64,000 nucleotides of DNA, from positions 1,240,001 through 1,304,000 of the forward strand of contig CP002084.1 in NCBI GenBank assembly GCA_000143165.1, in the 5' to 3' direction. The stretch is from Dehalogenimonas lykanthroporepellens BL-DC-9. Lineage in GTDB: Bacteria > Chloroflexota > Dehalococcoidia > Dehalococcoidales > Dehalococcoidaceae. Shown here one piece after another: positions 1 to 64,000 of this stretch (the first letter of the stretch is position 1; the number at the start of each line of letters is the position of its first letter). Below the pieces are notes generated by a model. That model did no database searches. It saw only the letters and a program-made list of their open reading frames with translations, and was not told the origin of the DNA. The position numbers were made by a program, and so were the translations under genes.

Positions 1-981
1 TATTTTAAATTGTCTCAGGATATTATTTATGACGGCAAAGACTGTTACATCCGCATGTGCCGTAATTCATGTGACCCTGTATCTGAAATACTTGATAAAA
101 TTAAATCAGAAGGTGTAAATCTAGGTGATTTATGCAATATTAATCAGGGGATTGTGACTGGCGCAGATAAATTAACAAATCGTCATATCGCTAAATATAA
201 TATAAATGGCGTTATAGGGGATGGGATATTTATTTATCCTATCGGCGAATTAATACAATTAGGATTAAGTTCTGATTTGGTAAAACCTTGGTACAAAAAT
301 AGTGATATAAAACGTTTTTACTCTAATATTTATAATAGTTATGAACTATGTCTTACTAATTTTATAGCGGATTTGTCACAATATCCGCTATTCCAACAAT
401 ATTTATCTAATTATAAGTCTATTTTGACTAATCGTAGCCAAATAGAGCATTGCTTGGATTGGTGGGACCTTCATCAAATCAGAATGAAAGACAAGAACAA
501 AACCGGTTATGTAAAAAAAATGATATTTGATGGCCCCAAAATCGTTTCTCCTCAAAGAAGTAATGCGAACACTTTTGCTTATAACGAAGTTCCCTGGTAC
601 GCTAGCGCCGATGTGTATTTTATTACCCAGAAGGATAAGTCCATCAATCTAAAATATGTGCTTGCATTACTCAATTCAAGGTTATATTTCCTCTGGCTTT
701 ATCATCGTGGGAAGCGAAAGGGTGAAATGCTAGAACTCTACCAGGTACCTCTTTCCGAGATTCCCATAAAAAGGCTCAATACTGTTGAACAACGGCCGTT
801 TATTTTGGAAGTTGACAGAATACTGGATATCACCAAAGATGGCGATTATCAAACCAACCCGGAGAAACAAGCACAAGTTAAGGATATCGAGAAAAAGATA
901 GACCAAATGGTGTACGACCTATACGGTTTAAATGGCGAAGAAATCACTGTGGTGGAAGAGAAAGCTAATCCAAATGGCTAA
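1..981 (+). CDS. Eco57I/TaqI-like DNA methylase or type IIG restriction enzyme, C-terminal part (cut by window edge)
   Basis: The frame is open at base 1, so this is the C-terminal part of a longer protein; the TTG at 10 is not a credible start. The visible ~326 residues resemble the C-terminal specificity region of Eco57I/TaqI-type N6-adenine methylases: a 'NINQGIVTGADKL' segment, a 'VKPWYKNSDIKRFY' segment, an 'IVSPQRSN' segment and a 'LALLNSRLYFLWL' helix before a charged C-terminus. This region normally recognises DNA. The catalytic NPPY motif and any nuclease domain would lie upstream of the window. The next gene overlaps it by 8 bases, which suggests translational coupling. The composition is AT-rich, unlike the genes after 8.2 kb, as expected for acquired defence genes. 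Confidence 0.72.
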   Translation, partial: YFKLSQDIIYDGKDCYIRMCRNSCDPVSEILDKIKSEGVNLGDLCNINQGIVTGADKLTNRHIAKYNINGVIGDGIFIYPIGELIQLGLSSDLVKPWYKNSDIKRFYSNIYNSYELCLTNFIADLSQYPLFQQYLSNYKSILTNRSQIEHCLDWWDLHQIRMKDKNKTGYVKKMIFDGPKIVSPQRSNANTFAYNEVPWYASADVYFITQKDKSINLKYVLALLNSRLYFLWLYHRGKRKGEMLELYQVPLSEIPIKRLNTVEQRPFILEVDRILDITKDGDYQTNPEKQAQVKDIEKKIDQMVYDLYGLNGEEITVVEEKANPNG

Positions 982-1363
982 TCCTCTTTATAAAGATACC
1001 GTAACAGGGACCATCGGTGAACTCCTGGTACAACTTCGTTTATTGGAATACGGCGTACAAGCCGCCCCACCAATCAAAGACTCGGGAAATGATCTTGTCG
1101 GCATCAGGGACAGGACAGTGAGATTTATCCAAGTTAAAACTACTGCAAAATCAACTATGAGTATAACTCAAAAGTTAAAGGCTAAAATATTTGATCTGTT
1201 AGTCATCGTTCAGTTCAGCTCAACTACATCCCCATTAAATCTTGATCAGTCTAATATCATAATTTTGAAGAAAGATGACATTATGGACCTAAATAGCGTT
1301 AAAGTGAGTAAGTATGTTCGCTTTAGAATTTGCGAAGAAGTAATTGACCAACTCTGGCCATAA
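974..1363 (+). CDS. small PD-(D/E)XK nuclease-like protein
   Basis: This 129-residue protein starts at ATG 974, inside the end of the methylase gene. An in-frame start at 932 would only add residues overlapping the upstream gene. The order GELLVQLRL (Glu), SGNDLVG (Asp), then FIQVKTT (Gln-x-Lys) matches the catalytic pattern of the PD-(D/E)XK fold: an N-terminal helix with Glu, an Asp at the core strand and a following (E/Q)xK strand. Proteins of this kind are common in restriction and defence loci. It may supply the cleaving activity for the upstream methylase or act with the following genes. This is motif-based inference; the substrate is unknown. Confidence 0.6.
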   Translation: MANPLYKDTVTGTIGELLVQLRLLEYGVQAAPPIKDSGNDLVGIRDRTVRFIQVKTTAKSTMSITQKLKAKIFDLLVIVQFSSTTSPLNLDQSNIIILKKDDIMDLNSVKVSKYVRFRICEEVIDQLWP

Positions 1364-1425
1364 CCCAACTGAATATATTATTTTAATAACGAGCATTCAA
1401 TTCATGATAATGAACGAGGTGCAAA

Positions 1426-1779
1426 ATGATATCAAATGAAGGTCTTGAAAAAGCGCTTGAAGATATCGAGGAACTGAAAAAGACAGTTAATTCTCTCACT
1501 GAAGACTTATTGGTGGATACATCAGAATTGAAAGCCCAGATTTTAGAGTTATCCCGTGAAGTTGCTGGCCTGAGATTAAATGAGCAACACTCTTACCTCA
1601 ACGGTATTCTAACATTCAATAAAGCTCCAAGAGCACTGTTGAATCAAGCCAGTACCGATGCAACAAGGCTTTCAGAAGAAATCAAGCATTCAAATAACCC
1701 TAACGAATGCGTCACAGAATTTATTTCTACATGGCGAGATAAGCTGGATAAGCACAATTATAACTATACCGCTCAATGA
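1426..1779 (+). CDS. hypothetical coiled-coil protein
   Basis: This 117-residue protein has an ATG start 6 bases after GAGGT at 1416-1420. Residues 5-55 are rich in Glu, Lys and Leu with heptad-like spacing (LEKALEDIEELKKTVNSLTE, then a second amphipathic stretch), which predicts a coiled coil. The C-terminal half is polar and contains no motif I recognise. It lies between the nuclease-like gene and the DUF262 gene on the same strand and has the same AT-rich composition, so it probably belongs to the same defence cluster, perhaps as an oligomerisation or sensor subunit. No function is assigned. Confidence 0.55.
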   Translation: MISNEGLEKALEDIEELKKTVNSLTEDLLVDTSELKAQILELSREVAGLRLNEQHSYLNGILTFNKAPRALLNQASTDATRLSEEIKHSNNPNECVTEFISTWRDKLDKHNYNYTAQ

Positions 1780-3403
1780 ATCACGGTAGAGTTGAACAGT
1801 GTTTCAATATATTGATTTAGTTTTGAGCAAAATATTAGGAGGAACTCAACATTGATCAACGCAACAAAAGATAAATTACAGTCTTACTTCTGGGGTGATG
1901 TGCAATATCTCGTTCCATATTTTCAGAGGCCATATGTATGGGATGATGATAATTGGGTAAATTTCTGGGAAAACATTAAGGAAATATACAAGGATTCACA
2001 GGCCAACAAAGACCGAGAGCATTTCATTGGGACTCTCATTTTAAAACAGCGAATTGCCGAGGAACACGGCCAGAATCAATATGATTTGATTGATGGGCAG
2101 CAGCGTCTAACCACTGTATCCATCTTATTGAGATGTCTGCATGACTCATGTAAAGGAACTCTTCCTAAACTAAAAGAACAAATCTATCGCCTAATAGTAT
2201 TCGAGGATGCATGGGGTAAGACATTCTTAAAAATAAGAAGCTGCAGGATAGACCTGCCGTATTTCAAAGCTGTTGTTCAAAATGGCTGCACCACAGGCTT
2301 GGTGAATTCAGAGCACAGGATAATACGAGCGTATAATTATTTTATTAGCCAAGTCCAGGATTATTCAGACGAAGAAATCGATAGTATAAAAAATATATTG
2401 CTCGAAAAAGTCCCGGTAATCAGCATGTTGCTATCTTCAGATGATGATGAGCAGGTTATATTCGATACAATAAACTCCCTTGGAGTAAAACTTACCACCG
2501 CCGAACTATTAAAAAACCACATTTTCAAAGAAGACAAACTGGAAAATCTATACACACAGTTATGGGAACCAGTTTTCGAAGCAGATGAAAGTACAGTCCA
2601 ATTTTGGGATAAAGACAAGACAGCCGGAAGAACTATCAGAAAAAATATAGAAGTACTGCTTTATTGTTATTTAATTATCATGACAAAAAGTGAAATACAG
2701 CTGGATCGTTTGTATAAAGAGTACAAAACCTGGCTTAAAGACCTCTCCATAGAAGATAAAACTAAGTTTTTAATTGACCTTAGACAACACGCAGAAATTT
2801 ATGACGATTTCCCTGAGGGCGAACAGCTGAACGAGATATCCTACGATGAAGACGAAAAACGATTCTTCCATATCATTGAAAACCTCTCAATCACAACAGC
2901 ATATCCGCTGATATTATTCGTCTATCGGGAAGTAGATGACCAATCAGAAAGACTAGAAATATTGAAATTGCTGGAAAGCTATCTTGTTAGAAGAAATATA
3001 TGCCACTTAACAACAAAAAATTACAATAATCTCTTTATTTCCATGATAAAAAAGTTAGTTAAGCAAAAAGAAGATGGGGATAAAATAACCTTACAGAATA
3101 TTAAAGATATTTTGTCTTCTTACACAGAAGACTCAAACAAATTCCCAGAAGATGGCGCTGTAAGATTAGCTTTCAAAGATGCCGTATTGAGCAATCAAAA
3201 CGCTCGCGAAATATTATACTTGATATCTCTATATCAAATATCATCTCCTCTTGCAGATATCCACAAGCTAAGTCTATCAAGCTATTCAGTGGAGCATATG
3301 TTGCCAGTTAAATGGAAGACTCACTGGCCTATTGCCGATATGGACGAACAAAAACAGGCCATGAGGGATAAAACCTTAAAGACTTTAGGTAACTTAACAC
3401 TAG

Positions 3404-4707
3404 CAGGGTGCTGAAATAGGCCGTTTGCAACGATTATACAGGAACAAATGCCAGTATAACCAAACTCTGCGGCCTATTTTAGATGATTTTTATCCCTCCC
3501 GGGGCTTTAGCACCCCCATTTTTGATCCTGTAAGCCCTGAAAGGACACACTTCACCCCTGTGCCGGACTGGCGGGCACCAATTTGGCCATCCGCACCAGA
3601 TTGTAAGCCGCCACCGTCAATTCCGCCCAGAGTTGGTTGCGATTGACACCTTTGTACCTAAGCTTTCGACCTCCTCCCACTGTCTTGACCCAACCGAATA
3701 TCTCCTCAACGCGCTTGCGCACCCTCTGGCTGACACTGTAACCGGCATGCCGGGTGGTACGTCCATCTATCGCCGACCACTTCTTACAGGCTACATGTGG
3801 TGTGGTGTTGAAATCCCGGCAGGTAGTCACAAAATCCTCTGTGTCGTAGCCCTTGTCCGCACCCACCGTTATCCGATGTTTCCCCGGTACCCTCTCCAGC
3901 ATCTCAAGTGCGGTGTCTCTTTCCGCTGTCCCGGTCGCCGTGCTTACCACCACGTCCACTACCAGCCCGGTGCGGTTTTCCATGAGGACATGTCCGGCAA
4001 AACACAATCTGGCTTCTTTGCCCGCCCCTTTTCTGGCCAGCCGGGCCTCTGGGTCGGTGGTTGACCGGTGCGTAGCATTGACCCGGCGTTCGCCGTGGAA
4101 ATCCACACTCGGATTCTTGCCGCCGCCTTTCGGCGGTTCCCCACCGTCCTTCGGCCGAAAGCTCTTCAACGAAGCCCAGGCTTCCAGCAAGGTGCCGTCC
4201 ACGGTGAAATGGTCATCCGATAGCAACTTCTGCCGCCGCGCTTGACTCACCACCGCGCCAAAAAACTCACGTGCTACCTGATGCTCTATCAGTCTCTGCC
4301 TGTTCTTTGAGAAACTCGAGGCGTCAAAACCTGGATCCGTGATGTTGAGATCCATAAACCACTTGAACAGGAGATCATACCGTAGCCGTTCACAGAACTG
4401 CCGCTCACTGCGGATCGAGTAGAGAGCGATAAGCAACGACGCCTTGAGCAGACGCTCCGGCGGTATTGATGGCCGGCCAAAGTCTTCGTACATCTTGTTG
4501 AAAACGGGAGAGAGTTCTTTGAGAGCTTGGTCAACAAGGGGTTTGATTCGCCGGATAGGATGGCCCTGGGGTACAAGCTGATCTGGTGTCAGCGAGCAGA
4601 GCATGAGGGATTGATTTTCTACCTTGCCGCGCAATCTACAGCCTCCGTCAATGGGATGATATATTTTACCCCAATCGCGGATTAATGACGACTTTTTCAG
4701 CACCCTG
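3404..4707 (-). mobile_element. IS5-family insertion sequence, 1304 bp, CTAG target duplication
   Basis: Both ends carry the same 13-bp inverted repeat, CAGGGTGCTGAAA (3404-3416, complement at 4695-4707). CTAG flanks the element on both sides (3400-3403 and 4708-4711), a 4-bp palindromic target duplication as seen for IS5-type elements. One transposase gene fills it on the minus strand. The intact ends and exact duplication point to a recent insertion. Confidence 0.9.
3552..4604 (-). CDS. IS5-family transposase
   Basis: From the first ATG that lies well inside the element (4604) the product is 350 residues: 'LTPDQLVPQGHPIRRI', then 'GRPSIPPERLLKA', the conserved 'YSIRSERQFCERLRYDLLF', a first DDE aspartate in 'HFTVDGTLLEAWAS', a second in 'VGADKGYDT', and the C-terminal Glu region 'RVEEIFGWVKTVGG'. 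This is the domain order of DDE transposases with an N-terminal DUF772 domain. The reading frame extends upstream through the right end of the element into host DNA to 4802, but residues encoded there belong to the interrupted DUF262 gene in antisense and are not part of the transposase. All catalytic segments are present, so it looks functional. Confidence 0.88.
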   Translation of the reverse strand: MLCSLTPDQLVPQGHPIRRIKPLVDQALKELSPVFNKMYEDFGRPSIPPERLLKASLLIALYSIRSERQFCERLRYDLLFKWFMDLNITDPGFDASSFSKNRQRLIEHQVAREFFGAVVSQARRQKLLSDDHFTVDGTLLEAWASLKSFRPKDGGEPPKGGGKNPSVDFHGERRVNATHRSTTDPEARLARKGAGKEARLCFAGHVLMENRTGLVVDVVVSTATGTAERDTALEMLERVPGKHRITVGADKGYDTEDFVTTCRDFNTTPHVACKKWSAIDGRTTRHAGYSVSQRVRKRVEEIFGWVKTVGGGRKLRYKGVNRNQLWAELTVAAYNLVRMAKLVPASPAQG

Positions 4708-4902
4708 CTAGTAGCAAAACGGCTTAACCCTAAATTATCCAATGCCCCATGGGAGAAAAAGAGAGGCACCTTAAAAGAATATTCCAAATTGAAAATAACC
4801 ACTGATTACCTCGACGAAGGTTGGGATGAAACAAGAATCAGCTATCGTGCTGAAGACCTCGCTGAAATAGCTTTAAAAATGTGGGGGAGTTTATAAGCAA
4901 TT

Positions 4903-5259
4903 ATGGTTAATGACACTATTTATGAGAAGTTAAAACAAATCGCTACAAACCAATCCATCACTTATTATAGTGAAATAGCTCCTTTAGCAAGCCTTAATAT
5001 GTCCTCCCCCGAAGACCGTAATAAAATCGCCCACATACTTGACCAAATAAACATTCATGAAAGAGAAGTTGTTCCCAACCGTCCTATGCTATCCGCCGTG
5101 GTTATTCTCAAAGATGACAACATGCCCGGCAGTGGATTTTTTAACTGTGCTGAAGGACTTGGAAAATTCAATGGAGATACCGACGACAAAAAAAGGACGA
5201 TATTCTGGTCTCAGGAACTCAAGCGTGTGTATGATTATTGGGGAAAACCAATAGATTGA
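4903..5259 (+). CDS. conserved small protein of a restriction/defence cluster, function unknown
   Basis: This 118-residue protein starts 6 bases after the stop of the DUF262 gene, so the two were probably co-transcribed. It has an N-terminal helical part ('ITYYSEIAPL', 'DRNKIAHILDQIN') like a small winged-helix fold, then 'RPMLSAVVILKD', 'MPGSGFFNCAEGLG' and a C-terminal 'FWSQELKRVYDYW'. I associate this pattern with a conserved hypothetical family often found near restriction and DUF262 genes, but I cannot name a function. It is intact, but any promoter upstream of the DUF262 gene is now separated from it by the insertion sequence. Confidence 0.6.
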   Translation: MVNDTIYEKLKQIATNQSITYYSEIAPLASLNMSSPEDRNKIAHILDQINIHEREVVPNRPMLSAVVILKDDNMPGSGFFNCAEGLGKFNGDTDDKKRTIFWSQELKRVYDYWGKPID

Positions 5260-5735
5260 TTCAAATGATTTAATAAAAGCTGGAGGTAGAATATGAATTT
5301 TCCGGCGTGGGTGCCAGAGGAAATCCCAGAAAAATATCCCCATCCTGAAATAGCCATTTCAGCCTTGGAAAAGGACGCTACCGAGTGGAGAGCAGCTCAC
5401 GCTTTGTTCTGGCAGTTAACATGCGGTAAATGGCGAACCGGTGCGTTAGACAAAGACGGGATTTTTATCTACTCAAAGGACGAATTACCTTCTTTTGCGA
5501 CATGGGGTGACATGAGCTGTTATGCTTACTGGCTGGATCGTTGCTTGAATATCATCCGCAACACCAAAACCATACCACCATCAGAAAAATTATCTCAGAT
5601 TAATAAATCACCATTGGCTTATGTTCAATTGCACCTGGTTACCCTCCTGTTAAAAGCCTATAAAGAAGGGGAATGGACCACTAGCCAAGAGATTGAAGAT
5701 GTGAGGTCGGATGTCAAATTCGGACACCAAACCTT

Positions 5736-6596
5736 TCATGCCGCCACCAGTCCTGCGTAGAATTGTTGAGCATAAGCCGCCGGCGACAAGAATCCCAGCC
5801 TGGCTTGCCGGCGTTGCCGGTTGTAGAAGATTTCGATATACTCCGTGATCTCCCGGATGGCTTCTTGTCTGGTTCTATAGCGCCGATGATTCACCAGTTC
5901 CTGTTTTAGCGTTCCCCAGAAGCTCTCCATAGGTGCGTTGTCGTAGCAGTTCCCTTTCCGGCTCATGGAAGCTCTCAAGCCAAATCGTTCCAGTAGTCGC
6001 CGGTACTCAAGGGAGCAATACTGGCTACCCCGGTCAGAGTGGTGCAACAGCCCCTCGGCCGGATGTTTAGCGGCCACCGCCCGAAGCAAAGACTCATTGA
6101 CCAGGTTTCTGGTCAAGCGCTTACCCATGGCATATCCGACAATTTCGCCATTCCACAGGTCCTTGTGGCCTGCCAGATACAGCCAACCTTCATCGGTGGA
6201 AATATAGGTGATATCGGTGAGCCATACATCATTCGGCCTGGAGGCCACAAACTTCTGCGCCAACAGGTTTCCGGCTACCGGCAACCTGTGCCTGGAATCC
6301 GTGGTAACCTTGAACTTACGCTTCTGTTTGCAACGTATCCCCAGCTTTTTCCGGATACGCTTGATACGGCAAATACCCACCTTCACGCCGTGCGCTGCCA
6401 AATCCCGCTGTAGTCGCTCCGGCCCATAGGTCTGGCGCGTCCGCTTATCCGCTGCCTTGATCTCCAACTCAAGCCGCGCTTCCTCCTGACCCCGCTTCGA
6501 TAAAGGCCTATCCATCCAGGCATAAAAGCCGCTACCGGAGACACCAAGCATTCGCCGGAGAATAGGGACTGGATATTTGAGCCGCAGTTCTTTCAT
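5736..6596 (-). CDS. IS3-family transposase OrfB (DDE integrase domain), copy 1
   Basis: This 286-residue protein has an N-terminal HTH_21-like region ('YPVPILRRMLGVSGSGFY', 'TYGPERLQRDLAAHG') and an rve integrase core with the acidic triad: Asp in 'DVWLTDITYIS', Asp in 'HHSDRGSQY', and Glu in 'NAPMESFWGTLK'. The start ATG overlaps the orfA stop in ATGA. The product that transposes in IS3 elements is normally an OrfAB fusion made by -1 frameshifting; the frame upstream of this ATG is open back to the slippery A7G run, as required. The transposase looks intact. Confidence 0.92.
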   Translation of the reverse strand: MKELRLKYPVPILRRMLGVSGSGFYAWMDRPLSKRGQEEARLELEIKAADKRTRQTYGPERLQRDLAAHGVKVGICRIKRIRKKLGIRCKQKRKFKVTTDSRHRLPVAGNLLAQKFVASRPNDVWLTDITYISTDEGWLYLAGHKDLWNGEIVGYAMGKRLTRNLVNESLLRAVAAKHPAEGLLHHSDRGSQYCSLEYRRLLERFGLRASMSRKGNCYDNAPMESFWGTLKQELVNHRRYRTRQEAIREITEYIEIFYNRQRRQARLGFLSPAAYAQQFYAGLVAA

Positions 6597-6910
6597 CGCC
6601 GCGTACCGGGCAGCGACTCCCTGGCAAAGTACGCGGCTGCTTTTTTTAATATTTCCCGCTCCATTTTGAGTTCGGCATTTTCCTTCTTTACCCGGGCCAG
6701 CTCCATCTCTACTTCTGTCAGCGGCCGGTATGACTTGCCCACTTCTTCAAGCTTGCCGGCTCTGTGTTTCCTGAGCCAGTTGTCCAAGGTGTTTGACGGC
6801 AGTGCCAGCCGCCTGGCAGCTTCCGCCACAGACAATTTATCCTCTGTCACCAGCTTCACCGCTTCCAGCCTGAACTCCCTCGTATACTTCCCGTGTGGAA
6901 TCCTTTCCAT
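6593..6910 (-). CDS. IS3-family OrfA (HTH protein), copy 1
   Basis: This 105-residue protein has a helix-turn-helix ('EFRLEAVKLV', 'SVAEAARRLALPSNTLDNW') followed by a leucine-zipper-like helix ('ELARVKKENAELKMEREILKK'), as in OrfA of IS3 elements, which binds the terminal repeats. Its 3' part carries the slippery run used to make OrfAB. Stop TGA overlaps the orfB ATG by four bases. Confidence 0.92.
   Translation of the reverse strand: MERIPHGKYTREFRLEAVKLVTEDKLSVAEAARRLALPSNTLDNWLRKHRAGKLEEVGKSYRPLTEVEMELARVKKENAELKMEREILKKAAAYFARESLPGTRR
6640..6649 (-). other. programmed -1 frameshift site of the IS3 element
   Basis: On the minus strand orfA reads TTA AAA AAA GCA. The A7G run is a classic slippery sequence. 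Shifting -1 here gives the orfB frame, which has no stop between this point and the orfB ATG at 6596, so an OrfAB fusion is possible. The same run is at 46114-46123 in copy 2. Confidence 0.6.
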
Positions 6911-8229
6911 CCTGACACCTCCGTCTCTCTATTTTACCTGACTTTGGTGTCCGTTTTATCCATCCTATCTCAATGAACTGGTCGATACCGGACTGACAGC
7001 TTATGAAATGGTGGAACAGGAGGAATTTGAGGGTTGTCTTGTCAGTTCATACCGCGATAAACAACTATTAGCCAAAGCCGGTTTAAGGGAAAGCGATGTG
7101 GAAGAATGGCTATCATCCAACTCATCAGATTCCAGCATGTCATCGGTAAAACGGTATGATTATCCGAAAGATTCCTATTCAGCGCTTCTCTCCGTTTTCC
7201 TTTCTTATGGTTTCAAGCATTTTAAGGGCACTGACGATTATGAAAAAGCCATCATGTATTTTTCGTACGCTATAGCTTTGCGTGTTGGGTCAGATATTTG
7301 TCTAGGAGAAGTGATTAAACAGCAAGAAGCAGTGGACGTTATGGAATACATTCTGGCCCCAGGATTTTCAGTATCTTCTTGGGAAATTGTTGCGGACGCA
7401 TGTGCCCTGATTCACGATAACCTCGAAAGTATCTCTGATACGGAAGATATAGACAGAGATCTTGAAGTGACCGACTCTCAAGGCAAAACGCAATTTGCTT
7501 CGGACTACTGGCAGAAAGCTAAAACATTGGCTGAAACTAAAATGGCACCTGAACAGCTTAGAGATTATTTAAATCTCAAGGAAAATGACTGGCATAAAAC
7601 CAGATTATTTACAGATTTCTTCAAAGAGTATATGAATTTGTTTTCTACGGAAGGGTTGCAAAACCTGATTGCGATGGAAATAAATTGGTACTCAAACGAA
7701 GCCCAAGGTGCCACCAAAGGTGGAGCAATCAGTTCATTAGACAAATGTATGCGCCATGAATTGGAATATCTTGTGTTTAAGCCAATTCAACCCCATATCG
7801 ATGCAATCTTTAGGAATAAGGACCTTGTTGTATCATTATCTTTGTCTGCCAAAGATAAACCGCAGCATCTTGGGTTAAGAAATATGTCACTTATCTTAAG
7901 TGCAGTAGGTAATCAAGACATTAGAGATACCAGGCTTATTCCTCCTTTCGAAGCGATAATAAAACTTGGATTTAAAAAAGCGAGTCTGGGATTTATATTT
8001 AACGAACTGCCTGAATTTCTAAAAAAGCTTTCAGATTGCAGGAATGAGCAGCAACACGGTAGCCTTGACAAAAATACGATTAAAGTATTCGAGGTCTTAA
8101 GAGACCAAGCTTTGGGAATCGGAGCACCCGGAATACTAAAAAGAATGCTTATTGCTAAATCAGAGAAAAAACAAGGTCCAGAGAGCTAATACGCGTCAAG
8201 AGATCTTTTGACACCTTACCTTTCCAATC

Positions 8230-8249
8230 AGTGACACACCGCTGTCACT
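8230..8249. promoter_or_regulatory. inverted repeat upstream of the ARPP-1-type gene (possible operator)
   Basis: AGTGACA-CACCGC-TGTCACT is a perfect 7-bp inverted repeat with a 6-bp spacer, lying 44 bp before the start codon. TTGACA occurs just upstream (8208-8213), but no convincing -10 is correctly spaced. It could be a repressor site; the regulator is unknown. Confidence 0.35.
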
Positions 8250-8292
8250 AGCCCGTGTTATCCTCATCTCAGACAAGCTGAAGGAGGATGAC

Positions 8293-9145
8293 ATGGACGT
8301 ATTTACCAACAAATACCTGACCGGGCGAAGGAATACTGGATTACCTGACATTTCAGGACGCCTTCGACGCCGGCCAGATCAAGATTACCGAAGTCGACCG
8401 GCACGGTGATGTGCCAAAATTGAAGGTTATCAACAGCGGTAAACTTCCGGTGTTGCTGGTGGACGGTGAGGAACTGCTGGGGGCTAAGCAGAACCGGGTG
8501 CTCAATGCCAGTATCCTGCTTACGGAAAACTCCGAGACCATCATTCCGGTAAGCTGTACCGAGCATGGCCGGTGGCACGCCCGGCAGGAGCACTTCACAC
8601 CGAGTGACGCCTTCATCGCAAAAAATGTCCGGGCTAGAAAAAACAGTTCGGTGGCCAGCTCCCTGAGGATACACCGTGAATACCGCTCCGACCAGGACCA
8701 GGTGTGGAACGACATCGCAGAGGTTTCCGACCGGCTTGGGGTAAATTCCGACACCGATGCGTACCAGGATACCGTCCAGGCCAGAATCAAGGATATCCAG
8801 CAGTATATTGAATCCCTGCCCTGCCGGGAAGGCCAGACCAGATTACTGGTGTTTCTGAGCGGAAGTCCGGTTGGATTGGATATATTTTCCTCGCCGGACA
8901 TCTACCGGAAATTTCACGCCAAAATCATCCGCAGTCACGCCCTGGATATTCCGAAACAGGGTAAGGCGGGGGTGACGCCTTCGAAACAGGCGGCTACCGA
9001 TTTCATCGGCGATATCGTCAAGTGCGGAGAGACGGCGCATCCGTCGGTGGGTTACGGGACGGACTACCGGTGCCAGTCCGACCGGATTACCGGGGCGGCG
9101 CTTGTGTATGGGGAAGAGGTGATCCACGGGGGATTTTTGGTATAA
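8293..9145 (+). pseudogene. ARPP-1 (DUF6569)-type protein gene with a one-base frameshift near its start
   Basis: A strong ribosome site (AAGGAGG, 8281-8287) precedes ATG 8293, which encodes MDVFTNKYLTG and then loses frame. The downstream frame carries 'LDYLTFQDAFDAGQIKITEV' and then 'LLVDGEELLGAKQNRVLN', 'TIIPVSCTEHGRW' and 'VFLSGSPVGLDIF', which I recognise as the ARPP-1/DUF6569 family. Removing one G from the GGG run at 8321-8323 joins the two frames into a 283-residue protein of normal layout. As it stands, translation from the good start gives a short peptide, and the GTG at 8411 lacks the first ~39 residues. The shift may be real or a sequencing error. The function of the family is not established. 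Confidence 0.75.
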
Positions 9146-9174
9146 GTTGAAACTTGGGGCAATTTTCATCTTTC

Positions 9175-9207
9175 CCGTTCATGGTTCGACCGGCTGACCA
9201 CGAACGG
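9175..9207. repeat. palindromic dispersed repeat (REP-like), in the 9146-9387 intergenic region
   Basis: CCGTTCATGGT and ACCACGAACGG form an 11-bp stem (one G-T mismatch) with an 11-base loop. A diverged copy with the same following sequence (…ACCCATTTTC…) lies at 10969-11002. No gene was found between 9146 and 9387. Confidence 0.6.
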
Positions 9208-9387
9208 ATATGGGGGTATGGTTTACCCATTTTCACGGGTAATTATCGCAAAAAAGCCAGAAGTCATCAGTAAAGGGGCTCCGAGAGTGCCTCTCGGCCT
9301 ATGACCGCTCGCAACCACGTGGGTATCATTGGATTTTCGTGATTGCCACAGGTACCCGACACTCACCTTTCACCCAGACTCAGCAGA

Positions 9388-9747
9388 CTACGGGCATCCG
9401 TCCTCCCCCTCCCCATGTCGCCGGCACTGGCCGCGGCCGGGGGTGAAGCCGCCGTCATAAATATGGTAATTGCCGCCTTCTATCCTGAGCGCCTTGCCTT
9501 CAGCCAGGGCTTCGGCCACCTTTGCCCGTGCCGAAACCAGGATTCTCTGGACCGAAGCCCGGGAGACGCCCATGCGCTGACCGGTTTCTGCCTGGTTCAG
9601 CCCGTCCCGGTCACATAACCTGAAGGCTTCGTATTCCTCCACCGTCAGTTTGACCTCTTCAAGCAGACGCATGGGTATTCCGGCCGGCTTGAAATAAACC
9701 ACTTCCGGCAGACCGGCAACCGCCCGGCACTTCTTTGGTCTGACCAT
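9388..9747 (-). CDS. DUF134 (UPF0251) family DNA-binding protein
   Basis: This 119-residue protein opens with 'MVRPKKCRAV' and 'VVYFKPAGIPM', typical of the DUF134 family, and has a sigma-70 region 4-like helix-turn-helix, 'LNQAETGQRMGVSRASVQRIL', at about residues 50-70. The C-terminus holds Cys/His residues (CRRHGEGEDGCP) that could bind metal. It starts 24 bases after the stop of the NifX-like gene and is probably co-transcribed with it. The pairing of DUF134 with NifX/NifB-like proteins is common in anaerobes and suggests a regulator for metal or cofactor handling, but the target is unknown. Confidence 0.85.
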   Translation of the reverse strand: MVRPKKCRAVAGLPEVVYFKPAGIPMRLLEEVKLTVEEYEAFRLCDRDGLNQAETGQRMGVSRASVQRILVSARAKVAEALAEGKALRIEGGNYHIYDGGFTPGRGQCRRHGEGEDGCP

Positions 9748-9771
9748 TAGAATCCAGCCCCTCCGGTGTTG

Positions 9772-10158
9772 TTATCCGTGGTGGTGGCTGTGAGCAGGAT
9801 CGTGGCTCTGGCAGGGTTCGTCACCATGGCCGCAAACGTTAGCGCCGGAAGCCAGGAGGCCTTCCAAATGATCTTTGACCGCCTTTTCCGGGTCGGGCTC
9901 GGTAACGCCGGTGATGACCTGGATGCCGGCACGTTCGAAAACCTGCCGGGGCGTATAACCCATGCCGCCGGCCAGGACGATGTTGACGCCTTCACGGGCC
10001 AGCATCATGGGGGTGGCGCCGCAACCGTGAGCCTGGGCGCCCAGGGTTTTCTTGTGGAGGATGTTGTTTTCGGCATCGGTTTCAATAACGGTGAACTCCG
10101 TTGACTGGCCGAAGTGGAGGGACAGGTTGCCCATATTGGTGGGGATAGCGTATTTCAT
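9772..10158 (-). CDS. NifX/NifB-like dinitrogenase iron-molybdenum cofactor family protein
   Basis: The chosen start is ATG 10158 (MKYAIPTNMGNL), preceded by AAGGAAAC; an upstream in-frame start at 10203 would fall inside the leader. The 128-residue protein has the small ribonuclease-H-like NifX fold with 'HFGQSTEFTVIE', 'HGCGATPMMLAREGVN' and 'AGGMGYTPRQVFERAGI'. The C-terminal tail (CGHGDEPCQSHDPAHSHHHG) is rich in His and Cys and probably binds metal. No nif genes are in the window, so this is likely a general metal-cluster carrier, as in other non-diazotrophic anaerobes. It is transcribed from a near-consensus promoter at 10202-10230, ahead of the DUF134 gene. Confidence 0.82.
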   Translation of the reverse strand: MKYAIPTNMGNLSLHFGQSTEFTVIETDAENNILHKKTLGAQAHGCGATPMMLAREGVNIVLAGGMGYTPRQVFERAGIQVITGVTEPDPEKAVKDHLEGLLASGANVCGHGDEPCQSHDPAHSHHHG

Positions 10159-10201
10159 TTTGTTTCCTTTCTCCTTAATGCTGTGTTTTAAGCATATACT
10201 C

Positions 10202-10230
10202 ATATTAATACCTCATGGTGAAGGTGTCAA
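10202..10230 (-). promoter_or_regulatory. sigma-70-type promoter for the NifX-like/DUF134 operon
   Basis: On the minus strand, TTGACA (10225-10230), a 17-bp spacer and TAATAT (10202-10207) lie 44 bp before the start codon at 10158. Confidence 0.75.
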
Positions 10231-10251
10231 GGGGCGAGACCACTTGACGCA

Positions 10252-10330
10252 ATATCTAATATCTAATTTCTAAATGCTAAACAATGTCAAAATTCAAATA
10301 CCAAATGACCGAAACGGGGCGCCGGGATTG
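10252..10330. repeat. dispersed AT-rich repeat, copy 1
   Basis: About 78 bp that include CTAAACAATGTCAAAATTC and AAATGACCGAAACGGGG recur at 21645-21722 in the same orientation, and in degenerate inverted form at about 17085-17160. Both good copies sit beside a terminase-small-like gene. Confidence 0.6.
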
Positions 10331-10372
10331 CTTTCCCATGCTCAGCCTACGGCTGAGCGTGCCATTTCCCCA

Positions 10373-10401
10373 TTGACAATATGGCACACCTGTACTAATA
10401 T
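10373..10401 (+). promoter_or_regulatory. near-consensus promoter placed for a leaderless transcript
   Basis: TTGACA (10373-10378), 17-bp spacer, TAATAT (10396-10401), then 7 bases to ATG 10409. Transcription would begin at or beside the start codon. The same arrangement occurs at 21582-21610. Confidence 0.7.
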
Positions 10402-10408
10402 CAATCCA

Positions 10409-10843
10409 ATGGATAATACACACAACTATACCTGTTCACCCCCTCCTCTTCCGACCGAATCGGAGGAAGCCTTCAACGAAGAACCCCCGCGCCGCGGACC
10501 GGGGGCCCCTGTGGGCAACCGGAATGCCTGCAAGAAGGATTTTTACACCCGTCACACGGCTACCGGCCGGCAACCCGGCATGGAGGAGGCTTTCAAGGTT
10601 ACCGGGCTGGAGCAGGAAATTGCCCTGCTGAGGCATAAGCTTCAATTGATGGAAATCAACAACCCGGATGACGTCATGCTTTTCTTCAAAGGCGTCGATA
10701 TTCTTTCCAACGTCATGGCCCGTAGCCGTCATATTCCCAATAGCGGGAGAGCTACGCTTTTAGACGGTCTGCGTGAATTATTACAAGGGATAACAATACC
10801 GCCGGCGGCAGTTCGACAAATCATGTCACATGAGGTTGATTGA
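10409..10843 (+). CDS. terminase-small-subunit-like protein, solitary copy
   Basis: With ATG 10409 (MDNTHNYT) as start, the product is 144 residues. A start at 10274 is possible but would be translated from the dispersed repeat and lies upstream of the promoter. It contains 'RRGPGAPVGNRNACKKDFYTRH', the Gly/Asn-rich element found in the gene at 21143-21574 ('RRRGAQPGNRNAVTHGFYAR'), and a helical C-terminal part aligning with that paralogue ('EQEIALLRHKLQLM'; 'DDVMLFFKGVDILSNVMARSR'). The paralogue lies next to a large terminase; this one has no partner here. No ribosome site is visible, consistent with leaderless initiation. Likely phage-derived. Confidence 0.65.
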   Translation: MDNTHNYTCSPPPLPTESEEAFNEEPPRRGPGAPVGNRNACKKDFYTRHTATGRQPGMEEAFKVTGLEQEIALLRHKLQLMEINNPDDVMLFFKGVDILSNVMARSRHIPNSGRATLLDGLRELLQGITIPPAAVRQIMSHEVD

Positions 10844-10968
10844 ACCAATTGAACCGCTGATTGAATATGCCGAACAATTACCGAAAAAGGCTGTTTTTGA
10901 ACGTAAAAGCCGGATTCGTTTCTGAAAAAAAGTTTTTTCGGCCAAACAATTAGCGCCGGCGAATCGCC

Positions 10969-11002
10969 CCGTTCATGGTTTGACCGGGACACTACGAACC
11001 GG
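10969..11002. repeat. diverged copy of the palindromic repeat, in the 10844-11226 gap
   Basis: CCGTTCATGGT followed by CTACGAACCGG and then CACCCATTTTC matches the element at 9175-9207 with several changes. The rest of the gap holds no supportable gene. Confidence 0.45.
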
Positions 11003-11226
11003 GTGGCGGCGTGGATCACCCATTTTCGGGGCGTAAGGACACAAGGGCGTATAAGGACGAAAAACAAGGTTGAGGAAATGAAGAAGCTTCAACCGTTGCA
11101 AATTATGCAACACCTGCCACGGATGACAGAATCATCAGGTAGAGTGTTTCAATCCGGTTACCGTCGTGACGACTCATTTGCTATCCGGCGGCGGGCGGTA
11201 ATACAATAATCGGCAAGGGGGCTTGG

Positions 11227-11763
11227 ATGTTTTACGAAATCAGGATTTCCCTTCAGCATATTGACCCGCCTATCTGGCGGACAGTACTGGTGCCATCGCG
11301 CACCAGCCTCCACAAATTCCACAAAATCATTCAACGCGCCATGGGCTGGACCAATTCGCACGTATACATATACGAGGTCGGCCGGGAACGGTACGGGGAG
11401 CCGAATCCGGAATGGGGCATAGATATAGATGATTCCAGGAAAAAGACCCTGGCGGAGGTATTCACCGGCGGCAGAAAAGCCTTCGTTTATGACTATGACA
11501 TGGGTGACGGCTGGCGACATGACATCGAGCTCGTCAAGGCCGTCGAATGCGAACCGGGCGCCAAACCGCGCGTGCTGGACGGCGCCCGCGCCTGCCCGCC
11601 GGAGGACAGCGGCGGGCCTCCCGGATACATGAATCTGCTGGTGACGTTATCCGACCCGCAGAGCGAAGATTACCGGGATATGATGGATTGGCTGGGCGGC
11701 CCGTTCGACCCGAATGCTTTCGACCTGCAGGCGGCTGATGAGGCGGTGCGCAAGGTAAGGTAG
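11227..11763 (+). CDS. pRiA4b ORF-3-like protein
   Basis: This 178-residue protein starts at ATG 11227. 'YEIRISLQHIDPPIWRTVLVPS' at the N-terminus, 'HKIIQRAMGWTNSHVYIYEV', then 'VYDYDMGDGWRHDIEL' and the 'CPPEDSGGPPGY' element are diagnostic of the plasmid pRiA4b ORF-3 family. Members are widespread, often near mobile elements; their biochemical role is unknown. It is a single-gene unit here, with intergenic repeats on both sides. Confidence 0.88.
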   Translation: MFYEIRISLQHIDPPIWRTVLVPSRTSLHKFHKIIQRAMGWTNSHVYIYEVGRERYGEPNPEWGIDIDDSRKKTLAEVFTGGRKAFVYDYDMGDGWRHDIELVKAVECEPGAKPRVLDGARACPPEDSGGPPGYMNLLVTLSDPQSEDYRDMMDWLGGPFDPNAFDLQAADEAVRKVR

Positions 11764-12001
11764 GCTTGAAGTCCGCAGGTAAAGGGGTAGCGGGATTGCT
11801 TCGCCGCCGCTGGCGGCGTGCAAAGACGGTGTTATTCGGTTGTCTACCTGCTCCGTAATGCTCGGCGCAAGCCGGGCATCCATTCAGCTGAGAGCTGACT
11901 GCTGATGGCTGAAAGCTGATAGCCTCATAATCCCCTCCAGCTTGATCGGTAAGCGGTCAGGTGTTACAATAAGTAGTTATTATAGAAGAATTGGAGAAAT
12001 C
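11764..12001. repeat. short dispersed repeats (GGGATTGCTTCGCC and AGCTGA types)
   Basis: The interval contains a GGGATTGCTTCGCC element (11800s) and a tract of irregular AGCTGA units (11886-11925) that recurs near 16985-17010. No gene. TGGAGAAATC just before 12002 serves the next gene. Confidence 0.45.
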
Positions 12002-12409
12002 ATGAGCTTTTTCAAGGCACTTCTGGGCATCTGTGACACCAAACCGCTGGCCGATGACGCCTGGCGGGCGGACAAAGGCAACGCCGTGGTTAACCTGAAG
12101 GCCGCTACGACCCTGACCGAAAAGGGCGGTGCCGCCTATCTGAAAGGTCGGGGACTGGCCCGGCCGGTGCTGGTAATCAGGGGCGACGACGGGCAGTTGT
12201 ACGCCTACCAGGACCGCTGTACCCACGGCGGCCGCAAGATAGACCCGCTACCGGGCGAAGGCAAGCTCAAGTGTTGCAGTGTCAACCACTCCACCTTCGA
12301 TTATGACGGCAAGCCGCTGTCCGGCCCGGCCAAACACAACATCGAACGCTATGACACCGAAGAACGCGACGGCGAACTATTCATCAAAATCACACAGGAA
12401 GCTAAATAA
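12002..12409 (+). CDS. Rieske [2Fe-2S] protein
   Basis: The start is ATG 12002 (MSFFKALLG) after TTGGAGAAATC; an in-frame ATG at 11942 lies in repeat DNA. The 135-residue protein has a Rieske fold: first ligand box 'RCTHGGRKIDP' (Cys-x-His) and second box 'LKCCSVNHSTFDYDG'. In most Rieske proteins the second box is Cys-x2-His; here the spacing from the nearest Cys is x3 (C-S-V-N-H), or x4 from the first Cys. I recall a related CCS-type second box in some anaerobe proteins. No signal peptide, so cytoplasmic. It overlaps the next gene by one base (TAATG). Confidence 0.8.
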   Translation: MSFFKALLGICDTKPLADDAWRADKGNAVVNLKAATTLTEKGGAAYLKGRGLARPVLVIRGDDGQLYAYQDRCTHGGRKIDPLPGEGKLKCCSVNHSTFDYDGKPLSGPAKHNIERYDTEERDGELFIKITQEAK

Positions 12410-13119
12410 TGGCCGACAGATTCACCAAACAACTGGAAAAAGCGCTACGCGGCGAAGGCCGGCCCATCGGCTTCGGCCGCTACGAAGCGGTTGACAAGCG
12501 CCGTCTGTTCATCATGGCCCAGGCCGCCGACAATGAAACCGGCGCCGCCCTGCCGGGTATTGACGCGGTATACGTGCCGGGGGCTTGCGCCTGCAACGGC
12601 GAAAAGAGCGGGGTACTGAAGGGCTGTAACGGCCCGGCAAACGAAGGCTGTGACTTTGTGGTGTCGGACCTGGACGCGGCGGTGGACGCCGACCCGGGTG
12701 ATGATACCGCCCGTCTGCTGACGGTCAGCGACGACCTGACCGACGCCCAACTCCGCGCCCTGGGCGGGCTGGAAGCGGCGGCGGTTATCGCCACGGCCGA
12801 CCTGGGCGAAACGCTGTCCTTCCGGCAACTGCTGTCCGTTCAGCGGCTGGCCGATTTCGCCGGCAAGCCGGTCATTCTGAAACTGCCGCGCCTGTATTCC
12901 AGGGTGGAACTCCAGGCGCTGTGGCACCGGGGCATCGCCGGGGTGCTGGTATCCGCCGACACGGTGGACACCGCCGAACTGCGTAAAACGGTGGACGCGC
13001 TGGAACCCAAAAAGAAGGGCAAGGACAAGACTTCGGCGCTCATTACTCAGCCTGCGGCGGCTACCGCGCCGGCCGAGGAAGAAGACGATGAGCCGGAGAT
13101 AGATGAACCGGAAAACTAG
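12409..13119 (+). CDS. hypothetical protein coupled to the Rieske gene
   Basis: This 236-residue protein begins inside the stop of the Rieske gene, so the two are translationally coupled. The N-terminal half contains Cys-bearing segments ('VPGACACNGEKSGVLKGCNG', 'EGCDFVV') that could hold a metal. The middle ('RLLTVSDDLTDAQLRALG', 'KPVILKLPRLYSRVELQALW', 'GIAGVLVSADTVDTAELRKTV') resembles an alpha/beta barrel half, and the tail after residue 210 is Ala-Pro and acidic, probably disordered. I do not recognise the family. Coupling suggests a shared function with the Rieske protein. Confidence 0.6.
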   Translation: MADRFTKQLEKALRGEGRPIGFGRYEAVDKRRLFIMAQAADNETGAALPGIDAVYVPGACACNGEKSGVLKGCNGPANEGCDFVVSDLDAAVDADPGDDTARLLTVSDDLTDAQLRALGGLEAAAVIATADLGETLSFRQLLSVQRLADFAGKPVILKLPRLYSRVELQALWHRGIAGVLVSADTVDTAELRKTVDALEPKKKGKDKTSALITQPAAATAPAEEEDDEPEIDEPEN

Positions 13120-13168
13120 CCCGGTTTTTCCGGCTCCGGCCGGACGGTAACGCTTTTTCGAGGGATAA

Positions 13169-13987
13169 ATGCCGACACTTTTCGTGGTGGCCACCCCCAT
13201 CGGCAACCTGGAGGACATCACCTTCCGCGCCGTAAGGGTGCTCAGGGAAGTTTCTCTGATTGCCGCCGAGGACACCCGCCGCACCCGCAAACTGCTCTCT
13301 GCGCTGGAAATCCACACCCCGCTGACCAGCTACTTCGAGCATAACAAGCTGTCCAAGGTGGATTACATCATGGAGCGCCTGGAGACCGGCGATGTGGCGC
13401 TGGTGTCCGATGCCGGGACGCCGGGCATTGCCGACCCGGGCTACGAACTCATCGCCACCGCGGTGGACCGGGGCGTCCGGGTGGAGGTCATCCCCGGCCC
13501 TTCCAGCCTGGTGACGGCGCTGGCGGCCTCCGGATTGCCGGCGGGTGAGTTCCGCTTCAGCGCCTTTCTGCCACGGCGGTCAGCGGAGCGGAAAAAAGCG
13601 GTGGCGGCCCTGGCCGGGGAAACCGGGGCGCTGGTGTTCTTCGAGGCGCCGCACCGGCTGAAAGCGACCCTCAAGACACTGGCCGAAACGCTGGGCGACC
13701 GGCGTGTGGCCGTCTGCCGGGAGCTGACCAAACTGCACGAAGAGGTGTTCCGGGGAACGCTCGCCGAGGCGCTGGAGCACTTCGAGACGCCACGGGGAGA
13801 GTGCGTCATCGTCGTCGAAGGGGCGCGCCACCAGCCGGCGGAACCGGCCGAGGGCATCGACATCGAAGCCCGGCTGAAGGAACTCAAACATCGGGGCGTG
13901 CCGGCCAAAGAGGCGACGGCGCGGCTGTCGGCTGAAAGCGGCGTGCCGCGGCGGGAACTCTACCGGGCTTGGCTTAAACTCAAGTAA
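13169..13987 (+). CDS. rsmI: 16S rRNA (cytidine(1402)-2'-O)-methyltransferase
   Basis: The 272-residue protein is full length. 'LFVVATPIGNLEDITFRAV' at the N-terminus, 'AAEDTRRTRKLL', 'LVSDAGTPGIADPG' and 'VIPGPSSLVTALAASGLP' are the SAM-binding and active-site segments of the RsmI tetrapyrrole-methylase fold. 'FLPRR' and 'FFEAPHRL' follow. It methylates the 2'-OH of C1402 in the ribosomal P site. It is 49 bases downstream of the hypothetical gene and upstream of metG, a housekeeping group. Start ATG has GAGGGA upstream. Confidence 0.95.
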   Translation: MPTLFVVATPIGNLEDITFRAVRVLREVSLIAAEDTRRTRKLLSALEIHTPLTSYFEHNKLSKVDYIMERLETGDVALVSDAGTPGIADPGYELIATAVDRGVRVEVIPGPSSLVTALAASGLPAGEFRFSAFLPRRSAERKKAVAALAGETGALVFFEAPHRLKATLKTLAETLGDRRVAVCRELTKLHEEVFRGTLAEALEHFETPRGECVIVVEGARHQPAEPAEGIDIEARLKELKHRGVPAKEATARLSAESGVPRRELYRAWLKLK

Positions 13988-14027
13988 CGTTTATAATACG
14001 GGGATATTTCGGAGGTAAGGAATCATA

Positions 14028-14243
14028 ATGCGACGTGGCTGTATTTCATTAGGCAATATCAAGTGTAACGCCTGCGGGCGCGATATTAATTATCCCGAAC
14101 GCTACCTGGTGGTCGACGAAAAAGACGGCCAGGAAGTGGAGAAGGGCGACCAGGTGCGCTACTGTGTGGAATGCGCCCTGGCCAAGGGCTATGCCCACTA
14201 TTACGAAGACAAGGGCGAGCGCACGCTGACCTTCATGCCGTAA
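14028..14243 (+). CDS. small zinc-ribbon-like protein
   Basis: This 71-residue protein follows GGAGGTAAGG. Two Cys pairs, 'CNAC' and 'CVEC', spaced about 35 residues apart, would bind one zinc. The rest is charged ('VVDEKDGQEVEKGDQVRYC'). It lies between rsmI and metG on the same strand; the metG start is 20 bases downstream. No family name is assigned. Confidence 0.6.
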   Translation: MRRGCISLGNIKCNACGRDINYPERYLVVDEKDGQEVEKGDQVRYCVECALAKGYAHYYEDKGERTLTFMP

Positions 14244-14263
14244 CCCGGCTCTTACACCTGCTC

Positions 14264-15934
14264 ATGACTGAACGCATATATATCGGGGCGGCCTGGCCCT
14301 ACGCCAACAACCGCCTGCACTTGGGACATGTCGCCGGGGCCTATCTGCCGGCGGACATCTTCGCCCGCTATCACCGCACCCGCGGCAGTGAGGTGCTGAT
14401 GGTCACCGGTTCCGACCGTCACGGCACGCCGGTCACTATCCGCGCCGAGGCGGAGGGCAAGTCCCCGGCGGAAGTGGCCGATTATTATCACGCCAAGTTC
14501 GTTGAGAACTGGTCAGCGCTGGGTATTACCTTCGACCTGTACACCCATACCGGCACCGACAATCACCGCGAGGTGGTGCAGGACATCTTCCTGAAACTGC
14601 TGGAGAAGGATCACCTGTACAAGGAAACCGTATCCCAGCCCTACTGCGCCAGTTGCCGGCGCTTCCTGCCCGACCGCTACGTGGAAGGCACCTGTCCGGC
14701 CTGCGGCGCTGATGGCGCCCGCGGCGACCAGTGCGACGCCTGCGGCAAGCCGATGAACCCGTCCGACCTCATAAACATCCGCTGTAAGCTGTGCGGCGCT
14801 TCGCCGGAGTTCCGGGAAACGGAACACTTCTTCCTGCGGCTGTCGGCTTTCGAAAAGCCCCTGCTGGACTGGATAGAGACCCAGGCCGACCACTGGCGAC
14901 CCAGCGTGCGGCGCTTCACCTATCAGTACCTCAAGGACGGCCTGCGCGACCGCGCCATCACCCGGGACATCACCTGGGGCATACCGGTGCCGCTGGACGG
15001 CTATGACGACAAGCGCATCTATGTGTGGTTCGAGGCGGTCATCGGCTACCTGTCGGCCAGCAAGGAATGGGCCCAGCGGAGCGGCAACCCGGAAGCCTGG
15101 CGCAAATTCTGGCAGGAAGATTGCAAAACCTATTATTTCATCGGCAAGGATAACATCCCCTTCCACACCATCATCTGGCCGGCCATCCTGATGGGCTACG
15201 GCGGGCTGAACCTGCCCTACGACGTGCCGGCCAACGAGTTCCTGACGGTGGAAGCTCAGAAGCTGTCCAAGTCCCGCAATATCGCCATCTGGCTGGAGGA
15301 CTTTCTGTCCCGCTACCAGGCGGACGCGTTGCGTTATGTGCTGTCGGTCAACATGCCCGACACGTCGGACACCGATTTCTCCTGGCGGGAGTTCGTCCGC
15401 CGCAACAACGACGAACTGGTGGCCACCTGGGGCAACCTGGTCAACCGGGTGCTGTCCATGATTCAGAAGCACTTTGCCGGGCGGGTGCCGGAACCGGGTG
15501 AGCTGGATGAGCGCAGTAACGCCGTCATCGCCCGCGCCGAAGCCACGCTCAACACCATGGACGAGATGCTCCATGCCTGTCGCTTCCGGGAAGCCATCAA
15601 GACGGCCATGGCGCTGGCCGCCGAGGCCAACCGCTACCTGGACGAGAAGTCACCCTGGAAGACGGTCAAGACCGACAAGGCGGCGGCGGCTCAAGCGCTC
15701 TATACCGCCCTGACCGTCATTTCCGGCCTGCGCACCGCCTTCTATCCCTTCCTGCCGTTCTCCTCGGAGAAACTGCACGGCTTCCTGGGGTACGAAGGCA
15801 CCGTGGAGGCCGACGGCTGGAGCCTGCGCCGACCGGAACCGGGGGCGGGCCTCAACCCGCCGGAGGCGCTCTTCATCAAGCTGGATGAAGCGGTGGTAGA
15901 AGAAGAAACCGCCAGGCTGGGACTGACCGCCTGA
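14264..15934 (+). CDS. metG: methionyl-tRNA synthetase
   Basis: The start chosen is ATG 14264 (MTERIYIGAAWPYANN); upstream in-frame extension to 14171 overlaps the zinc-ribbon gene. The 556-residue class I synthetase has the HIGH motif as 'HLGH', a CP1 zinc domain with four Cys pairs ('CASC', 'CPAC', 'CDAC', 'CKLC'), 'GKDNIPFHTIIWPA', and the KMSKS loop as 'KLSKS'. The anticodon-binding helical domain follows ('SRYQADALRYVLSVNMPD'). The protein ends after that domain without the C-terminal dimerisation domain seen in some MetRS. It charges tRNA-Met in the cytoplasm. Confidence 0.96.
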   Translation: MTERIYIGAAWPYANNRLHLGHVAGAYLPADIFARYHRTRGSEVLMVTGSDRHGTPVTIRAEAEGKSPAEVADYYHAKFVENWSALGITFDLYTHTGTDNHREVVQDIFLKLLEKDHLYKETVSQPYCASCRRFLPDRYVEGTCPACGADGARGDQCDACGKPMNPSDLINIRCKLCGASPEFRETEHFFLRLSAFEKPLLDWIETQADHWRPSVRRFTYQYLKDGLRDRAITRDITWGIPVPLDGYDDKRIYVWFEAVIGYLSASKEWAQRSGNPEAWRKFWQEDCKTYYFIGKDNIPFHTIIWPAILMGYGGLNLPYDVPANEFLTVEAQKLSKSRNIAIWLEDFLSRYQADALRYVLSVNMPDTSDTDFSWREFVRRNNDELVATWGNLVNRVLSMIQKHFAGRVPEPGELDERSNAVIARAEATLNTMDEMLHACRFREAIKTAMALAAEANRYLDEKSPWKTVKTDKAAAAQALYTALTVISGLRTAFYPFLPFSSEKLHGFLGYEGTVEADGWSLRRPEPGAGLNPPEALFIKLDEAVVEEETARLGLTA

Positions 15935-16007
15935 TGAGTTAACCGCCGAAAGGCTCTGCCGGAACCCGAACCGGGTTTCCGAGATTACGTGATATCAGAA
16001 GAAGCCG

Positions 16008-16982
16008 ATGACTGATTTGAAAAGCATTTACACGCCGGTAAGCGCCGATCTGGCGACGGTAGAAGCCGAGTTCACCGGGCTGGCCGACCAGTGGCGCGAA
16101 GAGTTCCCGGAACTCCACGACATGCTCCGGCACATCCTGACCGGCGGCAAGGTGCTAAGGCCGGCGCTGACCTTCCTGGCGGGGCGGTGTATCGATGAGA
16201 GCACCGACCGCATCCTGAACATGGCCACCGCCAACGAACTTCTGCATATCTCCACACTGGTTCACGACGACGCCATCGACCATGCCGCCACCCGGCGGGG
16301 ACACCAGACGGTCAACAACGTCTGGGGGCTGGAAAAGGCCATTCTTTTAGGCGACTTTCTCTTTGCCCGCGCCGGTGAGTACGCCGCGGCCACCGACAAC
16401 CTGCGCACCGTCAAGATGTTCTCCAACACGCTTCAGACCATCGCCGTGGGAGAACTGCGCCAGGCCAAAGACGTCTTCTCCCCGGCGCAAAGCCGGGAGG
16501 GTTATTTCAAACGCATCGCCGGCAAGACGGCGTCACTGCTTAAAATGTCCACCGAGTCCGGCGCCGTGCTGGGTAGCGGCACCGAGGAACAGATTCAGGC
16601 GCTGGCCGACTTCGGCTGGAACCTGGGCATGGCCTTTCAGATTGTCGATGACATCCTGGATTTCACCGGGACGGAGGCGGAACTGGGCAAACCGGTCGGC
16701 TCCGACCTGCGGCAGGGCACCATCACCCTGCCGGCCCTGCTCCTGATGGAGCGACACCCTGACGACAACCCGGTAGCCGATTTCCTGGCCGACCGGGACC
16801 GGGAAGGCGCGGTGGCGCGGGTCATTCAGGCGGTCATGGACGAGGGGCTGTTCGAGGAGAGTTACGCCTTCGCCACCGAATATTCCGACCGGGCGCTGGA
16901 GCGGCTGGCGGTACTGCCGGAGACAGCCTGCCGGGAAGCGCTCCGGGAACTGACCGGGTTTTTGATCGGCAGAAGGGTTTAA
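16008..16982 (+). CDS. trans-polyprenyl diphosphate synthase
   Basis: This 324-residue protein has 'GGKVLRPALTFLAGR', the first aspartate-rich motif 'LVHDDAIDHAATRRG', 'LGDFLFARA', and the second motif 'QIVDDILDFTG' with 'GKPVGSDLRQGTITLPAL'. These place it with long-chain polyprenyl (hexa/hepta/octaprenyl) synthases that make the side chain of quinones or carrier lipids from isopentenyl diphosphate. In the first motif DDxxD is HDDAIDH. The chain length cannot be told from sequence here. It follows metG in the same direction with a 73-base gap. Confidence 0.9.
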   Translation: MTDLKSIYTPVSADLATVEAEFTGLADQWREEFPELHDMLRHILTGGKVLRPALTFLAGRCIDESTDRILNMATANELLHISTLVHDDAIDHAATRRGHQTVNNVWGLEKAILLGDFLFARAGEYAAATDNLRTVKMFSNTLQTIAVGELRQAKDVFSPAQSREGYFKRIAGKTASLLKMSTESGAVLGSGTEEQIQALADFGWNLGMAFQIVDDILDFTGTEAELGKPVGSDLRQGTITLPALLLMERHPDDNPVADFLADRDREGAVARVIQAVMDEGLFEESYAFATEYSDRALERLAVLPETACREALRELTGFLIGRRV

Positions 16983-17460
16983 TAGCTGACAGCTGATAGC
17001 TCAAACCCTTACGTCATTGCGAAAGTGCGAAGCACTTGTGGCAATCTAAATACCCCGCTGAAAGCGGAAGGCTGACAGCTCGTTCCCCCGTTTTAGTCAT
17101 TTAATATTGGAATTTTAATATTGTTTGTTATTTGTGATTTATAATTTGGAATTTCCCGCTGAAGCCGGGCATCCATGAAAGTCGATAGCCTCACTTCCCG
17201 TCGTTACCAAGCCGCGCCGGCGGCTGTGGCAATCTCGTACCTTCTACCCGTCACTGCGAGCGACCACAGCAGGCGCGAAGCAGTCTCGGTGCTGAAATCG
17301 GAAAAGCCGATAATGCCCCCGCATTTCAAATCGGGGCTATCCCGGACGGATGAGCGGCGTTCTACATTATTAGAGCCTGCGGCCAGCCGGGGGTACTTTG
17401 GTAATTTCAGGAATAATTTCATGTCGGCTGAACGTAGAAAAGATTTCCCTTGCCCGCCCG
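16983..17460. repeat. gene-free stretch with dispersed repeats
   Basis: It contains AGCTGACAGCTGATAGCT units (16985-17003), CGTCATTGCGA…GGCAATCT (17012-17047), an inverted degenerate copy of the AT-rich repeat (about 17085-17160) and a CACTGCGAGCGACC…GCGAAGCAGTCTC element (17253-17290). The last two types recur at 21645-21975. I see no gene here. Confidence 0.55.
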
Positions 17461-17517
17461 GCCTTGTTATAATACCCGTGATTCATCACAGCTTAAGAAA
17501 CGTCAGGAGGCAATATT

Positions 17518-19350
17518 TTGTTCAAATCTAAAATTAAAGCGCTGTCGCGTGCCCTGCCGGTGCTGTTGCTGGCGACACTGGCCTTCACCGCGACGGTAAT
17601 GCCGGTAAGCGCGGCGGCAGAAATGCAATTATTCCCCCCGTCGGGTCCAGCCGGTACACCAATTCAAGTAGGTGTTACGAATTTAACCCCCGAATCGACT
17701 TATACCCTCACTTTTTCAGGTGGATCGATCAACCAATCCACCAACGGAACGGTCCCTTCAAATGGCAACGTAGGAGTCGTGATAAACGTTCCGACTACCG
17801 CTACCCCTGGAATATATACTGTTTCCATCTTCACTAGTGCTTCCGATTTTGCTTTGGCTACCTTCCAGGTAGTTCCGTCAATAGATATCAACCTTTCGCC
17901 TACAACCGGTAACGTCGGGGACGTGGTCACGGTTACCGGGTCGGGTTTCACCCCCGGCGACCAGGTTCGCCTGTATTACAATTCGGTCGATGACGATAAC
18001 CTGATCAAGACAGTAACCGCAAATTTATCCAGCAGTAGCACACCTGGCAATATCTCCACAACGGTCACCATTCCGCCCAGCGCCCGGGGCGCTTTGAACA
18101 TTATAGCCAGAGACGTCAGCGCTTCCGCGAATACCCAACCCAAGGCTTTCGCTGTCACGCCTAAAATTACTGTCAATCCCGATTCCGGCGCTGTCGGCTC
18201 ATCGGTGACCGTAACCGGCTCCGGCTTCAGCGCTAATACCTCCGTCAGCTTCGAGTGGGACGGAAGCGCCATCTCCGGCGTGACTGCGGTTACCACCAAT
18301 GCTACCGGCAGCTTCACGAAGACTTTCAACATTCCGGCGGCTACCTCCGGCGAGCACACCATTACCGCCCGCGACGCCACGGGTCCGGCCGAGGCGGTCT
18401 ATACCGTAGCCGCCAAGATTACTCTGAACCCGACTTCCGGCACCGCCGGCAGTACGGTTTCAGTCCAGGGTAACGGTTTCCAGACCACCGGCTCCGTCAG
18501 CATCACCTACGACAACGTGGTCATGACCACCGCCACCCTGACCAACGGCACCTTCACCGCCACCTTTACCGTTCCCGGCGGCGTGGCCGGCGCTCATACC
18601 GTCCGGGCAACCGACGGCCTGAGCAATACCGCGGTAGCCACTTTCACCAGCACGCTGTCAGCCACACTCAGCCCGATAACTTCCACAGCCGCCCCCGGCC
18701 ATGTCGGGCAGGACCTGACACTGACCGGCACCGGCTTCCTGCCGACATCGGCCATCACCGCCAGCTTCGGTACCGACTCCATAGGTTCGGCAACGTCCGA
18801 CGCCACGGGCGCTTTTACCATTACCTTCAAAGCCCCGGCAGTGAACGCCGGTAGTCATACCGTGACCGTCACCGACGGCACCAACAGCCGTACCTTTACC
18901 TTCGTCATGGAAGGCAATGCCCCGGCGGCGCCGGAACTGGTGACTCCTGACGGGGTGAATAAGCCCAAACAGCCCATCATCTATGAATGGAGCGATGTGG
19001 AAGATCCTTCCGGCGTGACCTACACCCTGGAAGTGTTCACCACCCCCGAACTGAACGTCCTCATCCTCAAGAAGGAAGGGCTGACCACTTCCAGCTACAC
19101 CGCCACTGAAGAAGAAAAACTGCCCTCGGTGTCCAAGGACGCGCCCTACTATTGGCGCGTGACCGCCACCGACGGCGCGGGCAATGTCGGGACACCGGCT
19201 GAACCTATCAGCTTCACCGTCGGCTTCTCCTGGGATGACATCTTCCCCGATGATGTGCCCACCTGGGCGTGGATTACCATCGGCGTGCTCGTGGTTCTCA
19301 TCATCGGCGGCCTCATCTACTACTTCTGGCGCAGAAGTTACTCCTACTAG
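17518..19350 (+). CDS. membrane-anchored surface protein with tandem Ig-like (IPT/TIG-type) domains
   Basis: The start is TTG 17518 after CAGGAGG; TATAAT at 17468-17473 is a plausible -10. The 610-residue protein has a signal peptide (residues 1-35, 'ALPVLLLATLAFTATVMPV'), about five Ig-like repeats of ~85 residues, each beginning with a pattern like 'NPDSGAVGSSVTVTGSGF', then a fibronectin-like domain (about 470-565, 'PYYWRVTATDGAGN'). A single C-terminal transmembrane helix ('AWITIGVLVVLIIGGLIYYF') is followed by RRSYSY. It would be anchored at the membrane with most of its mass outside. It is very rich in Thr, Ser and Gly and lacks Cys. Related repeats occur in adhesins and S-layer-associated proteins; the ligand is unknown. 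Confidence 0.82.
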   Translation: MFKSKIKALSRALPVLLLATLAFTATVMPVSAAAEMQLFPPSGPAGTPIQVGVTNLTPESTYTLTFSGGSINQSTNGTVPSNGNVGVVINVPTTATPGIYTVSIFTSASDFALATFQVVPSIDINLSPTTGNVGDVVTVTGSGFTPGDQVRLYYNSVDDDNLIKTVTANLSSSSTPGNISTTVTIPPSARGALNIIARDVSASANTQPKAFAVTPKITVNPDSGAVGSSVTVTGSGFSANTSVSFEWDGSAISGVTAVTTNATGSFTKTFNIPAATSGEHTITARDATGPAEAVYTVAAKITLNPTSGTAGSTVSVQGNGFQTTGSVSITYDNVVMTTATLTNGTFTATFTVPGGVAGAHTVRATDGLSNTAVATFTSTLSATLSPITSTAAPGHVGQDLTLTGTGFLPTSAITASFGTDSIGSATSDATGAFTITFKAPAVNAGSHTVTVTDGTNSRTFTFVMEGNAPAAPELVTPDGVNKPKQPIIYEWSDVEDPSGVTYTLEVFTTPELNVLILKKEGLTTSSYTATEEEKLPSVSKDAPYYWRVTATDGAGNVGTPAEPISFTVGFSWDDIFPDDVPTWAWITIGVLVVLIIGGLIYYFWRRSYSY

Positions 19351-19368
19351 CTCCCGATAAGCTAAAAC

Positions 19369-19402
19369 AGGAAGCCCCCTCCAACGAGGGGGCTTCCTTT
19401 TA
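19369..19402 (+). terminator. strong intrinsic terminator of the surface-protein gene
   Basis: AGGAAGCCCCCT and AGGGGGCTTCCT form a perfect 12-bp stem with a 6-base loop, followed by TTTTAT. Confidence 0.92.
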
Positions 19403-19463
19403 TATTTGGATACCGATTCAGTCTGACATACAATCGAAGAATACAACTTCAAGGAGTTTCGTC

Positions 19464-19577
19464 ATGAACACCCGCAAACTTACCACCGTTTTCCTTTCGC
19501 TGACACTGGCCCTGGCTGTCACCCTGGCCGGATGCGCCGCTCTTGCCTTATTGTCCGGGGCTGGCAGTCTTCAGTGA
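19464..19577 (+). CDS. very small lipoprotein
   Basis: This 37-residue reading frame has AAGGAG (19451-19456) 7 bases before its ATG. The sequence is almost wholly a lipoprotein signal: positive start (MNTRK), a hydrophobic stretch and the lipobox 'TLAGC' at residue 24, leaving a 14-residue mature peptide. Either a real entericidin-like small lipoprotein or the stump of a longer gene; no continuing frame is obvious downstream. Confidence 0.45.
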   Translation: MNTRKLTTVFLSLTLALAVTLAGCAALALLSGAGSLQ

Positions 19578-19741
19578 ACCGCTATCGGTCCGCCAAATAG
19601 CCCCGCCCAGGTCAGCCATAGCCCCCCCCGGTTTCCGCCCGGGGAGACAGCGCGGGAGAGGCAGGAGACCGGAGCGACAGGAAACCGGAATAGTTTCATC
19701 AAAGGTTCTCTACCACATGCCGGGCAAGCTTTCGACACCGG

Positions 19742-21124
19742 TCACCGAACGCCGGAAGCGGTCCGCGGCCGGTAACATTCGGCGGCTTTGAGCACAAGCG
19801 CCAGGCTGATGAGGTAGTCATCGTGACCGGTAGCCGGATTGACGAAGAAATTCATGGTACGGTCGGCCCGGTATTCAGCTTCGGCGGTTTCCAGTTGCCG
19901 CCAGCATTCGACACTTTCCGGAGATGAATCACGGGCATACAACTCCAGCCGGCCGGTGCCGACCGAGGCCAGCAGTTGGTAGCCCAGTTCGCTTTTGGTC
20001 TTGCGGGTAAAAACGAAGGAAACGATTCGACTGCCCAGCGAACGCCTGAGCATGCCGGCCAGCGGCTGACCCAGGCCGGTGGCGTCCACCGCCAGCCGAC
20101 GCAGTTTCCAGGCACGAACCACCTCCAGCACCCGGGGGATAAGCGCCCCGCCGGGCAGGCCGGTCCAGGCGAAATGGTTGACCACCCGGAGCCGGGGTTC
20201 ACCGCCGGGTTCCGGGGTGACCGCGGCCACGGTCAGCACCGAAGAATCGGCCCCAGCACCGGCGTCACCGCCCAGGTCCAGACCACCGACATAGTTGTCG
20301 CCCGGACGGGGCAGGCGGAGCCGGGGATATTCGCCGGACATGGCCATCAGGTGCGTATCGGTGAAAAGCCCGTCACCGGCCTCGAGCGGCAGGAGGGCGT
20401 ACTGAGTGCGGAAGGTGGGATGGTTCTCGCCCAGGCGCGCCATTTCACCCTCGACGAACTTCCGGTAGAGCGGCCGGTAACCGGCCACCACCCGCCAGTC
20501 ATAGCGGAAGTGGCGGCGGAGGCCGTCGTCAGCTTCCAGCCGGAGGTTGGCGCTTTTGACCTCGTCCAGGAGACTGCCCTGCCGCCAGGGCGTGCCGTAC
20601 AGCACGGTGGTGGCGTTGGCCACGGCGGCCATCGGCCGGAAATCCCGGTCGAACTTCTCCACGGTCACATCCTGGGCCTCATCCACCTCCAGGAGGAGAT
20701 GGGCGGTGTTGCCGACAACGTTGGAACGAGGCGCCGCTGAAAGGAAGAAAGCCCGGGCTTCACCCAAACGGACAACGTAACCCCGTTCAACGGAGCTAAC
20801 GTCATTCAGTGTCCAATTGGAAAGCCGTCCGCACAGGCGACGCAGGGATATAAGCGCCTGGGGATTGAAGGTGGGAGCGCATTTGATGATGTTATACGAT
20901 TTTTGTTGGTAATAGAAAAGGAGGGATGCTTCCAGCAGGGCAGAAAGCTCATTCTTACCGCCCTGCCGGGCTATTTCCACCGAGAAAGTCAGGCCTCGAT
21001 TTTTAAAAATGCTGTCTATAACGGCTTCGTAAATCTCGGTCTGGTAAGGAAAAGGAGTGAAGGCGGTCAATGGTATGCTCCTGAAAAAACGAATGAAACG
21101 AATATTACCGCGGGCGGAGGACAT
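19742..21124 (-). CDS. phage-type terminase large subunit
   Basis: This 460-residue protein has an N-terminal ATPase with an atypical Walker A, 'EIARQGGKNELSA' (classically ARQxGKT/S; Asn replaces the Thr/Ser), 'IIKCAPTFNPQ', and Walker B 'LLLEVDEAQDV' followed by 'VLYGTPW'. The C-terminal nuclease domain shows 'VGGLDLGGDAGAGADSS' and 'RRLAVDATGLGQPLAGML', with acidic residues of the RNase H fold. Terminases package phage DNA. It is encoded 18 bases after a small-subunit-like gene, with no portal, capsid or protease genes nearby, so this is an isolated packaging pair or a domesticated remnant. Confidence 0.82.
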   Translation of the reverse strand: MSSARGNIRFIRFFRSIPLTAFTPFPYQTEIYEAVIDSIFKNRGLTFSVEIARQGGKNELSALLEASLLFYYQQKSYNIIKCAPTFNPQALISLRRLCGRLSNWTLNDVSSVERGYVVRLGEARAFFLSAAPRSNVVGNTAHLLLEVDEAQDVTVEKFDRDFRPMAAVANATTVLYGTPWRQGSLLDEVKSANLRLEADDGLRRHFRYDWRVVAGYRPLYRKFVEGEMARLGENHPTFRTQYALLPLEAGDGLFTDTHLMAMSGEYPRLRLPRPGDNYVGGLDLGGDAGAGADSSVLTVAAVTPEPGGEPRLRVVNHFAWTGLPGGALIPRVLEVVRAWKLRRLAVDATGLGQPLAGMLRRSLGSRIVSFVFTRKTKSELGYQLLASVGTGRLELYARDSSPESVECWRQLETAEAEYRADRTMNFFVNPATGHDDYLISLALVLKAAECYRPRTASGVR

Positions 21125-21142
21125 GGGCAGGCTGAAACAGGG

Positions 21143-21574
21143 TCAGCGCTCCAGCATATCCTTGACGGCGGCCGCCGGCACGGCGACACTGGCCAGCAGT
21201 TCCTTGAGGTTCTCAATAAGGGTGTGCCTGTCCTTTTTAATAACGGCGTAACGACGGCGTGCGATGACGTTGGAGAGGGTGTTGACAATCTGGAAGATCA
21301 GTTTAATGTTATCCGGATCCCGCTCCAACAAGCGGCGGATTCCGTAGCGCAGAAGAGTTATTTCCTCATCCAGGCCTTCGATTTCTTCGGCCTTAGACAA
21401 GGCTTCCATGTGTTCGGCCGGAAGGGCGCGGGCGTAGAAGCCGTGGGTGACGGCGTTGCGGTTACCGGGCTGAGCGCCACGACGGCGGGGTTTTTCCGGT
21501 TTTTCAGGGGTTTCGGTGGCGGCTTCCGGGGCGGGTTCGGGGTTGGCAGGGGTACAATCGTTTATATTATTCAT
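21143..21574 (-). CDS. terminase-small-subunit-like protein
   Basis: ATG 21574 (MNNINDCTP) is preferred over the upstream start at 21682, because a consensus promoter ends 7 bases before it. The 143-residue product has a Pro/Glu-rich N-terminus, 'RRRGAQPGNRNAVTHGFYAR' and a helical region 'GLDEEITLLRYGIRRLLERD', the layout of small terminase-associated proteins. The downstream large terminase gene supports the role. A paralogue is at 10409-10843. There is no Shine-Dalgarno sequence, which fits a leaderless mRNA. Confidence 0.68.
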   Translation of the reverse strand: MNNINDCTPANPEPAPEAATETPEKPEKPRRRGAQPGNRNAVTHGFYARALPAEHMEALSKAEEIEGLDEEITLLRYGIRRLLERDPDNIKLIFQIVNTLSNVIARRRYAVIKKDRHTLIENLKELLASVAVPAAAVKDMLER

Positions 21575-21581
21575 TGATGGT

Positions 21582-21610
21582 ATATTAGTACGCTTGTTTG
21601 GTATTGTCAA
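21582..21610 (-). promoter_or_regulatory. near-consensus promoter for a leaderless terminase operon
   Basis: On the minus strand, TTGACA (21605-21610), 17-bp spacer, TAATAT (21582-21587), then 7 bases to ATG 21574. It matches the promoter at 10373-10401 in sequence and spacing. Confidence 0.7.
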
Positions 21611-21644
21611 TAGGGAAATGGCACGCTCAGGCAGAGGCTGAGAA

Positions 21645-21975
21645 TATCTAATGACTAATATCGAAATCCTAAACAATGTCAAAATTCAAATATCAAATGA
21701 CCGAAACGGGGTACCGGGATTGCTTCGCCGTAGGCTCGCAATGACGTGGAAGGGGAAGGGCACCGGGATTGCTTCGCCGTAGGCTCGCAATGACGCCCCC
21801 TCTACCGTCACTGCGAGCGGCCGGAAGACGCGAAGCAGTCTCGGTTCAGGTGATACGGCGTTGGTACACGTCAGGCCAGGAATTAAAAGACCGGGATTGC
21901 TTCGCCGTAGGCCCGCGATGACGTGGAAGGGGAAGGGTACCGGGACTGCTGAAGGCGTAGCCTCGCAGAGACGAA
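21645..21975. repeat. cluster of dispersed repeats
   Basis: One copy of the AT-rich repeat (21645-21722) is followed by three or four partial copies of a unit containing ACCGGGATTGCTTCGCCGTA and GGCTCGCAATGACG, plus CACTGCGAGCGGCC…GCGAAGCAGTCTCGG. No gene lies between 21575 and 22097. Confidence 0.6.
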
Positions 21976-22044
21976 TCTGATAAACCTCAGTTCATGGATC
22001 TTCGGCTTGCGCCGAAGTTGACACGGATGGGAAATTACAAGAAA

Positions 22045-22074
22045 AGAGAGGGAAGCTTAAAAACCTCCCTCTCT
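22045..22074 (-). terminator. intrinsic terminator of the SHOCT-domain gene
   Basis: Read on the minus strand, AGAGAGGGA and TCCCTCTCT pair as a 9-bp stem, followed by TTTTCTTG. It is 24 bases past the stop codon. Confidence 0.75.
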
Positions 22075-22097
22075 CTGTCAGTATGACCGAACAGGTA

Positions 22098-22337
22098 TCA
22101 GTGCAGGTTTTTTCGGATGTTTTCGAACTCTTCGGCGGTGATTTCGCCCCGGGCATAGCGCTCCCTGGCGATATCGAGCGGGTCACGCCTGGCCGGAGTA
22201 CCGACGCTCACCGAGCCGTTCTTGTTGAGGGTGTAGAAACCCCAGACGATGAGTCCGATGATGATTATCCCGAACAGAAACATAAACCAGCCTCCTCCGA
22301 AGGCCCAGTCGGTCATGTGATCATGCCAGTACCACAT
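22098..22337 (-). CDS. small membrane protein with a SHOCT domain
   Basis: The 79-residue protein has AAGGAGG before its ATG. A His/Trp-rich N-terminus (MWYWHDHMTDW) leads into one transmembrane helix ('FMFLFGIIIIGLIVWGFY'), and a C-terminal SHOCT motif, 'LDIARERYARGEITAEEFENI', ends the protein. SHOCT domains are short oligomerisation modules at protein termini. It forms a single-gene unit with its own terminator. The His/Trp N-terminus might bind copper or haem; this is speculative. Confidence 0.82.
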   Translation of the reverse strand: MWYWHDHMTDWAFGGGWFMFLFGIIIIGLIVWGFYTLNKNGSVSVGTPARRDPLDIARERYARGEITAEEFENIRKNLH

Positions 22338-22472
22338 ATCGCATTCGCCTCCTTATGTTGTTTATTATAATGGTATTACTCGGATTATTCTATGACGCAA
22401 GTCACATCCGGTTAACCATGTCCCCATTATAGACGGAGAGTGTGGAGGAAATATGGAGAAATTCCGTGGATT

Positions 22473-23147
22473 TCATGAATTTTCGAACCGGGGACCGTCG
22501 ATATCGGCAACATTGTTGAAGCCGCGACTTTCCCAGTACCCCTTGAAAGAAGAATCAGTCGACAATTCGATACGGGTCACCCATTTAGCCCACTTGTATC
22601 CGTATTTGCCGACCGCACCGACCTGGAACGGGAACCCGCGGGAAGGAGGCAAGGTCAGGTCGTTGATTTTGAGTATCAACAGTATGTCATTATCCAGGAT
22701 ATAGTCCAGACTCAGCGATGTGTAGCCTTCCGGTACATCGGCAGTATAGAAAATAACGGTATCCGCGGCCGGCATTACACCCGCCATTTCCAAAACCGAG
22801 ACCAGTGACGGCCCGGTTATTTTAGCGGTGAACTCCCAGCCCTCGACACAATGCAAAGTTATCAGCCGTGATTCCTGGGGCAGGCCCAGCAAATCCTGAT
22901 AGCTGAGGCTCACGGCGTTATCGGTCAGCCCGTCAACGGTCAGGATATAGCTCTCCCGGTCGATATTCTGAGTGCCGGCAAGCGCGTTATTGCCCTGAAG
23001 CCTCATCGGGGTCAGTTCGACGCTCTGGAACTCGGTGGCTTCAACTTCACCCGCCGGGGGAACGTAATTGTCACCGCAACCGGCCAGTACCAAAACGAAC
23101 GCGGCGAAAACCGTTAGAAAAACAGGGAGTTTATTATTTTTGTTCAT
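22473..23147 (-). CDS. molybdopterin-dependent oxidoreductase (sulfite oxidase-like) lipoprotein
   Basis: The 224-residue protein has a lipoprotein signal ('FVLVLAGCGDN', Cys near residue 24) and one oxidoreductase molybdopterin-binding domain: 'YILTVDGLTDNAVSLSYQDL', the Cys that ligates Mo in 'ITLHCVEGWEFTAKITG', 'YTADVPEGYTSLSL', and the C-terminal 'GFPFQVGAVGKYGYKWAKWV'. There is no dimerisation or haem domain, so it resembles YedY/MsrP-like or SorA core enzymes exposed outside the membrane. It follows a cytochrome c gene by 11 bases, which would be its electron partner. The substrate is unknown. Confidence 0.85.
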   Translation of the reverse strand: MNKNNKLPVFLTVFAAFVLVLAGCGDNYVPPAGEVEATEFQSVELTPMRLQGNNALAGTQNIDRESYILTVDGLTDNAVSLSYQDLLGLPQESRLITLHCVEGWEFTAKITGPSLVSVLEMAGVMPAADTVIFYTADVPEGYTSLSLDYILDNDILLILKINDLTLPPSRGFPFQVGAVGKYGYKWAKWVTRIELSTDSSFKGYWESRGFNNVADIDGPRFENS

Positions 23148-23158
23148 TCATACCGTGC

Positions 23159-23638
23159 CTACTCCAAAGTTTGAAGGAATAGTATCAAATCATTCAGGTC
23201 GGCTTCGGACATCTGCCATTGGGGCATCTGATACTCCAGTTCATTACCCGCCGGGTCCAACCCGTCGGTTATCGCCTGCTTGACCGTTGCCACGGTGTAG
23301 GGTTCATGTTCTTCATGCTGACCGGTGAGTTCCGGCCAGGTGATATCGGGCACATCGAAAGACTGCATCATAAAGAATATCTGACCGCCATACCCCTGTT
23401 CCCCGTGACAGTTAACACAGGCTAACCGCATCATCGTCCCCGGGCCGCCGGTATAGGTGATAAACTCCTCAGACGTGGTTATGGAATAAAGATAAATGCT
23501 CCGGCCGTTCGCGATAGCGTCTGCGGTCGGGTCAGGGGTAACGGTGGGCTCATCGTCACCGGCAGAAGTACAGGCGCCGGCAAGCGCCAGAGAAAGAAGC
23601 AGGACAAAAACGGCCACAAAGTTCAATCGGCTTTTCAT
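23159..23638 (-). CDS. monohaem cytochrome c lipoprotein
   Basis: ATG 23638 (MKSRLNF) with GGGGAG upstream is chosen over a start at 23716. The 159-residue protein has a signal with 'LAGACTSAG', probably a lipobox, and one haem site 'CVNCHGEQGYGG'. A Met in 'YQMPQWQMSEADLNDL' near the C-terminus can be the axial ligand, as in class I cytochromes. It is the first gene of a two-gene operon with the molybdopterin oxidoreductase, a SorAB-like arrangement in which the cytochrome takes electrons from the molybdoenzyme. Confidence 0.85.
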   Translation of the reverse strand: MKSRLNFVAVFVLLLSLALAGACTSAGDDEPTVTPDPTADAIANGRSIYLYSITTSEEFITYTGGPGTMMRLACVNCHGEQGYGGQIFFMMQSFDVPDITWPELTGQHEEHEPYTVATVKQAITDGLDPAGNELEYQMPQWQMSEADLNDLILFLQTLE

Positions 23639-23829
23639 AACAGCTCCCCGAATATCGGCAGAATCAAGGCATGACCTTCCCATGCCTCCGAACCATTCTA
23701 AACCTGATATTCCCAAGATGATATAGGTAGTATTACCTGTTTTTGGAAGAACGGGGGCTTAATTGTGCGGGAAGCAAAGGGTTGGGGAAAAACTCAGCCC
23801 CTGTGCTATCATCGACGGACTGACAATAA

Positions 23830-24186
23830 ATGGAGACCTCCAAAGTGACGAACAATCGCAAAGACCTCATCAACGCCTACAAACAACGCAAGATAATCGG
23901 CGGCGTCTTCAAAGTGACCAATACCACCAACGGCCGATACCTGCTGGACAGCGCCCCCGACATCCAGGCCAGGCAGAACGCCTTCAACTTTTCAGTAACG
24001 ACCAACAACCCCTTCGACTATAAAATGAGGAAAGACTGGCAGGAGCACGGCGCCTCAGCCTTCACCTTCGAAATATTGGATACCCTTGAAAAGAAAGAGA
24101 CACAGAGCCAGGAACAGTTTATCGAAGACCTGAAGATGCTGGAAGATATCCAGGCGGATAAACTGGACTCAGGGATAAGATACTAA
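23830..24186 (+). CDS. GIY-YIG-like nuclease family protein
   Basis: The 118-residue protein has 'IIGGVFKVTNTTNGRYLLDS', which aligns with the GIY…YIG element of this nuclease fold, although the signature residues read GVF and YLL. 'DIQARQNAFNF' and 'GASAFTFEILDTLEKKETQS' match the conserved Arg helix and Glu region. The start may be ATG 23830 or GTG 23845, which has GGAG at a good distance. It overlaps the convergent flavoprotein gene by four bases. The substrate and activity are uncertain given the altered motif. Confidence 0.62.
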   Translation: METSKVTNNRKDLINAYKQRKIIGGVFKVTNTTNGRYLLDSAPDIQARQNAFNFSVTTNNPFDYKMRKDWQEHGASAFTFEILDTLEKKETQSQEQFIEDLKMLEDIQADKLDSGIRY

Positions 24187-24791
24187 AGACCCAGCGCCAG
24201 ACGCCGCACAAGCTCCCGGGCCTGCGCCAGAACCGCTGTTTCCTGTTTCACCCGACCCTTGCCGAAGACGCCGGTGACCGATAGTTCACCGGCGATGTCA
24301 TAGCCGAGGGCGGTGACGGACAGCCGCAGGGTTTCCAGGGTGAGACGCATGCCGCGGTCTTCATCACCCAATTGCTCCCCCACCGCCGCCAGCACTACCC
24401 GGCGGCCCTGCCCGGCCAGACGGCTGTGCCAGGGGCCGGGGCGGGCACGGCCGAATTCGTAATAGCAGTAGAGCCGGTCGATGAAGGCCTTCATCAGGGC
24501 GGTCATATTGTAATGGTGGATGGGAGTGACCAGTACCAGCCCGGCAGAGGCCTCCAGGAGGGGGTAGATACCGGTCATGTCGTCGGCCAGTCCGTCGCAA
24601 CGGCCTGTCTTGCGGCATTTCTCACACCCGGAACAGGATTGAAAGTTCAGATCACGCAGAAAGACGGTTTCGGTACCGGCGCCGGCCTGACCGGCCGCTT
24701 CGAGTATGGTTCGCAGAAGCACGTCGGAATTGCCGCCGGCGCGCGGGCTGGCGGAGATACCGAGAACGGCTCCGGCGTCGGGTAATCTCAT
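24183..24791 (-). CDS. iron-sulfur flavoprotein-like NADPH-dependent FMN reductase
   Basis: The 202-residue flavodoxin-fold protein starts 'AVLGISASPRAGGNSDVLL' (FMN phosphate loop) and carries 'CSGCEKCRKTGRC', a Cys-x2-Cys-x2-Cys-x5-Cys cluster that in Isf-type proteins binds [4Fe-4S]. 'LVLVTPIHHYNMTALMKAFID' and 'VVLAAVGEQ' complete the flavin site. It would move electrons between ferredoxin-like donors and an acceptor in the cytoplasm. A related gene is at 41618-42187. It is a single-gene unit. Confidence 0.85.
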   Translation of the reverse strand: MRLPDAGAVLGISASPRAGGNSDVLLRTILEAAGQAGAGTETVFLRDLNFQSCSGCEKCRKTGRCDGLADDMTGIYPLLEASAGLVLVTPIHHYNMTALMKAFIDRLYCYYEFGRARPGPWHSRLAGQGRRVVLAAVGEQLGDEDRGMRLTLETLRLSVTALGYDIAGELSVTGVFGKGRVKQETAVLAQARELVRRLALGL

Positions 24792-24923
24792 GACGCCACC
24801 ATTATAGTACGCCGGAACCCGGCTGAGCCAGCGAAATAATCAGAAATCAGCCGGAAAAACAAGCAAAACAGCACCCGTTTTCAATCTAAATCACCCTCTA
24901 CGGCGACCAGCAAATATAATTCG

Positions 24924-24964
24924 ATATCAATAAACTTGATATTATATTCTAACTTTGTTATCAT
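24924..24964 (+). promoter_or_regulatory. hsp20 promoter with overlapping palindromic operator
   Basis: TTGATA (24936-24941), 17-bp spacer, TATCAT (24959-24964). A perfect inverted repeat, ATATCAA-TAAAC-TTGATAT (24924-24942), covers the -35 box, so a dimeric repressor there would block RNA polymerase. It is neither a CIRCE nor a HAIR sequence. The leader to ATG 25110 is about 140 bases. Confidence 0.65.
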
Positions 24965-24986
24965 ACTTATCGAAGGTTGTTGAGAG

Positions 24987-25005
24987 GTATTCAGCAACTG
25001 AATAC
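24987..25005 (+). promoter_or_regulatory. second 7-5-7 inverted repeat in the hsp20 leader
   Basis: GTATTCA-GCAAC-TGAATAC is perfect and has the same 7-5-7 geometry as the operator at the -35, starting 63 bp downstream (about six helical turns). It could be a second operator or an mRNA hairpin. AAGGAGG at 25011-25017 follows without a well-placed start codon. Confidence 0.45.
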
Positions 25006-25109
25006 AGGTCAAGGAGGTGGGAGAGAAGAAGAAGTACAGGCTGTCAAAAGCAATGCGTCTGATTCACGACCACACAACACAAGGCGAATAATTCATAGGA
25101 GGTGCAGAT

Positions 25110-25571
25110 ATGGCTAACATTCAGAGATGGGATCCATTCCAGGAGTTCCGACAGATGGACCGGGCGTTGGACCGGTTGTGGCGCGGCTTCAATTTCCCGG
25201 AGGAAACGGAGCAGTGGAACATACCGATTGACGTCATCCGTAAGGACGACAAGATACTGGTCAAGGCTTCGGTGCCGGGCGTCAATCCCGACGACATCGA
25301 GGTGACGGTGGAAAACAACGTCCTGACCCTCAAAGCCGAAACCAAGCAGGAAAAGGAAACCGAGGAAGGCGGCTACCTGGTGCGTGAGCGCGCCTGGGGT
25401 TCCTTCTACCGGGCCCTGTCCCTGCCCGACACGGTGGACACCGATAAGATTAAGCCGGTGTACACCGACGGCGTCCTGACCGTCACCCTGCCTATCGCCG
25501 AGGAAAAGAAGCGGAAGCAGATCAAGGTGGCGGTGGAAAAAGGCAACACCAAGGCCATCGAAGCCAAGTAA
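25110..25571 (+). CDS. Hsp20/alpha-crystallin small heat-shock protein
   Basis: The 153-residue protein has AGGAGGTG before ATG 25110. The N-terminal arm ('RWDPFQEFRQMDRALDRLW') leads to the alpha-crystallin domain ('IPIDVIRKDDKILVKASVPG', 'DIEVTVENNVLTLKAE', 'GSFYRALSLPDTV', 'DGVLTVTLPI'). The A-x-x-x-n-G-v-L motif is seen as 'YTDGVLTVTLP'. These are ATP-independent holdases that keep unfolding proteins soluble. A dedicated promoter with palindromic sites and its own terminator make it a one-gene stress-responsive unit. Confidence 0.94.
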   Translation: MANIQRWDPFQEFRQMDRALDRLWRGFNFPEETEQWNIPIDVIRKDDKILVKASVPGVNPDDIEVTVENNVLTLKAETKQEKETEEGGYLVRERAWGSFYRALSLPDTVDTDKIKPVYTDGVLTVTLPIAEEKKRKQIKVAVEKGNTKAIEAK

Positions 25572-25591
25572 CCAGGAATCTCAGCAACGGA

Positions 25592-25619
25592 AAAGGGAGC
25601 GTGATTCGCTCCCTTTTTC
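25592..25619 (+). terminator. intrinsic terminator of hsp20
   Basis: AAAGGGAGCG and CGCTCCCTTT form a 10-bp stem with a TGATT loop, followed by a T-rich tail (TTCT). Confidence 0.88.
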
Positions 25620-25746
25620 TATTCCCCGGCCGTAAGGACAGGTTGAAAAACGACACCAGGTACGGGTTGAATCTCTACCAATGCCGGCACCACCGGGCAG
25701 TTGCGGTGTTAATATCAAGCAGTATTCTTCCACTGCATAGAGTGTT

Positions 25747-25914
25747 ATGAATTGCCGCCATGAAAAATACATCCTCCTGACCCTGCTGATACTGGTACCG
25801 GTGGTACCGGGCGCCGGCTGTACCGTCGGCTCCGGCCTCACTATCAATTCCCAGGAACCGAATACGGCGAACAGGATAAACAGCGGGATATATTGCCTGG
25901 TTTTCTTTCCTTAG
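25747..25914 (+). CDS. possible truncated lipoprotein gene
   Basis: This 55-residue frame encodes a lipoprotein-type signal (MNCRHEKYILLTLLILVPVV, then PGAGC at about residue 25) and a short polar stretch (TVGSGLTINSQEPNT) before the frame ends. It looks like the 5' stub of a longer lipoprotein gene. No ribosome site is obvious. Nothing else is supported between 25620 and 26012. Confidence 0.3.
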   Translation: MNCRHEKYILLTLLILVPVVPGAGCTVGSGLTINSQEPNTANRINSGIYCLVFFP

Positions 25915-26012
25915 TTATAATCAACGTTAAGACTCTACTATCCTGGTCGCCTCGATTGATACATATCGGCTATCATCAGCATTCAAAAATTGTACCGTCA
26001 AGTTCCATCGCC

Positions 26013-28721
26013 CTAACACTTCGTAAACCCACACCCAGGACAGATGAAGCACCCTTCCTGGTATACCAGGATACTGCCGCATTCGACACACTGGCCGGCG
26101 ATATTCTTGGCCAGGCCCATATCGGTGACCACTTTCTTTTCACCATGACCGTTGCCATTACCGTTTCCGTTGCCCGGCGTGCCGTTTTCCAGGAAATGTT
26201 CCAACACACTGGCGATGGCGTCAGCGCAGGACAGCACGCTCTTGCCGCCGTCCCAGGCGATGGACGGACAGCGGATGCCTTTGAGCTGTTTGGCCACCGA
26301 TGACGGCGCCACGCCGGAGCGCAGTGACAGCGAGGCCAGCCGGCAGGTGCTTTCCAGCTGGGCGGCGGCGCAACCGCCGGTCTTGCCCAGGTGAGAGAAG
26401 ACTTCACAGACGCCGGTTTCATCGGAGTTGACGGTGATATAAAGCGTACCGCAACCGGTGTTGACCTTCTCGGTGAAGCCGTTGGTTACCTTGGAACGCT
26501 TGCGCGGACCGGCCGGTTTGGGCGCCGGGGCGGGAACCGGAGTCTCGGCTTTAGCCGGTTCAGCCTTGCCGGTGGACATGGGCTGGTCGGCCTTACAGCC
26601 GTCTCGATAGATGGTGATGCCCTTGAGCTTCTCGTCGTAGGCCATCAGATAGACCTCCTCGACATGAGCCACAGTGGCATCCGCCGGGAAGTTGACCGTC
26701 TTGGAAACGGCGTTGTCGGTGTATTTCTGAAAAGCCGCCTGCATCTTGACATGGCCTTCCGGGGTGATGCTGTGAGCGGTGACGAAGAGCTTTTTAACCT
26801 CTTCCGGCACTTCCTTCATATCTTCCAGATGAGCGCCTTCCGCCAGCTTCTTCATGAGTTCCTCGGAGTAGAAACCCCCGGAACGGGCGGCCTCGGCGAA
26901 GTAGGGATTGACCTCTATCATGCGGGTGCCGTCCATGATATTGCGGGTGAAGCACAGCGCGAAATGAGGCTCGATGCCGGAGGAACAGCCGGCGATGATG
27001 GACAGCGTACCGGTGGGAGCGATGGTGGTGCAGGAAGCGTTGCGCATCTTCACCTGGCCGTCGTACTTACTGCCTTCGTAAGCCGGGAAGACGCCTCGCT
27101 CATCCGCCAGCGCTGAGGAGGCGCGGTGAGATTCGGCCTGGATGAATCCCATGACCTCTTCGCCGACACGCAGTGCTTCCGGCGAATTGTAGGGCACGCC
27201 CAGAGCGATGAGCATGTCGGCAAAGCCCATGACGCCCAGGCCGATCTTGCGGGTGCGCCGGGTCTGCTCGGCAATCTGCTCCAGGGGAAACTTGTTGACG
27301 TCGATGACATCGTCCAGGAAACGAACGGCGGTGCGGACGGTGTAACGCAGTTTGTCATAGTCTACCTGCTTTTTGCCGTTGCCCTTGACCATCTTCGACA
27401 GGTTGACGGAACCCAGGTTGCAGGACTCGTACGGCAGAAGGGGCTGTTCGCCGCAGGGATTGGTGGATTCTATCCGGCCCAGTTTCGGCGTGGGGTTCTC
27501 GGCGTTGATGCGGTCGATGAAGACGATGCCGGGGTCGCCCGTCTTCCAGGCCAGCTGGACTATCTGGTCGAAGATGGCCCGCGCCCGGCGGCGGCCGGCA
27601 ACCTCGCCGTTCTGAGGGTTGATAAGCTCGTACTCCTCATCCGCCCGGGCGGCTTCCATGAACTTGTCGGTAATGGCGACCGACAGGTTGAAGTTAGTCA
27701 GGACGCCCGCCTGCTGTTTGGCGGTGATGAAGTGCTCGATATCCGGGTGGTCGATGGACAGGATGGCCATGTTGGCGCCGCGGCGGGTGCCGCCCTGCTT
27801 GATGACGTCGGTGGCCACATCGAAGGCCCGCATGAAGCTGACCGGGCCGGAAGCGACGCCGCCGGTGGTGCCGACGCGGTCGGATTCCGGCCGCAGGCGG
27901 GAGAAGGAAAAGCCGGTGCCGCCGCCGGACTTGTGAATCATGGCGGTGTGCTTGACGGCGTCGAAGATACTTTCGATGGAGTCATCGATGGGCAGCACGA
28001 AGCAGGCAGACAGCTGACCCAGCTCCCGGCCGGCGTTCATCAGCGTCGGCGAGTTGGGCAGGAACTCCAGCCGGGCCATCAGGCCGTAAAACTCGTTCTC
28101 AACATTACGGACATTACATTTAGGGTCATAGATGAGCTCGGCGGCGGCCACGGTGCGGGCTACCCGGCGAAGCATATCCTCCGGGGCCTCGATGGCCTGG
28201 CCCTGTTTGTCTTTTTTCAAATAGCGCTTGTTGAGCACCGCCAGGGCATTGTCGGAAAAAGCGACTTTCTCCGGCGCGGCGGCGCGGGCGGTTTTGCTGG
28301 TTTCAGGGGTAGCGCTTACGGTCATTTTTTTCTCCTTTTTGGCAGGTTTGGGGGTGGGTAGTACTTCGGCCGGTTCGGAAACAACGGGTGCCGACCTTTC
28401 GATAGGCTCAGAGGTAACGGCACCTGATACTGCGAATTCGGCCGGTTCGGAATCACCGGTAGTGCGGGTATCGTCGATGATGTCCTTGACCATGGCCTCG
28501 ATTTCATTTTCGGTGGCGGCGATGGGTTGCCTGGCCCCGGCGGGCATGAAGGCTTCCATGCCGGGCAGAGAGACCGGCTTCTCCAGCCGGTCGATGACCC
28601 GGGCGGTGATTTCCTCCACCCGGTCCCGTTCGGACATGCCCATGGCCGAAGCCTGGTTGAAGATTATCTGGGCGATACGGTTTTTATCTACGATCGGCTT
28701 ACCTGACGGTTGCGGTGCCAT
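26013..28721 (-). CDS. nrdJ: adenosylcobalamin-dependent (class II) ribonucleotide reductase
   Basis: The 902-residue enzyme reduces ribonucleotides to deoxyribonucleotides using B12 radical chemistry and needs no oxygen. After an extended N-terminal part (residues 1-145, Pro/Ala/Glu-rich with a helical start) come 'FLPNSPTLMNAGRE', 'LSACFVLPIDDS' (substrate Cys), 'RRGANMAILSIDHPDI', 'NPCGEQPLLPYESCNLGS' (radical Cys and Glu) and 'TTIAPTGTLSIIAGCSSGIEP'. The C-terminal TSCPD region ('GKTGGCAAAQLE') and a Cys4 zinc site ('CVECG', 'CPGCGFTKC') are present. Its start overlaps nrdR by 23 bases. Control is expected through NrdR boxes at 29372-29418. Confidence 0.95.
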   Translation of the reverse strand: MAPQPSGKPIVDKNRIAQIIFNQASAMGMSERDRVEEITARVIDRLEKPVSLPGMEAFMPAGARQPIAATENEIEAMVKDIIDDTRTTGDSEPAEFAVSGAVTSEPIERSAPVVSEPAEVLPTPKPAKKEKKMTVSATPETSKTARAAAPEKVAFSDNALAVLNKRYLKKDKQGQAIEAPEDMLRRVARTVAAAELIYDPKCNVRNVENEFYGLMARLEFLPNSPTLMNAGRELGQLSACFVLPIDDSIESIFDAVKHTAMIHKSGGGTGFSFSRLRPESDRVGTTGGVASGPVSFMRAFDVATDVIKQGGTRRGANMAILSIDHPDIEHFITAKQQAGVLTNFNLSVAITDKFMEAARADEEYELINPQNGEVAGRRRARAIFDQIVQLAWKTGDPGIVFIDRINAENPTPKLGRIESTNPCGEQPLLPYESCNLGSVNLSKMVKGNGKKQVDYDKLRYTVRTAVRFLDDVIDVNKFPLEQIAEQTRRTRKIGLGVMGFADMLIALGVPYNSPEALRVGEEVMGFIQAESHRASSALADERGVFPAYEGSKYDGQVKMRNASCTTIAPTGTLSIIAGCSSGIEPHFALCFTRNIMDGTRMIEVNPYFAEAARSGGFYSEELMKKLAEGAHLEDMKEVPEEVKKLFVTAHSITPEGHVKMQAAFQKYTDNAVSKTVNFPADATVAHVEEVYLMAYDEKLKGITIYRDGCKADQPMSTGKAEPAKAETPVPAPAPKPAGPRKRSKVTNGFTEKVNTGCGTLYITVNSDETGVCEVFSHLGKTGGCAAAQLESTCRLASLSLRSGVAPSSVAKQLKGIRCPSIAWDGGKSVLSCADAIASVLEHFLENGTPGNGNGNGNGHGEKKVVTDMGLAKNIAGQCVECGSILVYQEGCFICPGCGFTKC

Positions 28722-29244
28722 GGCCTTTACTCCGTTGTTTATTTTTTAATTTTTCCGGTTCCAGCAGGAGCGGCAGTTGGGAATGCGGGTCGGTCTCCGG
28801 ACGGTCTATCAGTTTGTCCACTATCTCCTTGAACTCGGTAACATCGGTAAACTTGCGGTAGACCGAGGCAAAGCGGATATAGGCGATGTTGTCGGTGGTC
28901 TTCAGTTTTTCCATCACCTTGTCGCCGACCGCCGATGAGGCTATCTCCGCCCGGCCGGTTTCGATGAGTTCAGCCTCTATCTCGTCAGCCAGCCGGTCCA
29001 CCGTACCCACCGGCAGAGGCCGTTTCTCCAGCGCCTTGTGCAGTCCGCCCAACAGTTTGTCCTTGCTCCATTCCTCCCGGCGGCCGTCCTTCTTTATTAC
29101 ATAGACCGCCGTCGGCTGAATACGTTCATAGGTAGTGAAGCGGTAGCCGCACTCCAGGCACTCCCGACGGCGACGGATGCCGTCTTCCACATCACGGGAA
29201 TCGACCACCTTGAGTTCGTTCTGCCGACAGTTGGGACAATACAT
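28699..29244 (-). CDS. nrdR: transcriptional repressor NrdR
   Basis: The 181-residue protein has the N-terminal zinc ribbon 'MYCPNCRQNELKVVDSRDV' with the second pair in 'RRRECLECGYRFTTYERI', and an ATP-cone ('VIKKDGRREEWSKDKLLGGL', 'AYIRFASVYRKFTD'). NrdR senses dATP/ATP and represses ribonucleotide reductase genes by binding paired NrdR boxes. It is about 25 residues longer than usual because of a C-terminal extension that overlaps the nrdJ start. As the first gene of the operon it probably regulates itself and nrdJ. Confidence 0.95.
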   Translation of the reverse strand: MYCPNCRQNELKVVDSRDVEDGIRRRRECLECGYRFTTYERIQPTAVYVIKKDGRREEWSKDKLLGGLHKALEKRPLPVGTVDRLADEIEAELIETGRAEIASSAVGDKVMEKLKTTDNIAYIRFASVYRKFTDVTEFKEIVDKLIDRPETDPHSQLPLLLEPEKLKNKQRSKGHGTATVR

Positions 29245-29371
29245 ACGCCTAAATCACAATTCTCACGCACCAAATAACAGTTACTAATTTCTAATATTCA
29301 ATGTTCAAGACTTTTCGCTCTTAGCTGTTACTGGAGAGTCATATATCCGTTGTTAGATTTTGTTACTGCAA

Positions 29372-29425
29372 ACACTATCTATTGTGTCGCCCGTATAAGG
29401 TACCACTAGATATTGTGTCTGTCAA
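29372..29425 (-). promoter_or_regulatory. paired NrdR boxes and promoter of nrdR-nrdJ
   Basis: ACACTATCTATTGTGT (29372-29387) and CCACTAGATATTGTGT (29403-29418) match the NrdR-box pattern ACACwATATaTwGTGT; their centres are 31 bp apart, three helical turns. On the minus strand TTGACA (29420-29425) lies next to the second box and the weak -10 TACCTT (29397-29402) follows after 17 bp, so the second box fills the -35/-10 spacer. No other gene is in 29245-29583. Confidence 0.85.
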
Positions 29426-29583
29426 TAGGTAAAAAGTTACGGTTGAACGCGGCCGGAAAAAGAATTTTTCCGGCGGAGCGGGCCGGCGCGGGCGAAATAA
29501 ACGCTATTCCACCACCGGCCAGTTAAATCATCATTACTTATCGGCAAGCTGTATAAGTAATTAATAACGGTACTAATCAACGG

Positions 29584-29613
29584 TTGACAGTTCTAAAACT
29601 GCAGTGCTACAAT
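29584..29613 (+). promoter_or_regulatory. promoter of the cytochrome-hydrogenase leader
   Basis: TTGACA (29584-29589), 18-bp spacer, TACAAT (29608-29613). The start codon of the first gene is ~240 bases downstream, leaving a long structured leader. Confidence 0.75.
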
Positions 29614-29617
29614 CTCA

Positions 29618-29819
29618 CCGAATTCGCGTGGTGCGAAATCTCTTCGAGTTGCGGTGTCTACCATCAGGTAAGATCAGGATACCGGAACCGGAAAGCCGCC
29701 AGGCTTCGAGGGTGTAGGGTGGAAACGCCGACACCTCCCGCCAGGAAAGGAGAGTTGAGCCATGCCAAAAGTTATATATTCAAGGGATGCTTCAAGCTGA
29801 GGCGTCCCTTCTTTATTTT
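29618..29819 (+). ncRNA. candidate cobalamin-type riboswitch leader ahead of cytochrome c and hupSLD
   Basis: The leader contains GAATT (29620-29624), GGTGCGAAATC (29630-29640) and GGTAAGATCAGGATACC (29667-29683), which resemble, in order, the conserved blocks of cobalamin riboswitches (GAATT, GGTGxxAATCC, GTAAGTCAGGATACC). The CACTG block is not recognisable (GCGGTGTC instead). Two further hairpins follow, AAGCC-GCCA-GGCTT (29693-29706) and a stem with a GAAA tetraloop (29711-29735), then a terminator. The T-box-like AGGGTGG at 29716-29722 lacks the ACCGCG continuation. The class is tentative; a structured, attenuating leader is well supported. Confidence 0.5.
29782..29819 (+). terminator. 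intrinsic terminator (attenuator) inside the hydrogenase leader
   Basis: AAGGGATGC and GGCGTCCCTT pair over 9 bp (one G-T), followed by CTTTATTTT. It lies 38 bases upstream of the first start codon, so transcription of the operon must pass it. Confidence 0.75.
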
Positions 29820-29856
29820 CAAAAACAAACGAGACACAGCAAGGAGAGGTGAATTA

Positions 29857-30441
29857 ATGAAACACAGAAAAGCCCTGTACGTGGTTTTCGCCTGTCTGTT
29901 GGTGTTAACGCTGGTTCTGAGTGCCTGCACCCAGGATACCGACACACCGCCGACGACAACTGCCCCACCGACCGGCAACGAAGAGGCGCTCCTGCCTACC
30001 GTTGACGGTATCGACGCCCAATTGGTGTATGCCAGCCAGTGCGCCTCCTGCCACGGCAACGACCGCCGCGGCGGTGTCGGCCCCGGCCTGACCAAGGATA
30101 TATCCATCGCCTATCTCAGCCAGTGGGTTCCGGTTCACCGCACCGGCGTCACTCTGGATCCACGGCTGACCAATTCACTCATCAACTGGCTGAAACTCAA
30201 TTCCACCCCTTCCACGGCCCCGCAACCGACCGACGCCAAGTTTATTTACGCTCTCAACTGCTCCATCTGTCATGGCGCTGAGCGTAGCGGCGGCATCGGC
30301 GGCCCGGATATCAAGCCTATCAATCTGGAACGGATGACCGAGGGCTTCCTGGCGGTCTTCCTCCAGGGCCATTACAAGGGAGTCGACCTGGTTCAGGATC
30401 AGCGGGACGCCCTGGCGGAATGGCTGAAAGCCACGCCGTAA
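29857..30441 (+). CDS. dihaem cytochrome c lipoprotein of the hydrogenase operon
   Basis: ATG 29857 follows AAGGAGAGGTG. The 194-residue protein has a lipoprotein signal ending 'LVLSACTQDT' (Cys at about residue 23), a Thr/Pro linker, and two class I-like haem sites: 'CASCHGNDRRGG' and 'CSICHGAERSGG', each in a ~70-residue unit ending in a Trp-Leu helix. It is the first gene of the operon with hupS, hupL and hupD. Its likely role is to accept electrons from the periplasmic hydrogenase, and through its lipid anchor it could also keep the complex at the membrane. Axial Met ligands are not obvious in the first unit. Confidence 0.85.
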   Translation: MKHRKALYVVFACLLVLTLVLSACTQDTDTPPTTTAPPTGNEEALLPTVDGIDAQLVYASQCASCHGNDRRGGVGPGLTKDISIAYLSQWVPVHRTGVTLDPRLTNSLINWLKLNSTPSTAPQPTDAKFIYALNCSICHGAERSGGIGGPDIKPINLERMTEGFLAVFLQGHYKGVDLVQDQRDALAEWLKATP

Positions 30442-30498
30442 TCGGATAAGCATCGAATAATCAAGGAACGACCGTTCCTGAGTCTATAAGGAGATAAA

Positions 30499-31467
30499 AT
30501 GGATATTGCGAGCCTGAGAAAACCAGAACTCACCCGTCGTGACTTCATGAAAGTCGCCGGTATGACGGCCGCCTACTTCGGCCTGAGCCAGGCGCTGACA
30601 CCACAGATAGTCCAGGCGCTGGAAGAAAACAACGGCAAGGCGGCCGTTATCTGGCTGGAAGGCCAGAGTTGTACCGGCTGTACCGAGTCCTTCCTCAACA
30701 ACCTGGAACCGACCGCCTCCTCCATACTGCTGGATACCATCTCGCTGAGATACCATGAAACCGCCATGGCCGCTTCCGGTCACCAGGCCGAGACGGCGCT
30801 GGAAGAAACCATCGCCGAGGGCGGCTATGTTCTGGTCATCGAGGGTTCCATCCCGCTGGCCGAAGACGGCGCCTTCTGCACCGTGGCCGGCCGGAAGTTT
30901 ACCGACATCGTCCGCGATACCGCCAGGAACGCCGCCGCCATCATCTGCGTCGGCTCCTGTGCCACCTACGGCGGCATCCCCCGCTCCGGCCCGACCGATG
31001 CCGTCGGCTACCTCTTCAGGGGCAAGGAACTGCATCATTACTTCGACGATGTTGGTCCCAAACCGGTCATCAATCTGCCGACCTGCCCGGTGCACAACGA
31101 GCGCCTGACCGCTACCATCGTCCACTACCTGACCTTCGGCACCGTGCCGGAGCTGGACCAGTACAACCGGCCGTACGCCTTCTACGGCAAGATTCAGCAT
31201 GACAACTGCACCCGCCGCGGTAACTATGAAACCGGGCGCTTCGTCACCGACTTCGGCGACCCCAACCAGCACGGCTACTGCCTGATACTGAAGGGTTGTA
31301 AAGGCCCCATCGCCAGACAGGATTGCTGGAATCGCAAGTGGAACAACCGCGGCAACTACTGCATTGACGCCGGTCATCCCTGTGTCGCCTGTTCCGAACC
31401 GGACTTCTACGAAGACACCAGTCCTCTCTACGCCCATGATTACGATTTCGGACTGCCGCCGCTTTAA
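30499..31467 (+). CDS. hupS: [NiFe] uptake hydrogenase small subunit
   Basis: The 322-residue protein has AAGGAG before ATG 30499 and a Tat signal with 'TRRDFMKVAGMTAAYFGL'. Cys ligands for three FeS clusters are visible: 'EGQSCTGCTES', 'CVGSCATYGGIPR', 'NLPTCPVHN', then 'HDNCTRR', 'GCKGPIARQDCW' and 'GHPCVACSEPDFYED'. It passes electrons from the NiFe site to the surface. The protein ends soon after the last cluster and lacks the C-terminal membrane helix that anchors many uptake hydrogenases. HupL has no signal of its own, so it would be exported with HupS. Confidence 0.95.
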   Translation: MDIASLRKPELTRRDFMKVAGMTAAYFGLSQALTPQIVQALEENNGKAAVIWLEGQSCTGCTESFLNNLEPTASSILLDTISLRYHETAMAASGHQAETALEETIAEGGYVLVIEGSIPLAEDGAFCTVAGRKFTDIVRDTARNAAAIICVGSCATYGGIPRSGPTDAVGYLFRGKELHHYFDDVGPKPVINLPTCPVHNERLTATIVHYLTFGTVPELDQYNRPYAFYGKIQHDNCTRRGNYETGRFVTDFGDPNQHGYCLILKGCKGPIARQDCWNRKWNNRGNYCIDAGHPCVACSEPDFYEDTSPLYAHDYDFGLPPL

Positions 31468-31526
31468 TGCCGGCCGACCATAAGAGGACGGATACCCAAC
31501 GCTAATTAAGGGAAAGGTAAACAGAT

Positions 31527-33137
31527 ATGACACGAATAGTCGTTGATCCATTAACCAGAATCGAAGGCCACCTCCGGATAGAGGTGGAGGTGGAGAACGG
31601 CGTCATCACCGATGCCTGGTCCGCCGGTACCATGGCCCGTGGCTGGGAGAAGATTCTCCAGGGGCGCGACCCGTGGGACGCTCCTTATGTCACCAGCCGT
31701 GTCTGCGGCGTATGTGAGGGCGTTCACACCATCGCCTCCAACCAGGCGATTGAAGACGCCTTCGGCATCGAACTGACCGAAGCCGGACGGTTGATGCGCA
31801 ATCTGTTCTCCGCCGGCTACTACGTCCATGACCATTTCATCCATTTCTATGTGCTGTCGGCACTGGACTTCCTGGATATCATGGCCATCGCCTCTTACGA
31901 AGGCAGTGATCCGGGATTACTAGCCGTTAAGAGCAAGATCGTCGGGCTGGTCTCTGCCGGGGACACTTCGCCCTTTACTCCTCGCTACACCCCCGATGAG
32001 TTTTCAGTCAATGATCCCGAAACCGTCACCACGCTGGTTTCGCATTACCTCAAGGCGATAGAACTCAAGGCCAAATCCCAGAAGATGTTGTCCTACCTGA
32101 CCGGCATCCAGCCCCATCCCAATGCCCTGATGCCGGGCGGCTGTACCGCCACCCCCAGCGTCGAAGTACTGCAGGATCTCAGGAAGCTGTGGCAGGAGCA
32201 GGCGGACTTCGTCAACAACGTCTATGTTCCCGACGTCATGGCGGTAGGTTACGGTCCGCTGTTGCCGCTGGCCGCCTCCGGTTTCGGTGCCACCAACGGC
32301 AACTACCTGGCCTTCCCGATGTTGCCGCAGGGCGGTTCGGCCTCGGCGGGAGATATCTCCTTCGGCGGCTCCAATCCGATGTTCCGGGGCGGCGTGGTCA
32401 AGGCCAACGGCGAACGGGCTTCCCGCACCGACATCAGCAACCTGACGGTCGAAGATGTCGATTACAGCCAGATAACCGAATCGGTTACCTACTCATGGTA
32501 CGATTACCCGGCCGGGGTGGACGCGTTGCATCCTTCCGAGGGCGTCACCGATTTCAACCTCCAGAAGCAGGACGCCTATTCCTTCCTCAAGGCGCCGCGC
32601 TACAATGCAGAGACGATGGAAGTCGGCCCGCTGGCCCGCGGCATGGTCAACCAGTTCCCCGAACTGGTGGATTTCTTCAACGCCGGCGGCCGCGAGGGCG
32701 TGGTTGCCCGCCACCTGTCCCGCGCCGTCATCTCCAAACAAATCATCAACGACGGGCTGGCCTGGATAGACCGACTCATCGAAATGCGACTGGCCGGCCC
32801 GCTGGTGGGCATGAACGAGAAGCCGGTGCCCAAGACCGGCCGCGGCATGGGCGTCTGGGACGCGCCGCGCGGCGCCTTGGGTCACTGGATAGAGGTAGAC
32901 AACTGGCGCATCAAGAATTATCAGATGGTAGTGCCCTCAACCTGGAACGCCGGCCCGCGGGACGAGAATGGCGTCAAGGGGCCGTACGAGCAGGCGCTCA
33001 TCGGCGCCCCGGTGCCCGACCTGGACAACCCGATCAATGTGGTACGCATCATCCGGTCGTTCGACCCCTGCATCGCTTGCGCGGTGCATCTCATCGACCC
33101 GCATACCAACCAGCGCAAAGTGGTCAAGGTCGCCTGA
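31527..33137 (+). CDS. hupL: [NiFe] uptake hydrogenase large subunit
   Basis: The 536-residue protein holds the NiFe(CN)2CO centre. The N-terminal L1 motif 'RIEGHLRIEVEVENG' and 'SRVCGVCEGVHTIAS' (first Cys pair), and the C-terminal 'RSFDPCIACAVHL' (second Cys pair, DPCxxC with H) are all present. The residues after that His (IDPHTNQRKVVKVA) would be the peptide cut by the protease encoded downstream. 'HWIEVDNWRIKNYQMV' is the typical L3-L4 segment. H2 oxidation outside the cell feeds electrons into respiration. Confidence 0.96.
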   Translation: MTRIVVDPLTRIEGHLRIEVEVENGVITDAWSAGTMARGWEKILQGRDPWDAPYVTSRVCGVCEGVHTIASNQAIEDAFGIELTEAGRLMRNLFSAGYYVHDHFIHFYVLSALDFLDIMAIASYEGSDPGLLAVKSKIVGLVSAGDTSPFTPRYTPDEFSVNDPETVTTLVSHYLKAIELKAKSQKMLSYLTGIQPHPNALMPGGCTATPSVEVLQDLRKLWQEQADFVNNVYVPDVMAVGYGPLLPLAASGFGATNGNYLAFPMLPQGGSASAGDISFGGSNPMFRGGVVKANGERASRTDISNLTVEDVDYSQITESVTYSWYDYPAGVDALHPSEGVTDFNLQKQDAYSFLKAPRYNAETMEVGPLARGMVNQFPELVDFFNAGGREGVVARHLSRAVISKQIINDGLAWIDRLIEMRLAGPLVGMNEKPVPKTGRGMGVWDAPRGALGHWIEVDNWRIKNYQMVVPSTWNAGPRDENGVKGPYEQALIGAPVPDLDNPINVVRIIRSFDPCIACAVHLIDPHTNQRKVVKVA

Positions 33138-33159
33138 GAACAATAATTTCAGTCCCCCC

Positions 33160-33193
33160 GGAAAAGCGGCAGAGTATTCTGCCGCTTTTCCTT
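33160..33193 (+). terminator. 14-bp perfect hairpin between hupL and hupD
   Basis: GGAAAAGCGGCAGA pairs exactly with TCTGCCGCTTTTCC, GTAT loop. Only TT follows before CG, so it may act as a partial terminator or an mRNA-stabilising element that lowers hupD relative to hupSL. Confidence 0.55.
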
Positions 33194-33218
33194 CGTTACA
33201 GATAAACAGGCGGTATAA

Positions 33219-33722
33219 ATGACGGAAGAGAACACCGGGGACAACCCGGTCACCCTGATACTGGGCGTCGGCAATGTTGCCCTGGCCGATGAAGCCTTCG
33301 GACCGCAGGTGGTGCGGCGGCTGAGAGAATACCGTTTTCCAGAGCACGTCCGGATGCATGACGGCGCCGTGGCCGGCTTCGACCTTCTGGGCTATCTGGA
33401 AGGGGTGGAACGGCTGGTCATCGTGGACGTAATGAAGATGGAGCTGGAGCCGGGAGACATCGGCTGGCTGGACCTGGACGACGAACTGAAAGCGTCAGGC
33501 CGGATAGAAATGTCGTTCCATCAGGTGGGTATCCTGGAGCTGTTGCAGATTGCCGAACTCATCGGCCACAAGCCGCAGGTACATTTCCTGGTCACCCGGC
33601 CGGTGAAGGTGGAGTGGAGTTTCGAGATGACGCCGCCGGTACGGCAGGCAGTGGATAAAGCGGTCAGCTACCTGGTTGAAAAATTCCACGGTCTGCCGTC
33701 CGGTGACGATACAAATACCTAA
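33219..33722 (+). CDS. hupD: hydrogenase maturation protease
   Basis: The 167-residue protein has the HyaD/HybD fold: 'LILGVGNVALADEAFGPQVV' (nickel-binding Glu), 'DGAVAGFDLLGYLEGVERLV' and 'VDVMKMELEPGDIGWL' (Asp), 'MSFHQVGILELLQIAELIG' (His). It removes the C-terminal peptide of the large subunit after nickel insertion. It follows hupL by 81 bases that contain a strong hairpin, and overlaps the convergent SDR gene by four bases. Confidence 0.93.
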   Translation: MTEENTGDNPVTLILGVGNVALADEAFGPQVVRRLREYRFPEHVRMHDGAVAGFDLLGYLEGVERLVIVDVMKMELEPGDIGWLDLDDELKASGRIEMSFHQVGILELLQIAELIGHKPQVHFLVTRPVKVEWSFEMTPPVRQAVDKAVSYLVEKFHGLPSGDDTNT

Positions 33723-34513
33723 CCGACCAGATAGCCGCCATCGGCGACAATGGTAGTGCCGCTGATAAAATCAGCGAAACCGGAAGCCAGGAAGAGAGCT
33801 ACCCGGGCGATGTCATCGGGCACCCCCATTCTCCCCAAGGGAATGGTATCCACCACTGCTTTCATCATGGCGGCAACCTGTTCCTGAGTCATGCCCGGCG
33901 GCAAAGCGCCGCCGCCGCCGGTATTGATGGGGCCGGGGGCGATGGCGTTAACGGTAATCCCCTTGGGCGTCCACTCCTGAGCCAGGGCTTTGGTCAGCAT
34001 GACCACACCACCCTTAGAGGCATTGTAGGCTACCAACCGGCCCATCGGATGGAAAGCATCCACCGAGGCCAGATTGATAATCCGGCCGCTGTGGCCTTTG
34101 GCCATCATCGCCCGAGCCGCCGCTTGAGCGAAGAACATGGTACCCTTGAGATTGATATTCAAGGTGCGATCCCAGATTTCCTCGGTTAAATCAGCGCCTG
34201 TTGAGAATGGATAAACCCCGGCGTTATTGACCAGGATATCCAGGTCGCCATACACGGCCAGAGTTTCCTGAATGGTTCGTTCGGCACTGGCCGGCTTACT
34301 GGTGTCAGTCTGATTCTCACGGGCCTTGAAACCGGCTTTCCTGATTTCGGCTACCGTCGCCCGGGCGTTCTCCAGATTGATGTCGGACACCACAACGTTA
34401 GCCCCGGCCTCGGCCAGCCGGAAAGAGATAGCCTTGCCGATGCCGGCGGCACCCCCGGTAACGATGGCGGTCTTGCCGCTCAGGTTGAAAAGCTGACTGA
34501 TGGTCTGTTCCAC
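33719..34513 (-). CDS. short-chain dehydrogenase/reductase
   Basis: The 264-residue protein has 'GKTAIVTGGAAGIGKAISF' (TGxxxGIG cofactor loop), 'DILVNNAGVYPF', a catalytic Ser in 'INLASVDAFHP', Tyr and Lys in 'VAYNASKGGVVM', and 'VNAIAPGPINTGG' after it. Classical SDR of the 3-oxoacyl-ACP reductase/glucose dehydrogenase type. The first strand ends 'VVVSDINLENA': Asp after the second strand favours NAD(H). The substrate cannot be assigned. A single gene, convergent to hupD. Confidence 0.9.
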   Translation of the reverse strand: MEQTISQLFNLSGKTAIVTGGAAGIGKAISFRLAEAGANVVVSDINLENARATVAEIRKAGFKARENQTDTSKPASAERTIQETLAVYGDLDILVNNAGVYPFSTGADLTEEIWDRTLNINLKGTMFFAQAAARAMMAKGHSGRIINLASVDAFHPMGRLVAYNASKGGVVMLTKALAQEWTPKGITVNAIAPGPINTGGGGALPPGMTQEQVAAMMKAVVDTIPLGRMGVPDDIARVALFLASGFADFISGTTIVADGGYLVG

Positions 34514-34605
34514 TGTTTGCCTCCTTCCGGGTTTTATTCGTCACCATTATAACACCGGGTACTAGTACCTCATAGAAGATTTCCTATGAAAAGTGTAGAC
34601 ACCGA

Positions 34606-34621
34606 TTGTATAATTATACAA
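34606..34621. promoter_or_regulatory. 16-bp perfect palindrome before the ABC exporter operon (candidate TetR operator)
   Basis: TTGTATAATTATACAA is fully palindromic and includes a TATAAT hexamer, as expected for an operator over a -10 box. It is 93 bp upstream of the first gene; the TetR-family gene in the same operon is the obvious candidate ligand. Confidence 0.55.
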
Positions 34622-34713
34622 CTGTAGTAATTATCTAAGATACTACATTTTCCAGCAACCGCCGGCTTCCGCATCCTTTCGGGAGAACCGGCCTTGAAGA
34701 AGGAGACAAGGGC

Positions 34714-35595
34714 ATGACAGGCAACGTTATCGAAATCGACAAGCTCACCAAGATGTACGGCAAGAACCGGGGTATCACCGAGGTGGCCTTCAATGTACAG
34801 GAAGGCGAAATCTTCGGCTTCATCGGTCCGAACGGCGCCGGCAAGACCACCACCCTGCGGATACTGGTCGGCCTGATATTCCCGACCTCCGGCCAGGCCC
34901 GGATTTTCGGCCGCGACGTGGTGACCGAAGGTCATGATATCCGAGCCGAAATCGGCTACCTGCCGTCCGAGATTTTCTATTACGAAAACATGAAGGTGGC
35001 CGAACTGCTGAATTATTCGGCCAGCTTCTATAAAAAGGATTCTTCCAAGCGCATCAAGGACCTGGCGGAACGCCTGGAGCTGGATTTGACCCGTAAGATA
35101 GATGAGCTGTCATACGGCAACAAAAAGAAAGTGGGTATCGTTCAGGGCCTGCTCCATTCCCCGAAACTCATAATCCTGGATGAGCCGACGTCCGGACTGG
35201 ACCCGCTGATGCAGAGAGAGTTCTTCGACATTATCCGGGAAGAGAACGCCCGCGGCGCTTCGGTGCTGTTTTCCTCCCACATCCTCAGCGAGGTGCAGAG
35301 ACTGTGCCACCGACTGGCCATCATCAAGGAAGGGGCCATTATCCGGGTGGATGAGGTGGCCGCCATCAGCAAGGACGCTTACAAGAAGTTCCGCATCATC
35401 ACCGACGATGGTCTGAGCCAGGCGGAACTGCCGATGAGTGAAATCAGCGATTTCCGTCAGCAGGGCGAGGAGATGTCATTCATCTACCGCGGTGACATCA
35501 ATAAGATTATCCAGGCGGTGGCCGCTCACCGTATCCGGGACATCCAGATAGAGGAACCGGACCTGGAAGAAATATTCATGCACTACTATGAATAA
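34714..35595 (+). CDS. ABC-2 type exporter ATP-binding protein (first cassette)
   Basis: The 293-residue ATPase has Walker A 'GPNGAGKTTTLRIL', Q-loop region 'EIGYLPSE', a signature that reads 'ELSYGNKKKVGIVQ' instead of LSGGQ, Walker B 'LIILDEPTSGLDP' and a His switch in 'VLFSSHILSE'. A C-terminal ~70-residue extension ('FRIITDDGLSQAELP') is typical of drug and polysaccharide ABC-2 exporters. The genes at 35626 and 36427 encode its membrane partners. First gene of the operon, with GAAGGAG upstream. Confidence 0.92.
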   Translation: MTGNVIEIDKLTKMYGKNRGITEVAFNVQEGEIFGFIGPNGAGKTTTLRILVGLIFPTSGQARIFGRDVVTEGHDIRAEIGYLPSEIFYYENMKVAELLNYSASFYKKDSSKRIKDLAERLELDLTRKIDELSYGNKKKVGIVQGLLHSPKLIILDEPTSGLDPLMQREFFDIIREENARGASVLFSSHILSEVQRLCHRLAIIKEGAIIRVDEVAAISKDAYKKFRIITDDGLSQAELPMSEISDFRQQGEEMSFIYRGDINKIIQAVAAHRIRDIQIEEPDLEEIFMHYYE

Positions 35596-35625
35596 AGAGC
35601 GGAACCGGAGCACGAGGCTGAACCG

Positions 35626-36420
35626 ATGAACATATTCAAATTCGAGACCGGAAAACGATTGGCGACCACGCTTATCTGGATAGTGTCGGTGGGGTTTTTC
35701 ATCTATATCACCTTCGCCTTTTTCGAGTCCTTCCAGGGCGCGGCCTTTTCCGACATACTGGACAACTTCCCCGAAGCCTTCAAAAGAGCCTTCGGGCTGA
35801 CGCACGACCTGTCCACCATCCTGGGGTTCTTCGGCCTCATCGGCATCTACCTGTTTCTGGCCGGAGCCATCTTTTCCTCACACCTAGGCCTGAATGCGGT
35901 ATCGGTGGAGGAACGCGACCTGACGGCGGACTTTCTCATCTCCAAGCCGGTGACCCGCAACCGGATTCTCACTGCCAAGATATCGGCCGGACTGGTACAC
36001 CTGGTAATATTCAACATAGCCATGGGGCTTATCTGCTGGGCAGGCATGGAATCCTTCGGCGGCGGCCAGGATTACTCGATGAAGGCTTTCCTGCTCATCA
36101 TGGGCGGGCTGTTCATCTTCCAGCTCCTGTTTTATGCCATCGGCCTGATCATTTCGGTTCTGCTGAAGCGGATGGATTCACCACTGCCGTTTTCGCTGGG
36201 GCTGTCGGTGGGGCTGTACATCATGTACTCCTTCGAATCGGTCATCGCCGACACGCCGCTCAAGTACCTGGTACCGTATGACTACTTTGACCTGGCCTAC
36301 ATCATTGAAAACGAAGCCTTCAAGACCTACGGGCTGGTGGTCAGCCTGGCGGTCATCACCGCCGGCATCGTCGGCGGTTACATCCTGTACAACCGGAGGG
36401 ACATCGCCACGGCGATGTAG
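35626..36420 (+). CDS. ABC-2 type exporter permease
   Basis: The 264-residue membrane protein has about six predicted helices ('TTLIWIVSVGFFIYITFAFF', 'ILGFFGLIGIYLFLAGAIF', 'GLVHLVIFNIAMGLICWAGM', 'FLLIMGGLFIFQLLFYAIGL' and others) and ends with a helix and RRDIATAM. A cytoplasmic loop, 'ERDLTADFLISKPVTRNRIL', is the ABC_transporter 'coupling helix' region of this family. It is followed after six bases by a second permease; the two probably form a heterodimer with the upstream ATPase. Confidence 0.85.
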   Translation: MNIFKFETGKRLATTLIWIVSVGFFIYITFAFFESFQGAAFSDILDNFPEAFKRAFGLTHDLSTILGFFGLIGIYLFLAGAIFSSHLGLNAVSVEERDLTADFLISKPVTRNRILTAKISAGLVHLVIFNIAMGLICWAGMESFGGGQDYSMKAFLLIMGGLFIFQLLFYAIGLIISVLLKRMDSPLPFSLGLSVGLYIMYSFESVIADTPLKYLVPYDYFDLAYIIENEAFKTYGLVVSLAVITAGIVGGYILYNRRDIATAM

Positions 36421-36426
36421 CTTAAA

Positions 36427-37218
36427 ATGAATATATTCAAGCGCGAATTCAAAGCCAACCTGAAAGCCCTGGTCATCTGGTGCCTGGCCTATGCCGGAAT
36501 GATGGGTATCGCTTCGGTGGAGTTTTCGGTGTACAACGACCAAGCCGACGAGGTCAATCAGTTTCTGGAATCACTGCCGGAAGCCCTACAGCAAGCCTTC
36601 GGCATGGACGGACTGAGACTGGATATTCCGGAGGGCTATTACGGCTACCTGGCCGGATTCATCATCCTGGCTTCCTGTATCTACGCCACCCTGCTGGGAG
36701 CTCAGATACTGTCCCGGGAAATCAACAAACGCACCGCCGAGACCACCTTTACCCTGCCGGTGACGCGGCAACACATGGTAAGCTGGAAACTGGCCGTGGC
36801 CGTCCTCAATTGCTTTATCCTGACGGCAGTGACCTTCGCCGGAACCCTGGCGGCCTTCTCTCCCTATGAGATGAGCGCCGATTTCATCAAGGGCGTCGGT
36901 GTCTATATGCTGATCATCCTTCTCCTCGAGATGTTCTTCCTGGGAATGGGCCTGCTGATTTCGATGCTTCTGAAGCGCCACAAGAGGACCGGTTCCATTG
37001 CCGCATCGATTACGGTTGGTGTCTATTTCCTGTCGTTCATCGCTAAAATCAACGAAAACACCGAGTTCCTGAAATACTTCACACCCTTCGAGTTCTTCCC
37101 GGCGCCGGAGGTGGTCAACGGCCGGGAATTGGAAACTTTCGGTTTCATTATCGCCCCGCTGGCGACGGCGACCTTTTTCTTCGCCGCCTACCGGCTGGTA
37201 AGATTCAAGGATTTGTAA
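36427..37218 (+). CDS. ABC-2 type exporter permease
   Basis: The 263-residue protein resembles the preceding permease: N-terminal 'FKREFKANLKALVIWCLAY', a 'EINKRTAETTFTLPVTRQHM' loop equivalent to the coupling segment, and six helices ('LIILLLEMFFLGMGLLISML' among them). It overlaps nothing; the TetR gene begins one base after its stop, so translation is coupled. Cargo unknown. Confidence 0.85.
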   Translation: MNIFKREFKANLKALVIWCLAYAGMMGIASVEFSVYNDQADEVNQFLESLPEALQQAFGMDGLRLDIPEGYYGYLAGFIILASCIYATLLGAQILSREINKRTAETTFTLPVTRQHMVSWKLAVAVLNCFILTAVTFAGTLAAFSPYEMSADFIKGVGVYMLIILLLEMFFLGMGLLISMLLKRHKRTGSIAASITVGVYFLSFIAKINENTEFLKYFTPFEFFPAPEVVNGRELETFGFIIAPLATATFFFAAYRLVRFKDL

Positions 37219-37219
37219 C

Positions 37220-37858
37220 ATGGCAGTCAGGAAAAACATCGAACGACCCGATCGGCGGCAGAAAATCATCGACGCCGCGGTCAGCCTGTTCCACCGGACT
37301 CACGACGTGCGGAAGGTAACCGTCGAGGATATCGCCGGGGCGGCCGGGGTTTCGCCCACGACCGTGTATAACCAATTCGGCAACCGCGACGCCCTGGTTT
37401 TTGAGGCGGCCCGATCCCTGATTCGGGACATTCTGGCCAACGCCCGGAATTTCATGCTCTCTGACCTGCCGTTTCCCGCCAAACTGACCGGTATGATATA
37501 CGGCAAACTGGAACTGACGGCCAACGTCAATAGCGAAATAATCACCCGACTGATGACCCAGGATGCGAAAATCGCCCCGTTCCTTGAAGAAATTTACGGA
37601 AATGAGGTCAACCAATTGTGGCTGGAGATGCTGGAGGAAGGCAAACGTCAGGATTATATCGAGCGTTCGTTAAGCCCCGATGCATTTCTAGCCTACATGG
37701 ACGCCATGCGTATCGGCTTTTCTGCCAAGGGGGATTTATTCAAGGACTGGCAGAACCGCATGGATTTGATTGAAGAACTGTCCCGGCTGTTTTTTTACGG
37801 CTTCCTGAAAAAGGACGTTGACCTGTTCGGCAAGAAGGAGAAACAAGGGCATGACTGA
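37220..37858 (+). CDS. TetR-family transcriptional regulator of the exporter operon
   Basis: The 212-residue protein has the N-terminal HTH 'RRQKIIDAAVSLFHRTHDV' and 'TVEDIAGAAGVSPTTVYNQF', the TetR_N domain. The ~150-residue C-terminal ligand domain is less conserved. It sits between the two ABC cassettes and overlaps the second ATPase gene by eight bases. It probably represses the whole operon at the palindrome 34606-34621 and releases in the presence of the exported compound; this is inferred from position. Confidence 0.88.
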   Translation: MAVRKNIERPDRRQKIIDAAVSLFHRTHDVRKVTVEDIAGAAGVSPTTVYNQFGNRDALVFEAARSLIRDILANARNFMLSDLPFPAKLTGMIYGKLELTANVNSEIITRLMTQDAKIAPFLEEIYGNEVNQLWLEMLEEGKRQDYIERSLSPDAFLAYMDAMRIGFSAKGDLFKDWQNRMDLIEELSRLFFYGFLKKDVDLFGKKEKQGHD

Positions 37859-38717
37859 AAAATCCATCATCGTGGAAAACCTGACCTACCGCTACGGCGA
37901 CCTGCTGGCGGTGGATCATGTCAGCTTCGAGGTCGGCCAGGGGGAGATATTGGGATTTCTGGGGCCCAACGGCTCCGGCAAGACCACCACACAGAAGATG
38001 CTGACCGGCCAACTCCTGCCGAAGGAAGGCCGGGCGCTGTTACTGGGTATCGACGTGGCCAGGAACCCGGACGGGGTGCAGGCGCGCATCGGCGTCTGCT
38101 TCGAGCAGACCAATCTGTACGAAGCGATGAGCGCCCTGGACAATCTGAAGCTGTTCGCCGAACTGTTTGGGGTCAAGGAATTCGACGGCTACGCCCTGCT
38201 GAAGCGGGTAGGCCTGGCCGGGCGGGAAAAGGACAAGGTGTCCGGCTATTCCAAGGGCATGAAGCAACGCCTGATGATTGCCCGTTCCATGGTCAACACC
38301 CCGGAAATCCTGTTTATGGACGAACCGACTTCCGGGCTGGACCCGGTTTCCGCCGAGTCTATCCGGCGTATCATCCTGGAGGAACGGGGCCGGGGCGCTA
38401 CGGTGTTTCTGACCACCCATGACATGTGGGAAGCCGACAAACTGTGCGACCGGGTGGCTTTCCTGGAGAGCGGGCGCATCGCCGCCCTGGATACGCCACA
38501 CGCCCTGAAACAGCTTCACGGCAAACGCTCGCTGGTGGCCGAAATCGCCGCTCCGGACGGTAAGCTGTCCCGCCGGGAAGTAGCGCTGGACAACGATAAA
38601 ACGGCAACCGACATCCAGCGGCTGTTCGACGACGGCAAAGTAGTCACCCTGCATTCCGAAGAAGCCACACTGGAGGACATTTTCATCAAGATTACCGGAC
38701 GGAGGCTGACAGAATGA
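37851..38717 (+). CDS. ABC-2 type exporter ATP-binding protein (second cassette)
   Basis: ATG 37851 (MTEKSIIVENLTYRYG) is chosen over the upstream in-frame start at 37818, because GAAGGAG lies just before it. The 288-residue ATPase has Walker A 'GPNGSGKTTTQKML', signature 'SGYSKGMKQRLMIA', Walker B 'ILFMDEPTSGLDP' and the switch His in 'VFLTTHDMWE'. The C-terminal extension is short. It serves the two large permeases that follow and overlaps the first by four bases. Confidence 0.92.
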   Translation: MTEKSIIVENLTYRYGDLLAVDHVSFEVGQGEILGFLGPNGSGKTTTQKMLTGQLLPKEGRALLLGIDVARNPDGVQARIGVCFEQTNLYEAMSALDNLKLFAELFGVKEFDGYALLKRVGLAGREKDKVSGYSKGMKQRLMIARSMVNTPEILFMDEPTSGLDPVSAESIRRIILEERGRGATVFLTTHDMWEADKLCDRVAFLESGRIAALDTPHALKQLHGKRSLVAEIAAPDGKLSRREVALDNDKTATDIQRLFDDGKVVTLHSEEATLEDIFIKITGRRLTE

Positions 38718-39769
38718 ACGGCCGGGTCATCGGGGCTCTGCTCAAAAAAGACCTCTCCCTCTTCATGAGTTCCCGGTTCTATCTGTTCATCACCATCCTG
38801 AGCCTGGTGTTTTACGTGGCCATCTATCTCATCATGCCGGCCAATACAGAGGAGAAGCTTTCCCTGGGCATGCATGCCCCGCTAGTGCCTCCGGCTTTCG
38901 AGATGCTGGCCGCCGAGGGGACCGAGGTGAGTTACTTCGACAGCGATGAAGCGCTGAGAGAGGCAGTGCTGGCGGGTGACTTTAATGTAGGCCTGACCCT
39001 GCCGACAGACATCATGGATACCTGGGCCGACGGTGGCAAGCCGGAGATAACCGTGTATTATGCCGCCACCGCACCGCCGGAGATAGCCGAGGCCGTCATC
39101 ACCCTGGTCAGGGAACTGTCCTACATCCAGACCGGCGATATACTGGCCTTCGACACCACCGAGGAGGTCATGGGGCCGGATCTGCTGGGCGAGCAGATAG
39201 CTTTACGCGACCGGATGCGGCCGATGCTGGTCATCCTGATACTGCTGACCGAAATCATGACGCTGGCCTCGCTCATCGCCGTGGAAATCGCCCAGGGCAC
39301 CGCCCGGGCGCTCCTGGTGACGCCGATGCGCACCGGCGACCTGTTCACCGCCAAGGGCATCCTGGGCGTCGGTCTGGCGCTGGCTCAGGCAGTGTTGTTC
39401 ATGGCTATCGTCGGCGGCCTGGCGCATCAACCGCTCATCATTATAACCACCCTGCTCCTGGCCAGTTTCTTCGTGGTGGGCACCGGATTCCTGGTGGCCT
39501 CGCTGGCCCGGGATGTCAATTCGGTCACCGGCTGGGGCATGGTCATCCTGATACTCTTCGCCATACCGGGGTTCGGCGCCGTGGTGCCGGGACTGCTGGC
39601 GGACTGGGCGCGGGTTATTCCATCTTATTACCTGATAGATACCGTCAACCGGGTGGCCAATTACGGCGCCGGCTGGAGTGAAGTGGGCGGCAACCTGGCG
39701 ATTACCGCCGCGGTCACCGCCGTGATACTGGCCGCCGGGCTGGTGGCTTTAAGGAGGCGTTTCCAATGA
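38714..39769 (+). CDS. ABC-2 type exporter permease with extracytoplasmic domain
   Basis: The 351-residue protein has one N-terminal helix ('RFYLFITILSLVFYVAIYLI'), a ~150-residue extracytoplasmic domain ('ITVYYAATAPPEIAEAVITL'), then five helices including 'MLVILILLTEIMTLASLIAV' and 'MVILILFAIPGFGAVVPGLL'. 'ALLVTPMRTGDLFTAKGI' is the conserved ABC2_membrane_3 loop. It shares ATGA overlaps with both neighbours, so this half of the operon is tightly coupled. Confidence 0.87.
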   Translation: MNGRVIGALLKKDLSLFMSSRFYLFITILSLVFYVAIYLIMPANTEEKLSLGMHAPLVPPAFEMLAAEGTEVSYFDSDEALREAVLAGDFNVGLTLPTDIMDTWADGGKPEITVYYAATAPPEIAEAVITLVRELSYIQTGDILAFDTTEEVMGPDLLGEQIALRDRMRPMLVILILLTEIMTLASLIAVEIAQGTARALLVTPMRTGDLFTAKGILGVGLALAQAVLFMAIVGGLAHQPLIIITTLLLASFFVVGTGFLVASLARDVNSVTGWGMVILILFAIPGFGAVVPGLLADWARVIPSYYLIDTVNRVANYGAGWSEVGGNLAITAAVTAVILAAGLVALRRRFQ

Positions 39770-40833
39770 AAATCGGACGCGTCGGTACGCTGGTCAGGAA
39801 CGAAGTAATCCACGGCCCCAAGGACTTCATGGTAGCTCTGGCCGTAGTCTTCCCCATCCTGGCGGCGCTGTTCATCAACCTGGCCTTCGGCAACATCTTC
39901 ACCGAAAAGGCCAAACTGGGCATTTACGACCAGGGCGGTTCAGCGGTGGTAGCGGTACTGGAAGAATCAGAGGCGCTGAGCGTCAGCTCTTTCGACAGCG
40001 AATTGGCCCTCCGGTCGGCGGCAACCGACGGCTCGGTGGACATGGGCATTGTCCTGCCGGAAGACTTCGATACGGCCGTTGAGTCCGGTGTCATCCGACT
40101 CAAGGCTTTTGTCTGGGGCGAAAGCCTGGCCAAAAACAGGGCTGTCATTCCGGTAGCCCTGGCCGACGCGGTACGGACGGTGAAAGGTTCGGAACTGCCG
40201 GTTGATATCGAACAGGTAGCCCTGGGTGACGAAGCCGGCCTGTCCTGGAGCAACCGGCTGTTGCCGCTCATCGTGCTGATTGGGGTATTTTACGGCGGAC
40301 TGATGCTACCGTCATCAGGGCTGATAAACGAGAAGCAGAACCGCACGCTGGAAGCGCTTTATGTCACGCCGACGACGCTGGGCGAGATTTTCCTGTCCAA
40401 AGGCATCATCGCCACCACTCTGGCTACCTTCATGGGGGTGCTGACGCTGGTGCTGTCCGGCACCTTCGGCGGTCAGGTGTTACTGGTGATACTGGTGCTT
40501 TTCCTGGGCGCCATCATGGGAACCGAAATCGGCCTGCTGGCCGGCGCCTGGGTAAACGACATGAACTCCCTGTTCTCTGTGCTGAAAGCCGGAGGCATTC
40601 TGCTGTTCGGCCCGGCCATCGTCTATATGTTCCCGCAGATACCGACCTGGGTAGGGTACCTGTTCCCGACTTATTACGTGGTAAGGCCGGTGGTGGACCT
40701 GTCGGTGGCCGGCGCCTCCTTCGGCGATGTCGCCCCGTTCATCGCCGTGCTGGCAGTGCTGGTACTGGCCGGCGGCTGGCTGGTGGCCAGCGTGGTGCGG
40801 CGGATGTCCACCCGGGCGCTGAGACTGGCCTGA
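39766..40833 (+). CDS. ABC-2 type exporter permease with extracytoplasmic domain
   Basis: The 355-residue protein has the same plan as the preceding permease: N-terminal helix ('MVALAVVFPILAALFINLAF'), extracytoplasmic domain ('LGIYDQGGSAVVAVLEESEA'), five C-terminal helices and the loop 'EKQNRTLEALYVTPTTLGEI'. The two permeases would form a heterodimer like YbhR/YbhS-type exporters. Last intact gene of the operon. Confidence 0.87.
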   Translation: MKIGRVGTLVRNEVIHGPKDFMVALAVVFPILAALFINLAFGNIFTEKAKLGIYDQGGSAVVAVLEESEALSVSSFDSELALRSAATDGSVDMGIVLPEDFDTAVESGVIRLKAFVWGESLAKNRAVIPVALADAVRTVKGSELPVDIEQVALGDEAGLSWSNRLLPLIVLIGVFYGGLMLPSSGLINEKQNRTLEALYVTPTTLGEIFLSKGIIATTLATFMGVLTLVLSGTFGGQVLLVILVLFLGAIMGTEIGLLAGAWVNDMNSLFSVLKAGGILLFGPAIVYMFPQIPTWVGYLFPTYYVVRPVVDLSVAGASFGDVAPFIAVLAVLVLAGGWLVASVVRRMSTRALRLA

Positions 40834-40875
40834 CGGGTATTTTTATAACGAGTCTTCTGAAGAAAGGAAACGACA

Positions 40876-41078
40876 ATGGATGCTTCAACATGGTAGGGTA
40901 TCGGTCTGACAATTTATGCGCTTCTGGTCATCGCCATCACACTGACTAAACCGGCACCCGTCTGGGGCCTGGTAAAATTCAGGCCTTCGTCAAATTGTTC
41001 GGCGAGAAGGGCACTGTGATATTCTTCCTGGTGTTTTCCGTCATCGTGCTGGGCATAGGTATCGCACTTTTGATTTGA
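40876..41078 (+). pseudogene. decayed small membrane protein gene
   Basis: ATG 40876 follows AAAGGAAACG. The frame reads MDASTW, a TAG stop, then 'GIGLTIYALLVIAITLTKPA'. Near 40972 the frame slips: adding one A to GTAAAATT gives 'VKIQAFVKLFGEKGTVIFF' and a second helix ending 'LGIGIALLI' and TGA. Repaired, it would be a 67-residue two-helix protein. A nonsense change and a one-base loss make it a pseudogene. The family is not recognised; it fills the gap between the exporter operon and ybeY. Confidence 0.6.
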
Positions 41079-41135
41079 ATCATTACCGGTGACGGGCTGA
41101 CCGGCGGCTACCATTGTGCTATCATGTAGCCGAAC

Positions 41136-41621
41136 ATGAAGATAGACATCACCGTCGACCGGGAATATAAGAAAGCGGTTTCGGTACTCTGGTTGCGTTC
41201 TCTGGCGCGACAGATACTGGTGGCCCAGTGCGCCGAAGCCGGCTCTGAAATGGGCATCTACATCACCGGCCAGGAAAAGATGCGGGAACTCAACCGCGTC
41301 TATCGGGGCAAGGACAAGCCGACCGACGTGCTGTCCTTTTCATTTTATGTCAAAGAAGCTTCCGGCAGTGCCGAGACCGACGTGGAATTTCCGGTGCCGG
41401 AAGATGGATCGTTGCACCTGGGAGAACTGGTCATTTCCCTGCCCCAGGCGGAACTGCAGGCGGCGGAACTGGGGCACTCCGTGAAAACCGAACTGGCCCG
41501 TCTGCTGATTCACGGCGTCATGCACCTGCTGGGCTTCGACCATGAAAAGGATGCCGACGCCGAAATCATGGAAGCCCGGGAACTGGAAATATTAAAACAA
41601 TTGGCGCCTTTGCTGGCATGA
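41136..41621 (+). CDS. ybeY: endoribonuclease YbeY, rRNA maturation factor
   Basis: The 161-residue protein has the zinc motif 'HGVMHLLGFDH' (HGxLHLxGYDH) and the earlier 'RELNRVYRGKDKPTDVLSF' element. YbeY processes 16S rRNA 3' ends and takes part in ribosome quality control. The family usually has 'LGDIVIS'; here it is 'LGELVIS'. Its stop overlaps the next start in ATGA. Confidence 0.93.
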   Translation: MKIDITVDREYKKAVSVLWLRSLARQILVAQCAEAGSEMGIYITGQEKMRELNRVYRGKDKPTDVLSFSFYVKEASGSAETDVEFPVPEDGSLHLGELVISLPQAELQAAELGHSVKTELARLLIHGVMHLLGFDHEKDADAEIMEARELEILKQLAPLLA

Positions 41622-42187
41622 AGGTCATTGGGCTTTCCGGCAGTCCGCGATTGGGCGGCAATACCGAACAACTGCTGTATGAAGTACTGCGCGGCGCCAG
41701 AGAGGCCGGCGCCGAAACCCGCACCATCGAAGTGGCCGGCATGAATATCGCCGGCTGTACCCACTGCGATTTCTGCCGCCGTACCGGCGAATGCAAGATA
41801 GCCGATGACATGACCATAGTATACGAAGCCTTGAGAGAAGCCGACCGGATAGTGGTGGCTTCACCGCTCCACTTCATGTCGGTCACCGCCCAGCTCAAGG
41901 CGGCTATTGACCGCTGTCAGTGCCTATGGGCGCGCAAGTATGAATTGGGCCTGCCGCCGCTGGAACCAGTCAAGCCGCGGAAAGGGCTGTTCATCGCCGT
42001 GGGCGGCCGCCAAACGAAGACGTTGTTCGACGCGGCGCGGGTTACCGTCAAATCCCTGTTCGTGGTGCTGGGCGTAGAATATGCAGAGGAACTGCTGTTC
42101 CCGGGTGTGGACGAGGCCGGCGCTATCAACGCCGTACCTGAGGCTCTGATGCAGGCTTTTGAAGCCGGGCAGAAGCTGGTAGAATAA
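41618..42187 (+). CDS. iron-sulfur flavoprotein-like FMN reductase
   Basis: The 189-residue protein has 'VIGLSGSPRLGGNTEQLL' (FMN loop) and 'CTHCDFCRRTGEC', the same Cys-x2-Cys-x2-Cys-x5-Cys arrangement as the protein encoded at 24183-24791, probably binding [4Fe-4S]. 'RIVVASPLHFMSVTAQLKAAI' and 'GLFIAVGGRQTKTLFDAA' complete the flavodoxin fold. It overlaps ybeY by four bases and precedes a flavin reductase gene, so a small electron-transfer operon is likely. Confidence 0.85.
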   Translation: MKVIGLSGSPRLGGNTEQLLYEVLRGAREAGAETRTIEVAGMNIAGCTHCDFCRRTGECKIADDMTIVYEALREADRIVVASPLHFMSVTAQLKAAIDRCQCLWARKYELGLPPLEPVKPRKGLFIAVGGRQTKTLFDAARVTVKSLFVVLGVEYAEELLFPGVDEAGAINAVPEALMQAFEAGQKLVE

Positions 42188-42209
42188 GGCGGTCTTTCAA
42201 GGAGCAATT

Positions 42210-42779
42210 ATGGCAAAGATAAAACTCGGCCCCCAGGCACTGATGTACCCCATGCCGGCTCTGCTGGTGGGCGTCCAAGTCAAAGAAAAGCCCAACTTTA
42301 TCACCGTGGCCTGGGGCGGTATTGCCTGCGGAGACCCGCCGATGATATCCGTGGCCATCCGTCACACCCGTTACAGCCTGAAAGGCATACTGGAAAACAA
42401 GTGCTTCTCAGTTAATGTACCCGGCGCTGACCTGGTAAAGGAATTGGATTATTGCGGCATTGCCTCCGGTTCTAAAGTGGATAAGGTAGCCGCCTGTAAT
42501 TTCAAAATCACCACCGGCAAACTCTGCGGCGCGCCGCTCATTGAGCAGTGCCCCATCAACCTGGAATGCGAGCTTTACCATACCATCGCCCTGGGCAGTC
42601 ATGTACTGGTCATCGGCAGGATTACCGAGACGCATATCTCCGAGGACTGCCTGACCAACGGCCGGCCGGATGTGGCCAAGATCAACCCTCTTATCTACAC
42701 CACCGCCCAGTCACAATACCAGACGCTGGGTGAGGTGGTCGGCAAGGCCTTCAGCATCGGCAACGAACTCAAATCCTGA
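42210..42779 (+). CDS. flavin reductase-like domain protein
   Basis: The 189-residue protein has a flavin reductase-like split-barrel: 'YPMPALLVGVQVKEKPNFIT', 'AWGGIACGDPPMISVAIR', 'TRYSLKGILENKCFSVNVP', and 'LECELYHTIALGSHVLVIG'. Members bind FMN; some are flavoredoxins that carry electrons in anaerobes. AAGGAGC precedes the ATG. It is 22 bases after the flavoprotein gene and probably co-transcribed with it. Confidence 0.88.
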   Translation: MAKIKLGPQALMYPMPALLVGVQVKEKPNFITVAWGGIACGDPPMISVAIRHTRYSLKGILENKCFSVNVPGADLVKELDYCGIASGSKVDKVAACNFKITTGKLCGAPLIEQCPINLECELYHTIALGSHVLVIGRITETHISEDCLTNGRPDVAKINPLIYTTAQSQYQTLGEVVGKAFSIGNELKS

Positions 42780-42914
42780 GCCCGGACATCTATTATTTCC
42801 GTCATCAACGCCGGCAATGCTGGCGTTTTCCGTCGGGCACAATCGCTTCCGTGGCATTTTCAGGCCAAAAGCGGTAAAATTATTGTTTAGTGTTTATCCT
42901 GAGGAGCTTGTTTC

Positions 42915-44021
42915 ATGTCGGCAAAACGAGATTATTATGAAGTGCTGGGCATAGCCCGAGGCGCTTCTGAAGACGAGATAAAAAAGGCCTTCCGTAAACT
43001 GGCCTTTCAATATCATCCCGACCGCAATAAAGAAGACGACGCCGAAGCCAAATTCAAGGAAATCAACGAGGCGTATTCGGTGCTTTCGGACGCGGACAAA
43101 CGCGCCGCCTATGACCGGTTCGGCCATGCCGGTGCGGCCGGCGGGCCTTTCGGCGGCGGCGGTGCCGGCGGTTTCGAAAATTACGGCTTCGGCGGTCTGG
43201 GCGAGATTTTCGAAACCTTCTTCGGCGGCATGGGCGGCACAGGCCGCCAGGCGCCCCGGCGCGGCACCGACCTGAATTACCGCATCAGCATCACGCTGGA
43301 GGAAGCCTCCACCGGGCTGGAACGCGAAATCAACATTCAGCGGGTGGAAGCCTGCGGCGACTGTAAAGGCACCGGCGCCAAGGACGGCACCTTCCCGGCC
43401 AAGTGCAGTGAATGCGGCGGCCAGGGCAAGGTCTATCAGGTGCAACGAAGTGTGTTCGGCCGCTTCACCAACGTGGTCACCTGCCCGGCCTGTCACGGCG
43501 AGGGTCAGATAATCACCGACCCCTGCCCCAAGTGCAAGGGAGGCGGCCGCGAACGGGTTACCCGCACCATCAAGGTCAGGGTGCCGCCGGGTATCGATAA
43601 CGGCAACCAGATACGCATGTCCGGCGGCGGCAACCTGGGCGAGCGCGGCGGCGGGCCCGGCGACCTTTATATTACCGTCAATGTAGCCACACACAAGGAT
43701 TTCAAACGCGACGGCGATAACATCATCTATGAACTGCCGATCAATTTTGCCCAGGCGGCGCTGGGAATGGAGCCAGAGGTGCCGACGTTGTACGGACCGG
43801 CCAAACTGAAAGTGCCTTCCGGCGTTCAGACGGGCAAAGTCATCCGGCTCAAAGGCAAGGGCATGCCGCTCCTGAACAAGCCGAATTCCTTCGGCGACCA
43901 ATGGGTGGAAGTAAAGGTAGTCACACCGGAGAAGCTCAACCGCAAGCAGAAAAAGCTTTTCCAGGAACTGGCCGAGATGCTGGGAACACCGACCGAGGCG
44001 GGCGCCGAAACGACCGAATAA
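42915..44021 (+). CDS. dnaJ: chaperone DnaJ
   Basis: The 368-residue type I DnaJ has the J domain with '[18 protein letters not shown]', a Gly/Phe-rich region ('[20 protein letters not shown]'), four zinc repeats ('CGDCKGTG', 'CSECGGQG', 'CPACHGEG', 'CPKCKGGG') and the C-terminal substrate-binding domain. It stimulates DnaK ATPase; dnaK and grpE are not in the window. TGAGGAGC precedes ATG 42915. Confidence 0.96.
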
Positions 44022-44036
44022 ACCGCCGGATATCCT

Positions 44037-44066
44037 TTGCCTGCCTTGGCGGACGCCTGCTATAAT
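44037..44066 (+). promoter_or_regulatory. promoter of tRNA-Ala
   Basis: TTGCCT (44037-44042), 18-bp spacer, TATAAT (44061-44066); the tRNA begins 14 bases after the -10. Confidence 0.65.
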
Positions 44067-44070
44067 CCGG

Positions 44071-45175
44071 TCATCTTACGGGGCTGTAGCTCAGCCGGGA
44101 GAGCGCCTCCTTTGCAAGGAGGATGTCAGGGGTTCGAGTCCCCTCAGCTCCACCATAGTTAACAGTATCTAGAACAGCTTTTTCGCAGTCTGTTCCATCC
44201 GGCATCACAGGCATAGTATACGTCATCACCGCCTCATTGCCGGTCACCCGAACCTCTTTAATGAAACTCTTTAAGAACGACCTGCGTTCAGCCAAAGAGC
44301 CCTCGTCTAATAATCCGGTGAGCTCTTGAACATACCAATTTAAGGTTTCTGAATTTATTAATTCTATACGCTGTTCAGCCAACTGGTTATCAAGCACTGC
44401 TTTGGTTTGTAACAATTTATCTTGACGGTCTCGAAGCTCCCTAATCCTGGGAGATAGATCATCAAGCAGTATCTTTCCCGTTTCGAGAGCCTCATACAGT
44501 TTCCCTAACCGACTCTGTGTATCATTCATTTCTGATTCTATGGTTTCGAGTTGTTGCCTGGCTTCGATATTATTGTTTTCAATGTCCTCATTTGTGAGAC
44601 GTACCAGATTCTCAATATTCTCACATGTCAGTATCTGATGCTGAACTTTCTCCATTATCAGGCTTTCGAACCTGCCGACACTGATATAACTTGATGGACA
44701 TAAACTCACCCCTTTTTTCAACATGGTACTACACACATAATAATCATACTTCCCACCCTTGGCAGTTTGACCCACCAGCGCTTTGCCGCAGTACCCACAT
44801 TTTGCCAGCCCGCTTAGAAGATATCGGCTCACAACCCTCTTTGGATGCATATTCCCCGGTGCGCGTTCCATCATAAGTGTATGAGCCTGTTCAAATGTCT
44901 CTTTATCAATGATTGCCGGCCATGCCCCTTCAACCCGTATGGGAAGCTGGTCCCTGGTAGTGCTGGCCCCCCAAACCAGTGTGCCAAGATAAGCTTCATT
45001 GGCTATTATTTTGAAAACCGTGGTTTTGCTCCAGCCCTTGTTCGTCGGCCCGGCCACGCCCTCCGCATTGAGTTGGGCGGTTACCTCTTTTAATCCCTTG
45101 CCATTCAATACCTCCTGAAATATGCGCTGTACCACCTTCGCTCTTAATGGTTCGGGTTCGAGTTTAGGCCGTTCC
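44071..45175 (-). pseudogene. large serine recombinase, C-terminal part, truncated by the IS3 element
   Basis: About 368 residues remain: the recombinase domain ('LRAKVVQRIFQEVLNGKGLK', 'GWSKTTVFKIIANEAYLGTL'), zinc ribbon ('YLLSGLAKCGYCGKALVG', 'YYVCSTML'), a long coiled coil and the C-terminal tail. The N-terminal catalytic resolvase domain is missing: the IS3 element begins at 45176 and no recombinase sequence lies beyond it. The last ~25 codons ('GGAEGTRTPDILLAKEALSR' and so on) are the antisense reading of the tRNA-Ala gene, with the stop just outside its 5' end. This is expected if the mobile element inserted into the tRNA gene and re-formed it. It is now non-functional. Confidence 0.88.
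44080..44155 (+). tRNA. tRNA-Ala (anticodon UGC), CCA encoded
   Basis: A complete cloverleaf can be drawn: acceptor GGGGCTG/CAGCTCC with the G3-U70 wobble pair that marks alanine tRNAs, D arm GCTCAGCCGGGAGAGC, anticodon arm CCTCC-TTTGCAA-GGAGG with TGC, and T arm GGGGTTCGAGTCCCC, then A and CCA. It overlaps, on the other strand, the 3' end of a serine recombinase gene and is the likely attachment site of the element that carried it. Confidence 0.97.
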
Positions 45176-45209
45176 TGAGGTCGGATGTCAAATTCGGACA
45201 CCAAACCTT

Positions 45210-46070
45210 TCATGCCGCCACCAGTCCTGCGTAGAATTGTTGAGCATAAGCCGCCGGCGACAAGAATCCCAGCCTGGCTTGCCGGCGTTGCCGGTTGTAG
45301 AAGATTTCGATATACTCCGTGATCTCCCGGATGGCTTCTTGTCTGGTTCTATAGCGCCGATGATTCACCAGTTCCTGTTTTAGCGTTCCCCAGAAGCTCT
45401 CCATAGGTGCGTTGTCGTAGCAGTTCCCTTTCCGGCTCATGGAAGCTCTCAAGCCAAATCGTTCCAGTAGTCGCCGGTACTCAAGGGAGCAATACTGGCT
45501 ACCCCGGTCAGAGTGGTGCAACAGCCCCTCGGCCGGATGTTTAGCGGCCACCGCCCGAAGCAAAGACTCATTGACCAGGTTTCTGGTCAAGCGCTTACCC
45601 ATGGCATATCCGACAATTTCGCCATTCCACAGGTCCTTGTGGCCTGCCAGATACAGCCAACCTTCATCGGTGGAAATATAGGTGATATCGGTGAGCCATA
45701 CATCATTCGGCCTGGAGGCCACAAACTTCTGCGCCAACAGGTTTCCGGCTACCGGCAACCTGTGCCTGGAATCCGTGGTAACCTTGAACTTACTCTTCTG
45801 TTTGCAACGTATCCCCAGCTTTTTCCGGATACGCTTGATACGGCAAATACCCACCTTCACGCCGTGCGCTGCCAAATCCCGCTGTAGTCGCTCCGGCCCA
45901 TAGGTCTGGCGCGTCCGCTTATCCGCTGCCTTGATCTCCAACTCAAGCCGCGCTTCCTCCTGACCCCGCTTCGATAAAGGCCTATCCATCCAGGCATAAA
46001 AGCCGCTACCGGAGACACCAAGCATTCGCCGGAGAATAGGGACTGGATATTTGAGCCGCAGTTCTTTCAT
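45210..46070 (-). CDS. IS3-family transposase OrfB, copy 2
   Basis: Same 286-residue protein as in copy 1 except one change in the basic segment before the catalytic core: CKQKSKF here, CKQKRKF in copy 1. The DDE residues are unchanged, so it is probably active. Confidence 0.92.
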   Translation of the reverse strand: MKELRLKYPVPILRRMLGVSGSGFYAWMDRPLSKRGQEEARLELEIKAADKRTRQTYGPERLQRDLAAHGVKVGICRIKRIRKKLGIRCKQKSKFKVTTDSRHRLPVAGNLLAQKFVASRPNDVWLTDITYISTDEGWLYLAGHKDLWNGEIVGYAMGKRLTRNLVNESLLRAVAAKHPAEGLLHHSDRGSQYCSLEYRRLLERFGLRASMSRKGNCYDNAPMESFWGTLKQELVNHRRYRTRQEAIREITEYIEIFYNRQRRQARLGFLSPAAYAQQFYAGLVAA

Positions 46071-46384
46071 CGCCGCGTACCGGGCAGCGACTCCCTGGCA
46101 AAGTACGCGGCTGCTTTTTTTAATATTTCCCGCTCCATTTTGAGTTCGGCATTTTCCTTCTTTACCCGGGCCAGCTCCATCTCTACTTCTGTCAGCGGCC
46201 GGTATGACTTGCCCACTTCTTCAAGCTTGCCGGCTCTGTGTTTCCTGAGCCAGTTGTCCAAGGTGTTTGACGGCAGTGCCAGCCGCCTGGCAGCTTCCGC
46301 CACAGACAATTTATCCTCTGTCACCAGCTTCACCGCTTCCAGCCTGAACTCCCTCGTATACTTCCCGTGTGGAATCCTTTCCAT
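46067..46384 (-). CDS. IS3-family OrfA, copy 2
   Basis: Identical to OrfA of copy 1 in the translated sequence (105 residues, HTH plus leucine zipper), with the same slippery run for OrfAB. Confidence 0.92.
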   Translation of the reverse strand: MERIPHGKYTREFRLEAVKLVTEDKLSVAEAARRLALPSNTLDNWLRKHRAGKLEEVGKSYRPLTEVEMELARVKKENAELKMEREILKKAAAYFARESLPGTRR

Positions 46385-46446
46385 CCTGACACCTCCGTCT
46401 CTCTATTTTACCTGACTTTGGTGTCCGTTTTATCCATCCTATCTCA

Positions 46447-46986
46447 ACCAGCATCCAGCACGGACTGTGTCTTTTCACCCCAGCGCCCAGATCGAAGAAA
46501 CTCGGTCATTCCAACCTCGGAAGGTGAGCATGCTCCAAATAGAGCCGGCAAAACCCGCGTATTCGTAGATGTAAACCTCGGCTTGGTCGGATATCCTGGC
46601 GGATGAAATATGGTTGCCATACCCCCACCTATATTTATTAAAGAATACCACCCGAAGATGAACAGGAGATGAATTTTTGATGACAATTCGATGACAATCA
46701 AAAGAATTTAGTAATCGGTAAATAGTACCGGGTCATCAAGTATGGCTAACAAGATGAATCTGAAAAACCGCCGGGAGGGTTGAAATGATAACCTCGATGG
46801 GTTATGATGGCTAAGTCACCCGAATCCAACAGACACCGCCGCGGCTTGCCGCGAAAACAATTCCACAATGAAATACTTTCTGAACGTTCGCTTCTTCCCC
46901 TGACTCAACCCCGGCTGTCCTTTTCAGGTCACCGCCGGCTCCGGCGTACCTGTTTAATCCGCCAGAAATTACCTTCCGACTAAAGC
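46447..46986. other. 540-bp stretch without a supported gene
   Basis: The left part (46447-46620) has an open frame on the minus strand but no start, ribosome site or family signature, and may be remnant DNA from the lost part of the integrated element. It also has ATGACAA twice at an 11-bp step (46680-46697) and ATAACC-TCGATG-GGTTAT (46788-46805). The ectA promoter should be in the right part, but I cannot place it. Confidence 0.4.
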
Positions 46987-47007
46987 ATGTATCATTCTTT
47001 TACTATT

Positions 47008-47511
47008 ATGAAAATCAATTACCGACAACCCGATATTAAAGACGGCCTGGACATTTACCGGCTGGTACAATCGTGCCCACCGCTGGACCTCAACTCCGCC
47101 TACTGCTATCTGCTGTTGGCGACTCATTTCGCCGATACCTGCGTTATAGCCGAAGACACCACCGCCGGAAAAATAGCCGGATTCGTTTCCGCTTATTTCC
47201 GGCCGGACGCGCCGCGGACGCTGTTCGTCTGGCAGATAGCGGTTCACCCGGATTACCGGGGTCAGGGCATCGCCCGGGGGCTGACCACGGCTCTGGTAGA
47301 AGCGGCTTACCGTCAAACGACACCGCCGGAGTACCTGGAGCTGTCCGTCAACCCGTCCAACCAGGCCTCGCGAGGACTGTTCACCCGGCTGGCTGAACAG
47401 CTGGGGGCAGAGCTGACCGAAAGCGTGCTGTTCAGCGAAGAACTGCTGGGCGGCGGGCACGAAGCCGAAATAATGCTCAGAATAGGGCCGCTCAAAGGCG
47501 ACCCTCAATAG
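47008..47511 (+). CDS. ectA: L-2,4-diaminobutyrate N-acetyltransferase (ectoine synthesis)
   Basis: ATG 47008 (MKINYRQPDIKDG) gives 167 residues; an in-frame ATG at 46987 would add seven. The GNAT fold shows 'VQSCPPLDLNSAYCYLLLAT', which is highly specific for EctA, then 'VWQIAVHPDYRGQGIARGL' (acetyl-CoA loop) and 'LELSVNPSNQASRGLFTRL'. It acetylates diaminobutyrate made by EctB. It is first in ectABC, 15 bases before ectB. No clear ribosome site is visible. Confidence 0.93.
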   Translation: MKINYRQPDIKDGLDIYRLVQSCPPLDLNSAYCYLLLATHFADTCVIAEDTTAGKIAGFVSAYFRPDAPRTLFVWQIAVHPDYRGQGIARGLTTALVEAAYRQTTPPEYLELSVNPSNQASRGLFTRLAEQLGAELTESVLFSEELLGGGHEAEIMLRIGPLKGDPQ

Positions 47512-47526
47512 ATAAAGGAGTAAACA

Positions 47527-48810
47527 ATGAGAATTTTCGAACAACTGGAATCCCAGGTCAGGAGTTACATCCGGTCATTCCCGGCTATATTTGCCACCGC
47601 CGAGGGGGCTAAACTCACCGATGACCACGGCAAGGAATATATAGATTTCTTTGCCGGAGCGGGGACGCTGAACTACGGCCACAACAACCCGATGGTCAGC
47701 GAGGCGCTCATCGAGTACATCAAGGGCAACGGCATTATCCACGGGCTGGACCTGGCCACCACCGCCAAGCGCGAGTTCCTGGAGACTTTCTACTCCACCA
47801 TCATGCAACCGCGCCACATGGAGTACAAGGTGCAGTTCACCGGGCCGACCGGCACCAACGCGGTGGAAACAGCCCTCAAGATTGCCCGGATGGTCAAACG
47901 GCGCAGTAACGTTATTTCCTTCACCAACGGCTTCCACGGGCTGACCATGGGTTCGGTGGCGGTTACCGGCAACGCTTATTACCGCGACGAGTCCTTCATC
48001 AACCGCACCAACGTCTCCTTCATGCCGTTCGACGGTTATCTGGGGCCGGAGGTCAATACCGCCGAGTACCTGCGGAAGTTCCTGGACGACTATTCTTCCG
48101 GTGTGGACCGGCCGGCGGCCATCATCCTGGAAACGGTACAGGCCGAGGGAGGAATCAACGTGGCCCGGGACGAATGGCTCCGAGAGGTGGAGCAGATATG
48201 CCGAACCTACGACATCCTGCTCATCGTGGACGACATCCAGGTAGGCAACGGCCGCACCGGCACCTTCTTCAGCTTCGAGAGTTCCGGCATCAGCCCGGAC
48301 ATCATCACCCTGTCGAAATCCATCGGCGGCGGACTGCCGCTGGCCATGATACTGTTACGGCCCGAACTGGACCAGTGGCGTCCGGGCGAACATACCGGCA
48401 CCTTCCGCGGCAATAACCTGGCTTTTGTAGCCGCTACCAAACTGTTCAGCTACTGGCAGGGCACAGACATGGAAGAAGCGGTGGCCTACCGGGAAAAGAT
48501 TGTCCGGGAAAGGCTGGGTGAAATTGCCGCCAAGTACCCGCAGACCGAAGCAACGGTGCGGGGCAAAGGCATGATAAACGGCTTGAAAATACCGGCGCAG
48601 AACTTCTGCTCCGAGGTTTCCAGAGAGGCCTTCGACCGGGGACTGATCATCGAGCTGGCCGGGGCTAATGATGACGTGCTGAAACTGCTGCCGCCGCTCA
48701 TCATCGAGGAAGAGGTACTGCGGGCCGGGCTGGACATCATCGACGAGGCCATCGGCGCGGTGCTGGAAAAGAAAGACCATCTGATAACGGGGAACGGCAG
48801 TGATTATTAG
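47527..48810 (+). CDS. ectB: diaminobutyrate-2-oxoglutarate aminotransferase (ectoine synthesis)
   Basis: The 427-residue class III aminotransferase has '[15 protein letters not shown]', '[19 protein letters not shown]', '[19 protein letters not shown]', the PLP Asp in '[18 protein letters not shown]', and the PLP Lys in '[16 protein letters not shown]'. These are close to EctB, which makes 2,4-diaminobutyrate from aspartate semialdehyde and glutamate. AAAGGAG precedes ATG 47527. Its end overlaps ectC by 11 bases. Confidence 0.95.
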
Positions 48811-49192
48811 AACGATAAACGAGTGTACCGGAAATGAACGGGAAGTGAAGGCGCCCAACGGCAACTGGGTCAGCCGGCGGCTGTTGCTGCGGGACGACGG
48901 GATGGGGTTCTCATTTCATGAAACCATCATCCACGCCGGTACCGAAACGCCTATCTGGTATAAAAACCACCTGGAGGCGGTGTACTGCGTGGCCGGCAAC
49001 GGCAGTATCGAAGACCTGGCCACCGGCGAAGTTCATCATATCGCGCCGGGGACATTGTATGCCCTGAATGAGCATGACCGGCATATCCTGCGCGGCGGCA
49101 CCGAGGACATGAAGATGATCTGTGCCTTCACGCCGCCATTACGGGGCGATGAGGTGCACAACGAGGAAGGCGCCTACGAACTGCATCCGTAG
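48800..49192 (+). CDS. ectC: ectoine synthase
   Basis: The 130-residue cupin starts at GTG 48800 inside ectB. '[20 protein letters not shown]', '[20 protein letters not shown]', '[20 protein letters not shown]' and '[20 protein letters not shown]' are typical of EctC, including the metal-binding Glu/Tyr/His set. It closes the ring of N-acetyl-diaminobutyrate to ectoine. No ectD (hydroxylase) or ask_ect gene follows. Confidence 0.95.
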
Positions 49193-49203
49193 AAACCGGG
49201 ATT

Positions 49204-49599
49204 TCAGGACGCGGGGTAGAGCGACCGGTACACCCGGTCGACGATAGTCTTCAACTCGTCCGGCAGGAAGGGCTTGGGCAAAAAGGGGAGGTCCGTAGCC
49301 CGGACAAACGCCTCGGTGCTGTCGTTCATCAGGTCGCCCGAAATCAGAATCACCCGCTCAAGAAGCTCCGGGTGTTCCCGTCGCAGGTTTTCCAGTACAT
49401 CCGGACCGGAAACCCGCGGCATGCGGATGTCCAGGATGATGAGGCAGTAGTCAGTTTCGTTCAACAACTCCCAGGCATCATGCCCGTTGGGGGCACAGTC
49501 TACCGTGAAACCCCGCTCGGACAGCACCCGGTGACAGATTTCACAGATGGAAGATTCGTCATCGGCAATGAGTACTCGTTTATTCGGCGACATTACCAA
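49204..49599 (-). CDS. single-domain response regulator (receiver)
   Basis: The 131-residue protein is a CheY-like receiver only: acidic pocket 'VLIADDESSICEI', phosphorylated Asp in 'LIILDIRMPRVSG', Thr/Ser position in 'VILISGD', and Lys in 'FLPKPFLPDELKTIV'. There is no output domain. The start may be ATG 49599 or 49593. No partner kinase is adjacent; it is convergent with ectC. Confidence 0.9.
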   Translation of the reverse strand: MVMSPNKRVLIADDESSICEICHRVLSERGFTVDCAPNGHDAWELLNETDYCLIILDIRMPRVSGPDVLENLRREHPELLERVILISGDLMNDSTEAFVRATDLPFLPKPFLPDELKTIVDRVYRSLYPAS

Positions 49600-49775
49600 A
49601 AATAGCCTGGCCTTTTGAATGAATAACCAGTCTATTCTACTCTGCTGGTGACAAAAGTCAACTTCAGTTGATTATACCTTTATTTAAGAAGGGCCTGAAG
49701 CCGGAAGACTTATGACAGCTGGCCACATCAGGTAATTATCTGTTATTAAGGCGGAAGGACATTTATTACCGGGGG

Positions 49776-50351
49776 CTAGAGACGCAGACGGCCGCGGGAC
49801 AGGAGCAGGGCGCCGGCAATACCAGTCAGCAAACCGCCCAGGTGAGCCTCCCAGGCGATGCCCGGCAGGAGGGAAATAAGCAGGCCGCCGCCGATAACGG
49901 CAATCCACAAAGGCATGGGGATGGGAATGGGGAAGATGATGACCCGGGTCATGGGCCGCAGAATGGCCAGCGCGCCGCCCAGGGCGAAGATAGCCCCCGA
50001 AGCGCCGACGGCCGAATAAAAAGGCTGTAACATAATAAAAAATAAACTGCCGACGATACCGCCGATGAAGTAGATGGCCAGCATGGCCCGTTCCCCGATG
50101 GTCTGGATTAAATAGCTGCCGAAGAAATAAAGCGCCAGCATATTGAACAAAATATGAGTATAACTACTAGTAGAGTGAACAAACATACTGGTTATCACGG
50201 TCCACGGCCTGCTGGTGAAGGCTGACTGACTAACGGCTAACTGCTCTACAATACCAGGAGACACCAATGTAATCAGGAAGATGACAACATTTACGCCGAT
50301 AAGAATAAACAGTGGATTCTGCCAGACCGGGCGATTATATTGTTGATACAT
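49776..50351 (-). CDS. rhomboid-family intramembrane serine protease
   Basis: The 191-residue protein has six predicted helices. Catalytic Ser lies in 'AVGASGAIFALGGALAIL' (GxSG) and His in 'WEAHLGGLLTGIAGALLL'. The oxyanion Asn/His region is 'SSYTHILFNMLALYFFGSYL' in helix 2. Rhomboids cut transmembrane helices of other proteins. It is a single gene; the substrate is unknown. Confidence 0.92.
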   Translation of the reverse strand: MYQQYNRPVWQNPLFILIGVNVVIFLITLVSPGIVEQLAVSQSAFTSRPWTVITSMFVHSTSSYTHILFNMLALYFFGSYLIQTIGERAMLAIYFIGGIVGSLFFIMLQPFYSAVGASGAIFALGGALAILRPMTRVIIFPIPIPMPLWIAVIGGGLLISLLPGIAWEAHLGGLLTGIAGALLLSRGRLRL

Positions 50352-50977
50352 AACCTGCTAATGATAAGGGGTTAAGGCGCTTTGAGGCAAATCCGGCAGG
50401 GGCCGATGCCGGCCGCTGTTGTCTGCCTGACAGTGGCCCTGGTTCTTTACTGAACGACGATACAACTATAGCCGCGGGCATGAAATATATCGCCCCGCCG
50501 GCCTTCGGCGCGGGGCTGTTCCTGCGGTGGGCGCTGAAGCGCTGGATGGCCAATATCCGGCGGGCCCTGGCCGACCAGCCCGGCCTGAATCTCGGTACCC
50601 ATAATCTGACGCTTTCGCCGAAAGTTTTGACCGATGAAGCCGGAGAATAACGCCGGCCGATAAGCTGGCGGGACATAAATTACATCGGCATGGATAACGA
50701 TTATCTGTCTGTCGCCAGGCGAAGCGGCGACCGCGAATGCCAGGAGTACTTCAATTCAATAAATTCCCGGAATCCCCGACGATAGCACTCCAGAATGAGT
50801 TAACAGCAGTAAAAGAGACGGTTTTCGAATTAACTTGTTCAGTCTGTGTTTGGGCTATCCTAAGAACCTTCTGCCAGATTCCTTCACCACGATCTAAAAA
50901 TACGGTAAAATATTTTTGGGACACTTCTATCCCGACCTGTTGCCCTGATTGAATCAATAAATTATGAGGGGTATGCG
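50352..50977. other. 626-bp stretch without a confident gene, ending in the clpB leader
   Basis: A 56-codon plus-strand frame at 50480-50650 (MKYIAPPAFGAG…) and a minus-strand frame at 50751-50957 with '[19 protein letters not shown]', loosely like the start of an IS110-type transposase, lack ribosome sites or full-length context and may be decayed. The clpB ribosome site GAGGGGT is at 50966-50972. Confidence 0.35.
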
Positions 50978-53551
50978 ATGAATATTGAAAAGTTCACCGA
51001 AAAAGCCCAGCAGGCAATTTTCGCCGCCCAACGGCTGGCGGAAGACAGCAGGCACGCCCAGATAGAAAGCGAACATCTGCTTTTAAGCCTGGTCGCCCAG
51101 GAAGGCGGCGTGGTGCCTCAGTTGCTCGGCAAGATGGGCAATCAGCCGTCCGCGATTGCCGACAAGTTACAGGGTGAATTGGAAAAACTGCCCAAAGCCT
51201 ACGGCGTAACCCAGGTTTTTATGTCACCGAATATGAAGCAGATACTGGAAGCGGCTGAAAAGGAAACAGCCAATTTCAAGGATGAGTATACCAGTACCGA
51301 ACATATATTCATCGCCATTCTGGATAAAGACAACCGGGCCGGGGGGCGGATTCTCCGGGAGGCCGGAATTACCAAGGACCGGCTGTATCAGGCGCTGACC
51401 CAGATCAGGGGCAGTCAGCGAGTCACCGATCCTAATCCGGAGGGTAAATATCAGGCACTGGAAAAATACGGCCACGACCTGACAGAGGCCGCCCGCCGCG
51501 GCAAGCTTGACCCGGTCATCGGTCGCGACGAAGAAATCCGGCGGGTGATACAGGTGCTGTCACGACGCACCAAGAACAACCCGGTACTCATCGGCGAGCC
51601 GGGCGTGGGTAAAACGGCCATCGTTGAAGGCCTAGCCCAGCGTATAGTCAAGGGCGATGTGCCGGAAGGGCTGAAAAACAAACGGCTGGTGTCCCTGGAT
51701 ATGGGCTCACTGGTGGCCGGCGCCAAGTACCGAGGGGAATTCGAGGAACGTCTTAAGGCGGTGCTGAAGGAAATCCAGGAAGCCCAAGGCGAATACATTC
51801 TGTTCATTGACGAGTTACATACCGTAATCGGCGCCGGTGCCGCCGAAGGCGCCATGGACGCTTCCAACATGCTGAAACCGATGCTGGCCAGGGGAGAACT
51901 TCATCTCATTGGGGCCACCACACTGGACGAGTACCGCAAATATGTGGAGAAGGACGCGGCACTGGAACGCCGTTTCCAGCCAGTGTCGGTCAGCGAACCG
52001 AGCGTTGAAGATGCCATTTCCATTCTACGGGGACTCAAGGAACGTTATGAGGTGCATCACGGCGTGCGCATCAAGGATACGGCGCTGGTAGCGGCGGCAG
52101 TATTGTCCGACCGTTATATCTCCGACCGGTTCCTGCCGGACAAGGCTATTGACCTGGTGGACGAAGCCGCCGCCAAACTGCGAACCGAAATAGACAGCGT
52201 ACCGACCGAACTGGATGAAGTTGAGCGACGCATCATACAACTGGAAATTGAGCGGGAAGCGCTCAAAAAGGAAAAGGACACCGCCTCACAGGAGCGGCTG
52301 GGTAATCTGGAAAAGGAACTGGCCGACCTCAAGGAAAAAGGCGCCGGGCTCAAGACCCAGTGGCAAAATGAAAAAGAGGATATTCTGAAACTCCAACAGA
52401 TCAAGGAACAACGGGAACAAACCCTTCATGAAATAGAGAAAGCGGAACGCATCGGCGATCTGGAGCGCGCCGCCCGTTTGAAATACACCACCCTGGCTGA
52501 ACTGGAAAAACAGCTCAAGGAACAGGAAATCGCCCTGGTCAACGGCAAAGAAGGGCAATTGCTCAAGGAAGAGGTGGACGATGAGGATATAGCCGAAGTG
52601 GTTGCCCGCTGGACCGGCATTCCGGTCAGCCGGCTGATGGAAGGGGAGATTCAGAAACTACTCCAGATGGAGAACCGTCTCCGGCTAAGGTTAGTCGGTC
52701 AGGATGAGGCTATCAAGGCAGTAGCCAATTCCATACGGCGGGCGAGAGCCGGATTGCAGGATCCCAACCGGCCGGTGGGCAGTTTCATTTTCCTGGGACC
52801 AACAGGTGTGGGGAAAACCGAACTGGCTAAGGCCCTGGCAGAGTTTATGTTCGACGATGAAAAGGCGATGGTGCGGCTGGACATGTCGGAATATATGGAA
52901 AAACACACTGTATCACGTCTGGTCGGGGCGCCGCCCGGATATGTGGGTTATGAAGAAGGAGGCCATCTGACCGAGGCGGTACGGCGGCGGCCGTATTCGG
53001 TGGTGCTGTTGGACGAAATCGAAAAGGCCCACCCCGATGTATTCAATACGTTGCTTCAAATTCTCGACGACGGACGATTGACCGACGGCCAGGGCCGAAC
53101 CGTCGATTTCAAGAACACGGTGATCATCATGACCAGTAACATCGGCAGTCAATGGATTGCCGAACTGGGCACCGGACACGAAGAAGAAATGAAAGATAAA
53201 GTCCTGGAAGCGCTGAAAACCAGTTTCAGACCGGAATTTCTGAACCGGGTGGACGAAATAGTCATTTTCCACCAGTTGAGCTGGGAAAATATCAAACGTA
53301 TCGTCGATATTCAGTTCACCGGTCTGAAGAAAAGACTGGCCGGAAGGCATCTGGAGGTGGAACTGACCGATGAAGCCAGAGAAAAACTGGCTGAAATCGG
53401 CTTCGACCCGGCTTACGGCGCCAGGCCGTTGAAAAGAGCCATCCAGCGTCAGGTACTGGACCCGCTGGCGGTGGCGGTGCTGGAAGGTCGGTTCAAGGAC
53501 GGGGAAGTGATAAAGGTGACTGTCCGGGACGGGGACATCACCTTCGAATAA
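50978..53551 (+). CDS. clpB: disaggregase ClpB
   Basis: The 857-residue Hsp100 has the N-terminal Clp_N repeats, AAA-1 with Walker A '[18 protein letters not shown]' and Walker B '[13 protein letters not shown]', the coiled-coil middle domain (about residues 400-530), AAA-2 with Walker A '[14 protein letters not shown]', and '[20 protein letters not shown]'. The IGF/L loop for ClpP docking is absent, as expected for ClpB, so it works with DnaK/DnaJ to rescue aggregates. No CIRCE element is seen upstream. Confidence 0.96.
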
Positions 53552-53595
53552 ACATAGTTTGCCTCCATAAGACACAGGCTCTATACTGAAGCGGC

Positions 53596-54291
53596 ATGGC
53601 CAAGATAGCCGTTGTGGAAGATGACCGTAACCTGGCCGACCTGCTGAAGTACAACCTCAGCCGGGAGGGCTTCAGCGTTGTAACCGCTACCGACGGTAGC
53701 GCCGGACTGGCGCTGATTCGCCGGGAGAAACCGGACATCATCATCAGCGACGTCATGATGCCGGGAATGGACGGATTTGAGTTGACCCGGACGCTGAGGA
53801 CGGAAACGACGGCACCGGTACTGCTCCTGACCGCCCGCAGTGAGGAAATCGATAAGGTGCTGGGACTGGAAATGGGCGCCGATGACTACCTGTCCAAGCC
53901 GTTTTCCATGCGGGAATTGGTGGCCCGGGTCAAGGCCATGCTGAGACGGCTGGAAATGACCGCCGGGACGGAAGCCGGAATACCGGCCGGATTAACGCTC
54001 CGGCTGGGCGGGTTGGAACTGGATGCCGAACGTCACCGGTTGACGGTTGGCGGCCAAGAGGTGGAACTGTCGCCCCGTGAATTTGACCTGCTGGCCTACC
54101 TGATGAATAACCGCGGCCGGGTGTTTTCCCGCCAGTCGCTGGTGGACCGGGTGTGGGGTTACGACTATCCGGGCGACGAACGGACGGTGGACGTCCATGT
54201 CCGCTGGCTGAGACAAAAAATAGAGACCGACCCGGCGCGGCCGCACCACCTGGTGACGGTGCGAGGCGTCGGTTACAAGTTCGAGGAATAA
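53596..54291 (+). CDS. OmpR/PhoB-family response regulator
   Basis: The 231-residue protein has a receiver with acidic pocket 'IAVVEDDRNLADLL', phosphorylated Asp in 'IIISDVMMPGMDG' and Lys in 'DDYLSKPFSMRELVARV', then a winged helix (about 135-229) with 'LSPREFDLLAYLMNNRGRVF' and recognition helix 'DERTVDVHVRWLRQKIE'. It is followed one base later by a PhoR-like kinase gene. The nearby promoters with 11-bp direct repeats and the pst operon suggest a PhoB/PhoP role; this is a strong inference, not proof. Confidence 0.92.
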   Translation: MAKIAVVEDDRNLADLLKYNLSREGFSVVTATDGSAGLALIRREKPDIIISDVMMPGMDGFELTRTLRTETTAPVLLLTARSEEIDKVLGLEMGADDYLSKPFSMRELVARVKAMLRRLEMTAGTEAGIPAGLTLRLGGLELDAERHRLTVGGQEVELSPREFDLLAYLMNNRGRVFSRQSLVDRVWGYDYPGDERTVDVHVRWLRQKIETDPARPHHLVTVRGVGYKFEE

Positions 54292-54292
54292 G

Positions 54293-55624
54293 ATGACCGA
54301 ACAACTGCTGAGACGGCTGATGGTGACCTCTGTCATCACCATCGCGGTGGCCATATTCATTACCGGACTGGTGAGAGGGTTCTCCGTGACCCTGCTTATT
54401 GCCGGCATTGCCGCCGCGGTGGCGGTAGCGGTAACCATCTACCTGATGGTGCCCTCTACCACCGACGACGAGGCTGAGATAGAGCTGGCGCTTAAGCGCC
54501 TGGGCGGGGGCGAAGCGCCGGAGAAGGTTCGGTTGGTGGCCATCGGTGAACTGGCCGACATCAAGCACGCCTTCAACGAAATGGCGCGCAAGGTGGGCGG
54601 CCGGTTGAAGACACTGACGGCCGAGCGCAATCGGATGGATCTGGTGCTGGCTCACGTCGGCGACGCCATCTTCATGGTGGACAAGAATACCGAAATTACC
54701 CACCTCAATGACGCCGCCGTCAGGATGTTCCATCTGGATAAGAAAGAAAAGGGGCAGACCTTCATGAGCGCGGTGCGCAACCATGAGATGGAGGAGATGA
54801 TCCGTAAATGCGTTGCCACCGGTCGCCGCCAGGAAAAAGAGATAGAGTCCCGGCCCGGCAGACGGCAGTACAGCGTCACGGTGACGCCGATACACAACGA
54901 GAGCGGCGCCGTCATCGTGGTGCGCGATCTGACCAACCTCAAACGGCTGGAAACGGTGAGACGGGACTTCGTAGCCAATATCTCACATGAACTGCGAACG
55001 CCTATCGCCTCGTTGAAACTGCTGGCCGAAACATTGAAGGAAGGGGCCATGGCCGACCAGGAAGTGGCGGCCGATTTTCTCAACCGTATCAGCGTGGAAG
55101 CCGACAAGATGGGGCAACTGGTAGATGAACTGGGCGAGTTGTCACGCATTGAAAGCGGCGCCGCACCGCTGGACAAGCGACCGATGGACGCCGGAGCGGT
55201 GATGACCACAGTGGTCGGACGGCTTCAGAACCAGGCCGACCGCGCCAAGCTGACGCTGGAAGTGGCTACCGTGGACGGCTTGCCGGCAGTACGGGCCGAC
55301 GCCGGGCGGATAGAGCAGGTGCTGATGAACCTGACCCACAACGCCATCAAGTTCACGCCGGCCGGCGGCAGGATAACGCTGACGGCGGGAATCTCCGAAA
55401 AAGGCATCGAGATAAAGGTGACCGATACCGGCGCCGGCATCACCGCCGACGACCTGCCGCGCATTTTCGAGCGGTTCTACAAGGCTGACAAGGCCAGGAG
55501 CGGCGGCGGCACCGGGCTGGGGCTGGCCATCGCCAAACATATCGTCCACGCCCACGGCGGGGAGATAAGAGCCGAGAGTTCACCGGGGCAGGGAACTACC
55601 ATTTCCTTCACTTTGCCAAAGTAG
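54293..55624 (+). CDS. PhoR-like sensor histidine kinase
   Basis: The 443-residue kinase has two closely spaced N-terminal helices ('[18 protein letters not shown]', '[19 protein letters not shown]') with almost no extracytoplasmic domain, a HAMP-like linker, a PAS domain (about residues 110-215, '[19 protein letters not shown]'), the H box '[19 protein letters not shown]', N box '[15 protein letters not shown]', and G boxes '[19 protein letters not shown]' and '[13 protein letters not shown]'. The lack of a sensory loop fits PhoR, which reads phosphate through PstB and PhoU rather than directly. Confidence 0.92.
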
Positions 55625-55656
55625 TCCACAGCCTGAACCAGACAACGGGAGCCGAT

Positions 55657-56679
55657 ATGAACGTCATAGACCTGAGAAGCGACACCATCACCCACCCGAC
55701 GCCGGAGATGCGCCGGGCGATGTTCGAGGCCGAGGTGGGCGACGATGTCTTCGGCGAAGACCCGACGGTCAACCGCCTGGAAGCCCTGTCAGCGGAAATG
55801 ACCGGCAAGGAAGCCGGCCTGTACACCCCTTCCGGCACCATGAGCAACCTGATAGCAGTGCTGGCCCATACCCGGCGCGGCGATGAGATCATACTGGGCG
55901 ACCGGAGCCATATCTTCCTGAATGAGGCCGGAGGCGCGGCTGTTTTCGGCGGACTGTCGCTGAGAACGGTACCCAATGCCGACGACGGCACCATCGAGCT
56001 CGATGTCATCGAACAGGCGGTACGCGACGACAATATCCACTTTCCGCCGAGCACCCTGCTGTGCCTGGAAAATACCCACAACTTCTGCGGCGGCGCGCCG
56101 CTGTCGGCGGAATATACCCGTGCCGCCGGCGAAACGGCACGGCAGTATGGGCTGAAAGTTCACCTGGACGGGGCCCGCCTGTTCAACGCGGCTGTTGCCC
56201 TGAAGGTGACGGCCGCCGAGCTGTGCGCCCCGACCGATTCGGTTTGCCTGTGCCTGTCCAAGGGGCTGTCGGCGCCGGTGGGTTCGGTACTGTGCGGCGA
56301 CCGGGACTTCATCAACCGGGCGCGAAAACTGCGCAAGATGTGCGGCGGCGGCATGCGCCAGGCCGGGGTCATCGCCGCGGCAGGCATCACCGCGCTGGAA
56401 ACGATGACCGAACGATTGAGTGAAGACCACGCCAACGCGCGGCGGCTGGCCGAGGGACTGAGCCGACTGTCGGGAATAGAGGTCGAGATGCCGCAGACCA
56501 ACATCGTGCTATTCCGCCCTGGCAGTGACGCCGGGGAATTCGTGAACCGGGCGGAATCTGCCGGCGTCAGGCTGATAGCCATCGACCGGCGGCAGGCGCG
56601 GGCGGTCACTCACCGGATGGTGACGACCGAAGACATCGACGAGGCAGTCCGGCGGCTGGCGGGGCTGACCGGCAACTGA
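55657..56679 (+). CDS. ltaE: low-specificity L-threonine aldolase
   Basis: The 340-residue PLP enzyme shows '[18 protein letters not shown]', '[17 protein letters not shown]', '[11 protein letters not shown]', '[17 protein letters not shown]' (Asp that binds PLP nitrogen), the Lys in '[20 protein letters not shown]', and '[18 protein letters not shown]'. It splits threonine or allo-threonine into glycine and acetaldehyde. It follows the PhoR-like kinase gene by 32 bases but has its own terminator. Its link to phosphate control is likely positional only. Confidence 0.93.
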
Positions 56680-56710
56680 TACTTGTAACCTTTACTCTCC
56701 TCAGAGACCA

Positions 56711-56740
56711 ACGGAAGCGTTTTGCTTCCGTTTTGTTTTA
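56711..56740 (+). terminator. intrinsic terminator after the threonine aldolase gene
   Basis: ACGGAAGC and GCTTCCGT pair around GTTTT, followed by TTTGTTTTA. Confidence 0.85.
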
Positions 56741-56747
56741 CCCGGAT

Positions 56748-56825
56748 TCTTAACATAGTGTTAATCCATTCTTAAATTATTTTTCACAAAGCCTTAACCG
56801 GACCTTAAACTCCGCCCTTCATAAT
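56748..56825 (+). promoter_or_regulatory. Pho-type direct repeats and -10 box before alkaline phosphatase
   Basis: Six heptamers start exactly 11 bp apart: TCTTAAC (56748), TGTTAAT (56759), TCTTAAA (56770), a degenerate TTTTCAC (56781), CCTTAAC (56792) and CCTTAAA (56803). The last ends 10 bp before CATAAT (56820-56825). The geometry equals that of PhoB/PhoP promoters, where the repeats replace the -35 box. Confidence 0.8.
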
Positions 56826-56920
56826 GATGTCAGCGCCCACTTCCCGAATAAAAGCAGGAGGTTATATGAGATAGAGGATTCCGAACAGCGGCCAATTCCC
56901 GAAAAATATTGGAGGAAAAG

Positions 56921-58321
56921 GTGAAAACAAAAAAGCATATGTTCCGGTTGATGGTAACGGCACTGAGCGTTACCGCCATTCTGCTGACATCGGTTACCGG
57001 CGTCAGCGCCAAGACCGAAATCAAGAAAAACGACGCCAATCTGCCAAAAAATATCATTGTCATGATAGCCGACGGCTGGGGCTATAACCAGGTGCTATCC
57101 ACCAACTACTACCAGGGCGTCAACAAACAAAGCTATGAACTGTTCCCGGTCAAGGCCGGCATGAGCCACTACGAAGTGGAGAAAAGCAACGGCGAACCCA
57201 TCATCTACGGCTACGACCCGGTCGCCATGTGGAGCGATTTCGACTACGCCAAACAGAACGCCACCGATTCGGCCTCGTCGGGTACGGCCATCGCCTCAGG
57301 TGAAAAGACCTTCAGCGGCATGATCGGCTGGAGCATCGACGGCGAGCCGATCTACCTGATAACCGAACTGGCCGAGGAGTTGGGCAAATCTACCGGCGTA
57401 GTCACTTCGGTACAGATTTCGCACGCCACTCCGGCTTCCTTCGTGGCTCACAACGCTTCCCGCAATAACTATTCTGACATTGCCAACGAGATGATCCTAT
57501 CCAGCGCCACCGACGTCATCATGGGTGCCGGCAATCCCTACTTCGATAATGACGGAAATGAGCTATCATCCGGCAATTTCAGATATATCGGCGGCGAAAG
57601 CACCTGGGAGGGGCTGTTGGCTGGCACCATCGGCAACGACGCCAACGGTGACGGTAGCGTCGATTACTGGAATCTCATCCAGGACAAGGACGACTTCCAG
57701 TCCTTAATGACCGGTGAAACCCCGGGACGGATCATCGGCATCGCCCAGGTAGCTACTACCCTGCAACAGTCCCGCTCCGGCAACGGCTCCGCCGACCCCT
57801 GCACCGTTCCTTTCAACGACAACGTACCGACGCTGGCCGAGATGTCGGTCGGCGCGCTGAACGTACTCGACGCCGACCCGGACGGCTTCTTCCTGATGAT
57901 CGAGGGCGGCGCTGTCGACTGGGCCGGACACGATAACCAGTCAGGTCGGCTGATAGAGGAAATGACCGACTACAACACGGCGGTCGAGGCCGTCATCAAT
58001 TACCTGAAGGCCAACAAACTCTGGGATGACACCCTGCTCATCGTAACCGGCGACCACGAAACCGGCTACCTATGGGGTCCCGATTCCGGGGCAACCGATA
58101 ATGGTCCGGTCTGGAATCCAATCGTCAATAACGGCGCCGGCAATCTCCCAGGCATGGCCTGGTATTCAGGAGACCATACCAATCAGCTCATTCCTTTCTT
58201 CGCCACCGGCAAGGGACACCAGCTGGTGAGAGCCTACCTCGATGAAACCGACCCGGTACGCGGCAAATATCTGGACAATAGCAACATCGGTAAGCTGATG
58301 TTCGATATCTGGGATCGCTAA
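56921..58321 (+). CDS. phoA: alkaline phosphatase, secreted
   Basis: GTG 56921 (VKTKKHMFRL) is chosen because GGAGG (56911-56915) is 5 bases upstream; the TTG at 56909 includes that site. The 466-residue protein has a Sec signal ('MVTALSVTAILLTSVTGVSA'), metal Asp in 'IIVMIADGWGYNQV', catalytic Ser in 'NATDSASSGTAIASG' (DSA motif), 'MIEGGAVDWAGHDNQ' and 'LLIVTGDHETGYLWGP' for the zinc site, and a C-terminal His in 'YSGDHTNQLIPF'. It releases phosphate from organic esters outside the cell and lies under the Pho-type promoter. Confidence 0.93.
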   Translation: MKTKKHMFRLMVTALSVTAILLTSVTGVSAKTEIKKNDANLPKNIIVMIADGWGYNQVLSTNYYQGVNKQSYELFPVKAGMSHYEVEKSNGEPIIYGYDPVAMWSDFDYAKQNATDSASSGTAIASGEKTFSGMIGWSIDGEPIYLITELAEELGKSTGVVTSVQISHATPASFVAHNASRNNYSDIANEMILSSATDVIMGAGNPYFDNDGNELSSGNFRYIGGESTWEGLLAGTIGNDANGDGSVDYWNLIQDKDDFQSLMTGETPGRIIGIAQVATTLQQSRSGNGSADPCTVPFNDNVPTLAEMSVGALNVLDADPDGFFLMIEGGAVDWAGHDNQSGRLIEEMTDYNTAVEAVINYLKANKLWDDTLLIVTGDHETGYLWGPDSGATDNGPVWNPIVNNGAGNLPGMAWYSGDHTNQLIPFFATGKGHQLVRAYLDETDPVRGKYLDNSNIGKLMFDIWDR

Positions 58322-58342
58322 CCCACTCTTTTTTAGCCAACC

Positions 58343-58375
58343 GGCAGGCCGGAGAAAACTCCGGCCTGCCCTTTT
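58343..58375 (+). terminator. intrinsic terminator of the alkaline phosphatase gene
   Basis: GGCAGGCCGGAG and CTCCGGCCTGCC form a 12-bp stem with an AAAA loop, followed by CTTTTCC. Confidence 0.88.
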
Positions 58376-58403
58376 CCGGCGAAACAGTGCCGGTTAAAGT
58401 AAA

Positions 58404-58459
58404 CCTTAACAAAACCTTAACATTGCCTTAACGAGGCCTTAAACATCGGGATTTATACT
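58404..58459 (+). promoter_or_regulatory. Pho-type direct repeats and -10 box before mgsA-pst
   Basis: Four heptamers at exact 11-bp steps: CCTTAAC (58404), CCTTAAC (58415), CCTTAAC (58426), CCTTAAA (58437). The last ends 10 bp before TATACT (58454-58459). No -35 box is present. Same structure as the promoter at 56748-56825. Confidence 0.88.
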
Positions 58460-58499
58460 GAAGCCGGAGAACGAAAAAAGGACAAGAACCGACAAGAAA

Positions 58500-58940
58500 A
58501 TGAACAACATCACCCTGGCGCTTATCGCCCACGACAACAAGAAGGAAGAGATGCTGTCACTGGTCAGGAACCACCGCGAACGGCTGTCCCGCCTGTCGCT
58601 GGTCGCCACCCGCTCCACCGGCCAGTTGATTCAGGCGCGCACCGACCTGCCGGTGACGCTGATGCAGAGCGGCCCGATGGGTGGCGACCAGCAGATAGGT
58701 TCGCTGGTGGCCTCCGGCGTGGTTAAGGCAGTCATCTTCCTGCGCGACCCGCTGACGGTCCAGCCGCACGAACCCGATGTCACCGCCCTGCTGAGACTGT
58801 GCGACGTCCACAACGTCCCGCTGGCCACCAATGTCGCCAGCGCCGAAGCGGTACTGCACCTGATATTCGAGCATGGCGACATCATCAAGGAAGCCTCGCT
58901 CCGCGCCCGTTTCTTAACCGGGGCCATGTCAGCCCTGTAA
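58500..58940 (+). CDS. mgsA: methylglyoxal synthase
   Basis: The 146-residue protein has 'LALIAHDNKKEEMLSLV', 'VATRSTGQLIQARTDLPVT' , 'LMQSGPMGGDQQIGSLVASG' (GPxGGDxQIG), 'VIFLRDPLTVQPHEPDV' with the catalytic Asp, and 'LLRLCDVHNVPLATNVASAE'. MgsA converts dihydroxyacetone phosphate to methylglyoxal and free phosphate, and is strongly inhibited by phosphate in known enzymes. As first gene behind a Pho-type promoter, 39 bases before pstS, it is likely induced when phosphate is low. Confidence 0.94.
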   Translation: MNNITLALIAHDNKKEEMLSLVRNHRERLSRLSLVATRSTGQLIQARTDLPVTLMQSGPMGGDQQIGSLVASGVVKAVIFLRDPLTVQPHEPDVTALLRLCDVHNVPLATNVASAEAVLHLIFEHGDIIKEASLRARFLTGAMSAL

Positions 58941-58979
58941 AGATAGATTATTTCAAGATAAAAGAAAAAGGAGAAAACA

Positions 58980-59897
58980 TTGAAATCCAAAAGATTCCTG
59001 AAATGGTTCACTCTGCCCCTGGCCCTGGTACTCTCGCTGTCGCTGGTGGTTACCGGCTGTACCGATGGCGATGACCCCGACCCGACTTCAACCGGTGAGA
59101 CGCTGTCCGGCTTCATCGACGTGACCGGCTCCAACACGGTAACCCCCGTCTCCTCAGCCTGGGCCGAGGAATTCATGGACCAGCACCCGGCAGTCAGCAT
59201 CGCCGTTTCCGGTCCGGGTTCCGGGGCCGGCATCGCCGCCTTCATCAACAAGACGACCGATATCGCCCAGTCCTCCCGCCCGATGAAGGATTCCGAAAAA
59301 CAGCAGGCTACCGCGGCCGGCGTCACCGTGGTGGAAACCAGGGTAGCCCTGGACGCCCTGTCAGTGGTGGTCAACCCGAATAACCCGGTCAGTGAACTGA
59401 CTATCCAGCAGTTGTCCGACATCTATTCCGGCAAGATAACCAACTGGAGTCAGTTGGGCGGCAACAACGCACCCATCGTGGCTCTCTCCCGCGACACCAA
59501 CTCCGGCACCTACGCCTATTTCCTGGAAGAGGTGGTTCAACTGAAGCTGACCGGTAATTCGGATAAGTCCATCCAGTACGCTCCCGCCATCCAGTTACTG
59601 CCTTCGACCGAGGTCGGCATCACCCAGGTAGCCCAGAACGCCAACGCCATCTTCTACGCCGGCATGGGTTATGTGGACAACTCGGTCAAGGCCATCGCCG
59701 TCAAGAAGACCGCCGATGACCCGGCCGTCAGCCCTGCGCTGGCCACCGCCAAGGACGGCAGTTATGCCATCGCCCGTTACCTGTACTTCTACACCGACGG
59801 CCAGCCGACCGGTATCATCAAGGCCTTCATCGACTTTGCCCTGTCCCCCGCCGGCCAGGCCATCGTCGAAGAAATGGGCTTCGTCGCCATATCCTGA
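58980..59897 (+). CDS. pstS: phosphate ABC transporter substrate-binding lipoprotein
   Basis: TTG 58980 has AAAGGAG (58967-58973) upstream. The 305-residue protein has a lipobox 'LVVTGCTDG' at about residue 24, and PstS phosphate loops 'VTGSNTVTPVSSAWAEEFM', 'VSGPGSGAGIAAFINKTTDI', 'SSRPMKDSEKQ', and 'ALSRDTNSGTYAYFLEEV'. It captures phosphate outside the membrane and hands it to PstCA. A 14-bp hairpin follows the gene. Confidence 0.95.
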   Translation: MKSKRFLKWFTLPLALVLSLSLVVTGCTDGDDPDPTSTGETLSGFIDVTGSNTVTPVSSAWAEEFMDQHPAVSIAVSGPGSGAGIAAFINKTTDIAQSSRPMKDSEKQQATAAGVTVVETRVALDALSVVVNPNNPVSELTIQQLSDIYSGKITNWSQLGGNNAPIVALSRDTNSGTYAYFLEEVVQLKLTGNSDKSIQYAPAIQLLPSTEVGITQVAQNANAIFYAGMGYVDNSVKAIAVKKTADDPAVSPALATAKDGSYAIARYLYFYTDGQPTGIIKAFIDFALSPAGQAIVEEMGFVAIS

Positions 59898-59914
59898 AAT
59901 CACCCGCCGCAATT

Positions 59915-59951
59915 TGTCCACCGCCCCGATACCCTCCCGGGGCGGTGGACA
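59915..59951 (+). terminator. 14-bp hairpin after pstS
   Basis: TGTCCACCGCCCCG pairs exactly with CGGGGCGGTGGACA. No U-run follows. It may protect or attenuate the mRNA so that pstS exceeds the downstream genes. TATAAT at 59961-59966 follows, but no -35 box is visible. Confidence 0.55.
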
Positions 59952-59998
59952 GGCGTATGTTATAATTGGGCATCAAACTCCTGACAGGAACAAGAGTA

Positions 59999-60379
59999 AT
60001 GGAACATCATAAACTGATACTGCCGGAACACCTGAACCACGACGGATTTCTCTTCGGCGGCAATATGCTGAAGTGGATAGATGAGTTCGCCTATATTACC
60101 GCCTCCCAGGAATTCCCGGACAACCGGTTCGTGACGGTGGCGCTGGATAATGTGGCCTTTCACCACGCGGTAGCCGGCGGCGAGATCATCCGTTTCGTGG
60201 TGGAGCTGAACCGCCTGGGCAAGACCTCAGCCCAGTACCACGTCAGAGCCTTTGGTACCAGGCGACACGCCTGCCCGGAAACCATTTTATTCGAAACCCG
60301 CATCACCTTCGTTTCGGTGGACGAGGCGGGGTTGAAGAGGGTAATCCGGCGACCGGAGGACAAGAACGGCAAAGAATGA
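59999..60379 (+). CDS. hotdog-fold acyl-CoA thioesterase
   Basis: ATG 59999 (MEHHKLILPEHLNHDG) is preferred to 59966. The 126-residue protein shows 'HDGFLFGGNMLKWIDEFAYI' (HxGxxxGGxxxxxxDE, the YciA/acyl-CoA thioesterase pattern) and 'FVTVALDNVAFHHAVAGGEI'. It hydrolyses acyl-CoA thioesters. It is unusual between pstS and pstC, in the same direction; pstC begins ten bases after its stop. Confidence 0.9.
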   Translation: MEHHKLILPEHLNHDGFLFGGNMLKWIDEFAYITASQEFPDNRFVTVALDNVAFHHAVAGGEIIRFVVELNRLGKTSAQYHVRAFGTRRHACPETILFETRITFVSVDEAGLKRVIRRPEDKNGKE

Positions 60380-60389
60380 CGAGCTTGAT

Positions 60390-61313
60390 ATGAAAGTGTC
60401 ATCCCCCCTAAGCGATATCCGGCTGAAGGCGAAGCGCCGGCCGCTGGAAAAAGCCATCGAATGGACCATCCGGCTGTCGGGCCTGCTGGCCATCATCGTC
60501 CTGCTGGGTGTTTTCGTCATCCTGTTGCAACAGGGAGTGCCGGCGCTGTTTCTCACCAACCCATGGGACTTTCTGACCGGCAGTACCTGGCAACCGCTGT
60601 CCGAACCGCCGGTGCTGGAAATTTCCCAGTTCTTCGTCGCCACGCTGTGGGTGACGGCGGTCTCCACCCTGCTGGCGGTACCGGTGGGAGTGGCGGCCGC
60701 GGTTTACCTGGCCGAAATCGCCCCGCGGCGGGTCAGTGATATAGTAAAACCGCTGGTGGAACTGCTCTCCGGCTTCCCCTCGGTGGTCATGGGTTTCATC
60801 GGTCTGACGCTGTTGTCGCCCTGGGTGCAGACCACCTTCGGCCTGAATACGGGGCTGACCGGTTTTACCGCCGGTATCATGCTGTCGATGATGAGCCTGC
60901 CGGTTATCGTTTCGGTGTCGGAGGACGCCCTGCGGGCGGTGCCGGACGAATTCCGCCAGGCCTCTTACGGCCTGGGCGCCACCAAGTGGGAGACCATCTG
61001 GAACGTATCTCTGCCGGCGGCTTTGTCCGGAGTTTCGGCGGCCATCATGCTGGGCGTCGGCCGGGCCATCGGCGAAACGATGACGGTGCTGATGGTAGCC
61101 GGCGGAGCGCTGGCAGTGCCGAACTCTCCTTTCGAACCGATGATGCCGATGACTGCGGCGGTGGCCTCCGGTATCGGCAACGCCGTGCGCGGCGGGCCGC
61201 AGTACCAGGCGCTGTTCGCCATCGGGCTGATACTGTTTATCCTGACATTCCTGGTAAATCTTATCGCGGCGCGCGTCCTGGACGCCCAGAAGCGCAAGTT
61301 TGCGAGGAACTGA
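60390..61313 (+). CDS. pstC: phosphate ABC transporter permease PstC
   Basis: The 307-residue protein has six helices, 'TLLAVPVGVAAAVYLAEIAP', 'LLSGFPSVVMGFIGLTLLSP', the EAA loop 'EFRQASYGLGATKWETIWN' and 'GRAIGETMTVLMVAGG'. This is PstC, with the N-terminal basic cytoplasmic arm before helix 1. It forms the phosphate channel with PstA. Confidence 0.95.
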   Translation: MKVSSPLSDIRLKAKRRPLEKAIEWTIRLSGLLAIIVLLGVFVILLQQGVPALFLTNPWDFLTGSTWQPLSEPPVLEISQFFVATLWVTAVSTLLAVPVGVAAAVYLAEIAPRRVSDIVKPLVELLSGFPSVVMGFIGLTLLSPWVQTTFGLNTGLTGFTAGIMLSMMSLPVIVSVSEDALRAVPDEFRQASYGLGATKWETIWNVSLPAALSGVSAAIMLGVGRAIGETMTVLMVAGGALAVPNSPFEPMMPMTAAVASGIGNAVRGGPQYQALFAIGLILFILTFLVNLIAARVLDAQKRKFARN

Positions 61314-61314
61314 T

Positions 61315-62181
61315 TTGAGCGCCTATATCAAGAGTCATGTTCACAACCGGCGCATCTTCACTCAGCGGGTGGCAGTGACCCTGCTGGCGACAGCCACGGC
61401 ACTGGTGGTCATCCCCATCATCTTCATCCTGATTTACATGATAGTCAACGGGTATTCCGTCATTGACTGGGCTTTTTTGACCGAGGCCCCGTCCCGGGCC
61501 GGCAAGGAAGGCGGCATCCTGCCGGCCATCATCGGCACCTTCTACCTTATGGTGGGCACAATTATCTTCGCCCTGCCCATCGGGGTGATGGCTGGCATCT
61601 ACCTGTCCGAATACGCCGGGGACAGCTGGCTGACCCGACTGATCAACCTGGCCATCATCAATCTGGCCGGCGTACCCAGCATCGTCTTCGGCCTGTTCGG
61701 TCTGTCGGTCTTCGTGCTGACACTGGACCTGGGCATGTCGCTCTTGGCGGCTTCACTGACCCTGGCGGCTCAGGCGCTGGCCATGACCATCACCACGTCA
61801 CGCGAATCCATATCCGCCATACCCAAGGAGTACCGCGAAGGCAGTCTGGCCATCGGCGTTTCCAAATGGCAGACCATCCGCCACGCGGTACTGCCGGAGG
61901 CGTTCCCAGGCATCCTGACCGGCGCCATCCTGGCCATGAGCCGGGCGGCCGGCGAAACTGCGCCTATCCTGGTAGTCGGCGCCGCCTTCCTGGTGCCTGG
62001 ACTGCCGGGGTCACCCTTCGACCGTTTCATGGCCCTGCCCTATCATCTGTACACCGTCTCCGCCCATGTGCCGGGGATGCCGAAGGAAGTAATGTGGGGC
62101 GTAGCCCTGGTGCTGGTGGCCATGGTGCTGTTCTTCAACATCCTGGTGACCATCGTCCGAATCAAAACCCGCAAGAGGTAA
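61315..62181 (+). CDS. pstA: phosphate ABC transporter permease PstA
   Basis: TTG 61315 (MSAYIKSHVHN), one base after the pstC stop and with GAGGA upstream, is preferred to TTG 61300, which overlaps pstC. The 288-residue protein has 'PIGVMAGIYLSEYAGDSWLT', 'INLAGVPSIVFGLFGLSVFV', 'EYREGSLAIGVSKWQTIRH' (EAA loop) and 'AMSRAAGETAPILVVGAAF', diagnostic of PstA. Confidence 0.94.
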   Translation: MSAYIKSHVHNRRIFTQRVAVTLLATATALVVIPIIFILIYMIVNGYSVIDWAFLTEAPSRAGKEGGILPAIIGTFYLMVGTIIFALPIGVMAGIYLSEYAGDSWLTRLINLAIINLAGVPSIVFGLFGLSVFVLTLDLGMSLLAASLTLAAQALAMTITTSRESISAIPKEYREGSLAIGVSKWQTIRHAVLPEAFPGILTGAILAMSRAAGETAPILVVGAAFLVPGLPGSPFDRFMALPYHLYTVSAHVPGMPKEVMWGVALVLVAMVLFFNILVTIVRIKTRKR

Positions 62182-62184
62182 ACA

Positions 62185-63009
62185 ATGGATATCAGACCCA
62201 CAATTGAGATAACCAGGCCGGATACCGAACGTGTCTGTACTGAGAACAAACTCCGACTGGAAAAAGTGAACATGTATTACGGCAGTTTTCAGGCGCTCAA
62301 GGATATTTCGCTGGACATCCCGTCCTGCGGCATCACCGCCCTGATCGGACCGTCAGGGTGCGGCAAATCAACCGCCCTGCGCATTTTCAACCGGATGAAC
62401 GACCTCATACCCATCGCCCGGGTGGAAGGACTGGCCGAGTTCGACGGCATAAACATCTACGACAAAAGCGTCGACGTGGTGGAACTGCGCAAACGGGTGG
62501 GCATGGTCTTTCAGAAACCCAACCCCTTTCCCATGTCCATCTTCGACAATATCGCCTACGGGCCGCGGCGACACGGCATCCGTAAGCGACAGGTGCTGGA
62601 GGAGATTGTGGAGCGGAGCCTGCGCCAAGCGGCGCTGTGGGACGAGGTCAAGGATAAGCTGGGGCAGTCAGGGCTGTCCATCTCCGGCGGCCAGCAACAG
62701 CGTTTGTGTATCGCCCGGGTGCTGGCAGTGGAACCGGAAGTCATCCTGATGGATGAACCCTGCTCGGCGCTGGACCCCATCGCCACGCTGAAAATTGAAG
62801 ACCTGATGCGCCAGCTGGCGCCGCAATATACCATCGTCATCGTCACTCACAACATGCAACAGGCGGCCCGGGTGTCCGACCAGACGGCTTTTTTCATGGT
62901 GGACGACAACCGCTCCGGACACCTGGTGGAATACGGCCCCACCGGCGAACTGTTCACCAACCCCCGCGACAAGCGCACCGAAGACTACATCACCGGCCGG
63001 TTCGGCTAG
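62185..63009 (+). CDS. pstB: phosphate ABC transporter ATP-binding protein
   Basis: The 274-residue ATPase has '[20 protein letters not shown]', Walker A '[19 protein letters not shown]' (PstB-type), '[18 protein letters not shown]', signature '[15 protein letters not shown]', and Walker B '[15 protein letters not shown]'. It energises PstCA. The 'NPFPMSI' element is typical of PstB. Confidence 0.96.
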
Positions 63010-63022
63010 AGAGGGAAAAGAC

Positions 63023-63682
63023 ATGAGAATCGATTACGAACGCAGTTTGAAACAACTCCAGGACAAGGTGCTGGGCATGGGCAGTATGGTGGAACAAGCC
63101 CTCATCCTGTCCATGGACGCCATGAAAAACCGCGACCTGGCGCTGGCCGAACAAGTGGTAGCCAACGACCAGAAGATCAACGCCCGACGTTTCGAGATTG
63201 AGGAAGACTGTATCCACCTGATAGCCACCCAGGCACCGATGGCCAGCGATCTGCGAATCATCGTGGCGGTGCTCAATATCATCATCGACCTGGAGCGTAT
63301 CGGCGACCATGCCGCCGGCAACGCCAAGATAGCCGTCATGCTGGGTGAAGAACCGCCGCTCAAGCCGCTCATCGATTTGCCGCGCATGGCCGAGAAAACA
63401 GCCGACATGCTGAGGCGGTCGCTGGATGCCTTCGTCAAGCGAGACGCCGACGCCGCCCGGAAGGTGACCGAGGATGACGATGAAATTGACGCGCTGTACG
63501 ACCAGATTTTCCGCGAACTGGTACTGTTCATGGCCGAGGATACCAAGACAGTCGGCCGGGCCACCCGGCTTATCTGGGCGGGGCACAACCTGGAACGTTC
63601 CGCCGACCGGGTGACCAATATCTGCGAGCGGGTGGTCTTTGTAATTACCGGCAAGCAGGAAGAGATAGGCGGTAAATACTGA
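63023..63682 (+). CDS. phoU: phosphate signalling protein PhoU
   Basis: The 219-residue protein is built of two three-helix repeats: 'QLQDKVLGMGSMVEQALILS', 'DLRIIVAVLNIIIDLERIGDHAAG' and, in the second half, 'RATRLIWAGHNLERSADRVTNICERVVF' (quoted in parts). The two ERxxDH/ERxADR motifs bind metal. PhoU links Pst transport status to the PhoR kinase and turns the Pho response off when phosphate is plentiful. It follows pstB by 13 bases. Confidence 0.95.
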   Translation: MRIDYERSLKQLQDKVLGMGSMVEQALILSMDAMKNRDLALAEQVVANDQKINARRFEIEEDCIHLIATQAPMASDLRIIVAVLNIIIDLERIGDHAAGNAKIAVMLGEEPPLKPLIDLPRMAEKTADMLRRSLDAFVKRDADAARKVTEDDDEIDALYDQIFRELVLFMAEDTKTVGRATRLIWAGHNLERSADRVTNICERVVFVITGKQEEIGGKY

Positions 63683-64000
63683 TTGCAGAAGATACTGTTT
63701 GTCTGCATTCACAACTCCGGGCGAAGCCGGATGGCCGAGGAATTCCTGAACGCCTATGGCGCCGACAAGGCGACGGCCGATTCCGCCGGCACCGCCCCGG
63801 GCAGTGACGTCAACCCGACGGTGGCCGAAGCCATGGCCGAACTGGGTTTCGACCTGCGCCGCAAGAAACCGCAGTTACTGACCCCGGAGATGATTGCCGC
63901 GGCGGACAGGGTAATCACCATGGGCTGTCTGAAGGACGAAGGCGTCTGCCCGGTGACCTTCACCCCGTCTGAGGACTGGGGCCTGCCAGACCCCAAGGGA
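63683..64000 (+). CDS. ArsC-type arsenate reductase / low-molecular-weight phosphatase (cut by window edge)
   Basis: TTG 63683 begins directly after the phoU stop, and 106 codons are visible to the end of the window. 'ILFVCIHNSGRSRMAEEFLN' is the CX5R loop, followed by 'ADSAGTAPGSDVNPTVAEAM', 'VITMGCLKDEGVCP' (second Cys region) and 'DWGLPDPKG'. The Cys spacing matches thioredoxin-coupled ArsC rather than a plain tyrosine phosphatase. In a phosphate operon it would detoxify arsenate taken up by Pst. Incomplete. Confidence 0.85.
   Translation, partial: MQKILFVCIHNSGRSRMAEEFLNAYGADKATADSAGTAPGSDVNPTVAEAMAELGFDLRRKKPQLLTPEMIAAADRVITMGCLKDEGVCPVTFTPSEDWGLPDPKG

Follow-up and report, generated by a model that had tools for sequence, protein, structure and literature searches.

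The PhoP box of Bacillus subtilis is composed of TTAACA-type repeats spaced near 11 bp. In cyanobacteria, the SphR box contains at least three tandem CTTAACCT repeats, in which 8 bp and a 3-bp linker make up an 11-bp period, and the sites of E. coli PhoB lie 10 bp before the -10 element (Su et al. 2007, PMC1906773). EMSA with the Synechocystis box shows that binding of PhoB is weakened or lost when any one of the three TTAA cores is mutated (PMC11126600). Within E. coli PhoB itself, Arg201 is reported to hydrogen-bond a guanine, and Thr194, Val197, and Arg219 are also reported contacts (PMC3973317).

Two repeat arrays occur in a 64,000-nucleotide window (positions 1240001-1304000) of the complete 1,686,510-bp genome of Dehalogenimonas lykanthroporepellens BL-DC-9. 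They are very probably Pho boxes of the TTAAC (cyanobacterial SphR/PhoB) type, predicted to be read by a PhoB-like regulator and to control phoA and mgsA-pstSCAB-phoU. This type of box is already known from cyanobacteria and represents no new kind of system. As in Synechocystis PCC 6803, a CTTAAC-type unit is present in at least three tandem copies with an 11-bp period before phoA and pst, and the units fit a matrix of CTTAACCT repeats. The arrays differ from the cyanobacterial box in belonging to another phylum, in reaching up to six units, in having CT less often after TTAAC, and in standing before a pst operon headed by mgsA. The likeness to E. coli PhoB sites lies in the geometry, with direct repeats at 11 bp, a spacing of about 10 bp between the final repeat and the -10 element, and no -35, and in a homologous regulator whose counterparts of Thr194, Val197, and Arg219 are unchanged. 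The repeat unit, however, is CTTAAC here and CTGTCAT in E. coli, and the guanine-contacting Arg201 is replaced by Trp; the arrays do not match the CTGTCAT heptamer, their units being of the form CTTAAM. Prochlorococcus has a regulator with the same Trp. The B. subtilis PhoP box shares the TTAACA core, and a strict form of the box precedes pst in three Bacillota genomes (L147, L163, L165), but the best-matching regulators of these genomes have His at position 201. Taken together, the locus has tandem 11-bp repeats, a gap of about 10 bp to a -10 element in place of a -35, phosphate-starvation genes downstream, and conservation in relatives, as expected of Pho boxes.

Repeat arrays, promoters, and genes of the locus

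Array 1 (56749-56809; this and all further features of the window are on the + strand) lies before phoA and has six positions at exact 11-bp steps (starts 56749, 56760, 56771, 56782, 56793, and 56804), reading CTTAACA, GTTAATC, CTTAAAT, TTTCACA, CTTAACC, and CTTAAAC. Units 1, 3, 5, and 6 are CTTAAM, units 2 and 4 are degenerate, and a CC prefix is found at units 5 and 6 only. Array 2 (58405-58443), evident in the sequence, the genome scan, and the matrix scan, precedes mgsA-pst and has four exact CCTTAAM units at exact 11-bp steps (starts 58405, 58416, 58427, and 58438), reading CTTAACA, CTTAACA, CTTAACG, and CTTAAAC with a C ahead of each. Exactly 10 bp separate the last unit from the -10 hexamer in both cases, CATAAT (56820-56825) at the phoA promoter and TATACT (58454-58459) at the mgsA-pst promoter. 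No -35 was found at either promoter with spacers of 16-18, at most 2 of 6 bases matching TTGACA. The earlier note had described this register of six and four units and the gap to a -10 without a -35, and the sequence bears out both; its wording of CCTTAAC repeats suits array 2 in full and array 1 only loosely, given the two degenerate units and the restricted CC prefix. A terminator-like hairpin (56710-56732) between the upstream genes and the phoA promoter is a consensus match only, with 2.4 expected by chance in the region. The DNA upstream of phoBR has no such array.

The PhoB/PhoR-like pair that the earlier note had placed near the arrays is present as an OmpR/PhoB-family response regulator (53596-54291), the likely reader of the boxes, and a PhoR/PnpS-like sensor histidine kinase (54293-55624). 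Between the kinase gene and phoA lies a threonine-aldolase-family gene (55657-56679; GntG family, 482.7 bits against a cut-off of 230), which adjoins phoR in three congeners as well (L092, L094, L099) and was not found at the locus in the others. The alkaline phosphatase gene phoA (56921-58321) scores 123.3 bits to PRK10518, for which the cut-off is 540. In the operon behind array 2, mgsA (methylglyoxal synthase, 58500-58940) comes first, followed by pstS (phosphate-binding protein, 58980-59897), pstC (60390-61313), pstA (61300-62181), pstB (62185-63009), and phoU (63023-63682), all over their cut-offs. A small protein of thioesterase (hotdog) type encoded between pstS and pstC (59999-60379) was assigned by eye and belongs to the same operon in congeners.

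A pattern scan of the genome, which had been proposed earlier as a check, looked for three CTTAAM units spaced 11 bp apart, allowing at most two mismatches; it gives five overlapping matches across 1.69 Mb, all inside the two arrays and hence before phoA or mgsA-pst. It is accordingly extremely improbable that the arrays arose by chance or merely reflect the composition of AT-rich DNA between genes. TTAA is frequent in AT-rich spacers, and many exact pattern matches in AT-rich genomes do look like chance, but the reversed control pattern has no match in the whole genome, and a period-12 version gives fewer matches than its own control. A matrix derived solely from published cyanobacterial boxes (27 sites with 81 units; Su et al. 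2007, PMC1906773, Table 1) additionally gives the arrays the top six places when both strands of the window are scanned, scoring 19.0-26.1 against a maximum of 18.2 over 100 simulated windows. This signal exists at period 11 only, other periods giving nothing comparable at those positions. A chance origin is rejected because of the empty reversed control and the scores above those of the simulated windows, and the position of array 2 is moreover kept across the family. A weak site at 129613, in a stretch without a long coding ORF that resembles ribosomal RNA by appearance, was dropped.

Distribution of the box

The order of regulator, kinase, array, and mgsA-pst is found in 11 of 11 family genomes searched, this one included. 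Within the genus, four-unit arrays precede mgsA with the last unit 10 bp ahead of TATACT; the sister genus has a three-unit array ahead of TAAACT. Across the order, an array scoring at least 18.2 lies within 300 bp upstream at 26 of 30 mgsA loci. The other four comprise a contig end (L287), a broken mgsA frame (L290), and two loci (L288, L291) at which pst follows mgsA, yet no array stands directly before it. None of the other 10 family genomes has phoA. Of two distant phoA orthologues, one (L331) carries, near a contig end, a degenerate array of five units at the far side of the gene, and the other (L330) has none.

Several congeners show rearrangements at the locus. In G005 (L101:13618-14770), only fragments of mgsA, pstB, and phoU are left of the mgsA-pst operon, and the array and the phoBR pair persist. 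In L099 and L100, pstS, pstC, and pstA are strongly diverged (27-35% identity) between conserved mgsA and phoU, and the thioesterase-like gene has moved to a place after pstB; the transporter was probably exchanged for a foreign one, with the box retained. In G008 (L237:1502-3042), a box-like array and a -10 element stand directly before a polyphosphate kinase gene.

A strict pattern of three units, 10 bp, and TAWAMT with at most one mismatch was searched in a sample of 399 Chloroflexota genomes. It occurs at 17 sites in Dehalococcoidia, 16 before mgsA or pst and one before ppk (polyphosphate kinase); for eight further sites, in other Chloroflexota classes, no phosphate gene was recognised in the vicinity, and the reversed control gives one match across the sample. 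These data bear on whether the arrays might be operators of another OmpR-family regulator without a tie to phosphate, a reading under which 11-bp TTAA direct repeats would be a general format of that family. Such a reading could draw on a two-unit TTAAC look-alike with a -10 element (TACAAT) immediately ahead of an apparent reductive dehalogenase gene (L104:80-2246, genome about 1128284-1130450) and immediately behind the genes of another OmpR-type regulator and a kinase; this repeat could have arisen by chance or could represent a related operator of the direct-repeat kind. Within the class, however, complete arrays of three units occur at phosphate genes only, and the sequence equals the box at which PhoB binding was demonstrated in Synechocystis, making an operator unrelated to phosphate very unlikely.

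An exact-match scan of the genome collection yielded 105 stretches, and the following sites come from the 80 of these that were listed. Among the matches listed, sites precede pst genes in the three Bacillota genomes named above and in one genome of Omnitrophica (L121). The gene behind the site is PstS-like in Chthonomonas (L186), encodes the regulator in Prochlorococcus (L130) and PhoX in Thermocrinis (L141; the L155 site is nearly identical), and specifies a phosphodiesterase or phosphoesterase in Armatimonadetes (L114, L171). Many other listed matches are TTTAAA-rich sites in AT-rich genomes with no phosphate gene nearby and are probably due to chance. Because phosphate genes of several phyla carry the same box, 10-bp gap, and -10 element, the box is not lineage-specific, contrary to the earlier note; nor are its heptamers different from those of described promoters, the unit being that of the published cyanobacterial SphR/PhoB box at 11-bp steps.

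Regulators and proposed mechanism

Alignment of the regulator at 53596 with E. coli PhoB over 12 selected recognition-helix and wing positions shows a sole difference, Arg201 to Trp. The same Trp is common to Chloroflexota PhoB-like regulators adjoining pst and is found in Prochlorococcus and in the best regulators of five Armatimonadota-type genomes carrying the box. Position 201 is His in the best Bacillota regulators and Asn or Lys in two Aquificota ones. Residue 201 may, as a hypothesis, set the preference for CTTAAC over CTGTCAT, and phylogeny alone could produce the same correlation. The regulator scores 236 bits to the PhoB equivalog TIGR02154, below the curated cut-off of 296.2, a narrow threshold that a control search passes in only 2 of 14 well-known genomes. 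The kinase scores 345.7 bits to PnpS, for which the cut-off is 400. Because both fall below the curated PhoB and PhoR/PnpS cut-offs, their label rests on synteny and resemblance.

The genome encodes a second PhoBR-like pair at position 1167524 (L037:1525-5417, genome about 1167524-1171416). Its regulator is 55% identical to the one at 53596 and 72% identical to one from another Dehalococcoidales genome. The pair is followed by a four-unit array, a 10-bp gap to TATTCT, and a transposase gene, IS256-like by reading of the protein; it looks acquired and severed from its target operon by the transposase gene. The second pair could cross-talk with the arrays of the window because the recognition helices are nearly the same (RTVDVHIRWLRQKIE versus RTVDVHVRWLRQKIE). 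The arrays would then still be Pho boxes, with the second PhoB-like protein as their cognate regulator wholly or in part, and the four-unit array behind its own genes lends this some weight. Such an assignment is nevertheless unlikely, given that the first pair adjoins the arrays and has orthologues neighbouring the array in the family, and that the second is closest to regulators of other Dehalococcoidales genomes and appears to be an acquisition.

The regulator at 53596 is the predicted cognate reader. The function of the arrays as Pho boxes is supported by their target genes, geometry, conservation, and genome-wide specificity, as well as by the adjoining PhoB/PhoR-like pair and the recurrence of an array beside the second pair. 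For binding, phosphorylation, and activation at the arrays, we infer a mechanism from the PhoB family. Upon phosphate starvation, the PhoR-like kinase (54293) would phosphorylate the PhoB-like regulator (53596). In E. coli, phosphate sensing runs through PstSCAB-PhoU. The kinase at 54293 is probably gated by PstSCAB and PhoU as well, a route that fits its hydrophobic N-terminal region and the lack of a large outer domain. Regulator molecules would bind head-to-tail, one per 11-bp repeat, on one face of the DNA. With the last unit 10 bp before the -10 element, the bound regulator would replace the missing -35 and recruit sigma-70 RNA polymerase, which would start phoA and mgsA-pstSCAB-phoU.

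Methylglyoxal synthase and the phosphate regulon

In most of the order, methylglyoxal synthase is encoded at the head of the pst operon that follows the Pho box. MgsA catalyses a reaction that frees phosphate from DHAP, and in E. coli it is subject to inhibition by phosphate (PMC11850910). A literature search covering mostly titles and abstracts found no paper placing mgsA in a Pho regulon, and no described Pho box for organohalide-respiring Dehalococcoidia was found in the searchable literature. What is new is accordingly modest: the documentation of the box type through Dehalococcoidia, mgsA at the head of a Pho-box pst operon, the residue-201 correlation, and another PhoBR pair that has a box of its own and was apparently severed from its operon by a transposase gene.

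A wider proposal joins two parts and, as a whole, is advanced tentatively, being somewhat more likely to fail than to hold. The TTAAC box and its Trp-201 readers would be shared, perhaps ancestrally, across Chloroflexota, Cyanobacteria, and Armatimonadota, and in Dehalococcoidales the box would control mgsA as the leading gene of the pst operon. The methylglyoxal bypass, which releases phosphate, would then be switched on by transcription along with the uptake of phosphate, in addition to the relief of allosteric inhibition described in E. coli. The analysis provides organohalide-respiring Dehalococcoidia with an operator model for their phosphate regulon and ties the sequence of the box to one recognition-helix residue, at position 201. 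It also suggests a place for methylglyoxal synthase in the response of Dehalococcoidia to phosphate starvation.
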